64,000 nucleotides of DNA from Halanaerobiales bacterium (GCA_022360715.1 JAKSCG010000050.1:1-64000); one strand, 5' to 3'. Positions 1 through 64,000 are shown, numbered from the stretch's first letter. Made by a program: numbers and translations. The notes: a model not told the origin generated them from the letters alone.

Positions 1-67
1 AAAGCATCGAAATAGCTAAAATCAAAAGCAGATTACCTAAAATATTTAAGATTGATTTTATATTCAT
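1..67 (-). CDS. Partial gene, probable TrkH/KtrB-type K+ transporter N-terminus
   Basis: Only the first 22 codons lie in the window; the gene runs off the left edge. The visible peptide starts MNIKSILNILGNLLLILAIS, a short polar head followed by a hydrophobic helix, which resembles TrkH N-termini. The start ATG (65-67) is preceded on the minus strand by GGAGGTGG with six bases between, an excellent ribosome binding site. A trkA gene about 740 bases away on the same strand makes a Trk potassium channel subunit the natural guess. With so little sequence, any membrane protein remains possible. Confidence 0.4.
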   Translation of the reverse strand, partial: MNIKSILNILGNLLLILAISML

Positions 68-209
68 GCTCATCCACCTCCTTTTTTATATTCTATCTTA
101 ATAATTATGTCGGAGTAGCTTTAGCTATGAAAAATAAGGTCGGCGACTAATAAAGATTACCGATTAAGGGTAAATTAAAGCAAGAAAAACTGCCAAGGAG
201 GCCATAAAA

Positions 210-614
210 TTGAGTCAGATTAAGGTTGAAAGCCAGTGGAACGGCCAAGATGAGCTGATGCTAAATATCCCTCACTTTCCCCACCTTCACTCCGGTTTAG
301 GCGATAACTTTGAAGATTATCAGCGATACCCTCATCCCCTGGAATACTTTTTTGTAGCTTTAAACGGAACAATTACCCTGGTCATTAAAAATTTTGCCCA
401 AAAAAACAATATTATCATAAAAAATCTCTATATTACGACTACCGGAGAAGTTAACTCGCTTACCGGTCATTTTAATAATATCGCGCTTGATCTGCGCCTG
501 GATAGCAGTGCATCACCCCAAAAACTAACAAATTTACAGCAAAATTTACTCCAGGATGAAGCAATATTTGCTCTGATCAAGCAACCACATATGCTGACAA
601 TCAACTGGGAATAA
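210..614 (+). CDS. OsmC/Ohr-fold protein lacking the catalytic cysteines
   Basis: A 134-residue protein with the layout of the OsmC family: an N-terminal beta region, then the P-x-P-L-E-Y-F-x-x-A-L helix start (about residues 41-51), a central helix, an I-x-I-K-N-L strand and a C-terminal strand. OsmC and Ohr proteins reduce organic peroxides with two cysteines. Here the first cysteine position (ALNGTIT, where the family has AL-x-x-C) is Thr, the usual C-P motif region reads EAIFALI, and the protein has no cysteine at all. Peroxidase activity is therefore unlikely. The start is TTG with AAGGAGG nine bases upstream. It stands alone on the plus strand between minus-strand trk genes and is followed by a good terminator. 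Family assignment is by pattern only. Confidence 0.6.
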   Translation: MSQIKVESQWNGQDELMLNIPHFPHLHSGLGDNFEDYQRYPHPLEYFFVALNGTITLVIKNFAQKNNIIIKNLYITTTGEVNSLTGHFNNIALDLRLDSSASPQKLTNLQQNLLQDEAIFALIKQPHMLTINWE

Positions 615-617
615 AAA

Positions 618-643
618 ATGACCCCTGGCGGGTCATCTTTTTT
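618..643 (+). terminator. Intrinsic terminator of the OsmC-like gene
   Basis: ATGACCC and GGGTCAT form a 7-bp stem around a CTGGC loop, followed by CTTTTTTT. It starts four bases after the OsmC-like stop codon. The A-run before the stem could let it also work on the minus strand, downstream of the 49-codon small gene. Confidence 0.8.
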
Positions 644-791
644 AATGGTCTTCTTTTTTGTCTTTGCTTTTTAGCCTCTCCACCGGCATAATTCCATCTC
701 CAATCTCAACATCATCAGGATTTACGGTATAGTCTACTGCCGGCATTGTTTTATCTTCTTTCTTTCTTTTACCCCTTTTCTTCTTTTTCAT
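642..791 (-). CDS. Small highly charged protein, 49 residues, unknown
   Basis: An open frame of 49 codons begins at ATG (789-791) with GAGGAGG six bases upstream, as strong a ribosome binding site as any in the window. The protein opens with a Lys/Arg-rich stretch (MKKKKRGKRKKEDK), continues with an acidic middle containing VNPDDVEIGDGI and ends Lys/Asp-rich. It has no membrane segment. It lies 18 bases downstream of trkA on the same strand, so it is probably translated from the trkA message. I do not recognise the family. The basic head could bind nucleic acid or membrane phospholipid, but nothing in the sequence proves this. Confidence 0.55.
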   Translation of the reverse strand: MKKKKRGKRKKEDKTMPAVDYTVNPDDVEIGDGIMPVERLKSKDKKEDH

Positions 792-809
792 TTAATACCT
801 CCTCTACCT

Positions 810-2153
810 TTAGTATTTGTATCTACTATTAAAAATATTATAAATTTCTGCCTCGTGTTCATGATAAAAAAAGATAAACAAAAGATCATTAGTTTTTATT
901 ATTACATCTCCGCGGGGAATTACTATTTTATTATCACGCTTGATTATTCCAATTTTAATCCCGCTCGGCAGTTTAATCTCACTTATTTTTTGATCAAGCA
1001 AACGGGAATCCGCGGCGATTTTTATTTCGGTAGTATAGATTTGATCGCCAAGGACATATTTATTGAACCCCTGACCCGAACTGATAAATTTGATAATGTA
1101 TTCGGCCAGCAAATCCGGTAATGATAGGATATTTGCCAGTCCCAGTAAACTTCCGATATGTTTTAAGTTGGGATTATTCAGCAAAGTAATCACATTATTA
1201 CAGCCAATTTTTTCCGCACCAAAACCACCTAATAAATTACTATAATCATCAAGATCAACCGCTAAAAAATTTGAAGTATGATCTAAGCCTTCCTCTCTCA
1301 ACATTTGTAAATCAATACCCTCACCATGTAATACAATTATCTTTTCCAGGAGTGCCGCCAGTTGATTACATCTCTCCAGACTCCTTTCAACCACAATTAT
1401 TGGTTCAAAAATATTCTCCCAAACGCGCAGCATAGTCAGTGCCAATCCGGTCCCACCAAGAATAAATAGTCTTTTTTTGCCTTGATACCTTTTAAAGATT
1501 TTAAAGAAATTTGCCATCATATTTTTTCTAAATAAAATAAAGACCTTATCCCCGGGGTATAACTGGAGCTCCGGTGAAGGCAGCATCATCTTGTTCCCAC
1601 GGTTCACAGCAATGATCAGACCCTCATCTAGAATAATATTTTTAATTTTTTGATAGGAAAATAGCCCTTTATTGGTGACCATTAATTCACTAATATCTAC
1701 CTGTCCCGGAATAAAATTGCGTATATTCAAAAGACGTGTTTCTTTAATTTTATTGCTGATTTGATCGATAATAAGCTGATGGGGATTAAAAATTAAGTCG
1801 GCCATTGTCCGTAATTCCAGGTAATCGATCTGCTGAACCATCGCCACTGTTCTTGCGATCCCCAGATCTTTAGCTATACTTGTCAGGAATAGATTATACT
1901 GATCATCATCGGTTAGAGCAACTATACAGTTGACCTGCTCAACAGCTTTTTCTTGAAGCAGACTCAGGACACTCCCATCTATTTTTTCAATAAGTGCATC
2001 CATATTGATGTTACCATACGGGAGTCGGGATTGCTGATAATAGATAATCACATCGTGATTTTTGCTCAAACTGCGGGCCAGAGTAAGTGAAATATGGTTT
2101 AAACCAATGAGGATAATCTTATTATTTTTTTTTCGGAATAACATTTCGCTCAA
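810..2153 (-). CDS. trkA: Trk K+ uptake regulatory subunit TrkA (two RCK repeats)
   Basis: A 447-residue cytosolic regulator of Trk/Ktr potassium channels, the usual length for double-RCK TrkA. It contains TrkA-N (about 10-130), TrkA-C (about 145-215), a second TrkA-N (about 228-345) and a second TrkA-C (about 360-445). The second Rossmann glycine motif (GGTGLA) is intact; the first reads GLNHIS and is degenerate, so nucleotide binding may be limited to the second repeat. The C-terminal RCK_C halves contain the usual LP-x-G-x-x-I-x-x-I-x-R pattern. The probable TrkH start at the window edge is on the same strand but separated by the OsmC-like gene. A strong terminator separates it from the upstream HU gene. 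Confidence 0.9.
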   Translation of the reverse strand: MSEMLFRKKNNKIILIGLNHISLTLARSLSKNHDVIIYYQQSRLPYGNINMDALIEKIDGSVLSLLQEKAVEQVNCIVALTDDDQYNLFLTSIAKDLGIARTVAMVQQIDYLELRTMADLIFNPHQLIIDQISNKIKETRLLNIRNFIPGQVDISELMVTNKGLFSYQKIKNIILDEGLIIAVNRGNKMMLPSPELQLYPGDKVFILFRKNMMANFFKIFKRYQGKKRLFILGGTGLALTMLRVWENIFEPIIVVERSLERCNQLAALLEKIIVLHGEGIDLQMLREEGLDHTSNFLAVDLDDYSNLLGGFGAEKIGCNNVITLLNNPNLKHIGSLLGLANILSLPDLLAEYIIKFISSGQGFNKYVLGDQIYTTEIKIAADSRLLDQKISEIKLPSGIKIGIIKRDNKIVIPRGDVIIKTNDLLFIFFYHEHEAEIYNIFNSRYKY

Positions 2154-2212
2154 CTCCTAACACAGCAAATATATGTTATCCGAATAATTACTAGAACAAA
2201 AAAATATCCAAT

Positions 2213-2248
2213 AAAAAAAGAAAGGATTAGACTAATCCTTTCTTTTTT
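2213..2248 (-). terminator. Intrinsic terminator downstream of HU
   Basis: AAAGAAAGGATTAG and its complement form a long near-perfect stem with almost no loop, flanked by A- and T-runs on both strands. It separates the HU gene from trkA. Confidence 0.75.
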
Positions 2249-2266
2249 ATTAATTATGTAATTTTA

Positions 2267-2569
2267 TTAGCCCTCTACAGAATCCTTAAAGGATTTGCCT
2301 GCCCTGAATACGGGAACCGTACGGGCAGGAATAGTAATCTCATCTCCTGTTTGTGGATTCCTTCCCTTCCTTTCACTACGATCCCTTGCTTCAAAGGTTC
2401 CGAAACCAATTATCTGAACATTATCACGATCGGCCTCTTTTTTAGTGGCTTCCTTACTCAGATAATCAACAATGGTTTCAAAGACTGCATTGACAGCTTC
2501 ACCAGAATCTTTTTTCGTTAAACCGGTTTTTTCTGCAACTGCATCGATTAATTCAGTTTTTGTCACCAT
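2267..2569 (-). CDS. hup: HU family DNA-binding protein
   Basis: A 100-residue nucleoid protein that bends and compacts DNA as a dimer. The family signature is clear: the N-terminal helices ([20 protein letters not shown]), [20 protein letters not shown] and the beta-arm ending [17 protein letters not shown]. An upstream in-frame ATG (MKEVK) is possible, but GGAGGTG sits three bases before the inner ATG and that N-terminus matches HU proteins, so the inner start is used. The insertion after helix 2 ([11 protein letters not shown]) makes it slightly longer than the usual 90 residues. It is a single-gene unit between two terminators. Confidence 0.95.
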
Positions 2570-2660
2570 CTTCACCTCCTTCATCTACCAGTCATATATT
2601 TATTATTTACTTTATTCGCGATATATCAATATTCTCCTGCTAATTTATAAAATTTTTTTT

Positions 2661-2703
2661 AAAAAAAACAAAAAAATAGGACTTGAGGTTATTTTACCTC
2701 AAG
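2661..2703 (-). terminator. Intrinsic terminator downstream of spoIVA
   Basis: Read on the minus strand, CTTGAGGT and ACCTCAAG pair around AAAATA. After a short CCTA spacer comes a long T-rich tail. It lies 28 bases after the spoIVA stop codon. Confidence 0.8.
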
Positions 2704-2730
2704 CCATAAAAAAAATACATAAATTTAATC

Positions 2731-4209
2731 TTATAAAATAATACAGATCAACCCTCCACTGCCTTCATTAACTATCTTTTCTATTGTATCTTTGATCTTT
2801 AACTGGACATTTTCCGGCATCCGATAAAGCTTATTGGAAATTCCTTCTTTCATTAGGTCATGTAAGGAGCGACCAAGAAATTCTGTATCCCAGATCCCTT
2901 CCGGATTATTTTCAAAATCCTGTTCCAGGTATTTGATTAATTCTTCCGACTGTTTTTCCGTACCGACGACCGGAGAAACCTCAGCATGAATATCCGCCCG
3001 GATTAAATGGATCGATGGTGCATGGGCTTTTAACCTAACACCGAATTGATTACCGCGGGTAATTAATTCGGGTTCGTTGAAACACATATCGGTCACCGTA
3101 GGCGTAACTATTCCGTACCCCTTTTCTTCTACATCCCTTAAGGCTTTAGCTACTCGGTCATATTCTTTTTTAGCAAAGCTTAGCTCTTTGATCAATGTCA
3201 ACATTTCTCGCTCATCTTTGATAATAAAGCCACTATATTCTTCAATGATCTGATAAAAAAGTTTATCCAACAATCCGATCGAAATTTTTGCTAAGCCTTC
3301 ACCCAGGTTGATACTCTCCAGAAGTACTTCCTGGGTATACTCATTTTCTACTAACATACTTATTAAGTTATCAATATCCCTTATTTTTTCAATATCCTGG
3401 ACCGAGTTTCTAATCGTCTCATCAAAACTTGTTCTTAGCCAATTATCGTTCGGTAATTCATTTAACCATACTGGTAAGTCAATATAAAACTCATTAATTG
3501 GAAATTCATATAGTATTTTTCGGAGGATATTATCAACATCACTTTTCTTTAAATTTAAACAGTCAATTGGGATTACCGGCACATCATACTTTTCGCTCAG
3601 CTGCTCACCTAATTCAATCGTTTCTTCTTCATCCGGATTCATCGAATTCAGGGCAATAATAAATGGTTTGCCGATTTCTTTTAATTCACCGATAACCCTT
3701 TCTTCAGCCGTCACAAAACTATGGCGAGGTATATCGGTAAAACTGCTATCCGTGGTAATGACCAGACCGATCGTTGAATGTTCATTAATTACTTTATTTG
3801 TTCCTACTTCTGCTGCTTCCTGGAAGGGTATATCATGTTTATACCAGGGTGTTGAAACCATTCTCGGTCCGTCGTCATCTTCATAGCCCATCGCCCCCGG
3901 AACAGTATATCCGACACAATCAATCATCCTGACTTTAAATTTTAAATTATCATCTAAAATAATCTGAACAGCTTCTTCCGGTACAAATTTTGGTTCGGTG
4001 GTCATGATCATTCGGCCGGCCGAACTTTGTGGCAACTCATCCTGGGCTCTCTCTTTAACATACTTATCGCCGATCATCGGTATTACTTGATGTTCCATAA
4101 ATTTTTTGATGAAGGTGGATTTGCCGGTCCTTACCGGACCGACGACCCCGATATAAATATCACCATTGGTCCTTTCAGCAATGTCTTTATAGATATCAAA
4201 CTTTTCCAC
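2731..4209 (-). CDS. spoIVA: Stage IV sporulation protein A, spore-coat basement ATPase
   Basis: A 492-residue ATPase that polymerises on the forespore surface as the base layer of the spore coat. The Walker A motif is GPVRTGKST near residue 24, and the extreme C-terminus GGLICIIL is the family's characteristic membrane-proximal tail needed for anchoring by SpoVM. Length equals that of Bacillus SpoIVA. The start is GTG, preceded by GGAGGGG. Its presence shows the organism belongs to a sporulating lineage. It is a stand-alone transcription unit with a 284-base upstream gap that holds a sigma-E-like promoter and the gpsA terminator. Confidence 0.97.
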   Translation of the reverse strand: MEKFDIYKDIAERTNGDIYIGVVGPVRTGKSTFIKKFMEHQVIPMIGDKYVKERAQDELPQSSAGRMIMTTEPKFVPEEAVQIILDDNLKFKVRMIDCVGYTVPGAMGYEDDDGPRMVSTPWYKHDIPFQEAAEVGTNKVINEHSTIGLVITTDSSFTDIPRHSFVTAEERVIGELKEIGKPFIIALNSMNPDEEETIELGEQLSEKYDVPVIPIDCLNLKKSDVDNILRKILYEFPINEFYIDLPVWLNELPNDNWLRTSFDETIRNSVQDIEKIRDIDNLISMLVENEYTQEVLLESINLGEGLAKISIGLLDKLFYQIIEEYSGFIIKDEREMLTLIKELSFAKKEYDRVAKALRDVEEKGYGIVTPTVTDMCFNEPELITRGNQFGVRLKAHAPSIHLIRADIHAEVSPVVGTEKQSEELIKYLEQDFENNPEGIWDTEFLGRSLHDLMKEGISNKLYRMPENVQLKIKDTIEKIVNEGSGGLICIIL

Positions 4210-4339
4210 TTTTTTCCCCTCCTTTACTTAGGATATTTTTGACCAAATAATTTTTGTCCTTTATTATCTTCATCCCTCCCAATTAATCTGTATTTAAACC
4301 ATCAAGTTGATTAATTCAAAAAGCAAATATCACAGTATA

Positions 4340-4367
4340 TATATATGAAAGCAAGTCTAAAATATTA
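4340..4367 (-). promoter_or_regulatory. Candidate sigma-E promoter of spoIVA
   Basis: On the minus strand TAATATT (matches the sigma-E -35 pattern) is followed after 13 bases by CATATATA, a partial match to the sigma-E -10 CATACAMT. The predicted leader is about 125 bases. spoIVA is a sigma-E gene in Bacillus subtilis. The -10 is weak and the spacer one base short. Confidence 0.35.
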
Positions 4368-4412
4368 CTTTAATCCAAACAATTTAGACCGACCCAACAA
4401 AATTTTTTGAAT

Positions 4413-4446
4413 AAAAAAAGACTTCAAATAATTATATTTGAAGTTC
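4413..4446 (-). terminator. Intrinsic terminator downstream of gpsA
   Basis: ACTTCAAAT and ATTTGAAGT form a 9-bp stem; on the minus strand it is followed by CTTTTTTT. It ends the gpsA operon before spoIVA. Confidence 0.8.
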
Positions 4447-4493
4447 CGTTAGAGCCTATTTTTTATCTGTAAGTTCAGTCAAAAGTTAAGTTA

Positions 4494-5528
4494 TTACATG
4501 CCTTTTTTTGAAATTTCCTGAACAACTTCTTCAAACTCATGTTTGGGACCTCTAAGCATTAAATCTTCCACCGCTTGATATGGATTTTTTTCTCGAAATA
4601 ATACCTGATAGATCTCAGTAGTAATCGGTAATTGAAAGCCATAATCCCTTTGTTGGAACCATTGATAGATCGCACTGGTTGTCTTAACCCCTTCTACCAC
4701 CTGGTTAACTGACTCCAGGGCTTGTTTTAGCGGGATCCCCCGGCCAATCTTGATCCCAAAACGCCGGTTTCTACTGTGCATACTATTACAGGTTACGACC
4801 AGGTCACCCATTCCGGTCAAACCGGCAAAGGTTAATAACTGTCCACCCAGATATGCCCCTAATCTGCTCATTTCATGGAGGCCCCTGGTTATTAATGTGG
4901 CCCGGGTATTATCACCATAACCAAGACCATCTGTTATCCCGGAAGCTACGGCGATCACATTTTTTACTGCCCCGCCGACCTCGACCCCAACTAAATCGGG
5001 GTTAGTATATACGCGAAAATAAGAAGTCATCATTAAATCCTGTATGCGCTGGGCCAGCTTCAGATCTTTAGAAGCAACAACTACCGCCGTGGGTAGCCCC
5101 TCCATAACTTCTTCGGCATGAGTAGGACCGGATAAAACCGCGGTGGCCAGCCGACAATTCTCGCTGATTACTTCCGAATTACGAAGAAAGCTTTCCTCTT
5201 CAAAGCCTTTAGCCGTTGAACAGATTACCTGGTCTCTTTTTAAATAAATCGAAATTTTTTGCATAATCTCTCTGGTTTGCTGGGTCGGTATTGCCAATAT
5301 AATAATAGAAGCAAAGTCAATACCTTCCTCCAGGTCAGTTGTCGCACGGACATTAGTCGGCAAGTCGTACTCAGGAAAATATTTGTAATTAATGTGCTCT
5401 TGATTGATATAATCCCTTACTATTTGATCCCGTAAATAGATTAAGACCTGGTGGTTATTGCTAGCCACTAATCTGGCCAAAGCTGTCCCCCAGCTCCCGC
5501 CCCCGATAATTGTAACCCGTTCTGTCAT
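4494..5528 (-). CDS. gpsA: NAD(P)-dependent glycerol-3-phosphate dehydrogenase
   Basis: Reduces dihydroxyacetone phosphate to sn-glycerol 3-phosphate, the backbone for phospholipids. The N-terminal nucleotide motif is GGGSWGTALA, the catalytic lysine lies in GGAVKNVIAVASGI, and SMHSRNRRFG matches the family's C-terminal half. The length, 344 residues, is normal. GTG and ATG starts lie side by side; the ATG is used, with GGGGTG upstream. It follows plsY by 14 bases, and the two products act in consecutive steps (glycerol 3-phosphate supply, then first acylation), so they are very likely co-transcribed with der. Confidence 0.96.
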   Translation of the reverse strand: MTERVTIIGGGSWGTALARLVASNNHQVLIYLRDQIVRDYINQEHINYKYFPEYDLPTNVRATTDLEEGIDFASIIILAIPTQQTREIMQKISIYLKRDQVICSTAKGFEEESFLRNSEVISENCRLATAVLSGPTHAEEVMEGLPTAVVVASKDLKLAQRIQDLMMTSYFRVYTNPDLVGVEVGGAVKNVIAVASGITDGLGYGDNTRATLITRGLHEMSRLGAYLGGQLLTFAGLTGMGDLVVTCNSMHSRNRRFGIKIGRGIPLKQALESVNQVVEGVKTTSAIYQWFQQRDYGFQLPITTEIYQVLFREKNPYQAVEDLMLRGPKHEFEEVVQEISKKGM

Positions 5529-5542
5529 CACGTAATCACCCC

Positions 5543-6154
5543 TTATTTACTACGGGCTGGCCAGCTCAGCCTTCTTTCACAACCCTGAAATAATCTTTTA
5601 ATATTGGAATGGTGCCGAACTACAATAAATAGGGCCAGGATAACTGCAAAAATGAAAAAATAAGGATTTCTCCTTAGAATGATGATCTGGATCGGTAGAG
5701 AAATAGCACCCAGCATTGAGGCCAGTGACACATACTTAGTCGCGACAACCACGATCAGCCAGATCAGCACTGTACAAATAATAAATACTAAGGGGAGAGT
5801 TCTTAGTACTACCCCGAATGTAGTAGCAACACCCTTTCCACCGGTAAACTTGAGAAATATTGACCAGTTATGCCCGATAATTGATAAGACTGCTCCAACT
5901 AAGATCCAATATTCCGATGCGTTTTCGGGCAGAAGGAGCTGAAGCAAAAAAACAGCTAAAAACCCTTTTAATACGTCCAAAATACCAACCACCACACCAT
6001 ATTTAAGGCCTAAAATCCGTGAAGTATTTGTTGCCCCAACATTTCCGCTGCCGATTTTCCTTACATCGGTACCGGCAACTAACTTGGTAAAAATAAATGC
6101 AAAAGGGATCGCTCCGATCAAATAACTTAAAATCATTAATATGGATATAGCCAT
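5543..6154 (-). CDS. plsY: Acyl-phosphate:glycerol-3-phosphate acyltransferase PlsY
   Basis: An integral membrane enzyme that transfers the acyl group of acyl-phosphate (made by PlsX, encoded at 27-28 kb) to glycerol 3-phosphate. Family motifs are present: GSGNVGATNTSR (about residues 36-47) and GGKGVATTFG (about 104-113), with five or so membrane helices. 203 residues is the usual size. It sits between der and gpsA with short spacers. Confidence 0.95.
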   Translation of the reverse strand: MAISILMILSYLIGAIPFAFIFTKLVAGTDVRKIGSGNVGATNTSRILGLKYGVVVGILDVLKGFLAVFLLQLLLPENASEYWILVGAVLSIIGHNWSIFLKFTGGKGVATTFGVVLRTLPLVFIICTVLIWLIVVVATKYVSLASMLGAISLPIQIIILRRNPYFFIFAVILALFIVVRHHSNIKRLFQGCERRLSWPARSK

Positions 6155-6167
6155 GCTTCTTCCTCCT

Positions 6168-7487
6168 TTAATTCCTTTCCCTTAATTTAAACCTAATCGT
6201 AGTACCAATAAAACCAAACGCTTGACGTAATATATTTTCTAAATACCTTTGATAGGAAAAATGCATCAACTTGGGATCATTAACAAAAAAGGCAAAGGTA
6301 GGGGGTTTAATCCCCAGTTGTGTAGCATAATATAGTTTCAACCGTTTTCCCTTCTTTCCCGGTGGTTCCCGTAATTGGATCGCTTCTTCCAGTACTTCAT
6401 TTAAAACACCTGTTTTAATCCTTTGTTGGGTTTGATCAATCACATGTTCCAGCAAATTTAGAACTTCCGGGATTCTTTCCCCGGTAATAGCCGAAATAAA
6501 AGTAATCGGAGCATATCTCAGGAATTTTAGCTGCAAATAAATTTCTTCCCGATATAAGTCCATGGTTTTATGATCCTTTTCAATTAAATCCCATTTATTA
6601 ACGGCGATCACAATTGCCTTACCATGATCATGGGCATAACCGACAATTTTTTTATCCTGGGCAGTTATTCCTTCGGTCGCATCCACCATCATTAAGACTG
6701 CATCAGCCCTCTCAACAGCTCTAATGGTGCGAATCGCACTATAATACTCAACCGAACTCTTTACCCGGGCCTTTCTTCTTAAACCGGCAGTATCAATCAA
6801 ATTATATTTTATATCGCCTCTTTCGACCAGGGTATCGACCGCATCTCTGGTTGTTCCGGGGATAGCACTGACAATTACCCGTTCATCTCCGACTATATAG
6901 TTGACCAATGAAGATTTACCAACATTAGGTTTTCCGACAATCGCTATATTTAAAAGATCACTTGCCGGTTCTACTTCTTCCGTTGACTCGGGAAAGCATT
7001 GGATAATTAAATCTAATAAATCACCGGTATTTTTTCCGTGTTCGGCCGAAATAGGTAGCGGCTCATTAAAGCCCAGGGAATAAAACTCCCATTTAATCTG
7101 CTCCAGGATGCTAAAATCTTCAATTTTATTTAACACCAGAATTACTTTTTTATTGGTCTTTCTTAAAATTTGGGCTACCTCACGATCGGTTTCCGTTAAT
7201 CCGCTCCGCCCGTCGACAACAAATAGAATCAGATCGGCTTCAGCGATCGCCAGTTCTGCTTGATATTTAATCTTATTTTTAATTAAATCCTGGTTAAGTG
7301 GTTCCATTCCTCCCGTATCTATTAGCATAAACGACCGCTCCAGCCAGCTAATATCGGCATATATTCGGTCCCTGGTAACATTAGGCTCTCCTTCCACAAT
7401 CGAAATTCGATTACCACTTAAACGGTTAAATAAAGTCGATTTACCGACATTAGGTCGGCCTACAATTGCAACAACTGGTTTAACCAT
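6168..7487 (-). CDS. der: Ribosome biogenesis GTPase Der (EngA)
   Basis: A 439-residue essential GTPase with two tandem G domains that helps assemble the 50S subunit. Two P-loops are seen, GRPNVGKST (near residue 10) and GKPNVGKSS (near 185), each followed by DTGG or DTAG switch II and an NK-x-D motif (NKIE, NKWD). The C-terminal KH-like domain contains KRLKLYYATQLGIKPPTF. It overlaps the upstream DUF512 gene by eight bases, so it is translationally coupled to the sporulation-associated cluster. Confidence 0.97.
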   Translation of the reverse strand: MVKPVVAIVGRPNVGKSTLFNRLSGNRISIVEGEPNVTRDRIYADISWLERSFMLIDTGGMEPLNQDLIKNKIKYQAELAIAEADLILFVVDGRSGLTETDREVAQILRKTNKKVILVLNKIEDFSILEQIKWEFYSLGFNEPLPISAEHGKNTGDLLDLIIQCFPESTEEVEPASDLLNIAIVGKPNVGKSSLVNYIVGDERVIVSAIPGTTRDAVDTLVERGDIKYNLIDTAGLRRKARVKSSVEYYSAIRTIRAVERADAVLMMVDATEGITAQDKKIVGYAHDHGKAIVIAVNKWDLIEKDHKTMDLYREEIYLQLKFLRYAPITFISAITGERIPEVLNLLEHVIDQTQQRIKTGVLNEVLEEAIQLREPPGKKGKRLKLYYATQLGIKPPTFAFFVNDPKLMHFSYQRYLENILRQAFGFIGTTIRFKLRERN

Positions 7488-8823
7488 TGCTTATTACCTC
7501 CAGTGCCTCGTCAATAGTATGACAGATGATAAATTTATTATTAGGAAAATTTCGCTGTAAGTCCTGATATTTCAGGTTATCAAGCATATAACCCGCTTGG
7601 TTAAAGATAATGCCGGGGATTAAGATATACTCGGGCAAATCCTCCACTCTTTTCAATCCGCGGATAATATCAAAACCAGTTAAAAGACCGGTGACCGTTA
7701 CACTATCGCCAAAAAAGGAATTACTAATCGGTAAAACCTTTACCACTAAACCATTTATTTGGTTGAGCCTTTTTGCGATCGGTTGTAAAGCCAGTGCACC
7801 CAATTTCCCGGTTACTATCGCGATATTTTGGTCGGACTTTACGGGTAACTTGTCCGTTAATTTAATAAAATCATCCCATAAGATCCGGGTTAAACCGATA
7901 CCGTTTTCAATCTGGGGAAACCCATTATAATGCTCAGTAGCCGGAACTTTTTGGCCGGCCAGCAAGTAGAACTCATCGGCAGCATAAATGTAATTTTTCC
8001 CTCTTTTTTTAAACCTATTTTGCCAGGTCTGAAGCTGAGTTAATACCCCTTCAGCCATCAAGTGGTTAAAACTGTTAAGTTGAAACAAACCCTCCCGGTA
8101 TCTAGTCAACCCAACCGGTACTATTCCCAACGAAAGGACCCGGGGGTAGAAATGATCAAGGTCGGCAATGGTCCGGTCCAGTTCTTTTTGATCATTAATT
8201 CCCGGACAAAGAACAATTTGGGCATTAAAGCTGATTCCATTTTCAGCTAAGCAGCGCAATTTGTCCATAATCTGTCCGGCTGAAGGGTTCCTCATCATCA
8301 CCACCCGCAACTCCGGATTAGTAGTATGTACAGAGATATTAAGCGGGGTTAATTTTAAATTAATAATCCGTTCCATCTCTTCTTCACTAAGATTAGTCAA
8401 TGAGATAAAACTACCCTGAAGAAAAGAAAAACGATAGTCATCGTCTTTTAATAATAAAGTCTCTCTCATCGCTTCGGGTTGTTGTCGGACAAAGCAAAAA
8501 ACACAATCATTAGTACATTGTTTTAGTTGATCATAAATGATCCCATCGGGAATGATCCCTAATTTTTCATTAAAATCCCGATTTATATCCACTTCCCATA
8601 ACTGCCCGTCTTTTTTCTCGATTAGTAAGTTTAAAAAATTATTAGCGGTTTCATATTGAAAATCAATATAATCATTAATTGTTTGCCCGTTAATTAATTT
8701 GATGCGGTCACCTTCGGCTAAGTCAAGTTTTTGGGCAATACTATTCTTTTCAGTCCCTTTAATCTTCAATTTAATCTTTTCCCCCTGTAAGCTGATAATA
8801 TCATAATTAAGGGTACTAAGCAA
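7480..8823 (-). CDS. DUF512 protein: PDZ-like and radical-SAM-type Fe-S domains
   Basis: A 447-residue protein of the DUF512 family. The N-terminal third resembles a PDZ domain (AEGDRIKLINGQTINDYIDF). Then comes the cysteine motif CTNDCVFCF (C-x3-C-x2-C), which should bind a 4Fe-4S cluster as in radical SAM enzymes, a TIM-barrel-like middle (LSVHTTNPELR-type strand) and the C-terminal DUF512 part (IVTGKLGALALQPIA). The family is found in anaerobic Firmicutes and cyanobacteria and its reaction is unknown to me. The start is probably TTG at 8821-8823, inside the end of the DUF3189 gene, so the genes are coupled. Context suggests a role near envelope or spore biology. Confidence 0.85.
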   Translation of the reverse strand: MLSTLNYDIISLQGEKIKLKIKGTEKNSIAQKLDLAEGDRIKLINGQTINDYIDFQYETANNFLNLLIEKKDGQLWEVDINRDFNEKLGIIPDGIIYDQLKQCTNDCVFCFVRQQPEAMRETLLLKDDDYRFSFLQGSFISLTNLSEEEMERIINLKLTPLNISVHTTNPELRVVMMRNPSAGQIMDKLRCLAENGISFNAQIVLCPGINDQKELDRTIADLDHFYPRVLSLGIVPVGLTRYREGLFQLNSFNHLMAEGVLTQLQTWQNRFKKRGKNYIYAADEFYLLAGQKVPATEHYNGFPQIENGIGLTRILWDDFIKLTDKLPVKSDQNIAIVTGKLGALALQPIAKRLNQINGLVVKVLPISNSFFGDSVTVTGLLTGFDIIRGLKRVEDLPEYILIPGIIFNQAGYMLDNLKYQDLQRNFPNNKFIICHTIDEALEVISNG

Positions 8824-9277
8824 TAGTCAACTCTTTTTTCACCTTTTGAACCACCGCCACAAATTTAGGATAGGCCAGCTGTAAACCATAGACTGTCAAC
8901 CAGCGGCCCGGAAAAACGAAGCCAAGCCTCCTTGATAGAAATCCACCGATCCGAACCAGCAGATTGGCATTGTGTAAGCTTTCCTGCAAATATACCTGCT
9001 CACGCGATATCCCTTCATTGGCTAAATAACTATACAGGGTATTAATTACTATTTTATCGGCTCGGCCCATGCCCTGGATGTATACCAGGTTATTATCCTC
9101 ATCCTGCCCAAAATAAAGCGGGATTCCTATTTCCTGACTACGGATTTTATCATAATAGGGCAAATTTAATATCTCGCTTTGCTCCGGGACCCGGTCCTGT
9201 GGTAATAAATTGGTATGAATAGCGGCCGACAATACGGAAGAATGTGTCCCGCCGTAACAATAATAGATTATCTTCAT
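8816..9277 (-). CDS. DUF3189 family protein, with intact Cys motif
   Basis: 153 residues beginning MKIIYYCYGGTHSSVLSAAI. The N-terminal C-Y-G-G-x-H-S-S pattern after the first strand is the DUF3189 hallmark and resembles a phosphate-binding or phosphatase-like loop (Cys7, His12, Ser13-14). The remainder is alpha/beta with a hydrophobic C-terminus and no membrane segment. Its function is unknown. It overlaps the DUF512 gene by eight bases and lies four bases from a second, divergent DUF3189 gene. In spore formers such genes tend to travel with YIEGIA genes. Confidence 0.75.
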   Translation of the reverse strand: MKIIYYCYGGTHSSVLSAAIHTNLLPQDRVPEQSEILNLPYYDKIRSQEIGIPLYFGQDEDNNLVYIQGMGRADKIVINTLYSYLANEGISREQVYLQESLHNANLLVRIGGFLSRRLGFVFPGRWLTVYGLQLAYPKFVAVVQKVKKELTIA

Positions 9278-9281
9278 CCTT

Positions 9282-9725
9282 TCACCCCGTAATAGTATTG
9301 CGGAAAGCTTTCAGGTCATAGCTTATTTTTTTTAACTCCTTTTTTATTCCCTGCAACATCAAAAAATGGGCAATTTGCTTTAAATTTAGCGCCTTCAGGA
9401 TTTGCGAATAACGGATCTGGCTATTTTCATATTGGCTTAAATCAAAAAAAATAAACCCCTTTTTACGGCCAAAAATCCTGCTATATCCCTGTAAGGCCTG
9501 GATAACTATCTCCTTACTTTTTCCCCGGCCAAGTAAAAAAAGCCGATTATGATCACGATCTTGATTAAGCAAATATAGGGTACCCTTTTCGAGAGGAGCA
9601 GTTCTAAATAAGGCAATTTCCGCTAAAGTCTGCTCCAGATTATCAACTACTTCCGGTTTAAGATATAAATAGGCAACTAAATAAGCCAGTTCAGTAATCC
9701 GGGTAGCATGAAAAACGATATCCAT
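9282..9725 (-). CDS. Second, divergent DUF3189-like protein without the Cys loop
   Basis: 147 residues. The first strand MDIVFHATRITELAYLVAYLYL aligns in position with the start of the neighbouring DUF3189 protein, but the C-Y-G-G loop is replaced by H-A-T-R-I-T. The middle (LNQDRDHNRLFLLGRGKSKEIVIQAL) matches the neighbour's DEDNNLVYIQGMGRADKIVI segment. This looks like a paralogue that has lost the putative active loop and may act as a partner of the intact copy. Assignment rests on this internal alignment. It is tightly packed between the intact copy (4 bp) and the capping-subunit gene (10 bp). Confidence 0.6.
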   Translation of the reverse strand: MDIVFHATRITELAYLVAYLYLKPEVVDNLEQTLAEIALFRTAPLEKGTLYLLNQDRDHNRLFLLGRGKSKEIVIQALQGYSRIFGRKKGFIFFDLSQYENSQIRYSQILKALNLKQIAHFLMLQGIKKELKKISYDLKAFRNTITG

Positions 9726-9735
9726 CTTCTACCCC

Positions 9736-9936
9736 TTAATGTTTCATAATTATTTTAACCCCGTTTCCCAGGTCATGGACCATACCCAGGGTTAAGCGCG
9801 CCAGCAACATACTGATCTCTTCCAACTCCCGTTCGTCTTCCGTGTAAAAAATCGGAACCCCGCCGGCGACCTTTGCTTTGTTTTCTTTTTGGACAATTAC
9901 TGCTAAAATACTGTTATTATTACTAAATTGCTCCAT
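9736..9936 (-). CDS. Capping complex subunit for YIEGIA
   Basis: A 66-residue protein (MEQFSNNNSILAVIVQKENK...) with the pattern of the small partner encoded next to YIEGIA proteins: a beta strand, a glycine turn (AGGVPIFYT) and a helix (EISMLLARLTLGMVHDLGNG). It has no membrane segment. It lies 11 bases downstream of the YIEGIA gene. The name follows family nomenclature as I recall it; the biochemical role is not established. Confidence 0.7.
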   Translation of the reverse strand: MEQFSNNNSILAVIVQKENKAKVAGGVPIFYTEDERELEEISMLLARLTLGMVHDLGNGVKIIMKH

Positions 9937-9947
9937 TGTCTCTCCCC

Positions 9948-10838
9948 TTAATCTGCTGCTTTTTGACCATACTTACTCTTTAACGGTTTGCGCTGTGAGC
10001 TTTCCAAAACCGGGATCTGCTTAATCGCTTTCTGGATAAAAACCGGATCAGGTTCCTGCGGGATAATGATCAGATTTAAGGTGCCGTTGTCCAGGTCCAA
10101 CCGGGCCAATGGAGTAAATTGTTGCATACCCTGATCTAATTTTATCCCCATTAGGATCGATAAATCATGGATGATCGCCTGGCGCTGTCCTAAGTTGGCC
10201 AGGGTTGCCCGGGCATTTTCATCTTTAGGGACAATCTTGATCCCGATCCCTTCTTCTTGCCACTTCTTTAATGCACTTTTTTCACCGACATTGAGGATAA
10301 TGGTTTGCTCGATCCCAATATTCATCCCTTTAATATTTAACGGTACGATCTTTACTTCCGCAATCTCAGCAATGGTAATTCCTTGCATAAAATAATGTAA
10401 AGTATAGGCAAAGACGACCCCACCGATAACAGCCCAGAGCAGATCGGAATAATAATAGATTAAACTGGTAATCAGCGCAGTTAATAAAGCCAGGTAATTC
10501 CTGGCTTCAAATAATTTGGCAATCCCTTCGATATAGGCGGTTCCACGTGGGATTAGTTCGGTTTTTTCAATACTATTTAAACTGTCCCGTTCCAAACTCC
10601 TGACATCGCGAAATTGCTGGGCCCCGATCGTCAAAAAGGTTACGGCAATATACTCTTTAGCCAACAGCGCCGGAATAAATAGGGCCCCCAGTGTTGAGGC
10701 GATCGCTCCTAAGGTCAGATGAATCAGATAAGAATGGGGATAGCTTGGAAACTGGCGGTAATCAATTCTAAGGATCAAAGCCCGGGCAATTGACCCAACC
10801 AGGATACTAACAACCAGCAGCTCTCCATGTTTAAACAT
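9948..10838 (-). CDS. YIEGIA family membrane protein
   Basis: A 296-residue protein that carries the diagnostic YIEGIA peptide at residues 102-107, after a cytosolic loop (FRDVRSLERDSLNSIEKTEL). Hydrophobic segments are at about 8-24, 38-75 and 112-150; the C-terminal half is soluble alpha/beta. The family is confined to spore-forming Firmicutes, to my knowledge, and its function is unknown. It overlaps the spoIIP stop codon by one base, indicating translational coupling with a known engulfment enzyme. I infer a role in the mother cell or spore envelope. Confidence 0.8.
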   Translation of the reverse strand: MFKHGELLVVSILVGSIARALILRIDYRQFPSYPHSYLIHLTLGAIASTLGALFIPALLAKEYIAVTFLTIGAQQFRDVRSLERDSLNSIEKTELIPRGTAYIEGIAKLFEARNYLALLTALITSLIYYYSDLLWAVIGGVVFAYTLHYFMQGITIAEIAEVKIVPLNIKGMNIGIEQTIILNVGEKSALKKWQEEGIGIKIVPKDENARATLANLGQRQAIIHDLSILMGIKLDQGMQQFTPLARLDLDNGTLNLIIIPQEPDPVFIQKAIKQIPVLESSQRKPLKSKYGQKAAD

Positions 10839-11908
10839 CAGTTCCCGTTTCCTCGGTCAAAAATTTCCCGGCCAAAAAAGCCTTTGATCCGCTTAATTAC
10901 TCCGGCCAAGCTACCTTCATTGATAAAGAGAAAAACCAGGATCGCCACGATCAAGATACCAACGATCCAAGCAATGGTTGAAAAAGCGCTGCGATTATCT
11001 CCGGTTTTAACTGCTTCTCCTTCTTCCCCGTAAAGAAGACTGCTGATTGTGTCAGCCATCATTTGGGTACTAACTCCGGCTTGCTCTTTGGTGGTAACAT
11101 GGCTACCAAACTCCAGCAATAAAGACCGGGGAGATATTTCCTGATTATAAGTTCCCCTCCCATAAAAAATACCTTTGACCAGGCCCGGATATTTTTTATC
11201 GGCAACGGCTTTGAGTTGTCTGGCAAATTTATCATTTACTTTTTTATTGGGATTCTGCCGTCCCACCACAAATCTGACCTGACTAACTAATTGTCCGTTA
11301 ACATTTTTAAGATACTCCTCTTTACGCGGAACAGCATCACGGTGTACATCAAAAATAGCATCTGGTCCTTTACGGGCCAGGTCGAGGGCAGTTGCCCGTG
11401 ATCTGGTATAGGCTGCCCCGTCATGGGGTAAATGTAAGTTATCGAGCATTGAGACCTCGATTCCTTTCTGTTCCAAAGCCTTACTCAACTCCCGGCCGAT
11501 CGTATGAATCTCACCATGACCCTCAACATTTTCCGGTCCCGGTAAATAAGATTCACCATTATGAGTATGATAAATTCCAATCAGTTTTTTACCCTGAGCA
11601 GCAATGGGAGTAAGGATTCCTGCTTTGCCGCTAAAATTTTCCATCAAGTCGACCTCACCGACTTTTTTGGCAATAGCCCTGCTGCCATTGACTGTTTCGA
11701 CCAGGTATTCATTATTATCTTCATTAATGTAGATATCCCCCGCACTGACTCCCATGGCGGTACCAAAAACGTAATTTCCTTCCTGATCATAAACACTGAT
11801 TACATCTTCTTCCCGATGTCCGATAAAACTGGTGGCCTTGCTTCCGTTTGAGAAAACAAGGAGGCTAATCAAGATCATTAATAGCCATAGCTTATTTTTC
11901 ATCTCCAT
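10838..11908 (-). CDS. spoIIP: Stage II sporulation protein P (peptidoglycan amidase/endopeptidase)
   Basis: A cell-wall hydrolase needed for septal thinning and engulfment. It has an N-terminal signal-anchor (KLWLLMILISLLVFSNGSKA), a catalytic domain with IGIYHTHNGESYLPG (metal-binding His and Glu), IFDVHRDAVP and LLLEFGSHVT, and a C-terminal membrane helix (TIAWIVGILIVAILVFLFI). Its total length, about 356 residues, is typical. The start is set at the ATG after GAGGGGGTGAAA. Longer in-frame starts would only extend into the DUF1614 gene, with which it overlaps by 17 bases. The extra C-terminal membrane helix is unlike Bacillus SpoIIP but plausible in this lineage. Confidence 0.9.
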   Translation of the reverse strand: MEMKNKLWLLMILISLLVFSNGSKATSFIGHREEDVISVYDQEGNYVFGTAMGVSAGDIYINEDNNEYLVETVNGSRAIAKKVGEVDLMENFSGKAGILTPIAAQGKKLIGIYHTHNGESYLPGPENVEGHGEIHTIGRELSKALEQKGIEVSMLDNLHLPHDGAAYTRSRATALDLARKGPDAIFDVHRDAVPRKEEYLKNVNGQLVSQVRFVVGRQNPNKKVNDKFARQLKAVADKKYPGLVKGIFYGRGTYNQEISPRSLLLEFGSHVTTKEQAGVSTQMMADTISSLLYGEEGEAVKTGDNRSAFSTIAWIVGILIVAILVFLFINEGSLAGVIKRIKGFFGREIFDRGNGN

Positions 11909-12542
11909 TTTCACCCCCTCGCTCCCGCTCATGATGACCCCCTTTGATCCGTTCCAAAGATTCCCCGATAAATTCAGCTAATAAGACGGCGATTAAACCG
12001 GAAATAATGATACTGTCAAAAATACCCGCTCCGCCGATTCTGACCTCTGCTACGATTTGACCGGTCAAGACCCGCCAGAGGATAATTAAATCATAGATTA
12101 AAAAACCAAGGGTACCGGCAATGAATGAACCCCGCCGTGAACCCCCCAGAATATAGGCAATAATCCCCCCACTAATCGCAAATACAAAAGTAGGATCGAT
12201 TAGATCATAGCCATGCCCGAAATCATGGAAAATTAGGCTGATCGCATAAATAGCTCCCCCGGTTAAAATAACGGCAATAATAGTTCTAATCCACTCTTTG
12301 CCGGTTCCGGCTCGGGTTAAAACATAGACCGCTAATACGACCGGAACCAAAGCCCCACCTGCATTTACCGTAAGCAGTGGTGCTCTAATCAACGTGACAT
12401 CAAAAAAACTTCCGGCAATGATCAATGCCAAAAAAAACAAAGCCATCGAATCAGTTAAATATAACTTATCCAAAACACGCTGGGCTACACCAAAGTAAAT
12501 CAATAATCCGGTTAAAATTAACAGAATAATACCTAATGACAT
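11892..12542 (-). CDS. DUF1614 family integral membrane protein
   Basis: 216 residues with about six membrane helices and a hydrophilic, charged C-terminus (GGHHERERGGENGDEK). The segment VNAGGALVPVVLAVYVL is the conserved DUF1614 core. No catalytic motif or function is known to me. It is the first gene of the spoIIP-YIEGIA operon: an unpaired stretch of about 130 bases and the ispH-rpsA terminator lie upstream, and spoIIP starts inside its end. Confidence 0.8.
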   Translation of the reverse strand: MSLGIILLILTGLLIYFGVAQRVLDKLYLTDSMALFFLALIIAGSFFDVTLIRAPLLTVNAGGALVPVVLAVYVLTRAGTGKEWIRTIIAVILTGGAIYAISLIFHDFGHGYDLIDPTFVFAISGGIIAYILGGSRRGSFIAGTLGFLIYDLIILWRVLTGQIVAEVRIGGAGIFDSIIISGLIAVLLAEFIGESLERIKGGHHERERGGENGDEK

Positions 12543-12612
12543 TTTATCGACACCTCCGTCTGCTTGATTATAATTTATCTTGCCCGCATCAACCCCACTA
12601 TATTCATCTGAA

Positions 12613-12647
12613 AAACAAAAAACCCTACTGTAAGAAAACAGTAAGGT
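12613..12647 (-). terminator. Intrinsic terminator downstream of ispH-rpsA
   Basis: On the minus strand CCTTACTGT and ACAGTAGGG form a 9-bp stem (one G-T pair) around TTTCTT, followed by TTTTTTG. It closes the aro-cmk-rpsA operon. Confidence 0.8.
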
Positions 12648-12678
12648 GTCTAAAATGATTTAGTTGTCAGTTAATTAT

Positions 12679-14949
12679 TTATTCTTCTTCAGTCTGTTCA
12701 AACATATCGCCAATATCTCCGACCAGATCCCGGATCGTAACCCCGGAAGAATTATCGGTATCACCTTCCGAATTCTTGGCGGACGGTTTTGTTTCTACTT
12801 TTGGTTTAGGGGTGGGTCTTTCTTCTAACTCTTTAATACTCAGTCCAACCCGTTTTTGTTCCTCTTCAATGTTGATGATCTTCACCTGTAGCTCTTCACC
12901 TACACTTATTACTTCATCAGGGGTTTTAACATGTTGATGGGATAACTGGGAAATGTGAATTAATCCTTCCACACCTTCCTCTATTTCCATAAAAGCCCCA
13001 AAATCAACTATTTTGGTAATGGTTCCGGTAACTGTCTCCCCTTCGTAATGCTTACGAACAAATTCTTCCCAGGGATCCGGTAAAAGTTGTTTATAACCCA
13101 GGGAAATCCGTTCATCTTCCCGATTAATCCCCAGAACCTGGACAGAGAGTTCCTGTCCCTCTTCCAGTATTTCGGAGGGATGGCCAATTCGGCCCCAGGA
13201 CATCTCCGAAATATGGAGTAATCCCTCCACTCCGCCTAAATCAATAAAAGCGCCGAAATCAACCAATTTGGTTACAATCCCTTCAATTGTCTGGCCGATT
13301 TCCAGGGAGTTCAGGGTCTGTTCCTTTTCTTTTTCGCGCTCAACTTCCAGTACTTCTTTGGCCGACAGGACAACATTATTTTTATCCCGTTCCACCTCAA
13401 TAACCTTCAAGCGTAGTTCTTGACCGACATATTGACTCAGGTCTTCGATATAACCGATCGCCACATGGGATGCGGGAATAAATCCCCTTAATCCAACATC
13501 AACAACCAGACCGCCCTTGACTACTTTAGTAACCTGGGCTTCAATAATTTCGTTATTTTCAAAAACCTCCATAATCCGTTCCCAGGCTTTCTCATAATCA
13601 GCCCGTTTTTTGGAAAGGATCATGTTACCTTCATCATCTTCCAGGGTAAGAATGACGACATCAATTTCCTGGTTTAGTTCTACGATTTCATGCGGGTTAT
13701 CAACTTGACGATGACTTAATTCCCGGAGCGGGATAAAACCATCGGTTTTGTAATTGACATCAACATACACGCCATCGTCTTTGATCTGACTTACTGTCCC
13801 TTTTACGGTTTGCCCTTTTCTGAGATCGGCAATCTCATTGATACTATAATCAATTTCTTCCACTTCTCCCGTCTCCTGCTCGCTTTCCCGGTTTGCCTCT
13901 TCGTTCAGCCCAACCTCTTCTTCTATTTTTACATCAGCATTTTCGGTAATTAGATCTGCTGATTTAATTTCTTCATCTACCTCATCTTTTTCTACTAAAC
14001 CCTCAGCACCTAACTCTGTTTCCTGACTTTCTGTTTCAATAGCTTCTACAACCCCTTTTTCCTCATTTGTAATCTGTTCCTCCTGGGTTTTTTCATCAAG
14101 CTGTAAATCCTTTTTTTCTTCACTCATAGCCTCAATAACCTCCTTAATTAACCAATCCGGGGTCGATGCCCCTGCCGTGATCCCAATTTTTTGTTTGTTG
14201 TTTAGCCACTGCCAATCAATTTCATGAACAGTTTCTATATGATAAGTTGGGGTAGCTGTTTGTGCACAAATTTCAGCCAGCCGGTTAGTATTGGCACTAT
14301 TATGTCCCCCAATAACAAACATAATATCAACATTTCTGGCAAGTTTAACCGCTGCTCGTTGCCGCATCTCGGTCGTATTACAGATTGTATTATATACTTT
14401 TAATTCTTTAACTTGAGTGATTACTCTAGAAATTAAGTCCTGGAAAGAACTCGGTGACTTTGTTGTCTGAGCAACAAACCCAACCCTCTCCTTCAGCCGG
14501 ATCGCCGATAGTTCCTCAATACTGCTGACAACAGTGGCCGAACCTGCTGAAGATCCATAGATGCCAATCACTTCCGGGTGTTCATGATCACCATAGATAA
14601 ATGTTTGGTATCCCTCATCAACCAGTTTTTTAGCATATTTCTGGGCACTTTTAACAAATGGACAGGTTGCATCAATAATATGTAAACCCTTTTTTTTTTT
14701 TTTTTCCAGAATAGCAGGAGAAACTCCATGAGATCTAATTATTACTGTACCCTGGGCGATATCCTCAATCGAATTAATTGCTTTGATACCTAATTTATCC
14801 AGTTCTCCAACAACCTGCGGATTATGAATAATCGGTCCTAAAGTATAGACAGGAATCTGCTCACCTCGCACGGCAGCCTTGGTGGCAATTTCCAGCGCCC
14901 TTTTTACTCCAAAACAGAATCCCGCTTCCTCCGCAGTATAGACCTCCAG
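12679..14949 (-). CDS. ispH: IspH-RpsA fusion: HMB-PP reductase joined to S1 RNA-binding protein
   Basis: The N-terminal about 285 residues are 4-hydroxy-3-methylbut-2-enyl diphosphate reductase, the last step of the MEP isoprenoid pathway. All three cluster cysteines are visible (GFCFGVKRA, ATCPFVKSA, NTICNTTEMRQ). After an acidic linker of about 90 residues come four S1 domains (beginning QTVKGTVSQ, EAQVTKVVKG, QTIEGIVTKL and ETVTGTITKI), the RpsA part. Such fusions are known in Clostridia. Start: GGAGGTG is followed after six bases by CTG (14947-14949), which gives the expected L/M-E-V-Y-T N-terminus; an in-frame TTG at 14976 lacks a good site. A run of 16 adenines (14690-14705) lies within the ispH part. 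Confidence 0.93.
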   Translation of the reverse strand: MEVYTAEEAGFCFGVKRALEIATKAAVRGEQIPVYTLGPIIHNPQVVGELDKLGIKAINSIEDIAQGTVIIRSHGVSPAILEKKKKKGLHIIDATCPFVKSAQKYAKKLVDEGYQTFIYGDHEHPEVIGIYGSSAGSATVVSSIEELSAIRLKERVGFVAQTTKSPSSFQDLISRVITQVKELKVYNTICNTTEMRQRAAVKLARNVDIMFVIGGHNSANTNRLAEICAQTATPTYHIETVHEIDWQWLNNKQKIGITAGASTPDWLIKEVIEAMSEEKKDLQLDEKTQEEQITNEEKGVVEAIETESQETELGAEGLVEKDEVDEEIKSADLITENADVKIEEEVGLNEEANRESEQETGEVEEIDYSINEIADLRKGQTVKGTVSQIKDDGVYVDVNYKTDGFIPLRELSHRQVDNPHEIVELNQEIDVVILTLEDDEGNMILSKKRADYEKAWERIMEVFENNEIIEAQVTKVVKGGLVVDVGLRGFIPASHVAIGYIEDLSQYVGQELRLKVIEVERDKNNVVLSAKEVLEVEREKEKEQTLNSLEIGQTIEGIVTKLVDFGAFIDLGGVEGLLHISEMSWGRIGHPSEILEEGQELSVQVLGINREDERISLGYKQLLPDPWEEFVRKHYEGETVTGTITKIVDFGAFMEIEEGVEGLIHISQLSHQHVKTPDEVISVGEELQVKIINIEEEQKRVGLSIKELEERPTPKPKVETKPSAKNSEGDTDNSSGVTIRDLVGDIGDMFEQTEEE

Positions 14950-15096
14950 AACCTTCACCTCCTTCCAGACCAGCAAAACAACTTAACATTTGTAAAATAT
15001 ATTATACCCATTTTTTTCAAACAATAATGCATGCCCTTTATAACTTTTCGCCGTTAATCGTTAGATTCCTCCCTATATTACTAAAAAAAATTAAAT

Positions 15097-15681
15097 TTAT
15101 ATCTGATCAAGTTCCTGCTCAATATTTTTCATGATCAGTCGGCCAGCCGCTTTTATTTCTTCCTTTTCGATCTTCCGGTTAAAATATTGATCAAGTAATA
15201 ATGGTTGACCGATCGACACCTTTAAGCGCATCTTTTTCAACTTAATGCCCACCGGCAAGATTGGACATTCCTTTTTTATTGGGATCATAATTGCCCCCGA
15301 TTTAGCATTACCCAATTTGCCGTTTCGATAGCGTTGGCCTTCCGGAAAGATACACAGGACCTGATCGTTAGCTAAGATGTTATAAGATTTCTTCAGCGCA
15401 CCCCGGTCCGGCCTTCCCCTTTTCACCGGAAATGCACCCAGTTTACTAATTAACCAGCCAAAGATTGGATATTGAAATAGTTCTTCTTTGGCCATAAAAT
15501 AAATAGGCCTGTCCATGATGCAGGATATAATCGGTGGGTCCAGATAACTGATATGATTAGACATGACAACCAGAGCTCCAGCTTTTGGTATATTTGCTCG
15601 ACCTTTTACCTGATATCTATATATATATTTAAATAAAAGAAAAAAGATTCCTCGAATTATCGAATAAAAAAGATTAATCAT
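15097..15681 (-). CDS. plsC: 1-acyl-sn-glycerol-3-phosphate acyltransferase
   Basis: Adds the second acyl chain to lysophosphatidic acid at the inner membrane. The catalytic NH-x4-D motif reads NHISYLDP, followed by FPEGQR and an SGA-containing region. An N-terminal hydrophobic anchor precedes the domain. It contains about 194 residues, as usual for short PlsC proteins. It overlaps the upstream cmk gene by eight bases (start at the inner ATG). With PlsX and PlsY elsewhere in the window, the whole phosphatidic acid route is represented. Confidence 0.93.
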   Translation of the reverse strand: MINLFYSIIRGIFFLLFKYIYRYQVKGRANIPKAGALVVMSNHISYLDPPIISCIMDRPIYFMAKEELFQYPIFGWLISKLGAFPVKRGRPDRGALKKSYNILANDQVLCIFPEGQRYRNGKLGNAKSGAIMIPIKKECPILPVGIKLKKMRLKVSIGQPLLLDQYFNRKIEKEEIKAAGRLIMKNIEQELDQI

Positions 15682-16354
15682 TGTGCTCACCATCTTTAAT
15701 TAATTGCATTATTTTATTAATCACTTCTTCAATCGGCAGATTACTCGTATCAATTAGGATAGCATCTTGATCCTTTACTAAGGGTGAAAATTCACGCTCA
15801 CAATCTATTTTATCCCGTCTGATGATTTTATTTTTAATCTCTTGATAGTTAACTAAGGGGTTTTTAAATAGTTGTTCCTGGTAACGCCGCTTGGAACGCT
15901 CTTCTAGTGAAGCCGTTATATATAATTTTAAATCAGCCTCAGGTAAGACCCGGGTGCCGATATCACGGCCGTCGATCACTATATTACCGGTACTGGCCAT
16001 CTTACGCTGCTGTCTGACCATCGCTTCCCTGACTCCTTTTACTTTAGCGACCAGTGAGACATTTTGATCGATAATCGGTTGCCTGATCTCTTTAGTTATA
16101 TCTTGCCCACCAACCAGGAGGGGGCTGATCCCGTCTTCGGCCGGGGGCAAGAAAACAATCTCCATCCCTTCAGCCAGGGAAACCAGTGTTCTTTCATCAT
16201 CCAGTTTAATTTCCTGCTTTAAGGCCTGCCAGGTAACCGCCCGATACATGGCGCCAGAATCAAGATACCTGAAGCCAAGCTTGCGGGCCAGCTTTCTGGC
16301 GATCGTACTTTTACCCGCTCCGGCCGGGCCATCAATTGCAATATTTTTTACCAT
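15674..16354 (-). CDS. cmk: Cytidylate kinase
   Basis: Phosphorylates CMP and dCMP. The P-loop GPAGAGKSTIA is near residue 8, with DSGAMYRA, DGRDIGTRVLP and the lid arginines SLEERSKRRYQE in order. It has 226 residues, typical. It is followed without a gap by plsC. The cmk-plsC-ispH-rpsA order is common in clostridia. Confidence 0.97.
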   Translation of the reverse strand: MVKNIAIDGPAGAGKSTIARKLARKLGFRYLDSGAMYRAVTWQALKQEIKLDDERTLVSLAEGMEIVFLPPAEDGISPLLVGGQDITKEIRQPIIDQNVSLVAKVKGVREAMVRQQRKMASTGNIVIDGRDIGTRVLPEADLKLYITASLEERSKRRYQEQLFKNPLVNYQEIKNKIIRRDKIDCEREFSPLVKDQDAILIDTSNLPIEEVINKIMQLIKDGEHND

Positions 16355-16473
16355 AACACCACCTCTAATTAAGAAGTTAATTAGACATTTAATCTAATTT
16401 TTAAACAAAATATATTATATGTATTCTAGCTCGATGGCTCAAATCCTGCTGAATCGCTAAGCTATTTGCTTTC

Positions 16474-17196
16474 TTACTGACCGGCTAAACCCGCTTCAAT
16501 CTTTGTCATAAAATGAGTCGCCCCTCCCGGCAGATAAATATCAGTAATATCAAGGTAATAGTTTGATTTGGCCGGATTTATCTCAATAATTAGCGCCCCG
16601 TTCCGACTGGCAATAACCGGTAAAAAGGAAGCCGGTTGTACTTCGCCGGTGGTACCGATTACTAAAAAAAGATCAGCCGTTTCTGCTGCCTGAAAGGCCA
16701 ATGTTCTGGCCGGTTCCGGGATCGGTTCGCCGAAAAAAATATAGCCTGGTTTTAAAATCCCTTGACAGTTTTGACAGGTCGGGGGTAAAGAATCTAAATA
16801 TTCCCACTTAAATTCAACCTGCTGATTACACTCAATACAAAATAAGCGGTTTGAGCTGCCGTGAAACTCAATAACATTATTACTACCGGCTTGCTGGTGA
16901 AGATTATCAATATTTTGTGTAATTACGGCTTTGATTAATCCTTTTTTTTCTAGTCCGGCCAGAATGCGATGAGCGGGATTGGGCTTAGTCCGGGCCAAGT
17001 GTTGATAAAAAACCTCGATATTTAGGCGCCAGGCTTCTTGCGGATTACGATAAAAGTAATCGAGTTCAAGAAACTTGGGGTCATATTTACTCCACAGGCC
17101 ATTTTCCCCCCGAAAGGTTGGAATTCCACTTTCGAGTGATATCCCTGCCCCGGTAAAGGCTACAGCATGCTGAGCATTTTTGAGCAATTCGACCAC
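16474..17196 (-). CDS. Sirtuin-type NAD-dependent protein deacylase
   Basis: Removes acyl groups from lysines using NAD+. The NAD-binding motif FTGAGISLESGIPTFRG, the TQNIDNLHQQAG motif with catalytic His in VIEFHG, and a four-cysteine zinc ribbon (C-I-E-C ... C-Q-N-C) are all present. 240 residues is the bacterial CobB size. The GTG start at 17196 is 16 bases from AAGGAG, so the real start may be slightly different. It sits between aroA and cmk in the same direction. This metabolic operon is an unusual place for a sirtuin. There is a 119-base gap before cmk. Confidence 0.92.
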   Translation of the reverse strand: MVELLKNAQHAVAFTGAGISLESGIPTFRGENGLWSKYDPKFLELDYFYRNPQEAWRLNIEVFYQHLARTKPNPAHRILAGLEKKGLIKAVITQNIDNLHQQAGSNNVIEFHGSSNRLFCIECNQQVEFKWEYLDSLPPTCQNCQGILKPGYIFFGEPIPEPARTLAFQAAETADLFLVIGTTGEVQPASFLPVIASRNGALIIEINPAKSNYYLDITDIYLPGGATHFMTKIEAGLAGQ

Positions 17197-17222
17197 CCGA
17201 TAAATCTGCTTGCTCTCCTTAA

Positions 17223-18527
17223 TTATGATCCCCCCCTTATTTCCCCTAAGATATTTTGAAAATCCGGGAATGAAGTCTTGATTGATTCACTCTCCCTGAT
17301 CCCAATTTCTTGATCGGCCAACAGTCCGGCAATTGCCAGTGACATCGCGATCCGGTGGTCACCATAACTATTGAGCACCATTCCCCCTTTTAAGCGGGTT
17401 GGTCCATTAATGATCATGCCGTCCGGTAGTTCCTCAATCTCAACCCCCATTTTGCTTAATTCCGTTACCACCGCCTTAATTCGATTTGATTCTTTAACCC
17501 TCAATTCCGCCGCATCCTTGATTATTGTTTGACCCTCAGCCTGACTGGCCATCACCGCAATAATCGGTATCTCATCGATCAGGCGGGGGATTAATTCTCC
17601 TTTGATCACTGTTCCCTGCAATTTGCTGCTGTTGACAATTATATCGGCGACCGGTTCACAATTTTTCTCCCGTTGGTTCAACAGGCTAAAATCTCCACCC
17701 ATTGCGGTGATTACCGTTAAAATTCCACTCCGGCTGGGGTTAATCCCTACATTGACAAGCCTTAAGCTGCTGTCGGGGGTTAGCAATGCCCCGGCGAGGA
17801 AGTAAGCCGCCGATGAGATATCACCGGGAATATCAAGCGCTCTTCCCTGCAGTAATTCCAGCGAATTCCCGGCCAGCGTAAGCCATCCTTGCTTCCCGTT
17901 GCTCCTTATTTCCAGGTTGAAGGCTTGGAGCATCCTTTCGGTATGGTCCCGTGTGGCACAGGGTTCATAAAGACTAACCCCATCTTCCGTATAGAGCCCG
18001 GCCAGCAGAATTGCTGATTTTACTTGAGCACTGGCCACCGGGAGACGGTAATCAATCCCCTTTAAGCCCTTTCCCCGAATGCTTAATGGGGCAAAATTAT
18101 CCTTCCGGGCCCAAATCTCCGCCCCCATCTCCCGCAACGGAATTATTACCCGGTCCATTGGTCGCTGCCGGAGGGATTCATCACCGGTTAGAACAGTATA
18201 AAATGACTGAGCAGCCAACAAACCGGTCATCAGTCTCATCGTTGTCCCTGAATTCCCACAATCAATAATCTGGTCAGGGGGTTGTAGTCCCTTTTGACCC
18301 ACACCGTCAATCAGATATTCTCCCGCGGAATTTTTTTCAACTTTTACTCCCATCTGGCAAAAGGCCTTGATTGTCTGAAGGCAATCTTCACTTGCTAATA
18401 ATCCCCTTATTTTTGTTTGTCCCTGAGCCAGCGCAGCAAAAATGACCGCCCGATGGGATATAGATTTATCACCCGGGATCGTAATTGCTCCCTTTAAACT
18501 AGGAAGTGGTTTGATCTGCCAAACCAT
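17223..18527 (-). CDS. aroA: 3-phosphoshikimate 1-carboxyvinyltransferase (EPSP synthase)
   Basis: The sixth step of the shikimate pathway, joining shikimate 3-phosphate and phosphoenolpyruvate. Family motifs: GDKSISHRAVIFAALAQG near the N-terminus, DCGNSGTTMRLMTGLLA, RPMDRVI, SAQVKSAILLAG, and DHRIAMSLAIAG near the end. It has 434 residues. It overlaps tyrA by 29 bases at its start, consistent with one message aroH-aroF-tyrA-aroA. Confidence 0.97.
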   Translation of the reverse strand: MVWQIKPLPSLKGAITIPGDKSISHRAVIFAALAQGQTKIRGLLASEDCLQTIKAFCQMGVKVEKNSAGEYLIDGVGQKGLQPPDQIIDCGNSGTTMRLMTGLLAAQSFYTVLTGDESLRQRPMDRVIIPLREMGAEIWARKDNFAPLSIRGKGLKGIDYRLPVASAQVKSAILLAGLYTEDGVSLYEPCATRDHTERMLQAFNLEIRSNGKQGWLTLAGNSLELLQGRALDIPGDISSAAYFLAGALLTPDSSLRLVNVGINPSRSGILTVITAMGGDFSLLNQREKNCEPVADIIVNSSKLQGTVIKGELIPRLIDEIPIIAVMASQAEGQTIIKDAAELRVKESNRIKAVVTELSKMGVEIEELPDGMIINGPTRLKGGMVLNSYGDHRIAMSLAIAGLLADQEIGIRESESIKTSFPDFQNILGEIRGGS

Positions 18528-19377
18528 TGCTATCTTCTCCCTTCAATTCCAGTCTCCTTTTCCGTCCTCTGGTCATAAAGTCATAGATCGCTTCCTCATC
18601 ATCCGCTTGAATCTCCTTGCGATATTGCTGTAAGATCGTTACCATCTGATCAATTGTTTTTAATAGATTAACCCGGTTACTCCGGTAAATATCCGTCCAC
18701 ATACGAGGATTACTGGCCGCGATCCTGGTTAAGCCCAGGAATCCCGGTCCAATTAATGCCTGGCTTTGGGGGGAATATTCTTTATATTCAAATAACTGAT
18801 TAATTAACGCGGTAGCTAATAACTGCGGCAAGTGGCTGGTTATCGCTACCATGTGGTCATGTTCTGCCGGGTCCAGGAAGACAATCCTGGCCCCGATCTT
18901 TTTCAGGAGTGGGGTTAACTTTTGCTCAATAATTGGCTCTGCGCCGGTAGTTAGAATATAGTTTTTATCGACAAAAAGGTCAGCCTCAGCCGCACCGGGA
19001 CCACTGTTTTCTTTACCGGTCATCGGATGCCCCCCGATAAACATTAATTCCGGGTAAAGCTTTTTGACCGAGCGACAGATCTCCTCTTTGGTACTCCCCA
19101 GATCGGTCACGATCGTCTTACTCCGGTTAATTTTATCCCTGAGTTGCCCTAATACCGGAATGATCGAGTGAACCGGAGTAGCAAGAAAGATGAGCTCCAT
19201 CTGTCCCAGATTGTCATTGGTCAATTGTTGATTAATCGTCTGATTAGCCAGATTGAAATCCAAATGTTGCTGACTTTGATCACTACCGGCAATCATAATA
19301 GCCGGCAAGTATTTTTTCAAGGCCAGGGCCAGGGAAGTCCCCATCAAGCCCAGACCAATGATCCCTATTTTTTCCAT
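18499..19377 (-). CDS. tyrA: Prephenate dehydrogenase
   Basis: Oxidative decarboxylation of prephenate to 4-hydroxyphenylpyruvate for tyrosine synthesis. It opens with the NAD-binding GLGLMGTSLALALKK, then TDLGSTKEEI, FIGGHPMTGKENSG and DHMVAITSHLPQL, all classic TyrA motifs. 292 residues, so it has no C-terminal ACT domain and is probably not feedback-regulated through one. It starts one base after the aroF stop codon. Confidence 0.95.
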   Translation of the reverse strand: MEKIGIIGLGLMGTSLALALKKYLPAIMIAGSDQSQQHLDFNLANQTINQQLTNDNLGQMELIFLATPVHSIIPVLGQLRDKINRSKTIVTDLGSTKEEICRSVKKLYPELMFIGGHPMTGKENSGPGAAEADLFVDKNYILTTGAEPIIEQKLTPLLKKIGARIVFLDPAEHDHMVAITSHLPQLLATALINQLFEYKEYSPQSQALIGPGFLGLTRIAASNPRMWTDIYRSNRVNLLKTIDQMVTILQQYRKEIQADDEEAIYDFMTRGRKRRLELKGEDSNGLADQTTS

Positions 19378-20397
19378 CTATAGTCCACGCCCGACCGTAG
19401 TGGCAATAGCTCTGAGTTGGGTCACCATCTCGTTAAATTTATCAAACTTTAAGGATTGCTGTCCATCACTTAAAGCCTTATATGGTTCAGGATGAACCTC
19501 GATCATCAAACCATCGGCATCCATCGCCACAGCCCCCTTGGCAGCCGGTTCAACCAGGTCCCATTTACCGGTTCCGTGACTGGGATCGACCACTACCGGG
19601 AGATGACTTAATTTTTTAAGTACGGGTATACTTACCAGATCCAGGGTGTTGCGGGTATAGCCCTCAAAAGTTCTAATCCCCCTTTCACACAGGATCACAT
19701 TATAGTTACCCTCTGACATAATATATTCCGCGGCCATTAAAAATTCTTCATAGGTAGCACTGGGACCTCTTTTTAACATCACCGGTTTTTTAGTCTTGCC
19801 CAGTTCCCGTAACAACAGAAAATTTTGCATGTTCCGCGCCCCGATTTGATAAATATCGGCATATTTTCCGACTAATTCGACATCCCGGGGATCAACTACT
19901 TCGGTAATCACCTGTAAATCTGTTGCTGCTGCCGCCCTTTTCATCATTTTTAAGCCCTCTTCCTGCAATCCCTGAAAACTATAGGGTGATGTACGAGGTT
20001 TAAATGCACCCCCCCGTAAGATCTGGGCCCCCCCTGCTTTAACCGCCCGGGCGGTACTGATTACTTGCTCCTCACTCTCAATGGCACAAGGGCCGGCGAT
20101 CAAAACTATATTCTGTCCCCCGATGGTTACCTTATCCCCAATCTTTATTGTTGTATTCTCATTTTTGAAAGTTCTACCGGCCAGTTTATACGGTTCCATG
20201 ATCGGGATCATTTTATCAATCCCCTGGTAAGCACCCAATGACTCAATTAATTCTTCCCGGTTATGAATACCGATAATACCGATGATCATTTTCTCGACTC
20301 CCTGGGAGGGGTGGGGGGTATAACCAAGCTCCTTAATTCGGGCAATCACCTTATTAATATCTTGTTCCCTGGCATTATCTTTCATTACTACGATCAT
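19378..20397 (-). CDS. aroF: 3-deoxy-7-phosphoheptulonate synthase with N-terminal regulatory domain
   Basis: The first committed step of aromatic amino acid synthesis. Residues 1-70 form a ferredoxin-like regulatory domain (MIVVMKDNAREQDINKVIAR...), followed by a type I-beta barrel with AGPCAIESEEQ, GGAFKPRTSPYSFQGL, KRGPSATYEEFL and DPSHGTGKWDLV. The N-terminal domain in this class mediates inhibition by Tyr, Phe or chorismate-type effectors. It has 339 residues. It abuts aroH directly. Confidence 0.97.
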   Translation of the reverse strand: MIVVMKDNAREQDINKVIARIKELGYTPHPSQGVEKMIIGIIGIHNREELIESLGAYQGIDKMIPIMEPYKLAGRTFKNENTTIKIGDKVTIGGQNIVLIAGPCAIESEEQVISTARAVKAGGAQILRGGAFKPRTSPYSFQGLQEEGLKMMKRAAAATDLQVITEVVDPRDVELVGKYADIYQIGARNMQNFLLLRELGKTKKPVMLKRGPSATYEEFLMAAEYIMSEGNYNVILCERGIRTFEGYTRNTLDLVSIPVLKKLSHLPVVVDPSHGTGKWDLVEPAAKGAVAMDADGLMIEVHPEPYKALSDGQQSLKFDKFNEMVTQLRAIATTVGRGL

Positions 20398-20787
20398 TTA
20401 ACTCATCTCTCCTTTGCTATCCTCAGTCTGACTACAGACCAAATCTGGTCTTAGTATTCTGGCTCCTTTTAAATATACATTTTTAAGCTCGTCCGGCCGA
20501 CAATCCCGATTTATATGAACCAACACCCGGATACACATTTTTAAAGAATCGACTACCGCCATTTCCTGGAGACAGAGTAAAGGTACAGCCGCCAGCCCTA
20601 GCTGTCGGGCCGCCAAGGCCGGATAAACCCGGTCCAGGTCGGAGGTGCTGGTAAATAAAATACTCACCAACTCTTTTTCCGTTAATTGATTTAGCTCCAT
20701 GATCTGCTCCAGCAATTGCTCGGTTGCCCTAAGGATTGCCGGTCGGGAATTTTCTTCTACAGTTATCGCTCCTCTGATTCCTCGCAT
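20398..20787 (-). CDS. aroH: Chorismate mutase, AroH type
   Basis: Converts chorismate to prephenate. It is the monofunctional trimeric AroH class: MRGIRGAITVEENSRPAI, STSDLDRVYPALAAR, and CIRVLVHINRD carrying the active-site Arg. 129 residues, as expected. It is the first gene of the aro operon and is preceded by a structured leader hairpin. Confidence 0.95.
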   Translation of the reverse strand: MRGIRGAITVEENSRPAILRATEQLLEQIMELNQLTEKELVSILFTSTSDLDRVYPALAARQLGLAAVPLLCLQEMAVVDSLKMCIRVLVHINRDCRPDELKNVYLKGARILRPDLVCSQTEDSKGEMS

Positions 20788-20811
20788 TTAATCGCTCACC
20801 TCAAAAAGTTT

Positions 20812-20849
20812 AACACCCGCAAATAGCAGCGTTCACTACTCAGGGTGTT
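20812..20849 (-). promoter_or_regulatory. Leader hairpin upstream of the aro operon
   Basis: On the minus strand AACACCC pairs with GGGTGTT, enclosing a second helix AGTAG/CTGCT (one G-U pair) around TGAACG. The structure ends about 25 bases before the aroH ribosome binding region and is followed by AAACTTTTTG. It could be an attenuator or a ligand-responsive leader; it lacks the T-box consensus. Confidence 0.4.
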
Positions 20850-20907
20850 TTAATTTTAACCATTTTACCACATTTAATATCTTTTAGCAACTAAAAATTC
20901 CGCACCA

Positions 20908-21384
20908 TTATACTTGACCGTAGAAACGAACGACTCCTAATACTTTTTCTTCGCGATAGCTGCGAAACTGCTTACCGGGTGCCCAGGTATTAATATTGGC
21001 CGATAAAGCGGTAATTTCAAACCAGAGTGCTTGTGAATAATAACTTGTATCCAGCGATATTAAATCCCCTTCTTTTACTTTTATTCTTACTACACCCTGC
21101 CTAAAGTTTGCTACCCTTTCTCCGTTTTTAAGCAGCCACACTTGAGGTAGAGAAAGATCCTGGAGGAGGTCAACAGTTAGATAGGCCGCTTCAGTCGGGA
21201 GCGGTTGGGTCACTTCAACAACCCTTTCTTGATTTAACCAACTGCGAGCCGTGACTTCCAGCTCTTTGATGCGTTGATAAGCCACCTCATTTTTCATTAA
21301 AAATTGTGTACTGATCAGAATAATCAGGATAATTACCAGCAGGTTGATCAAAAAACCCTCCACTTTTCGGAAAAAACTGTTCAC
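20908..21384 (-). CDS. Uncharacterised membrane-anchored protein, 158 residues
   Basis: I do not recognise this family. There is one N-terminal membrane helix (about residues 12-30, LINLLVIILIILISTQFL) and a soluble domain of about 125 residues predicted to be beta-rich (AYLTVDLLQD, PQVWLLKNGERV, VRIKVKEGDLISLD, LWFEITALS). The external placement of the domain suggests an envelope protein. The start is GTG with GGGGGTG ten bases upstream. It lies between rnc and the aro operon, reading the same way, with gaps of about 70-120 bases on either side. Confidence 0.6.
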   Translation of the reverse strand: MNSFFRKVEGFLINLLVIILIILISTQFLMKNEVAYQRIKELEVTARSWLNQERVVEVTQPLPTEAAYLTVDLLQDLSLPQVWLLKNGERVANFRQGVVRIKVKEGDLISLDTSYYSQALWFEITALSANINTWAPGKQFRSYREEKVLGVVRFYGQV

Positions 21385-21451
21385 AACAAAACACCCCCGG
21401 ATAATTTTAATATATCTTTATGAAAAAGATAGATAAAATATCCCCGGAGGT

Positions 21452-22162
21452 TTATAATTCCCCTAATTTTTTCAGGGCAGCCCGGGCGGCCTTCTGTTCG
21501 GCTTCTTTTTTACTGCTGCCTTCTCCCCGGCCCAGGCTTTCCTGATTATATTTAGCCTCGATCGTAAATAATTTATTATGGTCAGGGCCGGTTTCTTTGA
21601 TCACCGAATATTCCGGCCGCTGATCACTGTTTCTCTGTAACATCTCCTGGAGTTGGGTTTTATAATCCAGGATATAATTACCTTTTTCTACCTCGCCGAT
21701 TATATCGGCAAAAAGGTTAATGATAAAATCTTTGGTATATTTAAAACCCTGATCAAGATAAACACAACCAAAGATGGCTTCCATCGTATCAGCCAATAAA
21801 GAGTCCCGCTTTCTTCCGCCGGTTATTTCCTCTCCCTTTCCCAGGAAAAGAAACTCACCGAGCCCCAGGCTTCTGGCTTTCAGGGCCAGGATCGGTTCAC
21901 TGACGATGACTGAACGCATTTTGGCCAGCTCCCCTTCCGGATAATCGGGAAAATTATGGAAGATATAGGTGCTAATAATAATACTCAGCACCGAATCACC
22001 CAGAAATTCAAGCCGTTCATTATCCTTTAAATTTAATCCGATATTTTCATAGCGAAAGGATTTATGGATTAGGGCCCGCTGCAAAAGGGTTTGATCCTTC
22101 AGGCTGATCTTTAATTTTCTTTGCAGCCCGGCCAGCAACCCTTTATTGACTAATACTGCCAT
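21452..22162 (-). CDS. rnc: Ribonuclease III
   Basis: Cleaves double-stranded RNA in rRNA processing and mRNA decay. The signature NERLEFLGDSVLS (about residues 44-56), the second acidic site in DTMEAIFGCVYLD, and a C-terminal dsRNA-binding domain (DYKTQLQEMLQ ... GSSKKEAEQKAARAAL) are all seen. 236 residues. It follows fabF by 17 bases; the fab-rnc order is widespread in Firmicutes. Confidence 0.97.
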   Translation of the reverse strand: MAVLVNKGLLAGLQRKLKISLKDQTLLQRALIHKSFRYENIGLNLKDNERLEFLGDSVLSIIISTYIFHNFPDYPEGELAKMRSVIVSEPILALKARSLGLGEFLFLGKGEEITGGRKRDSLLADTMEAIFGCVYLDQGFKYTKDFIINLFADIIGEVEKGNYILDYKTQLQEMLQRNSDQRPEYSVIKETGPDHNKLFTIEAKYNQESLGRGEGSSKKEAEQKAARAALKKLGEL

Positions 22163-22179
22163 TACTTTTCTCCTTATCT

Positions 22180-23418
22180 TTAGTGCTTACCTAAAACTAA
22201 ACAAGCATTCTGACCCCCAAAACCAAAAGAGTTGGTCATAACATACTGCAAATCCCGAACATCTCTGGCTTGATTTGGCACATAATCCAGGTCACAATCG
22301 GGATCAGGGTTTTCATAGTTGATCGTCGGTGGGACGATTCCCTTGTTAATACCCAAAGCAGATATTACTGTCTCTACTCCGCCCGCTGCCCCTAACATAT
22401 GCCCGGTCATTGATTTAGTCGAACTGACCATCAATTTATCGGCATGACCGGCAAAAACCCTTCTAATCGCGATTGATTCATTTTTATCATTAAGGGGAGT
22501 TGAAGTACCATGGGCGTTAATATAATCGACATCTTCCCGATCGATCCTGGCCTTAGCAATTGCCATCTGCATGGCCCGTTGGGCCCCCTCACCCTCGGGG
22601 GCAGGTTGGGTAATATGATAAGCATCGGCGGAGACCCCATAACCGAGTACTTCCGCATAAATCCTGGCCCCTCTTTGACGGGCATAGTCTAATTCTTCAA
22701 TTATTACAATTCCACAACCCTCGCCAATCACAAATCCGTCTCGTTCGGCATCAAAAGGACGACTGGCCCTTTCCGGTTGCTCATTACTGGTGGTTAAGGC
22801 TTTCATCGATGAAAAACCGGCAACCGCTACCGGAGTAATCGAGGCTTCAGTCCCCCCGGCAATCATCACCCGGGCATCACCCCTTTTGATTATCTCCATC
22901 GCCTCACCGATTGCACTATTCCCGGAGGCACATGCTGTAACCGTATTAATATTCGGACCCCTGGCTCCGGTATCGATCGCCACCTGTCCGGAAGCCATAT
23001 TCGAGATCATCATCGGAATAAAGAACGGACTTACCCTTTTGGGACCTTTTTTAATTAATTTCCCGATTTGGTCTTCCAATACCTCGATCCCGCCAATACC
23101 CGAACCGACTGCAACCCCCACCTGATCAGCCACCTGATCATCTATTACTAAACCAGCATCTTTGATTGCTGCTCGCGCTGTAATCACCGCGTACTGTGTA
23201 AAAAGAGCCAATCTTTTTGCTTCCTTATTGTCAATATATTTTTCCGCTTTATAATCACTGATTTCTGCCCCGATTTTACTGGGGTATCCTGCTGTATCGA
23301 ATTTCTCGATCTTTTTGATCCCTGATTTACCACTTATTATATTATTCCAGAATTCTTCTATTTCCATACCCAGGGAAGTTAAAACTCCCAGTCCAGTTAT
23401 AACAACACGCTTACTCAT
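22180..23418 (-). CDS. fabF: Beta-ketoacyl-ACP synthase II
   Basis: Condenses malonyl-ACP with the growing acyl chain. The catalytic triad is Cys in TACASGNSAIG, His in NAHGTSTPLND and His in MTGHMLGAAGG. 412 residues. It is the last fatty acid gene of the operon, separated from acpP by a 113-base gap containing a GC-rich hairpin. Confidence 0.97.
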   Translation of the reverse strand: MSKRVVITGLGVLTSLGMEIEEFWNNIISGKSGIKKIEKFDTAGYPSKIGAEISDYKAEKYIDNKEAKRLALFTQYAVITARAAIKDAGLVIDDQVADQVGVAVGSGIGGIEVLEDQIGKLIKKGPKRVSPFFIPMMISNMASGQVAIDTGARGPNINTVTACASGNSAIGEAMEIIKRGDARVMIAGGTEASITPVAVAGFSSMKALTTSNEQPERASRPFDAERDGFVIGEGCGIVIIEELDYARQRGARIYAEVLGYGVSADAYHITQPAPEGEGAQRAMQMAIAKARIDREDVDYINAHGTSTPLNDKNESIAIRRVFAGHADKLMVSSTKSMTGHMLGAAGGVETVISALGINKGIVPPTINYENPDPDCDLDYVPNQARDVRDLQYVMTNSFGFGGQNACLVLGKH

Positions 23419-23478
23419 CTTATTCCTCCCTTCAAATCTGAAAACCTTGCTAATTGATAAGGTTTAAATGATTAGATT

Positions 23479-23515
23479 AAGGCCCCGTCTAACCGGTAAA
23501 TAAAACAGGGGCCTT
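23479..23515 (-). terminator. Hairpin between acpP and fabF, possible attenuator
   Basis: AAGGCCCC and GGGGCCTT form an 8-bp stem around about 20 bases. No long T-run follows on the minus strand, so it is more likely a partial terminator or a 3'-end stabiliser, leaving more acpP than fabF transcript. Confidence 0.45.
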
Positions 23516-23531
23516 AATTATATTGAGAGTT

Positions 23532-23765
23532 TTAGAGATTTTCCTCGATGTAATCTACGGCATCCTGAACGGTTTTTATTTTTTCAGCATCTTCATCCGG
23601 AATTTCAATATCAAACTCATTCTCGAAAGCCATAACTAGTTCCACTACATCCAGAGAATCAGCTCCCAGATCATCTATAAATGATGCCTCAGGTGTAACT
23701 TCTTCAGGATCAACGCCCAGTTCCTCCACAACTATTCCGATTACACTTTCAAATACATTTTCCAT
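23532..23765 (-). CDS. acpP: Acyl carrier protein
   Basis: 77 residues, acidic, with the phosphopantetheine attachment Ser in [14 protein letters not shown]. It carries acyl intermediates for all fab enzymes here. An upstream GTG would add six residues, but it lies across the ribosome binding site (AAAGGGGGTG), so the ATG at 23765 is used. Confidence 0.97.
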
Positions 23766-23779
23766 TTTTTCACCCCCTT

Positions 23780-24529
23780 TCACATGACCATTCCGCCATC
23801 AACATTGATAACCTGACCGGTTATATAATCTGCCTGTGCTGAAGCCAGAAAACAGATTAAATCGGCTACATCGGCCGGCTGACCGAGCCGTTTGAGCGGA
23901 ATGGCATTAAATAATTTTTCCCGGGCTGTTTCGGGCAGATTTTCAGTCATCTGCGACTCAATAAATCCCGGTGCAACAGCATTGGCCGTTATTCCGCGCT
24001 TAGCAAGCTCTTTAGCGGTAGTTTTGGTTAAGCCGATCACACCTGCTTTCGCCGCTGAATAATTGGCCTGACCCGGATTACCGATAATCCCTACCACCGA
24101 AGTAATATTAATTATTTTTCCGTATTTCTGCTTAATCATCTGACCGGTTACCGCTTTGGTACAATTAAAGACCCCGGTTAGATTGACATTAATGACGGCC
24201 TCCCAGTCACTTTCCTTCATCCTTAATAATAAACTATCCCTGGTTATTCCGGCATTATTTACTAGTATATCCAGGCGGCCGAATTCCTTAACCACTTTTT
24301 TTATCAACTCTTCCGTATCTGCTAAAACGGCCACATTAGCTTCACAGGCGATTGCTTTCCTCCCCAGTTCTTTAATCCTGGCGACAACTGCTTCCGCATT
24401 TTCTTTTTCTGCTTCAAAAGGGTAATTAATAATAAGATCAGCACCATTTTCCGCCATTTTAAGGGCAGTAGTTGCGCCGATCCCTCTCGAACTGCCTGTG
24501 ATCAGAGCAACCTTACCGTTTAAATTCAT
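23780..24529 (-). CDS. fabG: 3-oxoacyl-ACP reductase
   Basis: An NADPH-dependent reductase of the SDR family. [15 protein letters not shown] is the cofactor loop, [11 protein letters not shown] follows, and the catalytic Ser-Tyr-Lys are in ITSVVG and YSAAKAG. 249 residues. It is packed two bases from fabD. Confidence 0.97.
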
Positions 24530-24531
24530 TA

Positions 24532-25473
24532 CTACTTCCCCCTGACTTGCATTTTTTCCAATAATTTTTCCAGCCCGTTTAGATCTTCGACATGCTCGGC
24601 GGCAAGTGAACGGTTGATTCGCCGGAGCAGGCTCTTTAAAACCTTGCCCGGCCCCACTTCAATAAAATATTCTACTCCATTCTCGACCATGGTATTAATC
24701 GTTTCTTCCCATCTAACACTTGAGGTCAATTGCTGAATTAATAAATCCCTAATTTGTTCCGGGCTATCTTCAATTCCGGCAGTTACATTAGCCAGAAAGG
24801 CTATTTCCGGTTTTTTAAAGTCTACTTTGGCCAGCTCTTCCGCCAAGGAGTCCTCCGCCGGTTTCATTAATGAAGAATGGAAGGGCCCGCTGACCTCAAG
24901 CTCGATTGCCCGCTTGGCCTTGGCGGCAAGCGCAAGCTTAATCGCTGAGCGGACCGCAGCAACTTCACCGGAGATTACAATCTGCTGGGGAGAATTATAG
25001 TTGGCAACCTCACAGATTCCGCTAACTTCCCGACAGATCTCCAGTATCTCCTCAACCGAGAGACCGATTATTGCGGCCATGGTCCCCTGGCCCGGTGGCA
25101 AGGCTTGATTCATTAATAGTCCTCTTTTTCGGACCAATTTCAGTCCGTCAGCAAATGATAAAACACCGGCCGCCGTCAGGGCAGTATATTCTCCCAGGCT
25201 ATGACCGGCAACCATTGCCGGCTCTATTCCCCTGGCCCGGATTATTTGCTCCAGGATGATACTGACCGTGTAAATCGCCGGCTGGGTATTTTGGGTATTA
25301 TTTAGCTCTTTCTCCGGCCCTTCCAGACATATTTTTCTTAAATCGAGCTGTAAGACTTCTCCGGCCTGGTCCATTAATTGGGCGGCCAGTGCCGACTCGG
25401 CCAGTACTTCTCTCCCCATCCCGACATACTGAGAGCCCTGTCCGGGAAAGAGAAAAGCAATCTTATTAGCCAT
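24532..25473 (-). CDS. fabD: Malonyl-CoA:ACP transacylase
   Basis: Transfers malonyl from CoA to ACP. The nucleophile Ser is in AGHSLGEYTAL, the oxyanion region is FLFPGQGSQYVGMG, and the catalytic His is in SGPFHSSLM. 313 residues. It overlaps fabK by eight bases. Confidence 0.97.
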   Translation of the reverse strand: MANKIAFLFPGQGSQYVGMGREVLAESALAAQLMDQAGEVLQLDLRKICLEGPEKELNNTQNTQPAIYTVSIILEQIIRARGIEPAMVAGHSLGEYTALTAAGVLSFADGLKLVRKRGLLMNQALPPGQGTMAAIIGLSVEEILEICREVSGICEVANYNSPQQIVISGEVAAVRSAIKLALAAKAKRAIELEVSGPFHSSLMKPAEDSLAEELAKVDFKKPEIAFLANVTAGIEDSPEQIRDLLIQQLTSSVRWEETINTMVENGVEYFIEVGPGKVLKSLLRRINRSLAAEHVEDLNGLEKLLEKMQVRGK

Positions 25474-26416
25474 TATATTCCCCTCCCAACCGATTGATTA
25501 TTTGTTCAGTCTCCTCAACAAGATCGGTGATAATCTCCTTAACTGTTTTTATATTATTAATAATTCCGGTGCTCTGGCCAGCCATAACACTACCCTCGTT
25601 AACATTACCCTCGATCACAGCCAATCTCAATCTTCCTGCCCCCAATTCCTCGATCTCCTCTTTACTGGCCCCGCTTTTTTCCAGACGTTCGATCTCCCGG
25701 GTTAATTTGTTTCGTAAATTACGAACGGGATGACCGGTGGAGCGTCCGGTTACAACCGCATCCCGATCCTTTGCCTTAATAATTGCTTCTTTAAAATTAG
25801 GATGAGCAGTACATTCCTCTGAACAGACAAAACGGGTTCCCAACTGGACACCCTGCGCACCTAACGCCAGGGCAGCTACTATTCCCCGGCCGTCGGCGAT
25901 CCCACCGGCTGCTATAACCGGTATCTTTACCGCATCAACTATTTGCGGGATTAGAACCATGGTGGTTAGTTCACCAATATGACCACCGGCTTCATTCCCC
26001 TCAGCGATTAAACAATCGACCCCTAACTTCTCCATTCGCCTGGCCAGGGCCACGGAAGGAACTACCGGAATAACCCTGGTCCCGACTTCCTTAAAAGCGG
26101 CAATATATTTTCCGGGATTTCCGGCCCCGGTAGTAACTACCGGCACCCTTTCTTCGATTACCAGCTCAACTATTTCATCAACGAATGGAGATAATAACAT
26201 AATATTGACGGCATAGGGTTTATCTGTCCTCTGTTTAACTTTGATGATCTCCTGCCTGACTAGATCAGCCGGGGCATTACCGGCTCCGATTACCCCGAGC
26301 CCACCGGCCTTACTAACTTCAGCAGCTAGTTCCCCAGTAGCAACCCAGGCCATTCCCCCTTGAATTATCGGGAAATCAATCCCCAAAATAGCGGTCAGTT
26401 GATTTTTTCGGCTCAT
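25466..26416 (-). CDS. fabK: Enoyl-ACP reductase II (FMN-dependent)
   Basis: Reduces enoyl-ACP in the final elongation step. It is the FabK/nitronate monooxygenase-like TIM barrel: IIQGGMAWVATGELAAEVSKAGGLGVIG, CLIAEGNEAGGHIGE (catalytic His), PVIAAGGIADGRGI and GAQGVQLGTRFV. 316 residues. The operon context makes FabK much more likely than nitronate monooxygenase. No fabI is seen in the window. It overlaps fabH by four bases. Confidence 0.95.
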   Translation of the reverse strand: MSRKNQLTAILGIDFPIIQGGMAWVATGELAAEVSKAGGLGVIGAGNAPADLVRQEIIKVKQRTDKPYAVNIMLLSPFVDEIVELVIEERVPVVTTGAGNPGKYIAAFKEVGTRVIPVVPSVALARRMEKLGVDCLIAEGNEAGGHIGELTTMVLIPQIVDAVKIPVIAAGGIADGRGIVAALALGAQGVQLGTRFVCSEECTAHPNFKEAIIKAKDRDAVVTGRSTGHPVRNLRNKLTREIERLEKSGASKEEIEELGAGRLRLAVIEGNVNEGSVMAGQSTGIINNIKTVKEIITDLVEETEQIINRLGGEYNG

Positions 26417-27411
26417 GTTTTGACACCTTCATTCCACTCCATGACGGTAGAAGCCCAGGTCAGACCGGCTCCAAAAGCAACCAGTACGATGATATCACCG
26501 TTTTTGATTAATTCTCGTTGATGGGCTTCCAGCAGGGCGATCGGAACCGAAGCACTGGAGGTATTACCGTATTTGGCCAGATTAACAAAGACCTTTTCCC
26601 CGGGTAAGTTTAGTCTTTTCGCAGCTGCTTCGATTATTCTTGTATTAGCCTGATGGGGAATTAATAAATCAACATCTTCGGGAAGCAGTCCGGCTTTAGC
26701 CAGCACATCAAGAGAAGCCTGCCCCATCGTCTTGACGGCAAACTTAAAAACCTGATTCCCTTCCATTTTAATAAAATGTTGTTTTTCGGCAATGGTCTTT
26801 TGGTTGGAGGGGTTAAGTGAGCCGCCTCCCGGCAGATAGAGCGATTTTGCCCCACTCCCGTCCGACCCTAATTCAAAAGCAAGCATCCCTCCCTGCTCAG
26901 TCGCTTGCAACACCGCTGCCCCTGCTCCATCCCCAAAAAGAACACAGGTATCCCGATCTTCCCAATCGGTTATTTTGGATAGGGTTTCTGAACCAACCAC
27001 CAGGGCATTCGCATACATTCCGGTTTCAATAAATTGAGCAGCAACGGCTAGACCGTAGACAAAACCTGAACAGCCTGCTTCCAGATCAAAAGTAGCTGCT
27101 CCTACCGCCCCTAACTTTTCCTGAAGGATACAGGCCGTAGCCGGAAACAACATATCAGGAGTAACCGTGGCCACAATTATTAAATCTAACTTTTCCGCCG
27201 ATAGTCCGGACATATCCAGGGCTTTTCTGGCAGCTTCAATCCCCATCTCGGAGCTGGTCATCTCCCCTTCAACAATATGTCGCTCCTTAATGCCTACCCT
27301 TCTCGTAATCCACTCGTCGGTAGTATCAACCATCTTTTCCAGGTCAAAATTAGTCAAGACCTTTGGCGGGACATATTTCCCTAATCCGGTAATAGTTGCA
27401 CGCCTAACCAT
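26413..27411 (-). CDS. fabH: Beta-ketoacyl-ACP synthase III
   Basis: Starts fatty acid synthesis by condensing an acyl-CoA with malonyl-ACP. The catalytic Cys is in DLEAGCSGFVYGL, His in LLIPHQANTRI and Asn in KYGNTSSASVP. It has 332 residues when started at the ATG of MVRRATITG (27411), which has a GGTGA upstream; a longer start is possible. It overlaps plsX by eight bases. Confidence 0.96.
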   Translation of the reverse strand: MVRRATITGLGKYVPPKVLTNFDLEKMVDTTDEWITRRVGIKERHIVEGEMTSSEMGIEAARKALDMSGLSAEKLDLIIVATVTPDMLFPATACILQEKLGAVGAATFDLEAGCSGFVYGLAVAAQFIETGMYANALVVGSETLSKITDWEDRDTCVLFGDGAGAAVLQATEQGGMLAFELGSDGSGAKSLYLPGGGSLNPSNQKTIAEKQHFIKMEGNQVFKFAVKTMGQASLDVLAKAGLLPEDVDLLIPHQANTRIIEAAAKRLNLPGEKVFVNLAKYGNTSSASVPIALLEAHQRELIKNGDIIVLVAFGAGLTWASTVMEWNEGVKT

Positions 27412-28417
27412 TAATTTCACCATCCTTAATAATCTCTTCTTCGATAATATTTACTATTTTTCCAGCCGCAGTTTCTTTGGCAACCTTAATTGCATTTAAG
27501 ATAGCAAGGGAATCAGAGCTGCCATGGCTGATAATAACAACACCATTTACTCCCAGCAGCGGGGCTCCGCCATACTGTCGATAATCAACTTTCTCCTTCA
27601 TTTTTTTCAGATATGGTTTTAGCAAAAGCGCCCCCATTTTAGCCCGCCAGTTACTGTTAAGCATATTTTTGAGTAATTGAAAGATATATGATGCTACCCC
27701 TTCAGTTGTTTTAAGGATAATATTGCCGATAAAACCGTCACAGACCACCAGATCACAGCTACCGTTAAAGATGTCGCGTCCTTCAACATTACCAATAAAA
27801 TTAGTAATTTTCTGCTCACTTGTTAGTAGCTCATAAGTATCTTTAACCAGTTGTGTTCCTTTTTCCTTTTCCTCACCAATGCTTAATAAACCGACTCGTG
27901 GTCGGCTTTTTTTGATAACCTGTCGGGCATAAACCTGCCCCATTAAAGCATATTGCAATAAATGCTCTGGCTTACTATCAATATTGGCCCCATTATCCAT
28001 TACCATTGTCTGCCCGCCGGCGGAAGGGAAATTAATCAAAATCGAAGGGCGTTTAATCCCCTTTAGTCGACCTAAAATTAATAAACTTCCCGCCATAACC
28101 GCACCAGTATTCCCGGCCGAGATAAAAGCATCAGCCTCTTTTTCTTTGAGCAGTTTTAAAGCCTTGACCAGCGAAGAATCCCTTTTTTGACGGATAGCCT
28201 TACTAGGTGATTCATCCATTCCGATTACTTCAGCGGCATTAATGATGGTTATTCTTGCCGCTGAATAGTCCTTGCCGGCCAGTTCTTCTTTAAGTTCGGC
28301 TTCCCGCCCCACCAACAATAATTCAATATCATTATATTGCTGACTGGCCAGGATTGCTCCAGCAACAATTTCCCGGGGGGCCCTGTCTCCTCCCATTGCA
28401 TCCAGGGCAATTCTCAT
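27404..28417 (-). CDS. plsX: Phosphate acyltransferase PlsX
   Basis: Makes acyl-phosphate from acyl-ACP for PlsY. The N-terminus MRIALDAMGGDRAPREIVAGA and the motifs SAGNTGAVMAGSL, NIDSKPEHLLQYA and GFIGNIILKTTEG are characteristic. 337 residues. It lies two bases downstream of fapR. Confidence 0.96.
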   Translation of the reverse strand: MRIALDAMGGDRAPREIVAGAILASQQYNDIELLLVGREAELKEELAGKDYSAARITIINAAEVIGMDESPSKAIRQKRDSSLVKALKLLKEKEADAFISAGNTGAVMAGSLLILGRLKGIKRPSILINFPSAGGQTMVMDNGANIDSKPEHLLQYALMGQVYARQVIKKSRPRVGLLSIGEEKEKGTQLVKDTYELLTSEQKITNFIGNVEGRDIFNGSCDLVVCDGFIGNIILKTTEGVASYIFQLLKNMLNSNWRAKMGALLLKPYLKKMKEKVDYRQYGGAPLLGVNGVVIISHGSSDSLAILNAIKVAKETAAGKIVNIIEEEIIKDGEING

Positions 28418-28419
28418 TA

Positions 28420-28977
28420 TTATCCCTCCAGTTGGGCAAACATGACAAAATCACCATTAAAAACCAACTCATCGCCACGGTGGGTTGTTACTTCAATTAA
28501 ATATCTCCGCTGCTCCTTTTTAATTACTTTGGCCAGCGCTTTGATCTTGTCACCCACTTGAACTGTTTTATGAAATCGTAAATTGGTACTACCGGTTAAT
28601 ACTCCCTGGGCGTTAATTACTGCCACCGCCAGCGAATTTGCCTGGGCAAATATGTAATGACCTCTAATGATCTGACTCCTTTGTAAAGCCATTTCTTCAG
28701 AGGTTTTAAGAACCGAAAGGGCATAATGATCCAGCTCCAGTTCCAGTAGTTCACCGATTACCTCCCCTTCATTGACTGACTTTAAACGTGCGTAAGCAGA
28801 AGCAGCACTCTTCGTTCTCTCCCTTACTTCCGGAATTTTTAATTCTAAACGATCCAGGCGAACGGTTTGGATACTGACTTTAAGTTTTTCTGATAATTCG
28901 CGGTCAGTAAACAAGGGGTTTCGGTTTAATATTTCTTTTAATTTTATTTGTCGTTCTTTTTTCAGCATTTTTATCAC
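28420..28977 (-). CDS. fapR: FapR, malonyl-CoA-responsive repressor of lipid genes
   Basis: Represses fatty acid and phospholipid genes until malonyl-CoA binds. An N-terminal helix-turn-helix (TDRELSEKLKVSIQTVRLDRLEL) is followed by a hot-dog-fold effector domain (GHYIFAQANSLAVAVINA ... VFNGDFVMFAQ). About 185 residues. The start is probably the GTG five bases after AGGTGG. Its own operator lies just upstream, so the whole fapR-plsX-fabHKDG-acpP-fabF operon should be autoregulated. Confidence 0.95.
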   Translation of the reverse strand: MIKMLKKERQIKLKEILNRNPLFTDRELSEKLKVSIQTVRLDRLELKIPEVRERTKSAASAYARLKSVNEGEVIGELLELELDHYALSVLKTSEEMALQRSQIIRGHYIFAQANSLAVAVINAQGVLTGSTNLRFHKTVQVGDKIKALAKVIKKEQRRYLIEVTTHRGDELVFNGDFVMFAQLEG

Positions 28978-28988
28978 TATGACCACCT

Positions 28989-29007
28989 ATTAGTACCAGC
29001 TACTAAT
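28989..29007 (-). promoter_or_regulatory. FapR operator
   Basis: ATTAGTACCAGCTACTAAT is an inverted repeat (TTAGTA-N5-TACTAA) matching the FapR site known from Bacillus. It covers about +6 to +24 of the predicted transcript, between the promoter and the fapR start. Confidence 0.88.
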
Positions 29008-29019
29008 ATTACCTTTTAT

Positions 29020-29048
29020 ATTATACTTTACTTTGCAAATAATTTCAA
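29020..29048 (-). promoter_or_regulatory. Sigma-A promoter of the fapR-fab operon
   Basis: On the minus strand TTGAAA and TATAAT are separated by exactly 17 bases. It sits directly upstream of the FapR operator. Confidence 0.8.
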
Positions 29049-29057
29049 GCAGGAAAA

Positions 29058-29090
29058 GAAAAAGGTGACAAATTAATCATCACCTTTTTT
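29058..29090 (-). terminator. Intrinsic terminator downstream of rpmF
   Basis: On the minus strand AAAGGTGA and TCACCTTT pair around an 11-base loop, with a T-rich tail (TTTTTCTTTT). It separates the rpmF unit from the fapR promoter. Confidence 0.8.
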
Positions 29091-29106
29091 CGTTTATGAT
29101 CTTTTT

Positions 29107-29280
29107 TTACTCTCCGGCAACTTCTTTTCCTTTATAATGACCACAGGAAGGACAGACCCTATGGGGTAATTTAAATTCATGGCACTGTGGACAAGCGACC
29201 AGACTAGGAGCTGTTAATTTCCAGTGAGTACGGCGTTTTCGTTTGCGCGCTTTCGATGTTCTCCTCTTGGGTACAGCCAA
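29107..29280 (-). CDS. rpmF: 50S ribosomal protein L32
   Basis: 57 residues: [20 protein letters not shown], then a zinc ribbon CPQC ... [11 protein letters not shown]. The start is TTG (29278-29280) with GGGGGTG seven bases upstream. It follows the yceD gene by 14 bases, the usual pairing in Firmicutes. All four cysteines are kept, so this is the zinc-binding form. Confidence 0.96.
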
Positions 29281-29294
29281 AATACAACACCCCC

Positions 29295-29774
29295 TTAATC
29301 ATCATCTCTTGAAAAAAAATCTTTTAATTTTAATAAACGCGGATCAATCTTCTCCCGGCTACAATCACACTGAACATTGTTTAGATTTCGCCCGCATAAG
29401 GGGCATAATCCCTGACAATTTCCCCGGCAAACGGTTTTCATCGGGATCTCCAGTAAAATATGTTCAACAATAATATTGGTTAAATCAATATTTTCCAGAT
29501 CCGGGATTTCACTTTTCAACAATTCTTCATTAATGCTCACCTTTAGTTCAAAGCTGAATTTATCCAGACAGCGACTACAGGTTAAAAGCAGTCTCCCGGT
29601 CAGTTCCCCGGTAAGCATAAAAGAGTCCTTGGTATTATAGATGTCAAGGTTAATTTGCAAGGGAAAAGGAGTTTCAATCTCCTGATAACCATTAATTAAA
29701 TCCGGTAATTCGATCTGCTTTTTGATGCTTTTATGACTTCCAAGATCAGTTAAACAACCCAAATTGATTTTCAC
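29295..29774 (-). CDS. YceD/DUF177 family protein (YlbN homologue)
   Basis: 159 residues; YceD proteins are linked to 23S rRNA accumulation and are almost always encoded before rpmF. A zinc-like cysteine cluster is seen: C-S-R-C in the middle and [15 protein letters not shown] towards the C-terminus (ETVCRGNC-type motif of DUF177). The start ATG is 14 codons upstream of the conserved core. Co-transcribed with rpmF. Confidence 0.9.
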
Positions 29775-29849
29775 TAGTCCCCACCTCTGTCATAAACAGC
29801 CAAATCTAATTATAATAAATATATTATAACCTTGTCAAGTTAAATTTAT

Positions 29850-31043
29850 CTATCGCCGAATCACTTCTTTCGTATCACGGGCGATCATTAACTCTTCATT
29901 GGTCGGGATGACCAAAACCTTAATCTTGGAGTCCGGGGTAGTAATGTCAATCTCCTGTTTTCTGACCTGATTGGCGGCCTGATCCAGCTCAATATTTAAA
30001 AAACTTAAATACTCGAGAATAACCTTTCTGGTACTGGATTGGTTTTCACCAATACCGGCAGTAAAGACAATAGCATCTACCCCCCCCATTGCTACCATAT
30101 AAGCCCCAATATACTTGGCAACCCGATAATCAAATATTTCCAGGGCGGTTTGGGCCTTTTCATTCCCTTTTCCGGCGGCTGAATCAATATCCCGGGAGTC
30201 ATTACTAATCCCGGAAACACCATAAAGACCACTCTGCTTATTGATAATATTATCGATCTCCTGGATCGTCAACTCTTCCTTATCCATTAAAAAGGGAATA
30301 ATCGCTGGGTCAATATCACCGCAACGAGTCCCCATGACCAGTCCCTCCAACGGCGTAAGACCCATACTGGTATCAATTGATTGACCGTTTTTGACCGCAG
30401 CAATACTGGCCCCATTCCCCAGATGACAGGTTATGATCTTTAGCTCGTCAATTGGCCGACCTAACATAACAGCAGCCCGTTGGGCTACATATTTATGGGA
30501 TGTCCCGTGAAAACCGTAACGCCTGATTCCGTAATTTTGATAATACTGATAGGGTAAGGCGTACATATATGCTTTGCGGGGCATGGTCTGATGAAAAGCA
30601 GTATCAAAGACGGCTACCTGAGGAGTACCCGGCATTAATTCAGCACAGACTTTAATTCCGGACAGGTTGTGCGGATTATGGAGGGGAGCGAGATCTGATA
30701 CTTCTTCAATTTGTTTGATTACTTCATCGGTAATCAAAGTAGAAGACGCAAATTTTTCACCACCATGAACGACCCGGTGTCCCACCGCATTTATTTCATC
30801 CATTGACTGCAGTACGGCATATTCTTTCTTTAACAAAACGTCAATTACCATTTCGATGGCGACATTATGATCTGGAATTTCCGCCTTAATAACTATTTCT
30901 TCGCCAGTCAGCTGATGTTCTAAAAAGGCGTCTTCAATCCCGATTCTTTCGACAACACCTTTGGCCAATACTGACTCATCATTGATATTAATTAACTGGT
31001 ATTTTAGTGATGAACTACCACAATTAAGTACTAATATTTTCAT
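29850..31043 (-). CDS. ackA: Acetate kinase
   Basis: Interconverts acetyl phosphate plus ADP with acetate plus ATP. It starts with the ASKHA motif VLNCGSSSLKYQL; VAVFDTAFHQTMP, ITCHLGNGASIAAV, GTRCGDIDPAI and FTAGIGENQ follow. 397 residues. It lies 37 bases downstream of pta, giving a fermentative acetate pathway with substrate-level ATP gain. Confidence 0.97.
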   Translation of the reverse strand: MKILVLNCGSSSLKYQLININDESVLAKGVVERIGIEDAFLEHQLTGEEIVIKAEIPDHNVAIEMVIDVLLKKEYAVLQSMDEINAVGHRVVHGGEKFASSTLITDEVIKQIEEVSDLAPLHNPHNLSGIKVCAELMPGTPQVAVFDTAFHQTMPRKAYMYALPYQYYQNYGIRRYGFHGTSHKYVAQRAAVMLGRPIDELKIITCHLGNGASIAAVKNGQSIDTSMGLTPLEGLVMGTRCGDIDPAIIPFLMDKEELTIQEIDNIINKQSGLYGVSGISNDSRDIDSAAGKGNEKAQTALEIFDYRVAKYIGAYMVAMGGVDAIVFTAGIGENQSSTRKVILEYLSFLNIELDQAANQVRKQEIDITTPDSKIKVLVIPTNEELMIARDTKEVIRR

Positions 31044-31080
31044 TGATACGTCCCCCTTATTTTAATTGCGTATGTAAAAT

Positions 31081-32073
31081 TTAAGAAGCCTGGACTGAAG
31101 TGATCGCGACAAGATTCACAATATCATCTACTGAACAACCCCGTGACAGGTCATTAACCGGTTTGGCAATCCCTTGGAGGATCGGCCCGATGGCTTTGGC
31201 CCCGGCTAATCTCTCTACTAATTTATAACCAATATTCCCGGACTGCAGATCAGGAAATACCAGCACATTAGCCTTTCCTGCGACACAGTTATTCGGACAT
31301 TTGGTTTTAGCGACAGCTGCAATTAATGCTGCATCTGCTTGCAATTCCCCGTCCAACAACAAACCTTGGGCCCGCTCCCTGGCAATCTTGGTAGCCGTTA
31401 CAACCCGTTCTACCAACTCGTGGGAAGCGCTTCCCTTAGTTGAGAAAGATAACAAGGCAACAATTGGTTCAATATTTAACAAAGTTCGAGCTGTTTCAGC
31501 TGATGATAATGCTATCTCTGCTAATTGTTCGGCCTCAGGGACTGGATTAACAGCGCAGTCAGCAAAAACAAAAGTACCGTTTGCCCCTAATTCACTATCA
31601 GGTAATTGCATGATAAATGCACCGGAGACCACTGATACTCCTGGTTTGGTCTTAATAATTTGGAAGGGCGGTCGTAAAACATCACCGGTAGAATTAATCG
31701 AACCGGCCACCATTCCGTCAGCCTGCCCAGTGTGGACAAGCATCGTCCCAAAATAAAGGGGGTCAACCATTATCCTGCTTGCCTCATCTCTACTAATCCC
31801 TTTATGTTTCCTTAATTGATAAAAAAGATCATCAAACTCTTGCTTCCGATCGGATTGGCCGGGATTAATTAAGACAGCCCTATCAATGTCAGCACCCTCT
31901 TGACTGGCAATACTCTTTATTTCATCTTCTGCTCCCAGAAGTATGATCTCAGCCAATTCGTCTTTTAAAATTTCAAAGGCTGCCTTAATTATTCTCGGCT
32001 CAGTACCTTCAGGGAGGACAATTTTCTTTCGATTGTCTCTGGCCCTGTTTTTGAAATCTTCCAGTAATTCCAT
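31081..32073 (-). CDS. pta: Phosphate acetyltransferase
   Basis: Converts acetyl-CoA to acetyl phosphate. It is the short single-domain form (330 residues) with LPEGTEPRI at the N-terminus, MVAGSINSTGDVLRP, FADCAVNPVPEAEQLAEIA and LSFSTKGSA. It forms the pta-ackA operon, divergent from tmcAL. Confidence 0.96.
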   Translation of the reverse strand: MELLEDFKNRARDNRKKIVLPEGTEPRIIKAAFEILKDELAEIILLGAEDEIKSIASQEGADIDRAVLINPGQSDRKQEFDDLFYQLRKHKGISRDEASRIMVDPLYFGTMLVHTGQADGMVAGSINSTGDVLRPPFQIIKTKPGVSVVSGAFIMQLPDSELGANGTFVFADCAVNPVPEAEQLAEIALSSAETARTLLNIEPIVALLSFSTKGSASHELVERVVTATKIARERAQGLLLDGELQADAALIAAVAKTKCPNNCVAGKANVLVFPDLQSGNIGYKLVERLAGAKAIGPILQGIAKPVNDLSRGCSVDDIVNLVAITSVQAS

Positions 32074-32274
32074 TAAAACATCCCCTTTATAAATTTTTAC
32101 AAAAAATAAAAGTATCGTGAATTGTATATTCGAGTTTTTTTTGATAACATTATTATAATACTACAACTAATTAAATTATCCTGTTTCCGAACAAAAGAAA
32201 TACTTATCAAAATTTTACGATTTTATTTCAGCCGATCTTTAGACCATATTTATCAAACTCAGGAGATGAACTTA

Positions 32275-33543
32275 ATGAAATTATTAGGTATTATAACCGA
32301 ATATAATCCCTTCCATAATGGACATTTATACCATCTAAAAAAATCGAGGGAAAAAGTAGCTGCAGATGGAATAATCTGTATAATGAACGGCAATTTTGTC
32401 CAGCGTGGTCTACCGGCCCTCCTTGATAAGTGGAGCAGAACAAGAATGGCCATTGAAAATGGTGTCGATTTAGTTATTGAGCTCCCCTTAATTTATGGAA
32501 TCAGAAGTGCCGAATATTTCGCTCTCGGTGCGATTCAGCTCCTGTCAGCTACTAGACTGGTTGACTCTTTGGTTTTTGGTAGTGAAAGTGGTGAAATTGA
32601 TTACCTCCTTACAATCGCCAGGGTTCTCAGCCAGGAAAGCCCTTATTTTCAACAACAAATAAAAAAATACCTGACAAAAGGTCTTTCTTTTCCGCGCGCC
32701 CGCGAGTCGGCTTTAATTGATCTGCTTAGAGTTGACTCAAACTATCGTACGAAGGAGATATTAAAAATAAAGGATATTATCGGTGAACCCAATAATATCC
32801 TCGGTATAGAATACATTAAAGCGATTTTACAGACCGCGGCCTCAATTAAACCGGTCACGATCAAACGGAGCAGTAAAAACTACCATCAAAAGGAACTTAG
32901 CGGCAAATACGCCAGTGCCACTGCGATCAGAGAAAAAATTGCCCAAGACCAATTACGGCAAGTTAAAGCATACCTACCCCCGAGCAGTTGGAAAATATTG
33001 TGCGAAGCAGCTAAGCAAGGAAAGATTGTCACCGGAAACTCCAACTTGGGAATAATGGTGCTGACCCGGCTAAGACAAATGAAAACTGAAGAAGTTAAAG
33101 CTTATCATGAAATTGACCATGGCCTGGAAAATAGAATAAGCAAGGCGGCTCGGTATGCCGGGGATCTCTCCCAATTAATCACACAGATCAAGAGCAAAGC
33201 CGTTACCTGGACAAGGGTTCAGCGCAACCTCTTACATATCTTATTTGGTTTGACTGCTAAAGAGTTTAAGGAGATGACCGGCCATGGTATCCAGTATTTA
33301 AGGATACTGGGTTTTAACAAAAAAGGAGAAAAAATCCTGGGCGAGTTAAGTAAACGGACCAATGTACCGATTATCGTTCAACCGGCCGATTTCTTGAATG
33401 AAATCGAGCTTAATCACCCTGATCCTCTGATCAAGTCTTTAAGTTATGACCTGTTAGCCAGTGATCTCTATACCCTTTGCTATCCTGAATTATCAGCCCG
33501 CAAGGGGCATCTCGATTTTTCAATACCGGTTATTAAAAACTAA
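32275..33543 (+). CDS. tmcAL: tRNA(Met) cytidine acetate ligase TmcAL (YlbM)
   Basis: Uses acetate and ATP to acetylate the wobble cytidine (ac4C34) of elongator tRNA-Met. The N-terminus LLGIITEYNPFHNGHLYHL is a nucleotidyltransferase HxGH-type motif; MNGNFVQRGLPALLDKWSR and ELPLIYGIRSAEYFALGAI are family-specific. An open frame continues upstream to 32122, but AGGAG at 32261 fixes the ATG at 32275. 422 residues. It sits opposite pta-ackA and its 3' end overlaps the convergent protease gene by four bases. Orientation is reversed relative to the ylb genes around it. Confidence 0.93.
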   Translation: MKLLGIITEYNPFHNGHLYHLKKSREKVAADGIICIMNGNFVQRGLPALLDKWSRTRMAIENGVDLVIELPLIYGIRSAEYFALGAIQLLSATRLVDSLVFGSESGEIDYLLTIARVLSQESPYFQQQIKKYLTKGLSFPRARESALIDLLRVDSNYRTKEILKIKDIIGEPNNILGIEYIKAILQTAASIKPVTIKRSSKNYHQKELSGKYASATAIREKIAQDQLRQVKAYLPPSSWKILCEAAKQGKIVTGNSNLGIMVLTRLRQMKTEEVKAYHEIDHGLENRISKAARYAGDLSQLITQIKSKAVTWTRVQRNLLHILFGLTAKEFKEMTGHGIQYLRILGFNKKGEKILGELSKRTNVPIIVQPADFLNEIELNHPDPLIKSLSYDLLASDLYTLCYPELSARKGHLDFSIPVIKN

Positions 33544-34544
33544 TTGTTGGCCAGATAATGCAGAGCCTGGTCAATCGTCTCGATTGGCACTAATTTTAAC
33601 CAGGTAACATATTCTTTGGCTTCTTCGTAATTATCAAGTGGAACCAAGAATAAATCAGCATTACTACTTTCGGCCGACATAACCTTCTGGCCCACCCCGT
33701 CTATTGCCCCGACGTTTCCCTCCAGGTCGACGGTACCGGTACCGGCAATTCTCCGTTCTTTTGTTATATCTTCCGGCAGCAGTTGATTATAGATCTCCAG
33801 GACAAACATAGCACCTGCCGAAGAACCGGCAATGTTTTCGGTATGAAAGGAAACCTCCCGCGGAAATTTATAAGCAATATCAGTATAAATCGAAACTCCA
33901 ATTGATGCTTTACCCGGATTATTACTTATTTCAACAGTTTTTAACCGATAGTTAATTCTCTGTTCATCCCTTTTTACCGTAATACTGACCTCTTCACCAA
34001 TCTGATGTTTTCTGATCAGTCGAACAGCAGCAGCATCATCTTCGACCACTTCTTCGTCAATCGAAACAATAAGATCGCCTTTTTTTAAGAATTCGGCCGC
34101 AGAACCCGTTTTCAGGACCTCGTCTATTTTAGCTCCCCGTTTTGTTATCTCGATCTGGTAACCGGCCTTTTGAAACGCTACCGCCTGGGCCTTTAACTTG
34201 CTATCTTCCATATGCTTTTGCATGATTTCCATATATTGCTCGATATCAATCTCAGGCGGAAGATGCTCTGCACGTGATTCCAGCTCGACTCCCTTTGGTC
34301 TCCTGAAAGTAATATAGATAACATCCCAGAATGTAGCCCGGCGGCTTGATACCGCCGTCAACATAAAATCACCTCTGCCCGGTCCTTTCGAGCCGTCCTC
34401 GACAGTAATGATCGGAGACAGCTCTTGGGCAATACCCGGTTCAATTACATAATGCTGTGTTGGAACTGGTACCAGATTAAAAACAATAAATGTAATAATT
34501 ATCAAACCTAGTATTTTGCTTATTCTACCGTTTCTTTGCTCCAT
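33540..34544 (-). CDS. PDZ-Lon membrane protease (SepM/YlbL family)
   Basis: 334 residues: an N-terminal membrane anchor (ILGLIIITFIVFNLVP), a PDZ domain in the middle (LKTGSAAEFLKKGDLIVSIDEE), and a Lon-type protease domain with catalytic Ser in GSSAGAMFVLEI and Lys in DGVGQKVMSA. It acts outside the cytoplasmic membrane. Relatives process peptides or DNA-damage regulators. The gene starts inside the 3' end of the patatin gene (25-base overlap). Confidence 0.93.
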   Translation of the reverse strand: MEQRNGRISKILGLIIITFIVFNLVPVPTQHYVIEPGIAQELSPIITVEDGSKGPGRGDFMLTAVSSRRATFWDVIYITFRRPKGVELESRAEHLPPEIDIEQYMEIMQKHMEDSKLKAQAVAFQKAGYQIEITKRGAKIDEVLKTGSAAEFLKKGDLIVSIDEEVVEDDAAAVRLIRKHQIGEEVSITVKRDEQRINYRLKTVEISNNPGKASIGVSIYTDIAYKFPREVSFHTENIAGSSAGAMFVLEIYNQLLPEDITKERRIAGTGTVDLEGNVGAIDGVGQKVMSAESSNADLFLVPLDNYEEAKEYVTWLKLVPIETIDQALHYLANN

Positions 34545-35335
34545 CCAATCCTCTCCCTAATCAATTCTTTAATCACCGGTAAAGCTTCTTGGGCAGCTTT
34601 ACCCCCTTTTTTAATACAGTAAGCGGCCTGATCAAGTTCAAAACTACCGCAATCATCGAGCTCGGGCCTGATGATTACATCTGCTTTTAATTCCCGGTAC
34701 TTATCTAGTTCTTTCTGCATAATATCAAAGGTATTAAACAGGATATCAAAAACATTTTCCGTTTTACGCTTAACTACCTTTGTTCCTACATCAACAGCAA
34801 TAACCAGATCCGCTCCCATTTGATAAGCCGTGGAGACCGGTACTTTATCCAGGACACCCCCGTCTACCAGGAGACGCCCCTGATGAGCAAAAGGAGCATA
34901 AATACCGGGGATGGCTGTACTGGCTCTAATTGCCCCGGCCAGTGACCCCTCTTTTATTACTATGTGCTTTCCCTGTTCAATATCACAGGCAATTGCCGCA
35001 TATGGTATATTTAATTCTTCAATATCTTTAGATCCGGTAATAATCTCCAGAAAAGATAGTAATTTCTGGCCTTTAATTAACCCTTGTCGCGGAAAAGTAA
35101 GATCGGTCAGATGGTCCCAATCCAATTCATAAGCAAAGCCCTTGATGTATCTTAAAGGAACACCGGCGGCATAGATCCCGCCAATTAAGCTACCGATACT
35201 GGTCCCGGCAATGATATCAATACTAATATTATTTCTTTCCAGCACTTCCAATATACCAATATGGGCTAATCCTCTGGCAGCTCCCGCCCCCAAAGCCAAC
35301 CCAATTTTTAATTTTTTTTTTCCATTGACAATCAC
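34520..35335 (-). CDS. Patatin-like phospholipase (YlbK/RssA family)
   Basis: 271 residues. It has the glycine-rich oxyanion loop GAGAARGLAHIG, the lipase box GTSIGSLIG (Ser nucleophile) and the dyad DGGV (LLVDGGVLDKVP). It has no signal peptide, so it is probably a cytoplasmic lipid acyl hydrolase. Its coupling with the YlbL-type protease repeats the B. subtilis ylbK-ylbL order. Confidence 0.92.
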   Translation of the reverse strand: MIVNGKKKLKIGLALGAGAARGLAHIGILEVLERNNISIDIIAGTSIGSLIGGIYAAGVPLRYIKGFAYELDWDHLTDLTFPRQGLIKGQKLLSFLEIITGSKDIEELNIPYAAIACDIEQGKHIVIKEGSLAGAIRASTAIPGIYAPFAHQGRLLVDGGVLDKVPVSTAYQMGADLVIAVDVGTKVVKRKTENVFDILFNTFDIMQKELDKYRELKADVIIRPELDDCGSFELDQAAYCIKKGGKAAQEALPVIKELIRERIGWSKETVE

Positions 35336-35371
35336 CCATTTTACGGAATACTTTAATTGCCTGTCTATTAT

Positions 35372-35440
35372 ATCTTATCACCTATCAAAATGCAAAATAA
35401 AAACCCCTACTTAAGAGGGGTTATCTTCGATCACTTTGAT
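35372..35440. repeat. Direct repeat, copy 1 (truncated gene end plus terminator)
   Basis: Positions 35386-35440 are identical to 36006-36060; with 14 further bases on the left the match is 67 of 69. This copy carries the last nine codons and stop of the HD-GYP regulator (IKVIEDNPS) and the terminator, detached from any reading frame. Similarity stops sharply at 35440. Confidence 0.95.
35397..35427 (-). terminator. Terminator of the cassette gene (copy 1)
   Basis: On the minus strand AACCCCT and AGGGGTT enclose CTTAAGT, followed by TTTATTTTG. It is part of the duplicated segment and now serves the small membrane-protein gene. Confidence 0.75.
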
Positions 35441-35486
35441 CAATTTAGGAAACTAAATCAGGCCATCTCTATTTTCTTATGTTAGC

Positions 35487-35897
35487 TCAATAAAGATAAA
35501 GACCCATCCAAATCAAAACTATCGAAAAAATTATGATAGAAATATTCAATTTGAGCATTTTTTTCTTGTCACCTAACAGCTTGACGGCAAATTTTCTAAA
35601 TTGATCGTATTGAAATAGGATGGTACTAACTTTGATCCCGGTCAAAGAAACCAAAGCAGCAATGATCCAATCATATTGGATATCCGAAGTAAAGACCCGA
35701 TACCAAGTATAGCCAATAAGCAGGATTGTAAATCCCCCAACTAGATAAATCCATCTTGGTTTCTTTTCCGTATAGGCCTGATTAAGTTCCCACTTATTCC
35801 ATCCTTCCCTACCCATGATACCCATGATAACTCTTGAACCTATCCCAATGAGAGCCCAAAAAAAGCATAACAGACTAAAAAAATTTACATTTGCCAT
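35487..35897 (-). CDS. Small four-helix membrane protein of unknown function (cassette gene)
   Basis: 136 residues, starting at the ATG of MANVNFFSLLCFFWALIGIG, where GGGGAGG lies seven bases upstream. Four hydrophobic segments are at about 5-25, 52-68, 78-96 and 115-134. Between the first two is a charged, Trp-rich loop (GREGWNKWELNQAYTEKKPRW). I do not recognise it; the layout recalls small DUF3784-like membrane proteins, without proof. It has its own strong promoter and a perfect palindrome upstream, and is bounded on both sides by a 55-bp direct repeat, which suggests that it was inserted as a unit. Confidence 0.65.
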   Translation of the reverse strand: MANVNFFSLLCFFWALIGIGSRVIMGIMGREGWNKWELNQAYTEKKPRWIYLVGGFTILLIGYTWYRVFTSDIQYDWIIAALVSLTGIKVSTILFQYDQFRKFAVKLLGDKKKMLKLNISIIIFSIVLIWMGLYLY

Positions 35898-35924
35898 GAT
35901 AATTCCTCCCCATGCTTCTTTTTT

Positions 35925-35951
35925 GTTAATATGACTACAAGTCATATTAAC
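35925..35951 (-). promoter_or_regulatory. Perfect palindrome, probable operator over the -10 region
   Basis: Two 12-base arms (GTTAATATGACT and AGTCATATTAAC) flank a 3-base centre with no mismatch. It overlaps the -10 element of the cassette promoter and ends 28 bases before the start codon. It could bind a dimeric repressor or fold in the leader RNA. Confidence 0.7.
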
Positions 35952-35972
35952 ACCTTTTATTTTTCTTGTCAA
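35944..35972 (-). promoter_or_regulatory. Strong sigma-A promoter of the cassette gene
   Basis: On the minus strand TTGACA and TAATAT are separated by 17 bases. The -35 hexamer is the perfect consensus, the best in the window. Confidence 0.8.
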
Positions 35973-35991
35973 CTGTTAAACATGGAATTAC

Positions 35992-36060
35992 ATCTTATTA
36001 CCTAGCAAAATGCAAAATAAAAACCCCTACTTAAGAGGGGTTATCTTCGATCACTTTGAT
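35992..36060. repeat. Direct repeat, copy 2 (intact gene end plus terminator)
   Basis: The counterpart of 35372-35440, at an offset of 620 bases. Here the segment forms the natural 3' end, stop codon and terminator of the HD-GYP regulator gene, so this is the ancestral position. Confidence 0.95.
36017..36047 (-). terminator. Terminator overlapping the HD-GYP regulator stop codon (copy 2)
   Basis: The same stem as in copy 1; the stop codon lies within the loop and the last codons form one arm. Confidence 0.75.
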
Positions 36061-38328
36061 GAATATTTTAACCAATTCTTCATCAAACTGACTCCCGGAA
36101 TAATTTAAAATCTCCTTAATCGCTTCCTCAGAACTAATCGCTTTTTTATAAGGTCGGTTGTGAGTCATTACGTCATAAGCATCAGCAATCGCCAGGATTC
36201 GAGCCAATAGCGGAATACTTTCACCGATCAGACCCTGGGGATAGCCGCTGCCATCCCAGCATTCATGATGAGAAAGAATGTCTTCGGCGATTGGAGCTGT
36301 TTCGGGAGAAGTTTTAGCAATCCGATAACCTATTTCCGGATGTTTTTTGATCATCGCCCACTGTTCAATTGAGAGCGGACCCGGTTTGTATAAAATATCA
36401 TCCGAGATAGCCAGTAGTCCGATATCATGTAATAAGGCCAGCAAAGAGAGTTCTTCCATTTTGCTTTTAGAAAGCCTTAGTTCTTGACCAATCTTTAATA
36501 CCAGTTGACCAATTCGTTTGCGGTGTCCTTCTGTTTCAAACTTTTTATTCCGCAAACAACTCTCCAGGATCGAAATTATCGAATTGGCCGGATTTTTACT
36601 CTCTTTTAGTTTATTCCGGTACATTCTATCTTCAGCCAATTTTAGCACATCTTCAATTTTTTCATCAGGAATGTTTTTGGTCGCTACCCCTAGTGCTATA
36701 CTCGGTTTAATCGGTTCATTTTCTGCCTCTTCACAGCCAGTTTTAATCCTTTTAACTACTTCATTTGCTGCCTCTACCCCGGTTTTCTGGAGCAGAATCA
36801 TAAACTCATCTCCACCCCACCGGGCAATAATATCTTCCTGCCGGCAGGATTCTTTAATTATCTGAGCCATTTTCTGTAAGAATCGATCCCCTTCTTTATG
36901 TCCAAAAGCGTCATTAACTAATTTTAACCCATTGACATCACCCATGATAATGCTCAGTGGCAACTGCCTTTCCGTATCCAGTCGAACCAACTCTTCATCA
37001 AAGTAATTTCGATTATATAAATCGGTAAGGGGGTCATGAAAGCCAAAATACCATATTTTCTCCTCCGACTTAATCCTTTTTAAAGCAGTAATTGTATGTG
37101 AGATTAAAAGTTCAGCCAGTTCCAGGTCTTCTTCGGAAAAAGCATTAATTTCTTTGGAAATGACCTGAAAAATACCGAATTCATCGATCGGAATACTTAT
37201 AAGTGAACGGAAATAACTTTTAGTAGGTTTAGCGTCATGGTCATCCCTTACATCCTGGACTAAATACGTTCTTTGGTTGCGGTAAGTTTTACCGGCAATA
37301 CCGTCAGTAATCGGCATTGATACGGAAATATGCGAATCTGCTTCCGTCGAATATGCTTTAACTACCAGCAGATCATTCTCAACAATATCAAGTGTACATA
37401 GATAAAATTTCAGTATTTTCTCCGCAGCATCAACCGTTAATTGGTAAACATCTTCTTTAGCTGAGCAAAGATTTATTTTACTGGCGACATGGTGGAGTTG
37501 TTTAATCTTCTTTCGGCTGGCGACCAGACTTCTCTCCAGTCTTTTTTGATGTTCCTCCATTTTTTTTCTTTCCGTAACATCACGGAAAACCAGGACTACC
37601 CCCTCAATTAGCCCATGTTCATCCCAGATCGGAGCCGCACTATCATCAATCGGAATAACCATACCATCCTTTCTTTTCAAGACAGTATGATTAGCCAGCC
37701 CAATGATCATTCCTTTTTCCAAGACTTTACTAACCGGGTTTTCTACCCTTTTCCCATCCAGTTCACTAAAAATATTAAAAATTTCCTCTAGTTTACGCTC
37801 CTTTACTTCTTCCTGCTTCCAACCGGTTAATTCTTCGGCCACCGGATTCATAAATTTTATCTGTCCGAAACAATCGGTTGCAATTACCGCATCGCCGATA
37901 CTTTTAAGAGTTGTGATAAACCAGCGCTGCTTATCTTTATAGATTTGATCCATTCGCCCCTTATATAAAGCTATCTTAATTGTACAAAATAGCTGTTCTT
38001 TTTCAAAAGGCTTAATGATATAACCAAAAGGTTCCGAAAGTTTAGCCCTTTCCAGGCTATTTTGATCAGACAAAGCAGTAACAAAAACGATCGGAACCTC
38101 AAAATTATTTTTTAAAATAATTCCGGTATTTATACCATCCATCTCACCCTCTAGTTTAATATCCATTAAAACAAGATCCGGATTAAGTTCTGCAGTTAAT
38201 CGAATCGCCTCTTCACCTGTATCAGCTTTAGCCGCAACAAGATAGTTCTCTTCTTCCAATAACCGTTGAGTCTTATCCCTGTCCTTACTGCCAGCCTCTA
38301 CTATTAAGATCTTTTTCCTCTCTCCCAA
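36031..38328 (-). CDS. Receiver-PAS-GAF-GGDEF-HD-GYP signalling protein
   Basis: 765 residues that can in principle make and degrade cyclic di-GMP. Domains: receiver (1-120; phospho-acceptor Asp56 in LVLMDIKLEG, Lys106), PAS (about 135-255), GAF (about 285-420), GGDEF with intact RWGGDEF (505-509) and an inhibitory-site RQED five residues before it, then HD-GYP (HDIG near 630; HHECWDGSGYP). The receiver's usual N-terminal acidic pair is only Glu11-Ala12, so phosphorylation may be weak. It stands alone, without a histidine kinase in the window. Its 3' end is the source of the 55-bp direct repeat. Confidence 0.93.
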   Translation of the reverse strand: MGERKKILIVEAGSKDRDKTQRLLEEENYLVAAKADTGEEAIRLTAELNPDLVLMDIKLEGEMDGINTGIILKNNFEVPIVFVTALSDQNSLERAKLSEPFGYIIKPFEKEQLFCTIKIALYKGRMDQIYKDKQRWFITTLKSIGDAVIATDCFGQIKFMNPVAEELTGWKQEEVKERKLEEIFNIFSELDGKRVENPVSKVLEKGMIIGLANHTVLKRKDGMVIPIDDSAAPIWDEHGLIEGVVLVFRDVTERKKMEEHQKRLERSLVASRKKIKQLHHVASKINLCSAKEDVYQLTVDAAEKILKFYLCTLDIVENDLLVVKAYSTEADSHISVSMPITDGIAGKTYRNQRTYLVQDVRDDHDAKPTKSYFRSLISIPIDEFGIFQVISKEINAFSEEDLELAELLISHTITALKRIKSEEKIWYFGFHDPLTDLYNRNYFDEELVRLDTERQLPLSIIMGDVNGLKLVNDAFGHKEGDRFLQKMAQIIKESCRQEDIIARWGGDEFMILLQKTGVEAANEVVKRIKTGCEEAENEPIKPSIALGVATKNIPDEKIEDVLKLAEDRMYRNKLKESKNPANSIISILESCLRNKKFETEGHRKRIGQLVLKIGQELRLSKSKMEELSLLALLHDIGLLAISDDILYKPGPLSIEQWAMIKKHPEIGYRIAKTSPETAPIAEDILSHHECWDGSGYPQGLIGESIPLLARILAIADAYDVMTHNRPYKKAISSEEAIKEILNYSGSQFDEELVKIFIKVIEDNPS

Positions 38329-38489
38329 TTGTTACACCTCTTTAAAACTGATTTCTAACCAGCAACAGAAGGTTTTTTAGGCCCATTTTACTATGAATAA
38401 AATATTATATTCACCGTCTTTTTTCCTTTTCCTGCTTTTTTATTATAAAATATTAGTTAATTTCTAAACTTTATAAAATTAGTATCTTA

Positions 38490-39581
38490 TTATAACATAT
38501 TTCGTAAAAATTCGACTATCTGATGAGCTGAGGGTGGACATCCGGGAATAAAACTACTAAACCCGGCAGTACAACTGCCGATACCAATACCATCCCGTTC
38601 CTCTTTTTTAAACCCCTGTCCGATAAACAACTGTTCTATCTGAGCAAATTTACCGATCTGATCAAGCCGCTGTAGGGCGTGAATTAAACTACCATAACAG
38701 GCGGAACAGGCTGCTTTCGCCACAACACAACTGGCCAGCCGTCTGACCTGACGACCTGGTTTAAAAACCGTTCCGCTCTTTTCTCCGGTATTGTATTCAA
38801 AAATACGGGCGGAAGCCAACTCTCCCGAACCTACACCCAGTTTGACCGCATCCTCAATATACTCGATCTCATTCCTGGAATAGCCGAGCAACCCGGCACC
38901 ATATGTATCGACTAATACCGGGTCTTTTCCGACTATGATCCGATTCATCGCCACCGGACTTCCCCCTTCTTCAAAGCTCAAATCGCCGTTAATCGCATCG
39001 ACTACCACTAAATTAACCGGCAGAGCCTTGGCCAAATAAGCAATTGGTCTATTTAAACCGAGTGTATGGAAGCGTCTTTTCTCCCGATCAGGAATACACC
39101 CCTTTAAATTTTTAAGGGCACAGGTAAAACGGGTCTGACTATGGGCCTTTAAAACAGGGATATTAATCAGGTAATCAACTTCCAGGGCTTTCAAACAAAT
39201 ATCAAGCGCCAGCTCCCCCTCCTTGATCGTCCGATATGAATCCTCTTTTAAGTCAATTAAAGGCACATTATACTTGGTCGAAATATCTTGATAGCCACAT
39301 ACCTTAAAAGCCCTTTTAGTACTTTCCCCGACCCAGGAACTCTCCAGAATCACAATATTATTAAATCCTTTTTCTTGCAAATATTGGATAATTCCCTCAA
39401 CCAGCAACGGGGAAGTAGTAGCACCATTTTCCGCCGGTTTGGCTACTACTAAATTTGGTTTTAAGCCAATAAGCATTTCCGCTGTTAAACCCTTTTCCAG
39501 CTCAATTTTGGCCAACAAAGCCTTAATCATTGCCAAGGGTTCCTTCCCATATATAACATGTAAGTCATTTATCTTAATCAT
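38490..39581 (-). CDS. DUF362 domain protein
   Basis: 363 residues of the DUF362 family: GLKPNLVVAKPAENGATTSPLL, VLESSWVGEST, DYLINIPVLKAH and CALKNLKGCIPDREKRRFH are the family's conserved stretches. The C-terminal region has several cysteines (CVVAKAACSACYGSL, GSCTAGF, PGCPPS) that may bind a metal or Fe-S cluster, though a full ferredoxin motif is not visible. The function is unknown; some members in anaerobes are linked to iron-sulfur or metal chemistry. It is a single gene between the regulator and the divergent SRAP gene. Confidence 0.8.
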   Translation of the reverse strand: MIKINDLHVIYGKEPLAMIKALLAKIELEKGLTAEMLIGLKPNLVVAKPAENGATTSPLLVEGIIQYLQEKGFNNIVILESSWVGESTKRAFKVCGYQDISTKYNVPLIDLKEDSYRTIKEGELALDICLKALEVDYLINIPVLKAHSQTRFTCALKNLKGCIPDREKRRFHTLGLNRPIAYLAKALPVNLVVVDAINGDLSFEEGGSPVAMNRIIVGKDPVLVDTYGAGLLGYSRNEIEYIEDAVKLGVGSGELASARIFEYNTGEKSGTVFKPGRQVRRLASCVVAKAACSACYGSLIHALQRLDQIGKFAQIEQLFIGQGFKKEERDGIGIGSCTAGFSSFIPGCPPSAHQIVEFLRNML

Positions 39582-39812
39582 TGCTCCTCCTCCAATTATC
39601 TCGTTTTTACTCGGCCTAATTGACGACTACAATAAATTCAAAATGATTTAAATTATATATTCAAGATTGATATTAAATCTCCTGCCTATATTTTAAATGG
39701 CATTTCCTTCTATTTTAAATAGTTGCCTGGGAGATAAAATAAAGGAATTAATCGAGCAAAGCATAATATAATATAGATATTAAAATACTTTATCTAAAAA
39801 GGAGTGGACAAA

Positions 39813-40448
39813 ATGTGTGGTCGGTATTATCTCCATAGCAGTCTCGACAAGCTGATTAAAAGATACGGTATTAACATCGGACCTGACTTTGACTATTCGC
39901 CGCGCCCGGAAATCTTTCCTTCGGAAAATGCTCCGGTGCTTATCGCTAAAAAAACAAGGGAATTACAGTTGCTAAAATGGGGCTTTATCCCTGTTTTTAG
40001 CAATCGAATAATTATCAACGCCCGGAGTGAAACCCTTGAGCATAAGTCCCTTTTTAAACGATCACTCCGGACAAAAAGGTGCTTGATTCCGGCCAACGGC
40101 TTTTTTGAGTGGAAAAAAGTTGGTCGAAGCAAGATAAAATACCGTATTTCCCCTTATGATCAAGGACTCTTCTCGCTGGCCGGACTCTATGATACCTTTA
40201 TCGACAAAAAGGGTGACCGGATCGAATGCTTTACCATCATAACCGGTCCGGCCGGCGAAAAAATGAGGGATATTCACGAACGAATGCCGGTTATTTTACA
40301 CAAAGAGACGGAAAAATACTGGCTTGAGCAGCACCTTAACGATATCTCTACCGTCAAGGAGTTACTAAAACCCTATCCGGAAGAACTATTATCATTCAGC
40401 AAAGATAATAAAGAATACCCCGGAGATCAGCTCAAACTGGACTTTTGA
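39813..40448 (+). CDS. SRAP domain protein (HMCES/YedK family)
   Basis: Crosslinks to abasic sites in single-stranded DNA through its N-terminal cysteine. The start must be the ATG of MCGRYYLHSS (39813), because removal of Met exposes Cys2; an ATG three codons upstream is not used. NARSET, CLIPANGFFEWKK and the active-site His in HERMPVIL are all present. 211 residues. It is one of the few plus-strand genes. Together with the Y-family polymerase at 46 kb it gives this stretch a DNA-damage-tolerance flavour. Confidence 0.93.
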   Translation: MCGRYYLHSSLDKLIKRYGINIGPDFDYSPRPEIFPSENAPVLIAKKTRELQLLKWGFIPVFSNRIIINARSETLEHKSLFKRSLRTKRCLIPANGFFEWKKVGRSKIKYRISPYDQGLFSLAGLYDTFIDKKGDRIECFTIITGPAGEKMRDIHERMPVILHKETEKYWLEQHLNDISTVKELLKPYPEELLSFSKDNKEYPGDQLKLDF

Positions 40449-40484
40449 AGGGATTAAAATTTGACCGGATGAGCTTCGTATATT

Positions 40485-40512
40485 AAAAAAACCCCCTGAA
40501 TTAATCGGGGGT
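40485..40512 (-). terminator. Terminator at the end of the cAMP operon
   Basis: On the minus strand CCCCC and GGGGG pair around GATTAATTCA, followed by TTTTTTTAA. It may also end the convergent SRAP transcript, though the plus-strand tail is poor. Confidence 0.75.
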
Positions 40513-40572
40513 GGCAAATCATTTTTTAATTTATTTCAAACGACTGTTCCTGCTTTTGCTCTGGCTCCCGGT

Positions 40573-41349
40573 TTAATCCTCTATACTATCTTCATCTTCC
40601 TCATCTTGTTCATCATCTTCATCGCGATCTATATTATGCTGATCCTGTTTTGCCCTATCCTGATTTTTCTCTCTCCCCTGCTTCCTTCCGCCTTTTTGAT
40701 TTTCCTCTCCGTCTTCTTGTTCTTCCTCATCATCTTGGTCATTTTCATCTTGGTCATCCAGATCTTTGTCTTCATCTTGCTCTAGCTCATCTTCGTCATC
40801 TTCATTTTCTTCATCTTCGTCTTCATCCTTCTCTTCCCTTTCTTCTGCTTCTTCCCGTAACCTTTCCCGCTCCCTAATCGTATTTTCAACCTTCTCCTCT
40901 AAGCTTTCCAGGTTACCTTGATTATTCTGCAACAATTCCGATAGTTCTGCTTGAGCCAGACCTTCTTCCAGTGCTTCATTTATGATTTCAGCAATTTCTT
41001 CCACATCTTTATCGGGCAATCCTACCATAAAATTTTGGACTTCCTGTTTTATGCCGATATTGGAAGATAAAATCTCCAGTTTGATGTATTCTACCGCATC
41101 ATCACCATAATCATTAATAACATGATCAATATTATTTATTAGCTCTTCCTGAACAATTTGGCCGGCATAAATCCCCTCCAGGATAGTATTTAATAGCTCC
41201 TCTTTTTCTTCTTGATCCAGCTCTTCGGCCCGGCTTATCTTCATAGTAAGCTCAGCCACTACCTCATTATCAATACTAAGGGCTTGCATCACCTCTCCCA
41301 TACCGAGCATCACCGAAAAAACCAGTAGCAATAATAAAAATTTTTTCAT
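40573..41349 (-). CDS. Exported protein with Asp/Glu-rich C-terminal tail
   Basis: 258 residues. An N-terminal signal peptide (MKKFLLLLLVFSVMLGMGE) is followed by a helical region of about 135 residues and then, from about residue 165, a low-complexity tail dominated by Asp and Glu with some Gln and Asn. I do not recognise a named family. The tail is shared in style with the FecR protein of the same operon and could bind calcium or other cations, or keep the protein soluble at high salt. The gene follows crp by 81 bases and has a CRP-type site and a possible -10 of its own. Confidence 0.7.
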   Translation of the reverse strand: MKKFLLLLLVFSVMLGMGEVMQALSIDNEVVAELTMKISRAEELDQEEKEELLNTILEGIYAGQIVQEELINNIDHVINDYGDDAVEYIKLEILSSNIGIKQEVQNFMVGLPDKDVEEIAEIINEALEEGLAQAELSELLQNNQGNLESLEEKVENTIRERERLREEAEEREEKDEDEDEENEDDEDELEQDEDKDLDDQDENDQDDEEEQEDGEENQKGGRKQGREKNQDRAKQDQHNIDRDEDDEQDEEDEDSIED

Positions 41350-41418
41350 TAGCAGCTCATCTCCTTTCTTTAATGTTTTAGATTAACCATAGCATAACAT
41401 AAAAAAAAGAAGAAAAGA

Positions 41419-41434
41419 TGTGACAGCCATCACC
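41419..41434 (-). promoter_or_regulatory. Candidate CRP-binding site upstream of the acidic-protein gene
   Basis: On the minus strand GGTGATGGCTGTCACA matches the CRP consensus TGTGA-N6-TCACA at nine of ten positions. It overlaps the crp stop codon. A TATGCT -10 at 41391-41396 would place the site centre near -42, a class II arrangement. Confidence 0.55.
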
Positions 41435-42098
41435 ATCTCGCTAAATTTTTCACGTTTATCTTTCCGCCCGTGCTCTCAATTAACCCGCTGGCTGTCATTT
41501 TATTAATCAATCGGGTGACTGTCTCTCTTGAAGCGCCAATAAATTTGGCCAATTCCTGGTGGGTAATAGTACGTTTTATCACCAGCTCTGTTCTCCCTTT
41601 GGCGCTCACCTCACCAGCCAGTCTCAGCAAGAGTCGCTTTAATCTGGTTTCTGCATCGGAGAAAGCCAGGCCCTCGATCTCCTGGTTAGCCTGACGAAGG
41701 CGATGACTGAGTTCAATAATCATCTTTAGCGCCAGTTCCGGATTATTTTTAATAAATCTGATAAAATCCCCTCTTTCCAAAACAAGCAACTTGCTTTTCC
41801 TAGTAATTACTGCGGTGGCGGAACGGGTTTTCTCTTCAAAAATACCCATTTCTCCAAAAAAATCACCTTTAACCATCATCTCTAAAATAATTTCTTTTCC
41901 TTCCGAAGTAAGTTTAACTATTTTTACCTCGCCGGCCAGAACCGCATAAAAGGCATCGGCCGGGTCTGCTTCCCAAAATAAAGTTTCACCGGCGGAATAA
42001 GTTTTTATGGCGGCAATCTCTTCCAGGATCAGCTGTTGTTCTTTGCTTAATCCTGCAAAAAGAGGAACTTGCGCAAATAGTTGGCTCATCAAATTCAT
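41430..42098 (-). CDS. CRP-type cAMP receptor transcription factor
   Basis: About 222 residues. The cyclic-nucleotide domain has the GEMGIFEEKTRSATAV loop, with the Glu and Arg-Ser pair that contact cAMP in E. coli CRP. The C-terminal helix-turn-helix reads GASRETVTRLINKM; the Arg-Glu-x-x-x-Arg residues that read TGTGA in E. coli CRP are identical. There are no N-terminal cysteines for an Fe-S cluster, so FNR is excluded. ATG and GTG starts cluster at 42098-42104; the ATG is used. It lies downstream of an adenylate cyclase and FecR gene in one operon. Confidence 0.9.
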   Translation of the reverse strand: MNLMSQLFAQVPLFAGLSKEQQLILEEIAAIKTYSAGETLFWEADPADAFYAVLAGEVKIVKLTSEGKEIILEMMVKGDFFGEMGIFEEKTRSATAVITRKSKLLVLERGDFIRFIKNNPELALKMIIELSHRLRQANQEIEGLAFSDAETRLKRLLLRLAGEVSAKGRTELVIKRTITHQELAKFIGASRETVTRLINKMTASGLIESTGGKINVKNLARW

Positions 42099-42128
42099 CA
42101 CCACACCCTTGATAATTTTTAAGCAAGG

Positions 42129-43124
42129 TTACTCATCATCATCATCCTGATTTTGTGACCCTTTTCCTTTTTGTTTCCCGACCGCTCGTCCCCTGGCATT
42201 GTCTCCATTTTCTTCTGTATCACCAGTATAATCTCGTTGATCCCGTTCGTCTTCATCTTCGGAATCTTGATCCCACTCGTCTTCTTCCTCATCTTCATAG
42301 TCTTGATCAGGATCATCCTCATCTTCCTTCTCGTAATCTTGATCATCCTCATCTTCTTCTTCGCCATAATCATTATCTTTTTGTTCTTCTCGTTCTTCTT
42401 CATTTTCTTCTACCTGATCATCTTGATCCGGTTCTTCCGATAAACTACTATTACTATCCTCTTCTGACTTATCCCGGGCGGTCGCTGCTATCCAGTCTTT
42501 AACCCCTTTTTCTTCCCACAGTTTCAGCTGTTCACGGCTGATCGTCTTATCTTCGATCATTGTTCCATCAACAATCCCCATTTCATTGCCGGCGATAATT
42601 TTCCGACTGGTACTCGCTGCATCCCTTACTTCGACCTTTCCCTCTTTTACGGTTACAATTGTTTGATTATTAATAAAGGCGACCGAGAAAAGGGTGCCTC
42701 TAACCCCAGCCACAGCAGAAGGTGTCACTACCTCAAACCTGGTTAGCTCTTGCCAGGCATCTTTAACCCTGGCCCAGAGTTGACCGGCCTTTAATTCCAG
42801 CGAATAGGCCGGACCTTTTTCAGTAACCGTTCTTTGTCCAATTATAACCCTGCTTTGCTGGCCAATTTTGACATAAATATCCTGGACAAAAGATATTTCC
42901 AGACTACTATCAACACCGGTTTTAATAATATCTCCGACCATTAATCGATCATTAGCCGTTAATTGTTGCCACTGGCTAAATTTGAGCCAATCAAAGAAGA
43001 TGCTTTTTTTTATTTTTCTTTCTACCCTTCCCTCAATACCGGTTATGGTAATCGTATTATCGGCGCTAGCCATAACCTGGACCATTATACTTAAAATAAT
43101 TAAAACAATTAAAAACCTCTTCAC
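42129..43124 (-). CDS. Exported FecR-domain protein with Asp/Glu-rich tail
   Basis: 331 residues: a signal peptide (MKRFLIVLIILSIMVQVMASA), a FecR domain (about 60-175, with VGDIIKTGVDSSLEISF, LKAGQLWARV and VVTPSAVAGVRGTLFSV), then from about residue 220 a very acidic repeat-like tail ending DDDDE. Free-standing periplasmic FecR domains of this kind often accompany CHASE2 sensors; the job is unknown, perhaps ligand capture. It begins inside the cyclase stop codon (ATGA, four-base overlap), so translation is coupled. Confidence 0.85.
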   Translation of the reverse strand: MKRFLIVLIILSIMVQVMASADNTITITGIEGRVERKIKKSIFFDWLKFSQWQQLTANDRLMVGDIIKTGVDSSLEISFVQDIYVKIGQQSRVIIGQRTVTEKGPAYSLELKAGQLWARVKDAWQELTRFEVVTPSAVAGVRGTLFSVAFINNQTIVTVKEGKVEVRDAASTSRKIIAGNEMGIVDGTMIEDKTISREQLKLWEEKGVKDWIAATARDKSEEDSNSSLSEEPDQDDQVEENEEEREEQKDNDYGEEEDEDDQDYEKEDEDDPDQDYEDEEEDEWDQDSEDEDERDQRDYTGDTEENGDNARGRAVGKQKGKGSQNQDDDDE

Positions 43125-44836
43125 CTTTTTTCCTCTCCTTCGCTCAGACGATAAAGGCAGCTAGGCTGTTTACTTCCTTTCAATTCAACCCTTTCTTCTC
43201 GCCAGTTCATCTTTTTTAGTTTACTGTTTAAACCGCGGTAGGTCTCTTCACCAATAATTATTTCACCTGGGCCGGCTATCTCAACAAAGCGAAAGGCTTT
43301 ATTTACCGTATCGCCAATAGCCGTATACTCCATCCTCCGCTCAGTCCCCAGATTACCCACCACTACCGGCCCTGTATTTATCGCAATTCCAATTTTGAAA
43401 GGTAATACTAACTCCCTGATCTTTAAAGCGGCTTTCAGACTCTGTTCCCGGTGTTCGGGAAGAGAAAGGGGAGCTCCGAACACAGCCATCAAGCCATCGC
43501 CCAGATATTTATCCAGTGTACCTTTATGTTGGAAAATCACCGCGGTTAGCAGTTCAAAGGTTGCATTTAATTCACGGACAACTATCTCAGTGCTTTCATT
43601 CTCCGCATAGGCTGTAAAACCGCGAATATCCAATAAAAAAACACTTAGTTCAATCCTCTCTCCCCCCAGTTCGAGGGCAGACTTACGGGTAATTAATTGC
43701 TGCATTACGTCATCAGAGATATACCGTCCGAAGATATTGATTATTCTCCTTCTTTCCCTTTCACTGCTTCGATACCAGTACAATAAACTAATCGTAAAAA
43801 GAACGGCTCCGGCAATTACCGGGGTAACATAGGGTAAAATGTAATTATAGCTATAAAAAAGATAAATACTGAAGACTATATAAATGAACAAAATAAATCC
43901 GACCATTTTACCGGAAATCCGCGGCGGATAGTTCAAAATCACTTCAGTAAGAGCCAACAAGATTAACAGGATTATTAACAAATTAAGTCTCCCCGGCAGT
44001 TGCCTGAGGAAATTTCTATGGATGATATTATATAAAGCCTGTCCGTGCAATTCAACCCCGCTCATATAACCATAACGGGAAAAAGGAGTCATATACCGGT
44101 CGCCGAGACCGCTGATATCAGTACCGAGCAGGACAATCTTATTTTCAAAAAAACCCGGGAGATAATTACCGGCCAATAGATCGAGTAATGAAATATAGGG
44201 AACTGTCCCGGGAGGGCCGATAAAATTCAACCAAAGATTTTTTTCTTTTAATTCGGCTACTCCGATCCCGGCTCGGCTGGCAAGTTGATAACTGAAAGCG
44301 GGAAATTCCTCTCCTGTTTTAAAGTAAAGGGGGAGTTGGCGAATAATACCATCCCGCCCGGGAATAAAATTAATATGACCTAGAAAAACCTGCTCACTGT
44401 AAAGCAAAATCGGTTTCCTGATATCTATTACTTCTATTTCCTGATAATTAATACCCCGGATCATTTTCAAGTTAAATTCGACCGGAAGTACGATGTTATG
44501 ATAGCGGGATAAGGCCTCAGCTAATTTGTTATCTTCAAAAATGTCCCGGGACTCAGCAAAGATTATATCAACCCCGATCGCTTTGACCCCTTCGTCCTCC
44601 AGCATTCGGATTACCCGGGCATAAACTCCTCTTGGCAGAGGCCATTGCCCTAGCTGACTTAAAGCATCGTCATCGACCTTAATATTTATTATTTCGCTAA
44701 CCTGTGTCGGTGCGAACACATAGCGGAACAACTGCAGTAAATCAATCAATTTATTCTCCAGAAAAATAAACAGATTGAAGTAATACAAGATAAGTATCGT
44801 CAATATAACTAACAAAAGCAATAATCTTTTCCCCAT
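43121..44836 (-). CDS. CHASE2-domain class III adenylate cyclase
   Basis: About 571 residues. After a first membrane helix comes an extracytoplasmic CHASE2 sensor (about 35-285, including GVKAIGVDIIFAES and LLGTDISGLGDRYMTP), then three membrane helices (about 290-355) and a catalytic domain. The metal Asp residues are in LLDIRGFT and GDGLMAVFGAP. DKYLGDG supplies the adenine-selecting Lys and AIGDTVNKAFRF the Asp and the transition-state Asn/Arg, so the product should be cAMP. The ATG at 44836 is used, with GGGGAAG upstream; a GTG two codons earlier is possible. It heads an operon with FecR, CRP and an acidic exported protein. Confidence 0.93.
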   Translation of the reverse strand: MGKRLLLLLVILTILILYYFNLFIFLENKLIDLLQLFRYVFAPTQVSEIINIKVDDDALSQLGQWPLPRGVYARVIRMLEDEGVKAIGVDIIFAESRDIFEDNKLAEALSRYHNIVLPVEFNLKMIRGINYQEIEVIDIRKPILLYSEQVFLGHINFIPGRDGIIRQLPLYFKTGEEFPAFSYQLASRAGIGVAELKEKNLWLNFIGPPGTVPYISLLDLLAGNYLPGFFENKIVLLGTDISGLGDRYMTPFSRYGYMSGVELHGQALYNIIHRNFLRQLPGRLNLLIILLILLALTEVILNYPPRISGKMVGFILFIYIVFSIYLFYSYNYILPYVTPVIAGAVLFTISLLYWYRSSERERRRIINIFGRYISDDVMQQLITRKSALELGGERIELSVFLLDIRGFTAYAENESTEIVVRELNATFELLTAVIFQHKGTLDKYLGDGLMAVFGAPLSLPEHREQSLKAALKIRELVLPFKIGIAINTGPVVVGNLGTERRMEYTAIGDTVNKAFRFVEIAGPGEIIIGEETYRGLNSKLKKMNWREERVELKGSKQPSCLYRLSEGEEKR

Positions 44837-44855
44837 CGACACTTCCCCTGATTAA

Positions 44856-44884
44856 AGTATACCATCCCCTAAAGCCCTGTTCAA
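44856..44884 (-). promoter_or_regulatory. Sigma-A promoter of the cAMP operon
   Basis: On the minus strand TTGAAC and TATACT are 17 bases apart. The predicted leader is only about 13 bases, just enough for the ribosome binding site. Confidence 0.75.
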
Positions 44885-44956
44885 GCTATCAAATTTCATT
44901 CGATGTCGTTCTTTTTACCTAAATTTAAAATCTAATTAAAAAAACGGATAGGCTTT

Positions 44957-45559
44957 TTATTCAATAAGAAGTTCATGCCCTAATTCCCGAATGAACCCGT
45001 CAATAAATTCTATTTTCTTTTGATAATACCTTTTCCCGGTCGCTGTCTTTAACTGCTGCTGCTTCTCCTTTATCTCTAAAGTAAATCTTTTTATCCGATG
45101 ATATGCCTTTAAATAGCTTGGTTGATCTTCATAAGCGGAGGCCATGGCATCCCATATTATACTAATAGCTCCAACTTCGTCTAATAAATCCGCATCCATT
45201 ACAATATAATTTTCCATTGCTAAGGATTTCTCAACATCTCTTAAGCAATGATGTTCAATCGCTTCTAGAACCCTTTTGGTCTTTGAATTATCATAATTTA
45301 TTTTATTTAAATAATCCCGGGCAATTCTTTTGCTTATAATGTTATGACTGACCTTTTCATCCCAACCGACATCATGAAAAATACATGCAATTTTTATAAT
45401 TTCTAAATTTCCGCCTTCAATTTTCTGAATTCTTTCAGCCCATTTTTTAACTCTTAAAGTATGCTTGTACCTATTCCTAAACGGATATTTATTTGCTCTC
45501 TCACTGTTTTCAAATTTTTCTTTCACGTATTTGAGCATTGCTTGGTAATTTATTGCCAT
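44957..45559 (-). CDS. HD-domain phosphohydrolase
   Basis: 200 residues starting at MAINYQAMLKYVKEKF, with GGGAGG seven bases upstream. The metal-binding residues are His in KHTLRVKKW, HD in ACIFHDVGWDE, His in EAIEHHCL and Asp in DADLLDEVGAI. This is the pattern of small HD hydrolases acting on nucleotides or nucleic-acid ends. The substrate is unknown. It lies 114 bases upstream of the cyclase gene on the same strand; a role in cyclic nucleotide turnover is possible but unproven. Confidence 0.85.
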   Translation of the reverse strand: MAINYQAMLKYVKEKFENSERANKYPFRNRYKHTLRVKKWAERIQKIEGGNLEIIKIACIFHDVGWDEKVSHNIISKRIARDYLNKINYDNSKTKRVLEAIEHHCLRDVEKSLAMENYIVMDADLLDEVGAISIIWDAMASAYEDQPSYLKAYHRIKRFTLEIKEKQQQLKTATGKRYYQKKIEFIDGFIRELGHELLIE

Positions 45560-45659
45560 ATTATTTCCTCCCTTCACAATACCGGCATAGCTATTTTCTT
45601 GGCTTATATTACTTCTTGTTTATTTTATAAATCCCTTTATATCTTTCCTAATCCCTCAG

Positions 45660-46925
45660 TTAAGAACCATGTCCACCAATAGTGGTTCTCATCCTGTTCA
45701 AAATACTACCTGATTTCAAGCTCCTCCCGTAAAAAAGGGCTTGATGACCATATTTGTCCTGTAAAAGATCTTTTGTTTGATTAACTTTTGCTTCAGGCAA
45801 AGAATTATTGAACAGGCTATAGTGGATGGAAGCATCAGCAAGCAGATTACTTAAGGCCAGATTAACCCGTCTGACGATTTGCCCTTGATAATTTTCGGCC
45901 AAAAGTTCCAGTGAAGTTCGATATAGAACAAAAGGGGAATTAGTATAATTGCTCAAAGTACGTTGCGCATAGAATCCCTTACTCTCTTGAGCATGACTGT
46001 AACCTATGCCCAGACTGACTGTTTTTCCGGCCAGCCCGTTTTTGCGAACCCGATGACTGACTTCATCACATAATTCAAAAATTACGGTTTTAATTTCTTC
46101 TTCTTTCCCATAATCCCTCAGCAAGGTTATCCCCCTGGAAATACTCTTGGCCTGATCATTATGCTCATTCCCCCCCGGTTTTGACAGATCGATTCCCCAG
46201 GCATGATAATAAAGTTGATTACCGATAATCCCAAAATTTTTTTCCAGATATTCCAAAGGAAGATGAGCCAGTTGGCCGACCGTTCGGACACCAATTCGTT
46301 TAAAACGCTTGGCCAGTCTGCGACCAATCCCCCAGCAGTCAATCAATTTAACCGGCCATAGTTTTTCCGGTACATCGTGATAAGTCCACTCAGCCAATCC
46401 TTTTTTCTTTCCTTCGATGTCCATAGCGACCTTGGCCAGAAACATGTTCGGAGCCAGACCCATGCTTGACGGTAAACCAAATTTTTGGACCAACCCTTTT
46501 TTTATCTGCAAGGCCGTTTGGCCGGGATTCCCGAAAAGACGTTCAGTACCGTCAAGTTGAAGCCAGGATTCATCAATAGAGTAAACATAGATGGCAGTTA
46601 ACGGAACAAAGTTATTAAAAAAACGAGTAATCGCCACCGATCTTTCCAGATAAAGCCCCATTCGGGCATCTATTATTTTGATCTCCGGCACCGGTGGGAT
46701 TTCATACAACCTGCTCCCTGTTTTAATTCCGTATTTTCCTTTTAGAGTTGGTGAAGCAGCCAGCACCACCGAACCGGTTCTGCTTTGATCACCGACCACG
46801 GCCAGACAGACCTTAAGGGGATCAAAACCTCGGGACACTGCTTCAATACTGGCAAAGAAAGATTTCATATCAATACAAAGAATATGGTTGTGGGGAAATT
46901 GTTGATAATTAACCGGAGTCTCCAT
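45660..46925 (-). CDS. Y-family DNA polymerase (UvrX/YqjW-like)
   Basis: 421 residues. Catalytic metal residues are in CIDMKSFFASIEA and YSIDESWLQLDG. PNMFLAKVAMDIEGKK, WGIGRRLAKRFKRIG and the little-finger region follow. The combination resembles UvrX/YqjW translesion polymerases rather than DinB. The start ATG (46925) has GAGGAGGGG upstream. A weak LexA-like site lies just before it. Confidence 0.9.
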   Translation of the reverse strand: METPVNYQQFPHNHILCIDMKSFFASIEAVSRGFDPLKVCLAVVGDQSRTGSVVLAASPTLKGKYGIKTGSRLYEIPPVPEIKIIDARMGLYLERSVAITRFFNNFVPLTAIYVYSIDESWLQLDGTERLFGNPGQTALQIKKGLVQKFGLPSSMGLAPNMFLAKVAMDIEGKKKGLAEWTYHDVPEKLWPVKLIDCWGIGRRLAKRFKRIGVRTVGQLAHLPLEYLEKNFGIIGNQLYYHAWGIDLSKPGGNEHNDQAKSISRGITLLRDYGKEEEIKTVIFELCDEVSHRVRKNGLAGKTVSLGIGYSHAQESKGFYAQRTLSNYTNSPFVLYRTSLELLAENYQGQIVRRVNLALSNLLADASIHYSLFNNSLPEAKVNQTKDLLQDKYGHQALFYGRSLKSGSILNRMRTTIGGHGS

Positions 46926-46942
46926 AACTCCCCTCCTCAAAA

Positions 46943-46956
46943 CGAACAATTGTATG
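46943..46956 (-). promoter_or_regulatory. Weak LexA/SOS-box-like site upstream of the Y-family polymerase
   Basis: CGAACAATTGTATG on the plus strand matches the Firmicute SOS box CGAAC-N4-GTTCG at eight of ten positions. The second half-site is poor. Confidence 0.25.
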
Positions 46957-47035
46957 TTTATTTAAATATCTTACTATACATAACGGTATGATTCAAGAGG
47001 GAAATTATTCCATGCCAATATCGTAATAATTTAGG

Positions 47036-47064
47036 GCATATTAAGGGCCGATTTAAAATACTAT
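47036..47064 (+). promoter_or_regulatory. Candidate sigma-E promoter of ylbJ
   Basis: GCATATT and AATACTAT are separated by 14 bases and match the sigma-E consensus at all core -35 positions and six of eight -10 positions. The predicted transcript begins about 25 bases before the ylbJ start. ylbJ is a sigma-E gene in B. subtilis. Confidence 0.55.
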
Positions 47065-47096
47065 TTAAATATAGCAGCAAATAGGGGGTAATTAAA

Positions 47097-48317
47097 ATGA
47101 GCTTTAACCAACAGGAGCGAAAAATTATTATTACAGCAATTATAGCTGTTTTAACAACCATACTGGTAATCATTTTTTCCGAAGAGGCCTTTAATGCCGC
47201 ACTGGAAGGGTTAAAAGTCTGGTGGGATATTGTCTTCCCGTCTTTACTGCCTTTTTTCATTATCGCAGAAATACTGATGGGACTAGGTGTCGTTCATTTC
47301 ATGGGGGCTTTATTAGAGCCGCTAATGCGTCCTTTATTTAGGGTTCCGGGGGTCGGTGCCTTCGCCATGGCAATGGGCCTGGCCTCCGGCTATCCAATTG
47401 GCGCCAAAATAACGGCTAGTTTACGTCGAAAAAACCTCTGTAATAAGGTTGAGGGTGAAAGATTAGTTTCTTTTACTAATACCGCCGATCCGCTCTTTAT
47501 GATCGGGGCGGTAGCGGTCGGAATGTTTCACCGGGCCGATCTGGGCATAATTATTGCCGCCGCTCATTATATCTCCAGCCTGATCCTCGGTTTTATTTTG
47601 CGATTTTATAAAGGGGACAGCCGGGAAAGTAGGGTTATGGAAAAAAGATACAAGCAAAACATATTTTTTTATGCCCTGACCGAACTAATCGAAGCCAGAA
47701 AAAATGACGGTCGTTCACTGGGTGAACTGCTGGGAGATTCAATCAAAGAATCAATTAGCACCTTATTATTGGTCGGGGGATTCATTATCCTCTTCTCGGT
47801 AATCACCAGAATATTCATTGTGACCGGTTTTATTGGTATGATCAGCAACCTTTTACTCTATCTGTTAAGCCCCCTCGGTATTTCGCAAGCAATGGTCCTT
47901 CCGTTATTTAGCGGATTCTTTGAAATCACCAATGGAACTAATTTATCCAGTCAGGCCCAAGCCCCTTTACTCCACCAGGTAATGATTGCCAATGCAATAA
48001 TTGCCTGGAGCGGATTATCGGTGCATGCTCAGGTGGCTACTATGCTTAATGGTACTGACATCAAATTAAAACCCTATATCTTTGCCCGAATATTACATAG
48101 TATTTTAGCTGCCGGCATTACAGTCCTGCTTTTTATCCCATATTCCCAAAAGATCGAACCTACTTTTATGCCGTTATTGGAAAGTTTTGACCTCCAACAT
48201 GGAATCTTATTTACATTTATTATTTTCTTATCGATCCTGGCACTAACCCTCTTTCTATCAATGACGATTTATCTATTTAGCAAAATAAAGATTATCTTTT
48301 TCCATTTCCGCCGTTAG
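47097..48317 (+). CDS. ylbJ: Sporulation integral membrane protein YlbJ
   Basis: 406 residues with about eight membrane helices and nucleoside-transporter-like gate motifs: VFPSLLPFFIIAEILM, MGLASGYPIGAKI, NTADPLFMIGAVAVGMF, LFSGFFEITNG and AWSGLSVHAQV. In B. subtilis the protein is needed for spore cortex formation. The start ATG has AGGGGG upstream. It is divergent from the Y-family polymerase, convergent with arsR, and inverted relative to the other ylb genes. Confidence 0.93.
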   Translation: MSFNQQERKIIITAIIAVLTTILVIIFSEEAFNAALEGLKVWWDIVFPSLLPFFIIAEILMGLGVVHFMGALLEPLMRPLFRVPGVGAFAMAMGLASGYPIGAKITASLRRKNLCNKVEGERLVSFTNTADPLFMIGAVAVGMFHRADLGIIIAAAHYISSLILGFILRFYKGDSRESRVMEKRYKQNIFFYALTELIEARKNDGRSLGELLGDSIKESISTLLLVGGFIILFSVITRIFIVTGFIGMISNLLLYLLSPLGISQAMVLPLFSGFFEITNGTNLSSQAQAPLLHQVMIANAIIAWSGLSVHAQVATMLNGTDIKLKPYIFARILHSILAAGITVLLFIPYSQKIEPTFMPLLESFDLQHGILFTFIIFLSILALTLFLSMTIYLFSKIKIIFFHFRR

Positions 48318-48387
48318 TTTTACAAATAACAAAAATATATAAATATCATGTATATTTAAAATTAAACTTGCTGATAATATCAATAGA

Positions 48388-48443
48388 ACCAACCTTGATT
48401 CTTTAGAGAAATAATTAATCTCGGAAACAAGGTTGGTTTTTTG
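48388..48443 (+). terminator. Terminator of ylbJ, overlapping the end of arsR
   Basis: AACCAACCTTG and CAAGGTTGGTT form an 11-bp stem, followed by TTTTTT. The 3' arm lies in the last codons of the convergent arsR gene. Confidence 0.8.
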
Positions 48444-48696
48444 ATCGGTAAAAATCAAGCACCCAGTTTAAAATTTCCTGTAAGACACTAGTATTTAAGG
48501 AATATAGAATATACTGACCCTTTCTTTCTTTTTCCACCAGTCCGGACTGATATAAAATATTGAGGTGATGGGTGATACTTGGTTTAGTTATGGTAAACCC
48601 GGCAGCAATCTCGCCGGCAGTAAGCTCCCTTTCTTTCAGCATCTCCAGGATCTTTCTCCTGTTTTGATCGGATATCGCATGAAACAATTTGTCCAT
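48415..48696 (-). CDS. ArsR-family winged-helix repressor (SdpR-like)
   Basis: 93 residues. AISDQNRRKILEMLKERELTAGEIAAGF and the recognition helix KPSITHHLNILYQSGLVEKERKGQYILYSL match SdpR-type autorepressors more closely than metal sensors; no metal-binding cysteine pair is present. It lies two bases downstream of coaD and is probably co-transcribed. No sdpI-type immunity gene is adjacent. What signal it senses is unclear. Confidence 0.88.
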   Translation of the reverse strand: MDKLFHAISDQNRRKILEMLKERELTAGEIAAGFTITKPSITHHLNILYQSGLVEKERKGQYILYSLNTSVLQEILNWVLDFYRSKNQPCFRD

Positions 48697-48698
48697 TA

Positions 48699-49184
48699 CT
48701 ATCCAACACCATATTTCTTTTGTAAGGCAGCTTTAACCGAATCTGATACCAGTTCTTCAATATTTCCGCCAAACTGTGCAACTTCTTTGACCACACTTGA
48801 ACTTAAATAAGCATATTTAGTATCGGTCATAAAGAAAATAGTCTCTACTTCTCCGTCCAACTGTTTATTCAAAGAGGCCATTTGAAATTCACCCTCAAAA
48901 TCAGAGATAGCCCTTAAACCCCTGATGATCGCAATTGCTTCCCTTGATTTGACATAATCAATCGTTAAACCGGTAAAATAATCAATACTCACTCCGTCCA
49001 GCCCTTTGGTTACTTCTTTTAACAGTTCGACCCGTTCTTCCATCGAAAAAAGGGGTTTTTTCTGCGGGTTATGGAAAACCGCTACAATTACCTGTTCAAA
49101 AACCTGTGCAGCACGTTTAATAATATCCAGATGACCATTGGTTACCGGATCAAAACTACCGGGATAGACTACAATCCGATTCAT
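48699..49184 (-). CDS. coaD: Phosphopantetheine adenylyltransferase
   Basis: The fourth step of coenzyme A synthesis. The N-terminus [22 protein letters not shown] carries the TxGH nucleotide site; [18 protein letters not shown] and [15 protein letters not shown] follow. 161 residues with the start at 49184, fixed by a GGAGAGGAG upstream; the longer frame reads back through rsmD. It follows rsmD with one base between, as in B. subtilis. Confidence 0.96.
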
Positions 49185-49185
49185 G

Positions 49186-49737
49186 TTAGTTTTCTCCTCT
49201 CCTACATTGCAAAATAACGATCTTTGTATCGCCGTATTCCCGCTCACGGATCATGGCCAGTCCGTTGAACTTTCCAACCATTTCTCCTTGACCTAACTCA
49301 GCAACAATAATACCGTTTTTATCCAGCAACCCCCTTTCCTCAATAAGCGAAATGGTTGGACTGACCATACCGGCACCATAAGGGGGGTCCAGCAATATCA
49401 AATTATATTGTTGAGCAGTATTCCTTAAAAAATCAAAAACATCCTTTTTTATAACCCTGGCCATATCCTCAAAATTACAGAGAGCAATATTTTCTTTAAT
49501 CACCCGGATATTACGATAGTCCTTTTCCACAAAATCGATCCATTTTGCTCCCCGGCTAATCGCTTCCAGGCCCAGTGTGCCAAAACCGGCAAATAAATCC
49601 AGTCCTGCTGCCCCCGGGAGATAGGAAACGATCATATTAAAGATCGACTCCTTAATTCGATCAAGGGTCGGCCGAGTAGAAGTACCTTTGGCCGACTTGA
49701 GCTTTCGTCCACCGGCCAGACCGGCAATAATCCTCAT
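49186..49737 (-). CDS. rsmD: 16S rRNA (guanine966-N2)-methyltransferase
   Basis: 183 residues. [27 protein letters not shown], the SAM-binding [18 protein letters not shown] and the catalytic LDPPYG are complete. It modifies G966 of 16S rRNA. It forms a unit with coaD and arsR. Confidence 0.95.
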
Positions 49738-49835
49738 TATTTCTTCCCTTTCTCTTTTTGCTTAAATTTGATAATTTTTTATTTTATTATCAGCTTTTAA
49801 TGTATATTTTATTAGAATCAAGTTATACTAATAAT

Positions 49836-49955
49836 TAGTTCCGTTAGGAGATGAGGATTTAAATCAGGAGTAAGTGTTAAGTCCTCCCCATTTAAAACTC
49901 TTCCTCCAATTTCTCCTCTCCCATAAGAGCCGGCCCAGCCGGCTTCTTTTTTTAT
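49836..49955 (+). ncRNA. Candidate structured small RNA with its own terminator
   Basis: The 214-base gap between recG and rsmD holds no reading frame but has a plus-strand unit: a TATACT -10 (49824-49829), about 90 bases of complementary G-rich and C-rich segments, and a terminator (AGCCGGC-CCA-GCCGGCT, then TTCTTTTTTT). AGGAGA (49846), GAGGA (49853) and TTTAAAT (49858) pair in order with TCTCCT (49912), TCCTC (49902) and ATTTAAA (49890). Unpaired CU-rich stretches could act as anti-Shine-Dalgarno regions. No -35 is clear. The name of any family is unknown to me. Confidence 0.5.
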
Positions 49956-52000
49956 ATTTTAAATTCTAATTCCGTGATCCGCTCCCATAATAATTGATAT
50001 TCTTCTTGTCGGTTATGCCGGGAAAGCAATACCTCTGCTTCTTGCCGTGAATAACTAATCAGTTTCTGATCTTTAATTAGGTTAGCCACCTTCAAGTCAG
50101 GGAGCCCATGCTGTTTTGTCCCAAAAAATTCTCCGGGTCCTCTCAGTTTCAAATCCTCTTCGGCTATTTGAAATCCATCACTGGATTGGGTCATAACCCG
50201 TAAACGCTGCCTACCTTCTTCCGTACCGGGATTACCGATTAAGATACAGTAGGATTGATTCTTCCCACGTCCTACCCTTCCCCGTAGTTGATGAAGTTGA
50301 GCCAGGCCAAAACGTTCAGCATTTTCAATTACCATAACTGAAGCATTAGCAACATCAAGCCCAACTTCCACTACAGTTGTTGAAACCAGCAAATTAAGCT
50401 CTCCCGACCTGAATCGATCCATAACACCCTTTTTCTCCTCGGCCGAAAGCTTACTATGTAACAACCCTAACTGGAAATCAGCGAAGGTTTTTGTTAAAAC
50501 CTCCATTTTTTCAATTGCCGAAATAGCCTTAACTTCTTCCGAAGGCTCAATTAAAGGACAAACCACATATACCTGTTCACCATTAATCAGCTTTTCCCGG
50601 ACAAATCGGTAAATCCCTGAGCTGGCTTCTTGATTACGCCAGGTAGTTATAATCGGTTTGCGACCAGGCGGAAGCCGGTCAATAACTGATAAATCCAAAT
50701 CACCATAAAGGGTTAAAGCCAGTGTACGGGGAATCGGAGTAGCAGTCATTACCAGTAAATCAGGATTTTCACCCTTATTGACTAGCTGGAAGCGTTGCTC
50801 AACACCAAAGCGGTGCTGTTCATCGATCACCACCAACCCAAGACGATGATAATTAATCTTTTCCTGAAAAAGGGCGTGGGTACCAATAATTAAATCAGTT
50901 TTATTTGTCGAGATGCTCTCTTCCACTTCTTTCCGTTCAACCGGATTTAAACTACCAGTAATTAACGATACATTAAAACCCAGTCGGCCCAACAAATCTT
51001 TAAGTTTGATATAATGCTGTTCGGCCAATATTTCGGTAGGGGCCATAAAAACTCCCTGAAAATTATTAGCCATAGTTTCAATTAAGGCCAAAGTGGCTAT
51101 AATCGTTTTACCTGAACCGACATCACCCTGTAATAGCCTCTGCATGGGAATAGCTCTTTCCATATCACCTTTAATCTCCTGCCAGACAACCTGTTGGGCA
51201 GGTGTTAACTCAAAAGACAATGATGATAAAAAATTCGGCAGGACCTTTCCCGGCTCATGGTGTTTAATTCCTTTTTTTTCCAGAATGCCCTTCTTCCTTT
51301 TTAAAATAAGTAACTGTAACAACAGTAACTCTTCAAAAGCCAGCCTTGTCCTGGCTTTAACATAGTGTTGACGGTTCTCGGGGAAATGCATTCCCTCAAT
51401 ACTATCCGCTAAACTGAGCAAGTGGTACTTTTCTTTTAACAACGGCGGCAAAACATCAGGCAAATGATGGAGATAATCCCGCAGGGCATTATAGATTACT
51501 TGGCGCAGTCTTTGCTGGGTAATACCGCTGGTCAAGGAGTAAATTGGCACAACCCGTCCCGTATGAATATTATCACCGGCATCGACTTCTTCAAAAACAG
51601 GATTATTGATCTCTTTTTGATTAAACCGCCACCTTTTTTCGTTCAACTTTCCACTAAAGATATATACTTTATCTTTTTCAAACTGCTTCTTTAAAAAAGG
51701 TTGATTAAACCAAACACCACTTAAGAGATCAGTTTGATCAGATATAGTTACCCGTAAAATAGATAATCCCCGCCTGGGTTTACTCTCAGTAATCCTGATA
51801 ACCTTACCCTGAACCGTAACTTCATTACCGTCCGGTCTAAGCTGTTGAATCGGCAATAAATTACTCCTGTCCTGGTAATCGCGGGGAAAATAATATAATA
51901 AGTCCTCGACAGACTCAATATTTAATTTAGTCAGGGTATCGGCCAATCGCGGGCCAACCCCTTTGATAAATTGTATACTGCTGGGTAATTCTTTTTTCAT
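49952..52000 (-). CDS. recG: ATP-dependent DNA helicase RecG
   Basis: 682 residues. A wedge/OB domain (about 60-160) is followed by helicase motifs GDVGSGKT, DEQH (VIDEQHRFG), TATPIPRTLAL, and the C-terminal motifs VVEVGLDVANASVM and QLRGRVGRG. It remodels stalled forks and Holliday junctions. It overlaps the degV-type gene by four bases. Confidence 0.97.
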   Translation of the reverse strand: MKKELPSSIQFIKGVGPRLADTLTKLNIESVEDLLYYFPRDYQDRSNLLPIQQLRPDGNEVTVQGKVIRITESKPRRGLSILRVTISDQTDLLSGVWFNQPFLKKQFEKDKVYIFSGKLNEKRWRFNQKEINNPVFEEVDAGDNIHTGRVVPIYSLTSGITQQRLRQVIYNALRDYLHHLPDVLPPLLKEKYHLLSLADSIEGMHFPENRQHYVKARTRLAFEELLLLQLLILKRKKGILEKKGIKHHEPGKVLPNFLSSLSFELTPAQQVVWQEIKGDMERAIPMQRLLQGDVGSGKTIIATLALIETMANNFQGVFMAPTEILAEQHYIKLKDLLGRLGFNVSLITGSLNPVERKEVEESISTNKTDLIIGTHALFQEKINYHRLGLVVIDEQHRFGVEQRFQLVNKGENPDLLVMTATPIPRTLALTLYGDLDLSVIDRLPPGRKPIITTWRNQEASSGIYRFVREKLINGEQVYVVCPLIEPSEEVKAISAIEKMEVLTKTFADFQLGLLHSKLSAEEKKGVMDRFRSGELNLLVSTTVVEVGLDVANASVMVIENAERFGLAQLHQLRGRVGRGKNQSYCILIGNPGTEEGRQRLRVMTQSSDGFQIAEEDLKLRGPGEFFGTKQHGLPDLKVANLIKDQKLISYSRQEAEVLLSRHNRQEEYQLLWERITELEFKI

Positions 52001-52872
52001 AACTTTAGAAAATCCCCTTTTATTACTACTGAACCGTAAATTGATGGTCCAACATGACTACCCAGAACTGCACTGATCCAGTTAAGATCAGTTTGAAAGG
52101 CGATCCCTTTTGTGGTAAGTTTACCGGTAATATTCGCCTTTAATTCCTCTATTTTATCTATTTCCAGACCGTGGACAAATCCTAACCGAACCTGCTCAGC
52201 TCCTGCTATCTCGTTTAAGATCAATTCTTCCATTCGTTGCAGTATTTTTTTCTTACCCCTGATTTTTTCCAGGGGCAAAATCTCACCATCACTTCCGTGT
52301 ATAGTTAAAATGGGGTATACATTTAAAATAGAGCCAAGAAAAGCTTGAGCTTTACCGATTCGTCCCCCTTTTTGCAAATAGGTGAGGTCATTTACCGTAA
52401 AATATACTTTAATCTGCTCCCGAACTTCTTCAATCCTGCTGACAATTTCCGTGATCGATTTGCCGGCTTCGATCAATTCTGCCGCCAGGATAGCCAAATA
52501 TCCTGCGCCAAAGCTGGCTGAGCGAGAATCAATTACCTTGATCTCAATATCTGCCAATTTCGCCGCCGCCATCTGCGCTGCTTCATAAGTTCCACTTAGT
52601 TTGGCCGAAAGATGGATCGAAAGGATCACATCATATTCTTGGGCCATTTCTTGATATTTTTTAAAAAAGAGACCGATTGAAGGCTGGGAAGTAGTAGGGA
52701 GTTGCTCCGTTCCCTCCATCTTTTTAAAAAACTCTTCCCCGGCTAATTCTAACCGGTCAAGATAGACTAAATCTCCAAAGTGAATGCTTAAAGGAACCAT
52801 TTCCATTTTATAACGAGCTAACATACCCGGATTTAGATCACAGGTACTATCTACAACTAATCCAATTTTCAT
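51997..52872 (-). CDS. DegV family fatty-acid-binding protein (FakB-like)
   Basis: 291 residues: KIGLVVDSTCDLNPGML, PTTSQPSIGLFF (fatty acid carboxylate site), SGTYEAAQMAA, VIDSRSASFGAGYLAI and GRIGKAQAFLGS. It presents fatty acids to the kinase FakA, whose gene lies 11 bases upstream. This would allow exogenous fatty acids to enter the PlsX/PlsY route encoded in the same window. Confidence 0.9.
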   Translation of the reverse strand: MKIGLVVDSTCDLNPGMLARYKMEMVPLSIHFGDLVYLDRLELAGEEFFKKMEGTEQLPTTSQPSIGLFFKKYQEMAQEYDVILSIHLSAKLSGTYEAAQMAAAKLADIEIKVIDSRSASFGAGYLAILAAELIEAGKSITEIVSRIEEVREQIKVYFTVNDLTYLQKGGRIGKAQAFLGSILNVYPILTIHGSDGEILPLEKIRGKKKILQRMEELILNEIAGAEQVRLGFVHGLEIDKIEELKANITGKLTTKGIAFQTDLNWISAVLGSHVGPSIYGSVVIKGDFLKL

Positions 52873-52883
52873 TAATTACACTC

Positions 52884-54527
52884 CTATTCAAGGGAAATAA
52901 TATAAGGATAAAGGGGCTGACCTCCGTTATATATTTCGATCTCGTCAAAATCAAACCCTTCATTTAAAGCCTTTTGCAACTCTAAAGCGTCTTCTTCCGT
53001 AACATCAGCACCATAATAAATCGTTAGTAGTTCTTCGCCTTTGACTATAGCTTTCAACAATTTGCTCACCACTTCTTGATAGCTATTACCGGTTACTTTT
53101 ATATCATTCTCATAAAGACCAATTATATCACCGGTATTAATCTTGATTCCATTTACCTTTGAATCCTTGATCGCAGTTGTAATTTCAGCAGTCCTGACCT
53201 TATTCATCTCTGCCTCCATTGTTTCCTGCAGTTCTTGCAAATCGGCCTCATGATTAAAAACAAGCAGACTATTGATCGCTTGCGGGAAAGAACGGGTCGG
53301 GACAACCTCAATCTTTTTGTCAGAAAGTGAAGCAGCCTGCCGGGCAGCAGAAATAACGTTTTTATTATTAGGTAAAATAATAATCTCCAAACTCTCAATG
53401 CTCTCAATAGCTTTCAAAAAGTCATTAGTACTGGGGTTCATTGATTGACCGCCGTCGATGATAATATTAACACCCATATCACTCAGGATCTTTTTAATCC
53501 CCTCACCCTGACCAACCGCAATTATCCCGATCTCCTGGCTGGCCGTAAACTCTTTCCGCTGTTTTTCTTCTTCCTTCTTTATCTTTTCTTCACTCTGTAG
53601 CCGCATATTATCAATTGTTATATCATTGACCGACCCTAATTTAAGTCCATATTCCAGGACTAAGCCGGGATGATTGGAATGAATATGAATCTTTACCACG
53701 TTCTCGGTTCCTACCACCAGGATTGAATCTCCATAACCCTCAATATCACTTCTAATCTGATTAATGCTCTTTTCCTTTTTCAGTTCAATTAACAGTTGGG
53801 TACAATAAGCATATTTCAGTTCGGTTTGAATGTTCCTTCTTTTTTTAGGCTTAACCAGCTCCAGTTCGGTATATTTGAAGGTTTTTTCTCCGCTTAGACC
53901 TTTCAGCATCCCTTCCAGAATAGTTAAATAGCCCTGACCCCCGGCATCGACTACTTTAGCCTCTTTCAGGGCGGGCAACTGTTCCGGTGTCTTATTGAGA
54001 GCATTCAAAGTAGCAGCAATCGTATTTTTAATAATTCCGACCAGATCAAGTTTATTATTAAAGGCTTCTTCAGCACCTTCAGCCGCTTTTCTTGATACTG
54101 TTAATATTGTACCCTCAACCGGCTTGAGTACGCCCTGATATGCCACCTCAGATGCCTTTTTCAGCGAATCAACAAAATTCTTCCTGCTAAAATTTTTATT
54201 ATTTTTATTAGCCAGATGAAAACCCCGTAAAAGTTGTGAAAGGATAACTCCCGAGTTTCCCCTCGCCCCCATTAAAGCCCCTTTGGCCAGGGCTGAATTT
54301 ATTTCACTAACATTATTTGACTCATTTTTTTTCACTTCTTTAACTGCTTCTAAAAAAGTAAGATACATATTAGTCCCAGTATCCCCGTCCGGCACGGGAA
54401 AAACGTTTAATGAATCAATTAACGCCTGTTGCTCTTTTAACCACAATAAGGCTGAAAATAGCATCTCTTTAAATTTATGACCGTCAATTTGATTTATGAA
54501 ACCCTTTGATTGTTCATTAACCTGCAT
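52884..54527 (-). CDS. DAK/DhaL-domain kinase, FakA-like (YloV)
   Basis: 547 residues. The N-terminal DhaL ATP-binding domain has NVFPVPDGDTGTNM and GARGNSGVILSQLLRGF; a central domain contains DAGGQGYLTILEGML and the C-terminal part is the YloV-type domain. It phosphorylates fatty acids bound to FakB. It overlaps asp23 by 11 bases. The asp23-fakA-recG order is conserved from Bacillus. Confidence 0.9.
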   Translation of the reverse strand: MQVNEQSKGFINQIDGHKFKEMLFSALLWLKEQQALIDSLNVFPVPDGDTGTNMYLTFLEAVKEVKKNESNNVSEINSALAKGALMGARGNSGVILSQLLRGFHLANKNNKNFSRKNFVDSLKKASEVAYQGVLKPVEGTILTVSRKAAEGAEEAFNNKLDLVGIIKNTIAATLNALNKTPEQLPALKEAKVVDAGGQGYLTILEGMLKGLSGEKTFKYTELELVKPKKRRNIQTELKYAYCTQLLIELKKEKSINQIRSDIEGYGDSILVVGTENVVKIHIHSNHPGLVLEYGLKLGSVNDITIDNMRLQSEEKIKKEEEKQRKEFTASQEIGIIAVGQGEGIKKILSDMGVNIIIDGGQSMNPSTNDFLKAIESIESLEIIILPNNKNVISAARQAASLSDKKIEVVPTRSFPQAINSLLVFNHEADLQELQETMEAEMNKVRTAEITTAIKDSKVNGIKINTGDIIGLYENDIKVTGNSYQEVVSKLLKAIVKGEELLTIYYGADVTEEDALELQKALNEGFDFDEIEIYNGGQPLYPYIISLE

Positions 54528-54879
54528 TCCCGACCCTCACTCCCTGTACGTTTACATCTATTTCTTCTACACTAATCCCAACTTTATCTTTCAGGGTATA
54601 ATTAACCCTTTCCTGTATATTATTTGCCACCTCATGGATATTTGTTCCATATTCAACAATAATATTTAACTCCAATTTAACTAAATCATCATCAATATCA
54701 ACTAAAACACCTTTACTTAAATTTTCCCACCCCAGAAGATGAGCTAAACCATCCTGGACTTTCCGCGAAGACATACCGACTAATCCATAGCATTCCATCG
54801 CAGCTAAACCAGCTATTTTAGATATTACCTCCCGGGCAATGGTAACTTTGCCGTATTCATTTGACCATTCTTTTTCCAT
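54517..54879 (-). CDS. Asp23/Gls24 family envelope stress protein
   Basis: 120 residues with the typical GKVTIAREVISKIAGLAAMECYGLVG start and a long beta-alpha core. Starting at the ATG at 54879, AAAAGAGGTG is five bases upstream. Members associate with the membrane under alkaline or envelope stress. First gene of the asp23-fakA-degV-recG operon. Confidence 0.9.
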   Translation of the reverse strand: MEKEWSNEYGKVTIAREVISKIAGLAAMECYGLVGMSSRKVQDGLAHLLGWENLSKGVLVDIDDDLVKLELNIIVEYGTNIHEVANNIQERVNYTLKDKVGISVEEIDVNVQGVRVGNAG

Positions 54880-54902
54880 TTTTTCACCTCTTTTCATTAA
54901 CT

Positions 54903-54931
54903 ATTCTACTATAATATATGTATTGATGCAA
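54903..54931 (-). promoter_or_regulatory. Sigma-A promoter of the asp23-recG operon
   Basis: On the minus strand TTGCAT and TAGAAT are 17 bases apart, just upstream of the asp23 ribosome binding site. Confidence 0.6.
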
Positions 54932-54993
54932 GAACAAAGTAACTTCTTTACTATATATAATACAACACATTCAAAAAAAATCCTTTTCCCCAC

Positions 54994-55023
54994 TTGCGAT
55001 ACCTTAGGCAGATATGTTACAAT
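54994..55023 (+). promoter_or_regulatory. Sigma-A promoter of rpmB
   Basis: TTGCGA and TACAAT are 18 bases apart. The predicted start is about 60 bases before the rpmB ATG. Confidence 0.65.
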
Positions 55024-55090
55024 ATATGCTAGGTATTTAAACATGTGCAATTTCAAACTGCCAGCAGTTGGTTTACGAGGAGGTGGAAAA

Positions 55091-55321
55091 ATGGCTAGGG
55101 TTTGTGAATTTTGCGGTAAGAGCAGTGTCCGTGCTAATAGAATCACCAGACGCGGTAAAGCCAAAAAAGAAGGCGGTATTGGTCGACATATTACTAAAGT
55201 GGCTGCCCGGCGACAAAAACCAAATTTAAAAAAGGTTAAAGCCATTGTTGATGGTTCACCACAAAGGGTAAAAGTTTGTACCCAGTGTCTGAAAACAGGT
55301 CTGGTTGAAAGGGCTTATTAA
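55091..55321 (+). CDS. rpmB: 50S ribosomal protein L28
   Basis: 76 residues: MARVCEFCGKSSVRANRITR, with Cys pairs CEFC and CTQC forming a zinc ribbon, and NLKKVKAIVDGSPQRVKV. AGGAGGTGG lies six bases upstream of the ATG; the reading frame is open further upstream but not coding. It is a single-gene unit divergent from asp23, as in Bacillus. Confidence 0.96.
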   Translation: MARVCEFCGKSSVRANRITRRGKAKKEGGIGRHITKVAARRQKPNLKKVKAIVDGSPQRVKVCTQCLKTGLVERAY

Positions 55322-55341
55322 TAATAGTATATATTTGCTGG

Positions 55342-55380
55342 AAAGGGTAGTTCTAGGAAGGGACTGCTCTTTTTTTATTT
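55342..55380 (+). terminator. Terminator downstream of rpmB
   Basis: AGGGTAGTT pairs with GACTGCTCT (with G-U pairs), followed by TTTTTTTATTT. Confidence 0.7.
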
Positions 55381-55391
55381 ATCTAGCTCAA

Positions 55392-55412
55392 AAGGGCAGG
55401 TAACCCTGCCCT
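55392..55412 (-). terminator. Terminator downstream of the RND efflux operon
   Basis: AGGGCAGG and CCTGCCCT form an 8-bp stem; on the minus strand TTTT follows. It lies 40 bases after the RND gene's stop codon. Confidence 0.65.
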
Positions 55413-55451
55413 GAGTACTAAACATTTAATGCTGCAAGAGGTGTTTATAGC

Positions 55452-58400
55452 TTAGCTTTCTGCTCCTGGTTTTTCACTCCTGCTGATCAATTGCTCACTT
55501 TTCCTTTCCAGAATTGAGTAAATAATCGGGACTACAAAAAGGGTTAAGAGGGTGGAGATACTAAGTCCACCGATCACCACTATGGCCAGTGGAACCTGTA
55601 CCTCAGCCCCTTCACCAATACCCAGGGCCAGCGGTAGCAGACCGAGGATAGTAGTTAAAGCAGTCATCATAATCGGACGCAGTCTGGTCAGGCCGGCCTC
55701 CAGAATTGCTTCCCGGAGGGCCTTGCCCCTTGCCCGTAAAGTATTGATATAATCCACCAGTACAATCGCATTATTTACTACAATACCAGCCAGCATAATC
55801 ACCCCGATGATTGAAAGGACCGACAGCTTTTGGCCGGTGATAAACAACCCGGGGAGAACTCCGATCACGGCCATTGGGACAGAAAACATGATGACAAAAG
55901 GATGTAGTAATGATTCAAACTGCGAAGCCATCACCATATAAACGAGCAGGATCGCTAGTAGAAATGCATAGAAAAGGTCAATAAAGGAATCCTGCATTTC
56001 TTTAAACTGTCCGCCATACTCAATTAAATATCCTTCCGGTAAAACAATATTATTCTCTATTCTCTCCTGGACACTTTTCATCGCTGTCCCCAGATCACTT
56101 TCGAACAGATCGGCGGTAATATCGACATAGCGCACTTGATTATGGCGCAGAATCTGGCGGGGACCCTTTTCAATAGAAAATTCAGCGATTCGTTTTAACG
56201 GAACTTTCGCCCCGGTAGGACTAGGAATTAATAATTCTTTAATCAATTCCGGGGTATTAACATCGGCCCGGTCCATCTTAATCGTTATATCGAATTCTTT
56301 GCCGCCCACTTCAAAACGGGTTGCCGTCTTTCCTTTAATCGCCGTCTCGAGCGTTGAGCCGATCTGGGCTACCCTCAAGCCCAACCGTGCAGCCAGTGAG
56401 CGGTTGACCTTTACCCGCAATTCAGGATTACCCTGGGAAATAGTATCTTCAATCTCTCTGATCCCACTGACCTGGCTAATTTCATCTCTGATTACCCTGG
56501 TCAGTCCTTCCAGCACTTCCAGGTCATCACCCTTAACCGTAATCACCACCGGTTTGCCACCCATCCCCCCCATCATATCCATTGAAGTAACAGATATTTT
56601 GGCATCAGGCACTTTTAAGGTGTTGCGCAATTCTTCCATAATCTCTTCGAGCGACCGCTCCCGTTCACTAGATCTTTTCAATTTGACATTTAAACTGGAT
56701 ATTTCGGTACTCCTACTCTCAAAAGACATCTCTCCGCTCGAACCAACATTAGTCAGTAAATACTCGACCTCCGGCATCTGTAAAATTCTCTCTTCAACAA
56801 TCGCTGCTACCTGATCTGTTTCTTCCAGGGAAGTCCCATAGGGTAGTTCGATCCGCACGGTAAATTGTCCCTGATCCATCGCCGGCATAAATTCACTACC
56901 GATCAGAGGAAAGAGGGCAATACTACCAATCATCGCAACAATCGTCAGCCCAATCACCCAAACCCGATGGGAAAGACACCAGTTTAGGCAGCGCAGGTAT
57001 AAACCATCCTTTACCCCTTGCGCCCCCTCTCCCTTCCTATCGTTTCTTTTTATTTTTAGAATTTGGGAAGACATCACCGGGATTAAAGTCAGGGAAACGA
57101 GCAATGAGGCCAGTAAAGAAAAGGTTACCGTTAAAGCCATCTCTTTAAAAAGGGATGAAGCCAGTCCCCCCACAAAAAGAATCGGCAGAAAAACAATAAT
57201 CGTGGTCAAGGTTGAGGCGGTAATCGCCATCCCCACTTCCTGACTACCCTTAATGGCCGCTTCTACCCTGTTGGCCCCGCTCCGGCGGTAGCGGTAAATA
57301 TTCTCCAGAACCACAATTGAATTATCGACCAGCATTCCTACACCCAGCGCCAGCCCACCCAGGGTCATCATATTGATCGTTAGATCACCAAAATAGATTA
57401 ACATAAAAGTAGTGATGATCGATACCGGGATGGCTACCGCTATAATCAAGGTGCTCCGAAAATTACGCAGGAAAATAAATAGAATCAGCACCGCCAATAA
57501 TGCACCAAACAAAGCATTTCGCCCAACATTGCCCAACGCTCTTTCAATAAAAGTGGCCTGATCCATCACCGGTATAATCTCCAGGTCGGGATTAACCTCT
57601 AAAATCTCCTTGAGTTCAGCTTTGACCAGCCTGGAAACAGTTACTGTATTGGCATCAGTCTGTTTTTGTACCAACAGGGCCACACTCGGGTTTTGGTTTA
57701 AACGGGCTTTATTATTCAGCTCTTTAAAAGTATCGACGATCTCGGCCAGTTCATCCAGATAGACCATCCCTCCGGCAGCAGGGATTAAAACCTCACCGAT
57801 CTGGTCGATTGAGTTAAATTTACCGGTCACCCGGACCAACAGCTCACTATTACCCCTTTTTACATGGCCGCCCGAAATATTCATATTTTCCATCACCAGG
57901 GTACTAACTACTGTCGATAAATCGATCTGATAATTATGGAGTTTGGTCTGGTCCAGAATAATTTGAATTTCCCGTTCCTTTCCACCGATCAGCTCTACTG
58001 ATGCTACTCCCTCCAACCTTTCTAACCGGGGATTAATCCGGTCTTCCACCAGTTTTTTTAAGGAGACCAGATCACGGTCACCAGAGATACCTAGCTGGAT
58101 CATCGGCATTAAAGAAGGGTCCAGTTTAATAATGGTCGGATTTCCCACCCCATCAGGCAGATAACCTTCGATCAGGTCCAGCCTTTCGCGGATATCCATT
58201 ACGGCAAAATCCATATCGGTACCCCAATTAAATTCGGCATAGAGCACCGCCATGCCACTGGAAGAAGTAGAACTAAGGGATTTAATATTGGTTACTGTGG
58301 CAATAGCGCTTTCCATCGGCCGGGCCACAATATTCTCGATCTCTTCCGGACCTACCCCGCTATAATCAACCATAATTACTGCCGCCGGGTAAACCATATC

Positions 58401-58517
58401 TGGATAGAGATCCAGATTAACCCGAAAAAAGGCTACTCCCCCCAAAATTACCATCAACAAAATTAACATTGTTGTGGTAATCGGTCGCTTGACCGCAAGT
58501 TCGGATATTCTCATCAA
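55452..58517 (-). CDS. RND efflux permease (AcrB/HAE1-type)
   Basis: 1021 residues with two repeats of a membrane bundle and large outer loops, twelve helices in all. The N-terminus RISELAVKRPITTTMLILLMVI, the TM4 proton-relay segment GMLVDNSIVVLENIYRY (one Asp where E. coli AcrB has two) and GIVVNNAIVLVDYIN in the second half are typical. It exports drugs or lipophilic compounds using the proton gradient. It overlaps the periplasmic adaptor gene by four bases. With the TolC-type gene it implies an outer membrane. Confidence 0.95.
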   Translation of the reverse strand: MMRISELAVKRPITTTMLILLMVILGGVAFFRVNLDLYPDMVYPAAVIMVDYSGVGPEEIENIVARPMESAIATVTNIKSLSSTSSSGMAVLYAEFNWGTDMDFAVMDIRERLDLIEGYLPDGVGNPTIIKLDPSLMPMIQLGISGDRDLVSLKKLVEDRINPRLERLEGVASVELIGGKEREIQIILDQTKLHNYQIDLSTVVSTLVMENMNISGGHVKRGNSELLVRVTGKFNSIDQIGEVLIPAAGGMVYLDELAEIVDTFKELNNKARLNQNPSVALLVQKQTDANTVTVSRLVKAELKEILEVNPDLEIIPVMDQATFIERALGNVGRNALFGALLAVLILFIFLRNFRSTLIIAVAIPVSIITTFMLIYFGDLTINMMTLGGLALGVGMLVDNSIVVLENIYRYRRSGANRVEAAIKGSQEVGMAITASTLTTIIVFLPILFVGGLASSLFKEMALTVTFSLLASLLVSLTLIPVMSSQILKIKRNDRKGEGAQGVKDGLYLRCLNWCLSHRVWVIGLTIVAMIGSIALFPLIGSEFMPAMDQGQFTVRIELPYGTSLEETDQVAAIVEERILQMPEVEYLLTNVGSSGEMSFESRSTEISSLNVKLKRSSERERSLEEIMEELRNTLKVPDAKISVTSMDMMGGMGGKPVVITVKGDDLEVLEGLTRVIRDEISQVSGIREIEDTISQGNPELRVKVNRSLAARLGLRVAQIGSTLETAIKGKTATRFEVGGKEFDITIKMDRADVNTPELIKELLIPSPTGAKVPLKRIAEFSIEKGPRQILRHNQVRYVDITADLFESDLGTAMKSVQERIENNIVLPEGYLIEYGGQFKEMQDSFIDLFYAFLLAILLVYMVMASQFESLLHPFVIMFSVPMAVIGVLPGLFITGQKLSVLSIIGVIMLAGIVVNNAIVLVDYINTLRARGKALREAILEAGLTRLRPIMMTALTTILGLLPLALGIGEGAEVQVPLAIVVIGGLSISTLLTLFVVPIIYSILERKSEQLISRSEKPGAES

Positions 58518-60067
58518 TTAATCACCTCAACCGGGTCCTGCTCTTTAATCAGTTTCTGTCCTTTAATAATAATTCGATCACCTTGATTGAGACCGGAGAC
58601 TACTTCGACTTCCTCCCCGTTAATAATCCCAATTACCAGATCTTTTCTTACGGCCCGATTATTTTCCACCAGATAGACATGGGGGGCTTGATCCAGCTCC
58701 AGTACTGCTGCGGTTGGAATAACGAGCGTATTGCTTGCACTGGCCGTTGTTAAATAAAGATCAGCAAACATTCCGGCTTTAATCAGGTGTTCTTCATTCT
58801 TAATCAATACCTTAATCTGAAAGGACTTGCTAACCGGATCAACGATCGGACTAATTACTTTTATTTCTCCCTCTAACCGTTGTTCCGGGAAAGCAAGTAA
58901 TTTGACCCGGGCCGGATCGTTTTCAGCAATTTTTAGTACTGTATCCGGCGAAAGACCGGCTACCACATAAAGCTGATTAATATCAACAATGGTTAATATC
59001 GGTGTACCCGGCCCGACCATCTCCCCTTCTTCATTATTGAGCAGGGCAACTATACCGTCACTCGGGCTCTTTATATAGGTATCTTCCCGGGCCAGCCGGG
59101 CTTGATCCAGGGCTGCCCTGGCCTGTTTTACTCCAGCCTGGCTAATTAATAACTCTTCGGCCCGGGCTCCTTTCTTAATTTTATTTAAATTGACTAAAGC
59201 AATTTTTTGGTTGGCCTGGCTGATCCCAAGCTGTGTCCGTGCTGCTTCCAGTTGTTGTTTGAGCTGAACGGGGTCCTGATAATTCTGCTCAGCCAACCGA
59301 TAATTATCCCGGGCCCCTGCATAACTAGCTTCTGCCTGTGCTTTGGAAATTAAAGCGCTTTCTAAAGCCGAATCAGTATTTTCCAGGGTGGAACGGGCAT
59401 TTTTCAGTTGGATCTCGGCCAGTTCAAACTGCTTTTTCGTCACTACCTGCTCCTGGTATAAATACTGGATTCGCTCAAACTCTTTCTCGGCCTGCTCTAA
59501 GCCATTTTGGGCCTGCTCCAAACTAATCTCTACCTGCCGGACCCTTTGCTCAGCCCCTGCGGCTTGTTTTTGCGCCGCTTCCAGTTGCAGTTCCGCATTA
59601 AGTAATTGTTGTTTCTGGACAGTCCGGTCTTGATAGATTGATTCCAAAAGTTCCAGGTTAATTTTGGCCCCTTCATAAGAAGATACGGCCTGGTCGTAGG
59701 CAGCCTCCGCCCTGTTTAGATCTTCGGTCGTAGCCCCTTTACTCAGCAGTTGATAATTAGCATGGGCTATTTCCAGGGCTGCCTCAGCCTGCTTGATTTG
59801 CAGATTGATCTGCTCATCATCAAATCTTAGCAGCAGATCATCCTTTTGCACCAACTGTCCTACCTCAACCCGTAATTCTTTAATGATCCCCCCGGTCTTG
59901 GCAGCAACCCTGGTTGTCATGTAAGGTTCAGTGACACTACTGATCACCTTTACTTCTTCTATCCCTTTAACACTCGGTATAACAACCTCTACCGGTGCAC
60001 TAACCGCCAATGCATGGCTACTAAAGACCAGTAGCAATATTAGTAAAGATATGATGCTATTTTTCAT
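58514..60067 (-). CDS. HlyD-family periplasmic adaptor subunit
   Basis: 517 residues, longer than the usual 350-400 because of an extended coiled-coil hairpin (about 100-330, Gln/Ala/Glu-rich repeats). A signal peptide (MKNSIISLLILLLVFSSHALA) has no lipobox. The lipoyl halves (GGIIKELRVEVGQLVQKDD and YIKSPSDGIVALLNNEEGEMV), a beta-barrel and a membrane-proximal domain follow. The longer hairpin may span a wider periplasm. Located between tolC and the permease gene with overlaps on both sides. Confidence 0.93.
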   Translation of the reverse strand: MKNSIISLLILLLVFSSHALAVSAPVEVVIPSVKGIEEVKVISSVTEPYMTTRVAAKTGGIIKELRVEVGQLVQKDDLLLRFDDEQINLQIKQAEAALEIAHANYQLLSKGATTEDLNRAEAAYDQAVSSYEGAKINLELLESIYQDRTVQKQQLLNAELQLEAAQKQAAGAEQRVRQVEISLEQAQNGLEQAEKEFERIQYLYQEQVVTKKQFELAEIQLKNARSTLENTDSALESALISKAQAEASYAGARDNYRLAEQNYQDPVQLKQQLEAARTQLGISQANQKIALVNLNKIKKGARAEELLISQAGVKQARAALDQARLAREDTYIKSPSDGIVALLNNEEGEMVGPGTPILTIVDINQLYVVAGLSPDTVLKIAENDPARVKLLAFPEQRLEGEIKVISPIVDPVSKSFQIKVLIKNEEHLIKAGMFADLYLTTASASNTLVIPTAAVLELDQAPHVYLVENNRAVRKDLVIGIINGEEVEVVSGLNQGDRIIIKGQKLIKEQDPVEVIN

Positions 60068-61346
60068 GATTAATTACCTCCTCAAAATGCTCGAACAAAG
60101 AACCGGTCTTATATAGTAAACTAACAAGATTCAAGTGATATTGATATTCAGCCTGCATCAGCATCATTTTGGCCTGTTTGACCATTGTGCGGGCATTGAT
60201 TAAATCGATATTTGTACCCAATCCGGCCTCAAATCGAAGTGAAGATAAGCGGAAATTATCTTCCGATTTTTCCAAATTGATCTGCTGCAACTCAATATTA
60301 TTCTGGTTTTGTTTTAGCTTCATTAATTGTTCTTCCAGCTCCAGGGCAATCATTTCCTGTAAATTCTTGGTTGATTGAGCTAACTGAGCCAGCTCTTTTT
60401 CGATGTTCTTTTGTTCCGAAACCGATTTCCTGCCGTCAAAAACCGGGTACGACAGCGAAAGGGAGAGGTCCCAGCTACCGTCTTCCAAAGAAAATTCCTC
60501 ACCCTGCCAGCCGTAGTTTCCGATTAAAATAATATTAGGATATCGATCCTTCTTTTTAAGCGAAAGGTTAAGCTCAGTCATCTCTTGATTAAGGGCAAGC
60601 AATTGGATTTCGGGTCTTTTCAGCAAGGCTTGCCGATAGAGATAATCAAACCCGGTTTCAATCTCTAAGGCCAGCTCCGGAACGATAAAATCGATCGCGG
60701 TTAAATCCGTTCCGATCATTATGCCCAGTGATCTCCTGGCTAAGTAAAGCTTATTCCTTGCTTCTCTTAGATTTTGAAGGGAATTACCTTCTTCGATCTC
60801 GACCTGAAGCAGGTCGGTTTTAAGGGCCAGACCGGCTTTGATATTAGCTTGAACAATTCTTTTATGTTCTTCAATCAGCTTCAGTGCTTCTTCCTCGATC
60901 TCCAACCTTTCCCGGGCCATCAATACCCCATAATATGAATTAATTATATTGTAGACCAGACTCTCTTTTTTCTGTTCACCCTGTAGAGCAATTAATTCAA
61001 TCCCCTTTTCCGCTAATTCAATCCCGGAAAGTAACTTGCCGGCCAGAAAAATAGGCTGTTGAAGGGATAGTGTGGTCCGGTAGACATTTGGTGAACCAAA
61101 TGGAACCTGCTCTAATCTTGTATAATTACTATTGAGTTTTATTTCCGGAAATAAGGACTTTTTAGCTATTTGGTAATCCCCTTCGGCTATTTCCCGGTCT
61201 AACTCACTTATAATTACTTCTGTATTATTCTCAATCCCTAATTTTAAGGCCTGCACCAGGGTTAATTCTTCGGCCAGGACCGATTTTCCCAATAAAAACA
61301 AAACAAACAAAGCAAATAATCCTATCGTCGAAAATCTCTTGGACAC
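60057..61346 (-). CDS. TolC-family outer-membrane channel protein
   Basis: 429 residues, with a signal peptide (MSKRFSTIGLFALFVLFLLGKSVLA) and two repeats of long helices with beta-strands: LTLVQALKLGIENNTEVIISELDREIAEGDYQIA in the first and RPEIQLLALNQEMTELNLSLKKKDRYPNI in the second. It forms the outer-membrane duct for the adjacent pump. It overlaps the adaptor by 11 bases and lies three bases after tetR. Confidence 0.93.
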   Translation of the reverse strand: MSKRFSTIGLFALFVLFLLGKSVLAEELTLVQALKLGIENNTEVIISELDREIAEGDYQIAKKSLFPEIKLNSNYTRLEQVPFGSPNVYRTTLSLQQPIFLAGKLLSGIELAEKGIELIALQGEQKKESLVYNIINSYYGVLMARERLEIEEEALKLIEEHKRIVQANIKAGLALKTDLLQVEIEEGNSLQNLREARNKLYLARRSLGIMIGTDLTAIDFIVPELALEIETGFDYLYRQALLKRPEIQLLALNQEMTELNLSLKKKDRYPNIILIGNYGWQGEEFSLEDGSWDLSLSLSYPVFDGRKSVSEQKNIEKELAQLAQSTKNLQEMIALELEEQLMKLKQNQNNIELQQINLEKSEDNFRLSSLRFEAGLGTNIDLINARTMVKQAKMMLMQAEYQYHLNLVSLLYKTGSLFEHFEEVINHEK

Positions 61347-61350
61347 TTTA

Positions 61351-61947
61351 TTACCTTCCTTCCCTTTTCTGATCAGTCATAATTCCAGCAGCCAAAAATC
61401 GATAAAGGAATTCCACCACTGCTGATTTTTCGACTTGACCTATCTTTAATAATGGGTTCATCCCTTGTAATAACCCGAGCATTGCCCCGGCCATTAAATC
61501 GGATGACTCATCACGGAGTATCCCCTTTTTGATCCCGATCTCCAGAAATTCCTGTATTTCTTTATGTAAAGACAAATACAGTTGAAAAAAATTATGACGG
61601 GTTTCTTGATTAATAAATTCCTGGTGATCGAGAAAAAACTGAAGATCTTTTTTGTTCTCCCGCATTTTTTCCACGCTTTCCTCAATAATACCCTTCAAAA
61701 TTTGTTGATAAGGTAGTTGCTGATTAATATTAGCGCGAATTCTCTTAATCACATTTTCAACCTCATGCTTCAACATCTCATTAAATAACTCCTCTTTACT
61801 ATTAAAATGCCAGTAAAGGGTGCCTTTGCCAAGCCCTGATTCGTCAGCTATGAGAGACATCGAAGTCTCATGAAAACCCCGCTCAAAAAAAAGCCCTTTC
61901 GCCGCTTGCAAAATCAAATCCCTCGTCTTAACTCCCTTTACTTGCAT
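61351..61947 (-). CDS. TetR-family repressor of the efflux operon
   Basis: 198 residues. The helix-turn-helix TSMSLIADESGLGKGTLYWHFNSKEELFNEML is classic TetR; the C-terminal ligand domain is divergent. It is the first gene of the tetR-tolC-hlyD-acrB operon, and two dyad operators lie upstream, so it most likely represses its own operon until a pump substrate binds. Confidence 0.92.
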   Translation of the reverse strand: MQVKGVKTRDLILQAAKGLFFERGFHETSMSLIADESGLGKGTLYWHFNSKEELFNEMLKHEVENVIKRIRANINQQLPYQQILKGIIEESVEKMRENKKDLQFFLDHQEFINQETRHNFFQLYLSLHKEIQEFLEIGIKKGILRDESSDLMAGAMLGLLQGMNPLLKIGQVEKSAVVEFLYRFLAAGIMTDQKREGR

Positions 61948-62011
61948 CTTTCACCCCTTGTTTGAAAAGTTAAGCCCATAAAAACCCCCCCAATTAAATA
62001 CCCTTCCTCCA

Positions 62012-62027
62012 GACCTACCGGTCAGTC
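62012..62027 (-). promoter_or_regulatory. TetR-type operator, proximal
   Basis: On the minus strand GACTGACCGGTAGGTC is a dyad (GAC-N2-ACCGGT-N2-GTC). It lies about 65 bases before the tetR start. Confidence 0.65.
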
Positions 62028-62045
62028 AATTACCAATAAAACCCA

Positions 62046-62059
62046 ACCGACTGGTCAGT
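62046..62059 (-). promoter_or_regulatory. TetR-type operator, distal
   Basis: On the minus strand ACTGACCAGTCGGT is a dyad (AC-N-GAC-N2-GTC-N-GT) beginning inside a TATACT -10 element. Its centre is 33 bases, about three helical turns, from the proximal operator. Confidence 0.65.
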
Positions 62060-62129
62060 ATAGACAACTTAAACTATAGCAAATCTGGTTTTCACTGTCA
62101 ATATCTTTGTCGTAAATTTAACAAATACT

Positions 62130-62840
62130 TTACCTAACAACCTCGCGCATTTTATCGATCAGATACTGGTCCTTAATGGTGAATTTTATTTCAACCCGTC
62201 TTGATTTTTCGCGGTTAACGCTACCGTCACTATTTTTAATCAAACTGCTCTCTGATTTGCCACTGGCCGTCAGATAATATTTTAATTCCTCTTTATGTTT
62301 AAAATCAGGGAATTCATTGCCCAGAATATATTTGACCACATTAAAAGCGCGCCGTTGCGAAAGGTCCAGATTATACATATAATCTCCCCGGTCGTCAGTA
62401 TGACCTTCAATGATAATTTGGGAAATATGGCTTTTGTGTTCTTCAGCCAATAGTACTTCAACATACCTGGGAACAATCTCTTGCAACATCTGTTTAAAAT
62501 CAGACCTGATTAGCGCAGATTCTGTCGCAAATAGTATTTCACCCCGGAAAACTATGGCCCCGGTCGCTTCATCCAGATCGATCGCAAGTCTGGAATCAGT
62601 AAACTCTTGCTGCAAATCTCCGGCTATTTTTTCCCGCAACCCAATAATCTCCCCAATTTGCGCATTGATCATCTGTTGGACTTCTCTTGTTTTTTGGGTG
62701 CTAATCTGGGCTATAAATATATATGCAACCAAGACTAATAAAATAACCAAAATAATGACACTTAACAGATCGGTAAAAGTCGGCCAAAAGTTCTCCTCAC
62801 CGTCTTGAATATGCAATAACCTTCTTTCCTGCCCTAACAT
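62130..62840 (-). CDS. OmpA/MotB-like protein (ZorB-like)
   Basis: 236 residues. A short cytosolic head is followed by one membrane helix with an Asp at its start (PTFTDLLSVIILVILLVLVAYIF), the position of MotB's proton-carrying Asp. A linker helix and an OmpA-type peptidoglycan-binding domain (IIIEGHTDDRGDYMYNLDLSQRRAFNVVKY ... REKSRRVEIKF) complete it. It lies 11 bases downstream of a MotA/TolQ-like gene, and together they resemble stator pairs such as ZorAB rather than flagellar MotAB: there are no flagellar genes nearby. Confidence 0.85.
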   Translation of the reverse strand: MLGQERRLLHIQDGEENFWPTFTDLLSVIILVILLVLVAYIFIAQISTQKTREVQQMINAQIGEIIGLREKIAGDLQQEFTDSRLAIDLDEATGAIVFRGEILFATESALIRSDFKQMLQEIVPRYVEVLLAEEHKSHISQIIIEGHTDDRGDYMYNLDLSQRRAFNVVKYILGNEFPDFKHKEELKYYLTASGKSESSLIKNSDGSVNREKSRRVEIKFTIKDQYLIDKMREVVR

Positions 62841-62851
62841 CTCAACCGCCC

Positions 62852-64000
62852 CTATTCAGATCCGTTTTTTTTGATGCTTACTGCTCCGGATAGCAGGATC
62901 TCCTTTAATTCTCGCACTGAACTATTATGGAGTTTTATGCTGTGCTCGACTGATTTAACGGTACTATTGAGCCCAGTAATTGTTCCTTCCAGATCAGTGG
63001 CATTAAAAGCAAGTCCGCTTAAATATTTACCCAAAATCAGGTCCATCTGCTCAAACTTATTGACCAGAGAATCAAACCCTTGATTGATAATTTTATTGGA
63101 CAGACTAACATGTTCAGCAAAAGTCTTAATATTTCTGCTCATATCATTATGATAACCCTTCTTTAGTTCCCCCATCGCATCACTGAGCTGAGCAACATTA
63201 TTGGCAAAATTAGCCGTTAATTCCTGTTGAACCCTTTCCAGCGTATTAATTAAAGCCAAATATCCGCTACTGATCTTCTCCTGTTGTCCAGCTGTTTTCT
63301 CGGTAAGCTGTAAGAGTTGTTCCACTTTCAGTGCATCCTTTTTAACTACTCCCCATACTTTGCTAAACTGATTAAACATCTCCTGTTGGGAAGCGGTTAT
63401 TTCTTTACTGAGCGCGGTCAGAACAGCCAGACTGTTTCTTTGCAGCTCGGTTCCCTGTTCAACAAATTCGATCACCTTGCTCTGCTGTTCACTCAGCTGA
63501 TCAATACTCCTGAACAATTGGGTAAATTGCCGGTTCAGGGTCTTGATGTCTTGACTGAACCCTTCGGTAAAATCCTTATTGCTCTGATAAAATACCTTTA
63601 AATCCTCCATACTCCCGGCCAGATTAGTATTAAAATCCTCCATATGGGCCGCTGCTTCTTTAAACTGCTCCGAAAAGACCGCAAAACCTTTAATCGCTTC
63701 ATAAATCTGATTACCATAAACTTCCAACTTGCCAAAGCCCTTTTCAATGGTATGATCAAGATTGGCAAACGACCTGGCCATAAAAGACCTTTTGGATATT
63801 TTCACCTCATTGTCCAGATAATTCTCCAATCTGGTCATAATCCCCACCAGAAACTGTTCGGCATTAAATAATTTTAAAATAAAGGTAGTCAACAGGGCGA
63901 AACTCATCCCGGCAATACTGGTCGCAAAAGCAGTACCCATCCCGGCTAAAACCGGGGTAATGCTCTCCAGTCCGGTCAAAATGCTATTCCCTCCCGCCGG
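62852..64000 (-). CDS. Partial MotA/TolQ/ExbB-like protein with long tail (ZorA-like)
   Basis: The gene enters from the right edge: the frame is open to base 64000 (P-A-G-G-N-S-I-L before the first in-frame TTG), so the N-terminus is missing. The visible part begins with a proton-channel helix pair (ITPVLAGMGTAFATSIAGMSFALLTTFILKLF) like the last membrane helices of TolQ/MotA, followed by about 330 residues of cytosolic helical, coiled-coil-like sequence. This long tail is unlike MotA or ExbB and is the feature of ZorA. Partner of the OmpA/MotB-like gene downstream. Confidence 0.8.
   Translation of the reverse strand, partial: PAGGNSILTGLESITPVLAGMGTAFATSIAGMSFALLTTFILKLFNAEQFLVGIMTRLENYLDNEVKISKRSFMARSFANLDHTIEKGFGKLEVYGNQIYEAIKGFAVFSEQFKEAAAHMEDFNTNLAGSMEDLKVFYQSNKDFTEGFSQDIKTLNRQFTQLFRSIDQLSEQQSKVIEFVEQGTELQRNSLAVLTALSKEITASQQEMFNQFSKVWGVVKKDALKVEQLLQLTEKTAGQQEKISSGYLALINTLERVQQELTANFANNVAQLSDAMGELKKGYHNDMSRNIKTFAEHVSLSNKIINQGFDSLVNKFEQMDLILGKYLSGLAFNATDLEGTITGLNSTVKSVEHSIKLHNSSVRELKEILLSGAVSIKKNGSE

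Follow-up and report, generated by a model that had tools for sequence, protein, structure and literature searches.

Among the systems described so far, the nearest in design to the locus analysed here would be, by analogy, the tested CyaD1-Clr-SMc02177(FecR)-SMc02178 system of Sinorhizobium meliloti, in which SMc02178 is exported to the periplasm and is a direct target of Clr (PMC5498481), and which has the outer-membrane receptor NsrA upstream (PMC7529298). In Campylobacterota, a CHASE2 cyclase gene is clustered with genes for a FecR-domain protein, a phosphodiesterase and a TPR protein, with no CRP gene named (PMC9239204). The CHASE2-FecR pairing recurs in the BiofilmReg operon of Burkholderia, where a CHASE2 histidine kinase accompanies a LysM-FecR protein and the output is a two-component system rather than cAMP (PMC5192318). 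The signals perceived by CHASE2 domains were not known as of PMC5192318, and it is unsettled whether cAMP signalling is present at all in many Firmicutes (PMC5217690). Our literature searches found no report on CHASE2 cyclases in Firmicutes and none on a cAMP receptor in Halanaerobiales. Against a background of sparse documentation of cAMP signalling in its phylum, the locus described below presents a gene set and a putative switch that are conserved among related species. Since sensor, enzyme, receptor, DNA site and output would all lie together there, and since variants lacking some of these parts occur naturally, the locus makes both questions testable.

The locus lies in a 64,000-nucleotide stretch of DNA from a Halanaerobiales bacterium (hereafter the window), and consists of four genes in a row, all on the minus strand, encoding a cyclase, a FecR-domain protein, a CRP-family regulator and an acidic exported protein, as established from the window ORFs and Pfam. 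The first-pass annotation had assigned the host to the spore-forming Firmicutes, a label that was corrected to the order Halanaerobiales, whose members are two-membraned and have LPS outer membranes (PMC5007114), so that a periplasm is available for the exported FecR protein. As in S. meliloti, the genes for a CHASE2 cyclase, a CRP-like putative cAMP receptor, an exported FecR protein and an exported candidate target of the CRP are neighbours; unlike in S. meliloti, crp is part of the cyclase operon, and the predicted target lies immediately downstream of it. Additionally, the Clr box is TGTT-N8-AACA, whereas the site found here is TGTGA-N6-TCACA, and S. meliloti has the receptor NsrA and many other cyclases. 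The window genome (4.03 Mb, 92% complete) encodes no class III cyclase other than that of this locus. In contrast to the Campylobacterota cluster, no phosphodiesterase or TPR gene lies by the cyclase. The likeness to CyaD1/Clr suggests, by analogy, a CHASE2-FecR-cAMP module that is old or repeatedly assembled in two-membraned bacteria. Pairs of CHASE2 cyclase and FecR are widespread (see also PMC9239204); in a genome scan, they were found at 36 of 80 loci (L139 of these in the class), and a CRP was found near the CHASE2 cyclase at seven of the 80, at least two of which are long fusions without a CRP HTH. Because CRP is rare beside CHASE2-FecR pairs, the Halanaerobiia form, in which the operon includes crp and the gene after it has a putative CRP box, represents a distinct variant.

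A sigma-70-type promoter sequence, TTGAAC-17-TATACT with TG before the -10 (44856..44884, minus strand), matches 9 of 12 consensus positions and lies 14 bp upstream of the first start codon. The first-pass annotation had described one operon with a clear promoter; the gene set was upheld, but "clear" was an overstatement, because matches of this type are common by chance (16 found versus 10.1 expected in shuffles). The first gene (43121..44842, minus strand, with an alternative ATG start at 44836) encodes a protein of 573 aa combining a CHASE2 sensor (PF05226, 168 bits) with a class III nucleotide cyclase domain (PF00211, Guanylate_cyc, 69 bits). As had been claimed, the protein carries each of the six class III residues, namely the metal-binding D405 and D449, the substrate residues K445 and T507, and the transition-state residues N514 and R518. 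The K445/T507 pair is of the adenylyl type, which predicts ATP as the substrate. The FecR-domain protein that follows (42129..43124, minus strand; 331 aa; PF04773, 53 bits) has a hydrophobic N-terminus and an acidic tail, is predicted to be exported and is a conserved partner; its gene overlaps the cyclase gene by 4 nt and is separated from crp by 24 nt. A FecI/FecR/FecA ECF sigma system was considered and rejected, since the neighbours in the window are the cyclase, CRP, acidic protein, SRAP and HD-domain genes and include neither an ECF sigma gene nor one for a TonB receptor. The SRAP-family gene (39804-40448) and a Y-family DNA polymerase-like gene, read by eye (45660-46949), flank the cassette, and a c-di-GMP-type response regulator with PAS, GAF, GGDEF and HD_5 domains is encoded close to it (36031-38328). 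In relatives, a CcdA-like and thioredoxin-like pair and an M18/M42-like peptidase are repeated neighbours of the cassette (L062, L063, L064, L071, L072), and these are absent at the window locus.

This cyclase type was found in 22 genomes of the class, with the cyclase-FecR-CRP order kept in 17 and CRP absent in four; in the remaining genome, G040, the locus is at a contig end. In the four CRP-less genomes (G013, G016, G019 and G022, the last from the window's own order), the first metal Asp is replaced by Glu and the Thr, Asn and Arg positions are lost, which indicates that cyclase activity and CRP go together. Since the four belong to one genus, catalytic decay and CRP loss probably represent a single event. 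The decayed CHASE2 proteins (L071, L072, L084 and L085, in G022, G019, G013 and G016, respectively) have retained the FecR gene in two cases, and are possibly kept as sensors. Among the CRP-linked cyclases, three (G001, G025 and G049) are missing the equivalent of the transition-state R518, and some of these enzymes may therefore be weak.

The regulator (41430..42104, minus strand; 224 aa) contains a cyclic nucleotide-binding domain (PF00027, cNMP_binding, 87 bits) and a Crp-type HTH (PF13545, HTH_Crp_2, 56 bits), and it was verified that it carries E72/R82/S83 and the recognition helix RETVTR, corresponding to the E. coli-type pocket (E ... RS) and helix of the earlier claim. The likeness to class II activation by E. 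coli cAMP-CRP comprises this pocket, the recognition residues R180/E181/R185, the DNA motif and the -41.5 position. However, relative to E. coli CRP, one residue is missing from the loop, and A/N replace the base-contacting T127/S128, a difference that bears on ligand choice more than on family membership because other CRPs vary there. The protein also scores 116 bits against the E. coli CRP orthologue model (NCBIfam NF008732), whose equivalog cut-off is 266, and was not assigned to it. E72/R82/S83 are kept in all 17 cyclase-linked CRPs examined (16 from the class and one, G059, from another class), whereas 38 of the 39 unlinked paralogs compared, which are the better-scoring ones rather than a full census, have YP, HP or a similar pair in place of R-S. 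The lone unlinked paralog keeping the residues belongs to G046, a genome in which another CHASE2 cyclase is encoded. Phylogenetically, the linked CRPs, the G046 protein and E. coli CRP form one group separate from the paralogs, although the fork joining them is weak by SH-aLRT (96/47). The window genome additionally encodes a paralog of the YP type, whose helix reads RETVSR. HcpR shares with the cassette CRP both the CRP/FNR fold and the TGTGA-N6-TCACA motif (PMC1274295, PMC5701242); nevertheless, an HcpR identity was rejected for the cassette protein, which is separate from the YP-type paralogs (themselves presumed to be HcpR) and retains the cAMP-phosphate residues. Judged by these residues, the linked CRP is of the cAMP type.

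TrmD was considered as a possible witness of cAMP, since the Leu-type enzyme, typical of cyclase-free Firmicutes, is the one to which cAMP binds in S. aureus (PMC5217690). The window genome has Leu at the Tyr-86 position, as does its lineage, but the residue, read by a script that missed eight genomes, most of which were checked by eye, follows family more closely than cassette. Therefore, co-evolution of TrmD was rejected as a witness, and the test is weakly negative for the window lineage.

The palindrome GGTGATGGCTGTCACA (41419..41434, minus strand) matches 9 of 10 consensus bases and overlaps the stop codon of crp, from which the acidic-protein gene is 80 nt away. No other TGTGA-N6-TCACA match in the window has fewer than two mismatches. 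In E. coli CRP, the helix residues read TGTGA, and class II sites are centred at about -41.5. An extended -10, TGT-TATGCT (41391..41399, minus strand), starts 23 bases after the palindrome and sets its centre at about -42.5, with the hexamer assigned to -12 to -7 and +1 deduced from it; the first-pass reading of a single good site, centred near -42, was accordingly reproduced. The whole-genome motif scan that it had proposed returned 38 sites that differ from the motif at no more than one position, versus 37 for the reversed-pattern control. The site is thus insignificant by itself and gains significance through its conservation, and a global CRP regulon was rejected in this genome for the same lack of enrichment. 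Of the other 37 sites, a mechanical ORF call places 12 between genes, and one or two of these have promoter geometry, including C77:38831, before a ferredoxin-like gene, with TATAAT at class II spacing. An autoregulatory CRP site before the cyclase was rejected, the best match there being 7/10.

In three other genomes (G001, G012 and G025), crp is likewise followed by a homolog of the acidic-protein gene, and the crp end carries the palindromes GGTGACGGCCATCACA, GGTGATGAAGGTCACT and TGTGACAATCATTACA, respectively. There, the hexamer of an extended -10 (TGN plus hexamer) lies 22 bases past the palindrome, giving a centre of -41.5, versus 23 bases and -42.5 in the window, so that a class II promoter is predicted in all four on sequence grounds. 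In shuffles, score and geometry together gave P values of 0.0002 for the window and 0.0002, 0.011 and 0.0007 for the three relatives. In a ranking of all 13,312 palindromes given by 1024 half-sites x 13 spacers, the top place is shared by TGTGA-N6-TCACA and two frame-shifted versions of it. In the class as a whole, GTGA-N6-TCAC-N19/20-TGNNANNNT occurs 60 times in 59 genomes, versus 12 for the reversed control (totals summed by hand), and this combination of site and -10 spacing is a real promoter type.

Such sites are found beyond the cassette. Several precede genes named by eye as formate/nitrite transporter-like and sulfite-reductase-like, or adjoin YP-type paralogs, also in cassette-free genomes. 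Class II-spaced TGTGA-N6-TCAC sites were also observed in Halanaerobiia at L266, L091, L261-L263, L274 and L275, including before 400-aa genes, and are probably an HcpR-type regulon. In relatives, further sites stand ahead of other genes. In G038 and G050 (L067:10155, L068:6868, L264:4223), palindromes precede a histidine-kinase-like gene heading a pilus-like (tad) cluster beside the cassette, and G038 has another before a prepilin-peptidase-like gene, which suggests, by position, that these genes could be other outputs of the same cassette. In G012, a polysaccharide-export-like gene, a possible second target, is preceded by a perfect TGTGACCCAGGTCACA (L286:3055), which is followed after about 22 bases by TATAAT. 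The circuit had been called self-contained in the first pass, which agrees with the one or two other promoter-geometry sites of the window genome but not with these relatives.

The points counting against a cAMP circuit are the shared HcpR motif, the YP-type paralog, G008, the Leu of TrmD, the A/N at 127/128 and the Arg losses in linked relatives, and they bear on different alternatives. It is conceivable, though in our judgement unlikely, that the site is real but read by an HcpR/FNR-type paralog responding to redox or nitrosative stress, alone or with the cassette CRP, and that the targets of the cyclase-CRP pair lie elsewhere. The motif alone does not identify the binding protein, because HcpR reads the same one, the window genome contains a YP-type paralog, and class II sites of this kind precede the transporter-like and sulfite-reductase-like genes mentioned above. 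Moreover, G008, an order relative that is 95% complete and without class III cyclase, encodes a homolog of the acidic protein whose gene is preceded by a 9/10 site, TATAAT being at offset 23; either another regulator acts there or the site is a relic. However, in the window and three relatives the site falls within the cassette, between crp and the acidic-protein gene, and its central bases are mostly GTGAYG..., unlike the GTGAG type beside the paralogs. Furthermore, G002, a close relative with both a YP-type paralog and the cassette, has neither the acidic-protein gene nor a crp-end site, its crp keeping the Trp codon and ending in TAG.

That the palindrome is a functionless chance match appears very improbable. 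Single sites of this quality do occur at chance frequency in the genome, and Trp-TGA codons account for the left half of the palindrome in three species; the right half is not accounted for, the codon explanation fails in G025, whose site falls within the reading frame and is independent of it, and position and spacing are conserved in four genomes whose crp genes are only 38-53% identical. Somewhat less remote, but still improbable, is the reading in which the cassette is a cyclic-nucleotide circuit but the messenger is cGMP or another nucleotide, or in which the cyclase works constitutively or has next to no activity and CRP acts mainly ligand-free. It would accommodate the A/N pair, a TrmD of the cAMP-sensitive type, the loss of the Arg518 equivalent in some linked cyclases and the fact that S. 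meliloti Clr is also activated by cGMP (PMC10127613), but it is opposed by the adenylyl-type K445/T507 pair, the complete catalytic residues of the window cyclase and the strict retention of E72/R82/S83.

We therefore regard as likely a one-locus, envelope-to-gene cAMP circuit of Halanaerobiales. In such a circuit, an extracytoplasmic cue sensed by CHASE2, probably jointly with the exported FecR protein, would turn the cyclase on, and the resulting cAMP would load the CRP of the same operon. cAMP-CRP would then bind the palindrome that overlaps the crp stop codon and, as a class II activator beside the extended -10 rather than as a repressor, would bring about expression of the acidic exported protein. 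More tentatively, the circuit might be a private, nearly single-output cAMP line, leading from a CHASE2/FecR sensor to one acidic envelope protein, in contrast to the global role of E. coli CRP, with activity, CRP and site kept or lost jointly. The route from CHASE2/FecR through cAMP to CRP, as proposed in the first-pass annotation, is plausible and better supported than it was there, in part: the transcription unit, the pocket and the class II-spaced site speak for it, while its exclusivity is weakened by the HcpR motif and by the cyclase-free G008 site.

The presumed output is a protein of 258 aa (40573..41349, minus strand) with a signal peptide, a helical domain and an Asp/Glu-rich tail, and the conserved predicted site before its gene is consistent with a direct CRP target. 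It had no sequence match in Pfam, NCBIfam or PDB and no fold match, and hits at E values of 0.0005-1 were dismissed as noise from helical or low-complexity sequence. Following the signal peptide is a conserved domain (30-37% identity in the N-terminal part) that is predicted to be all-helical, although only one of five single-sequence models was confident, and the second half forms the low-complexity tail, for which cation binding would be a guess. Proteins weakly similar to it, without CRP site or cassette, are encoded in Halanaerobium-like genomes (L271:3649-4161, L272:3633-4190); they are exported and very acidic, with 34-39% Asp+Glu.
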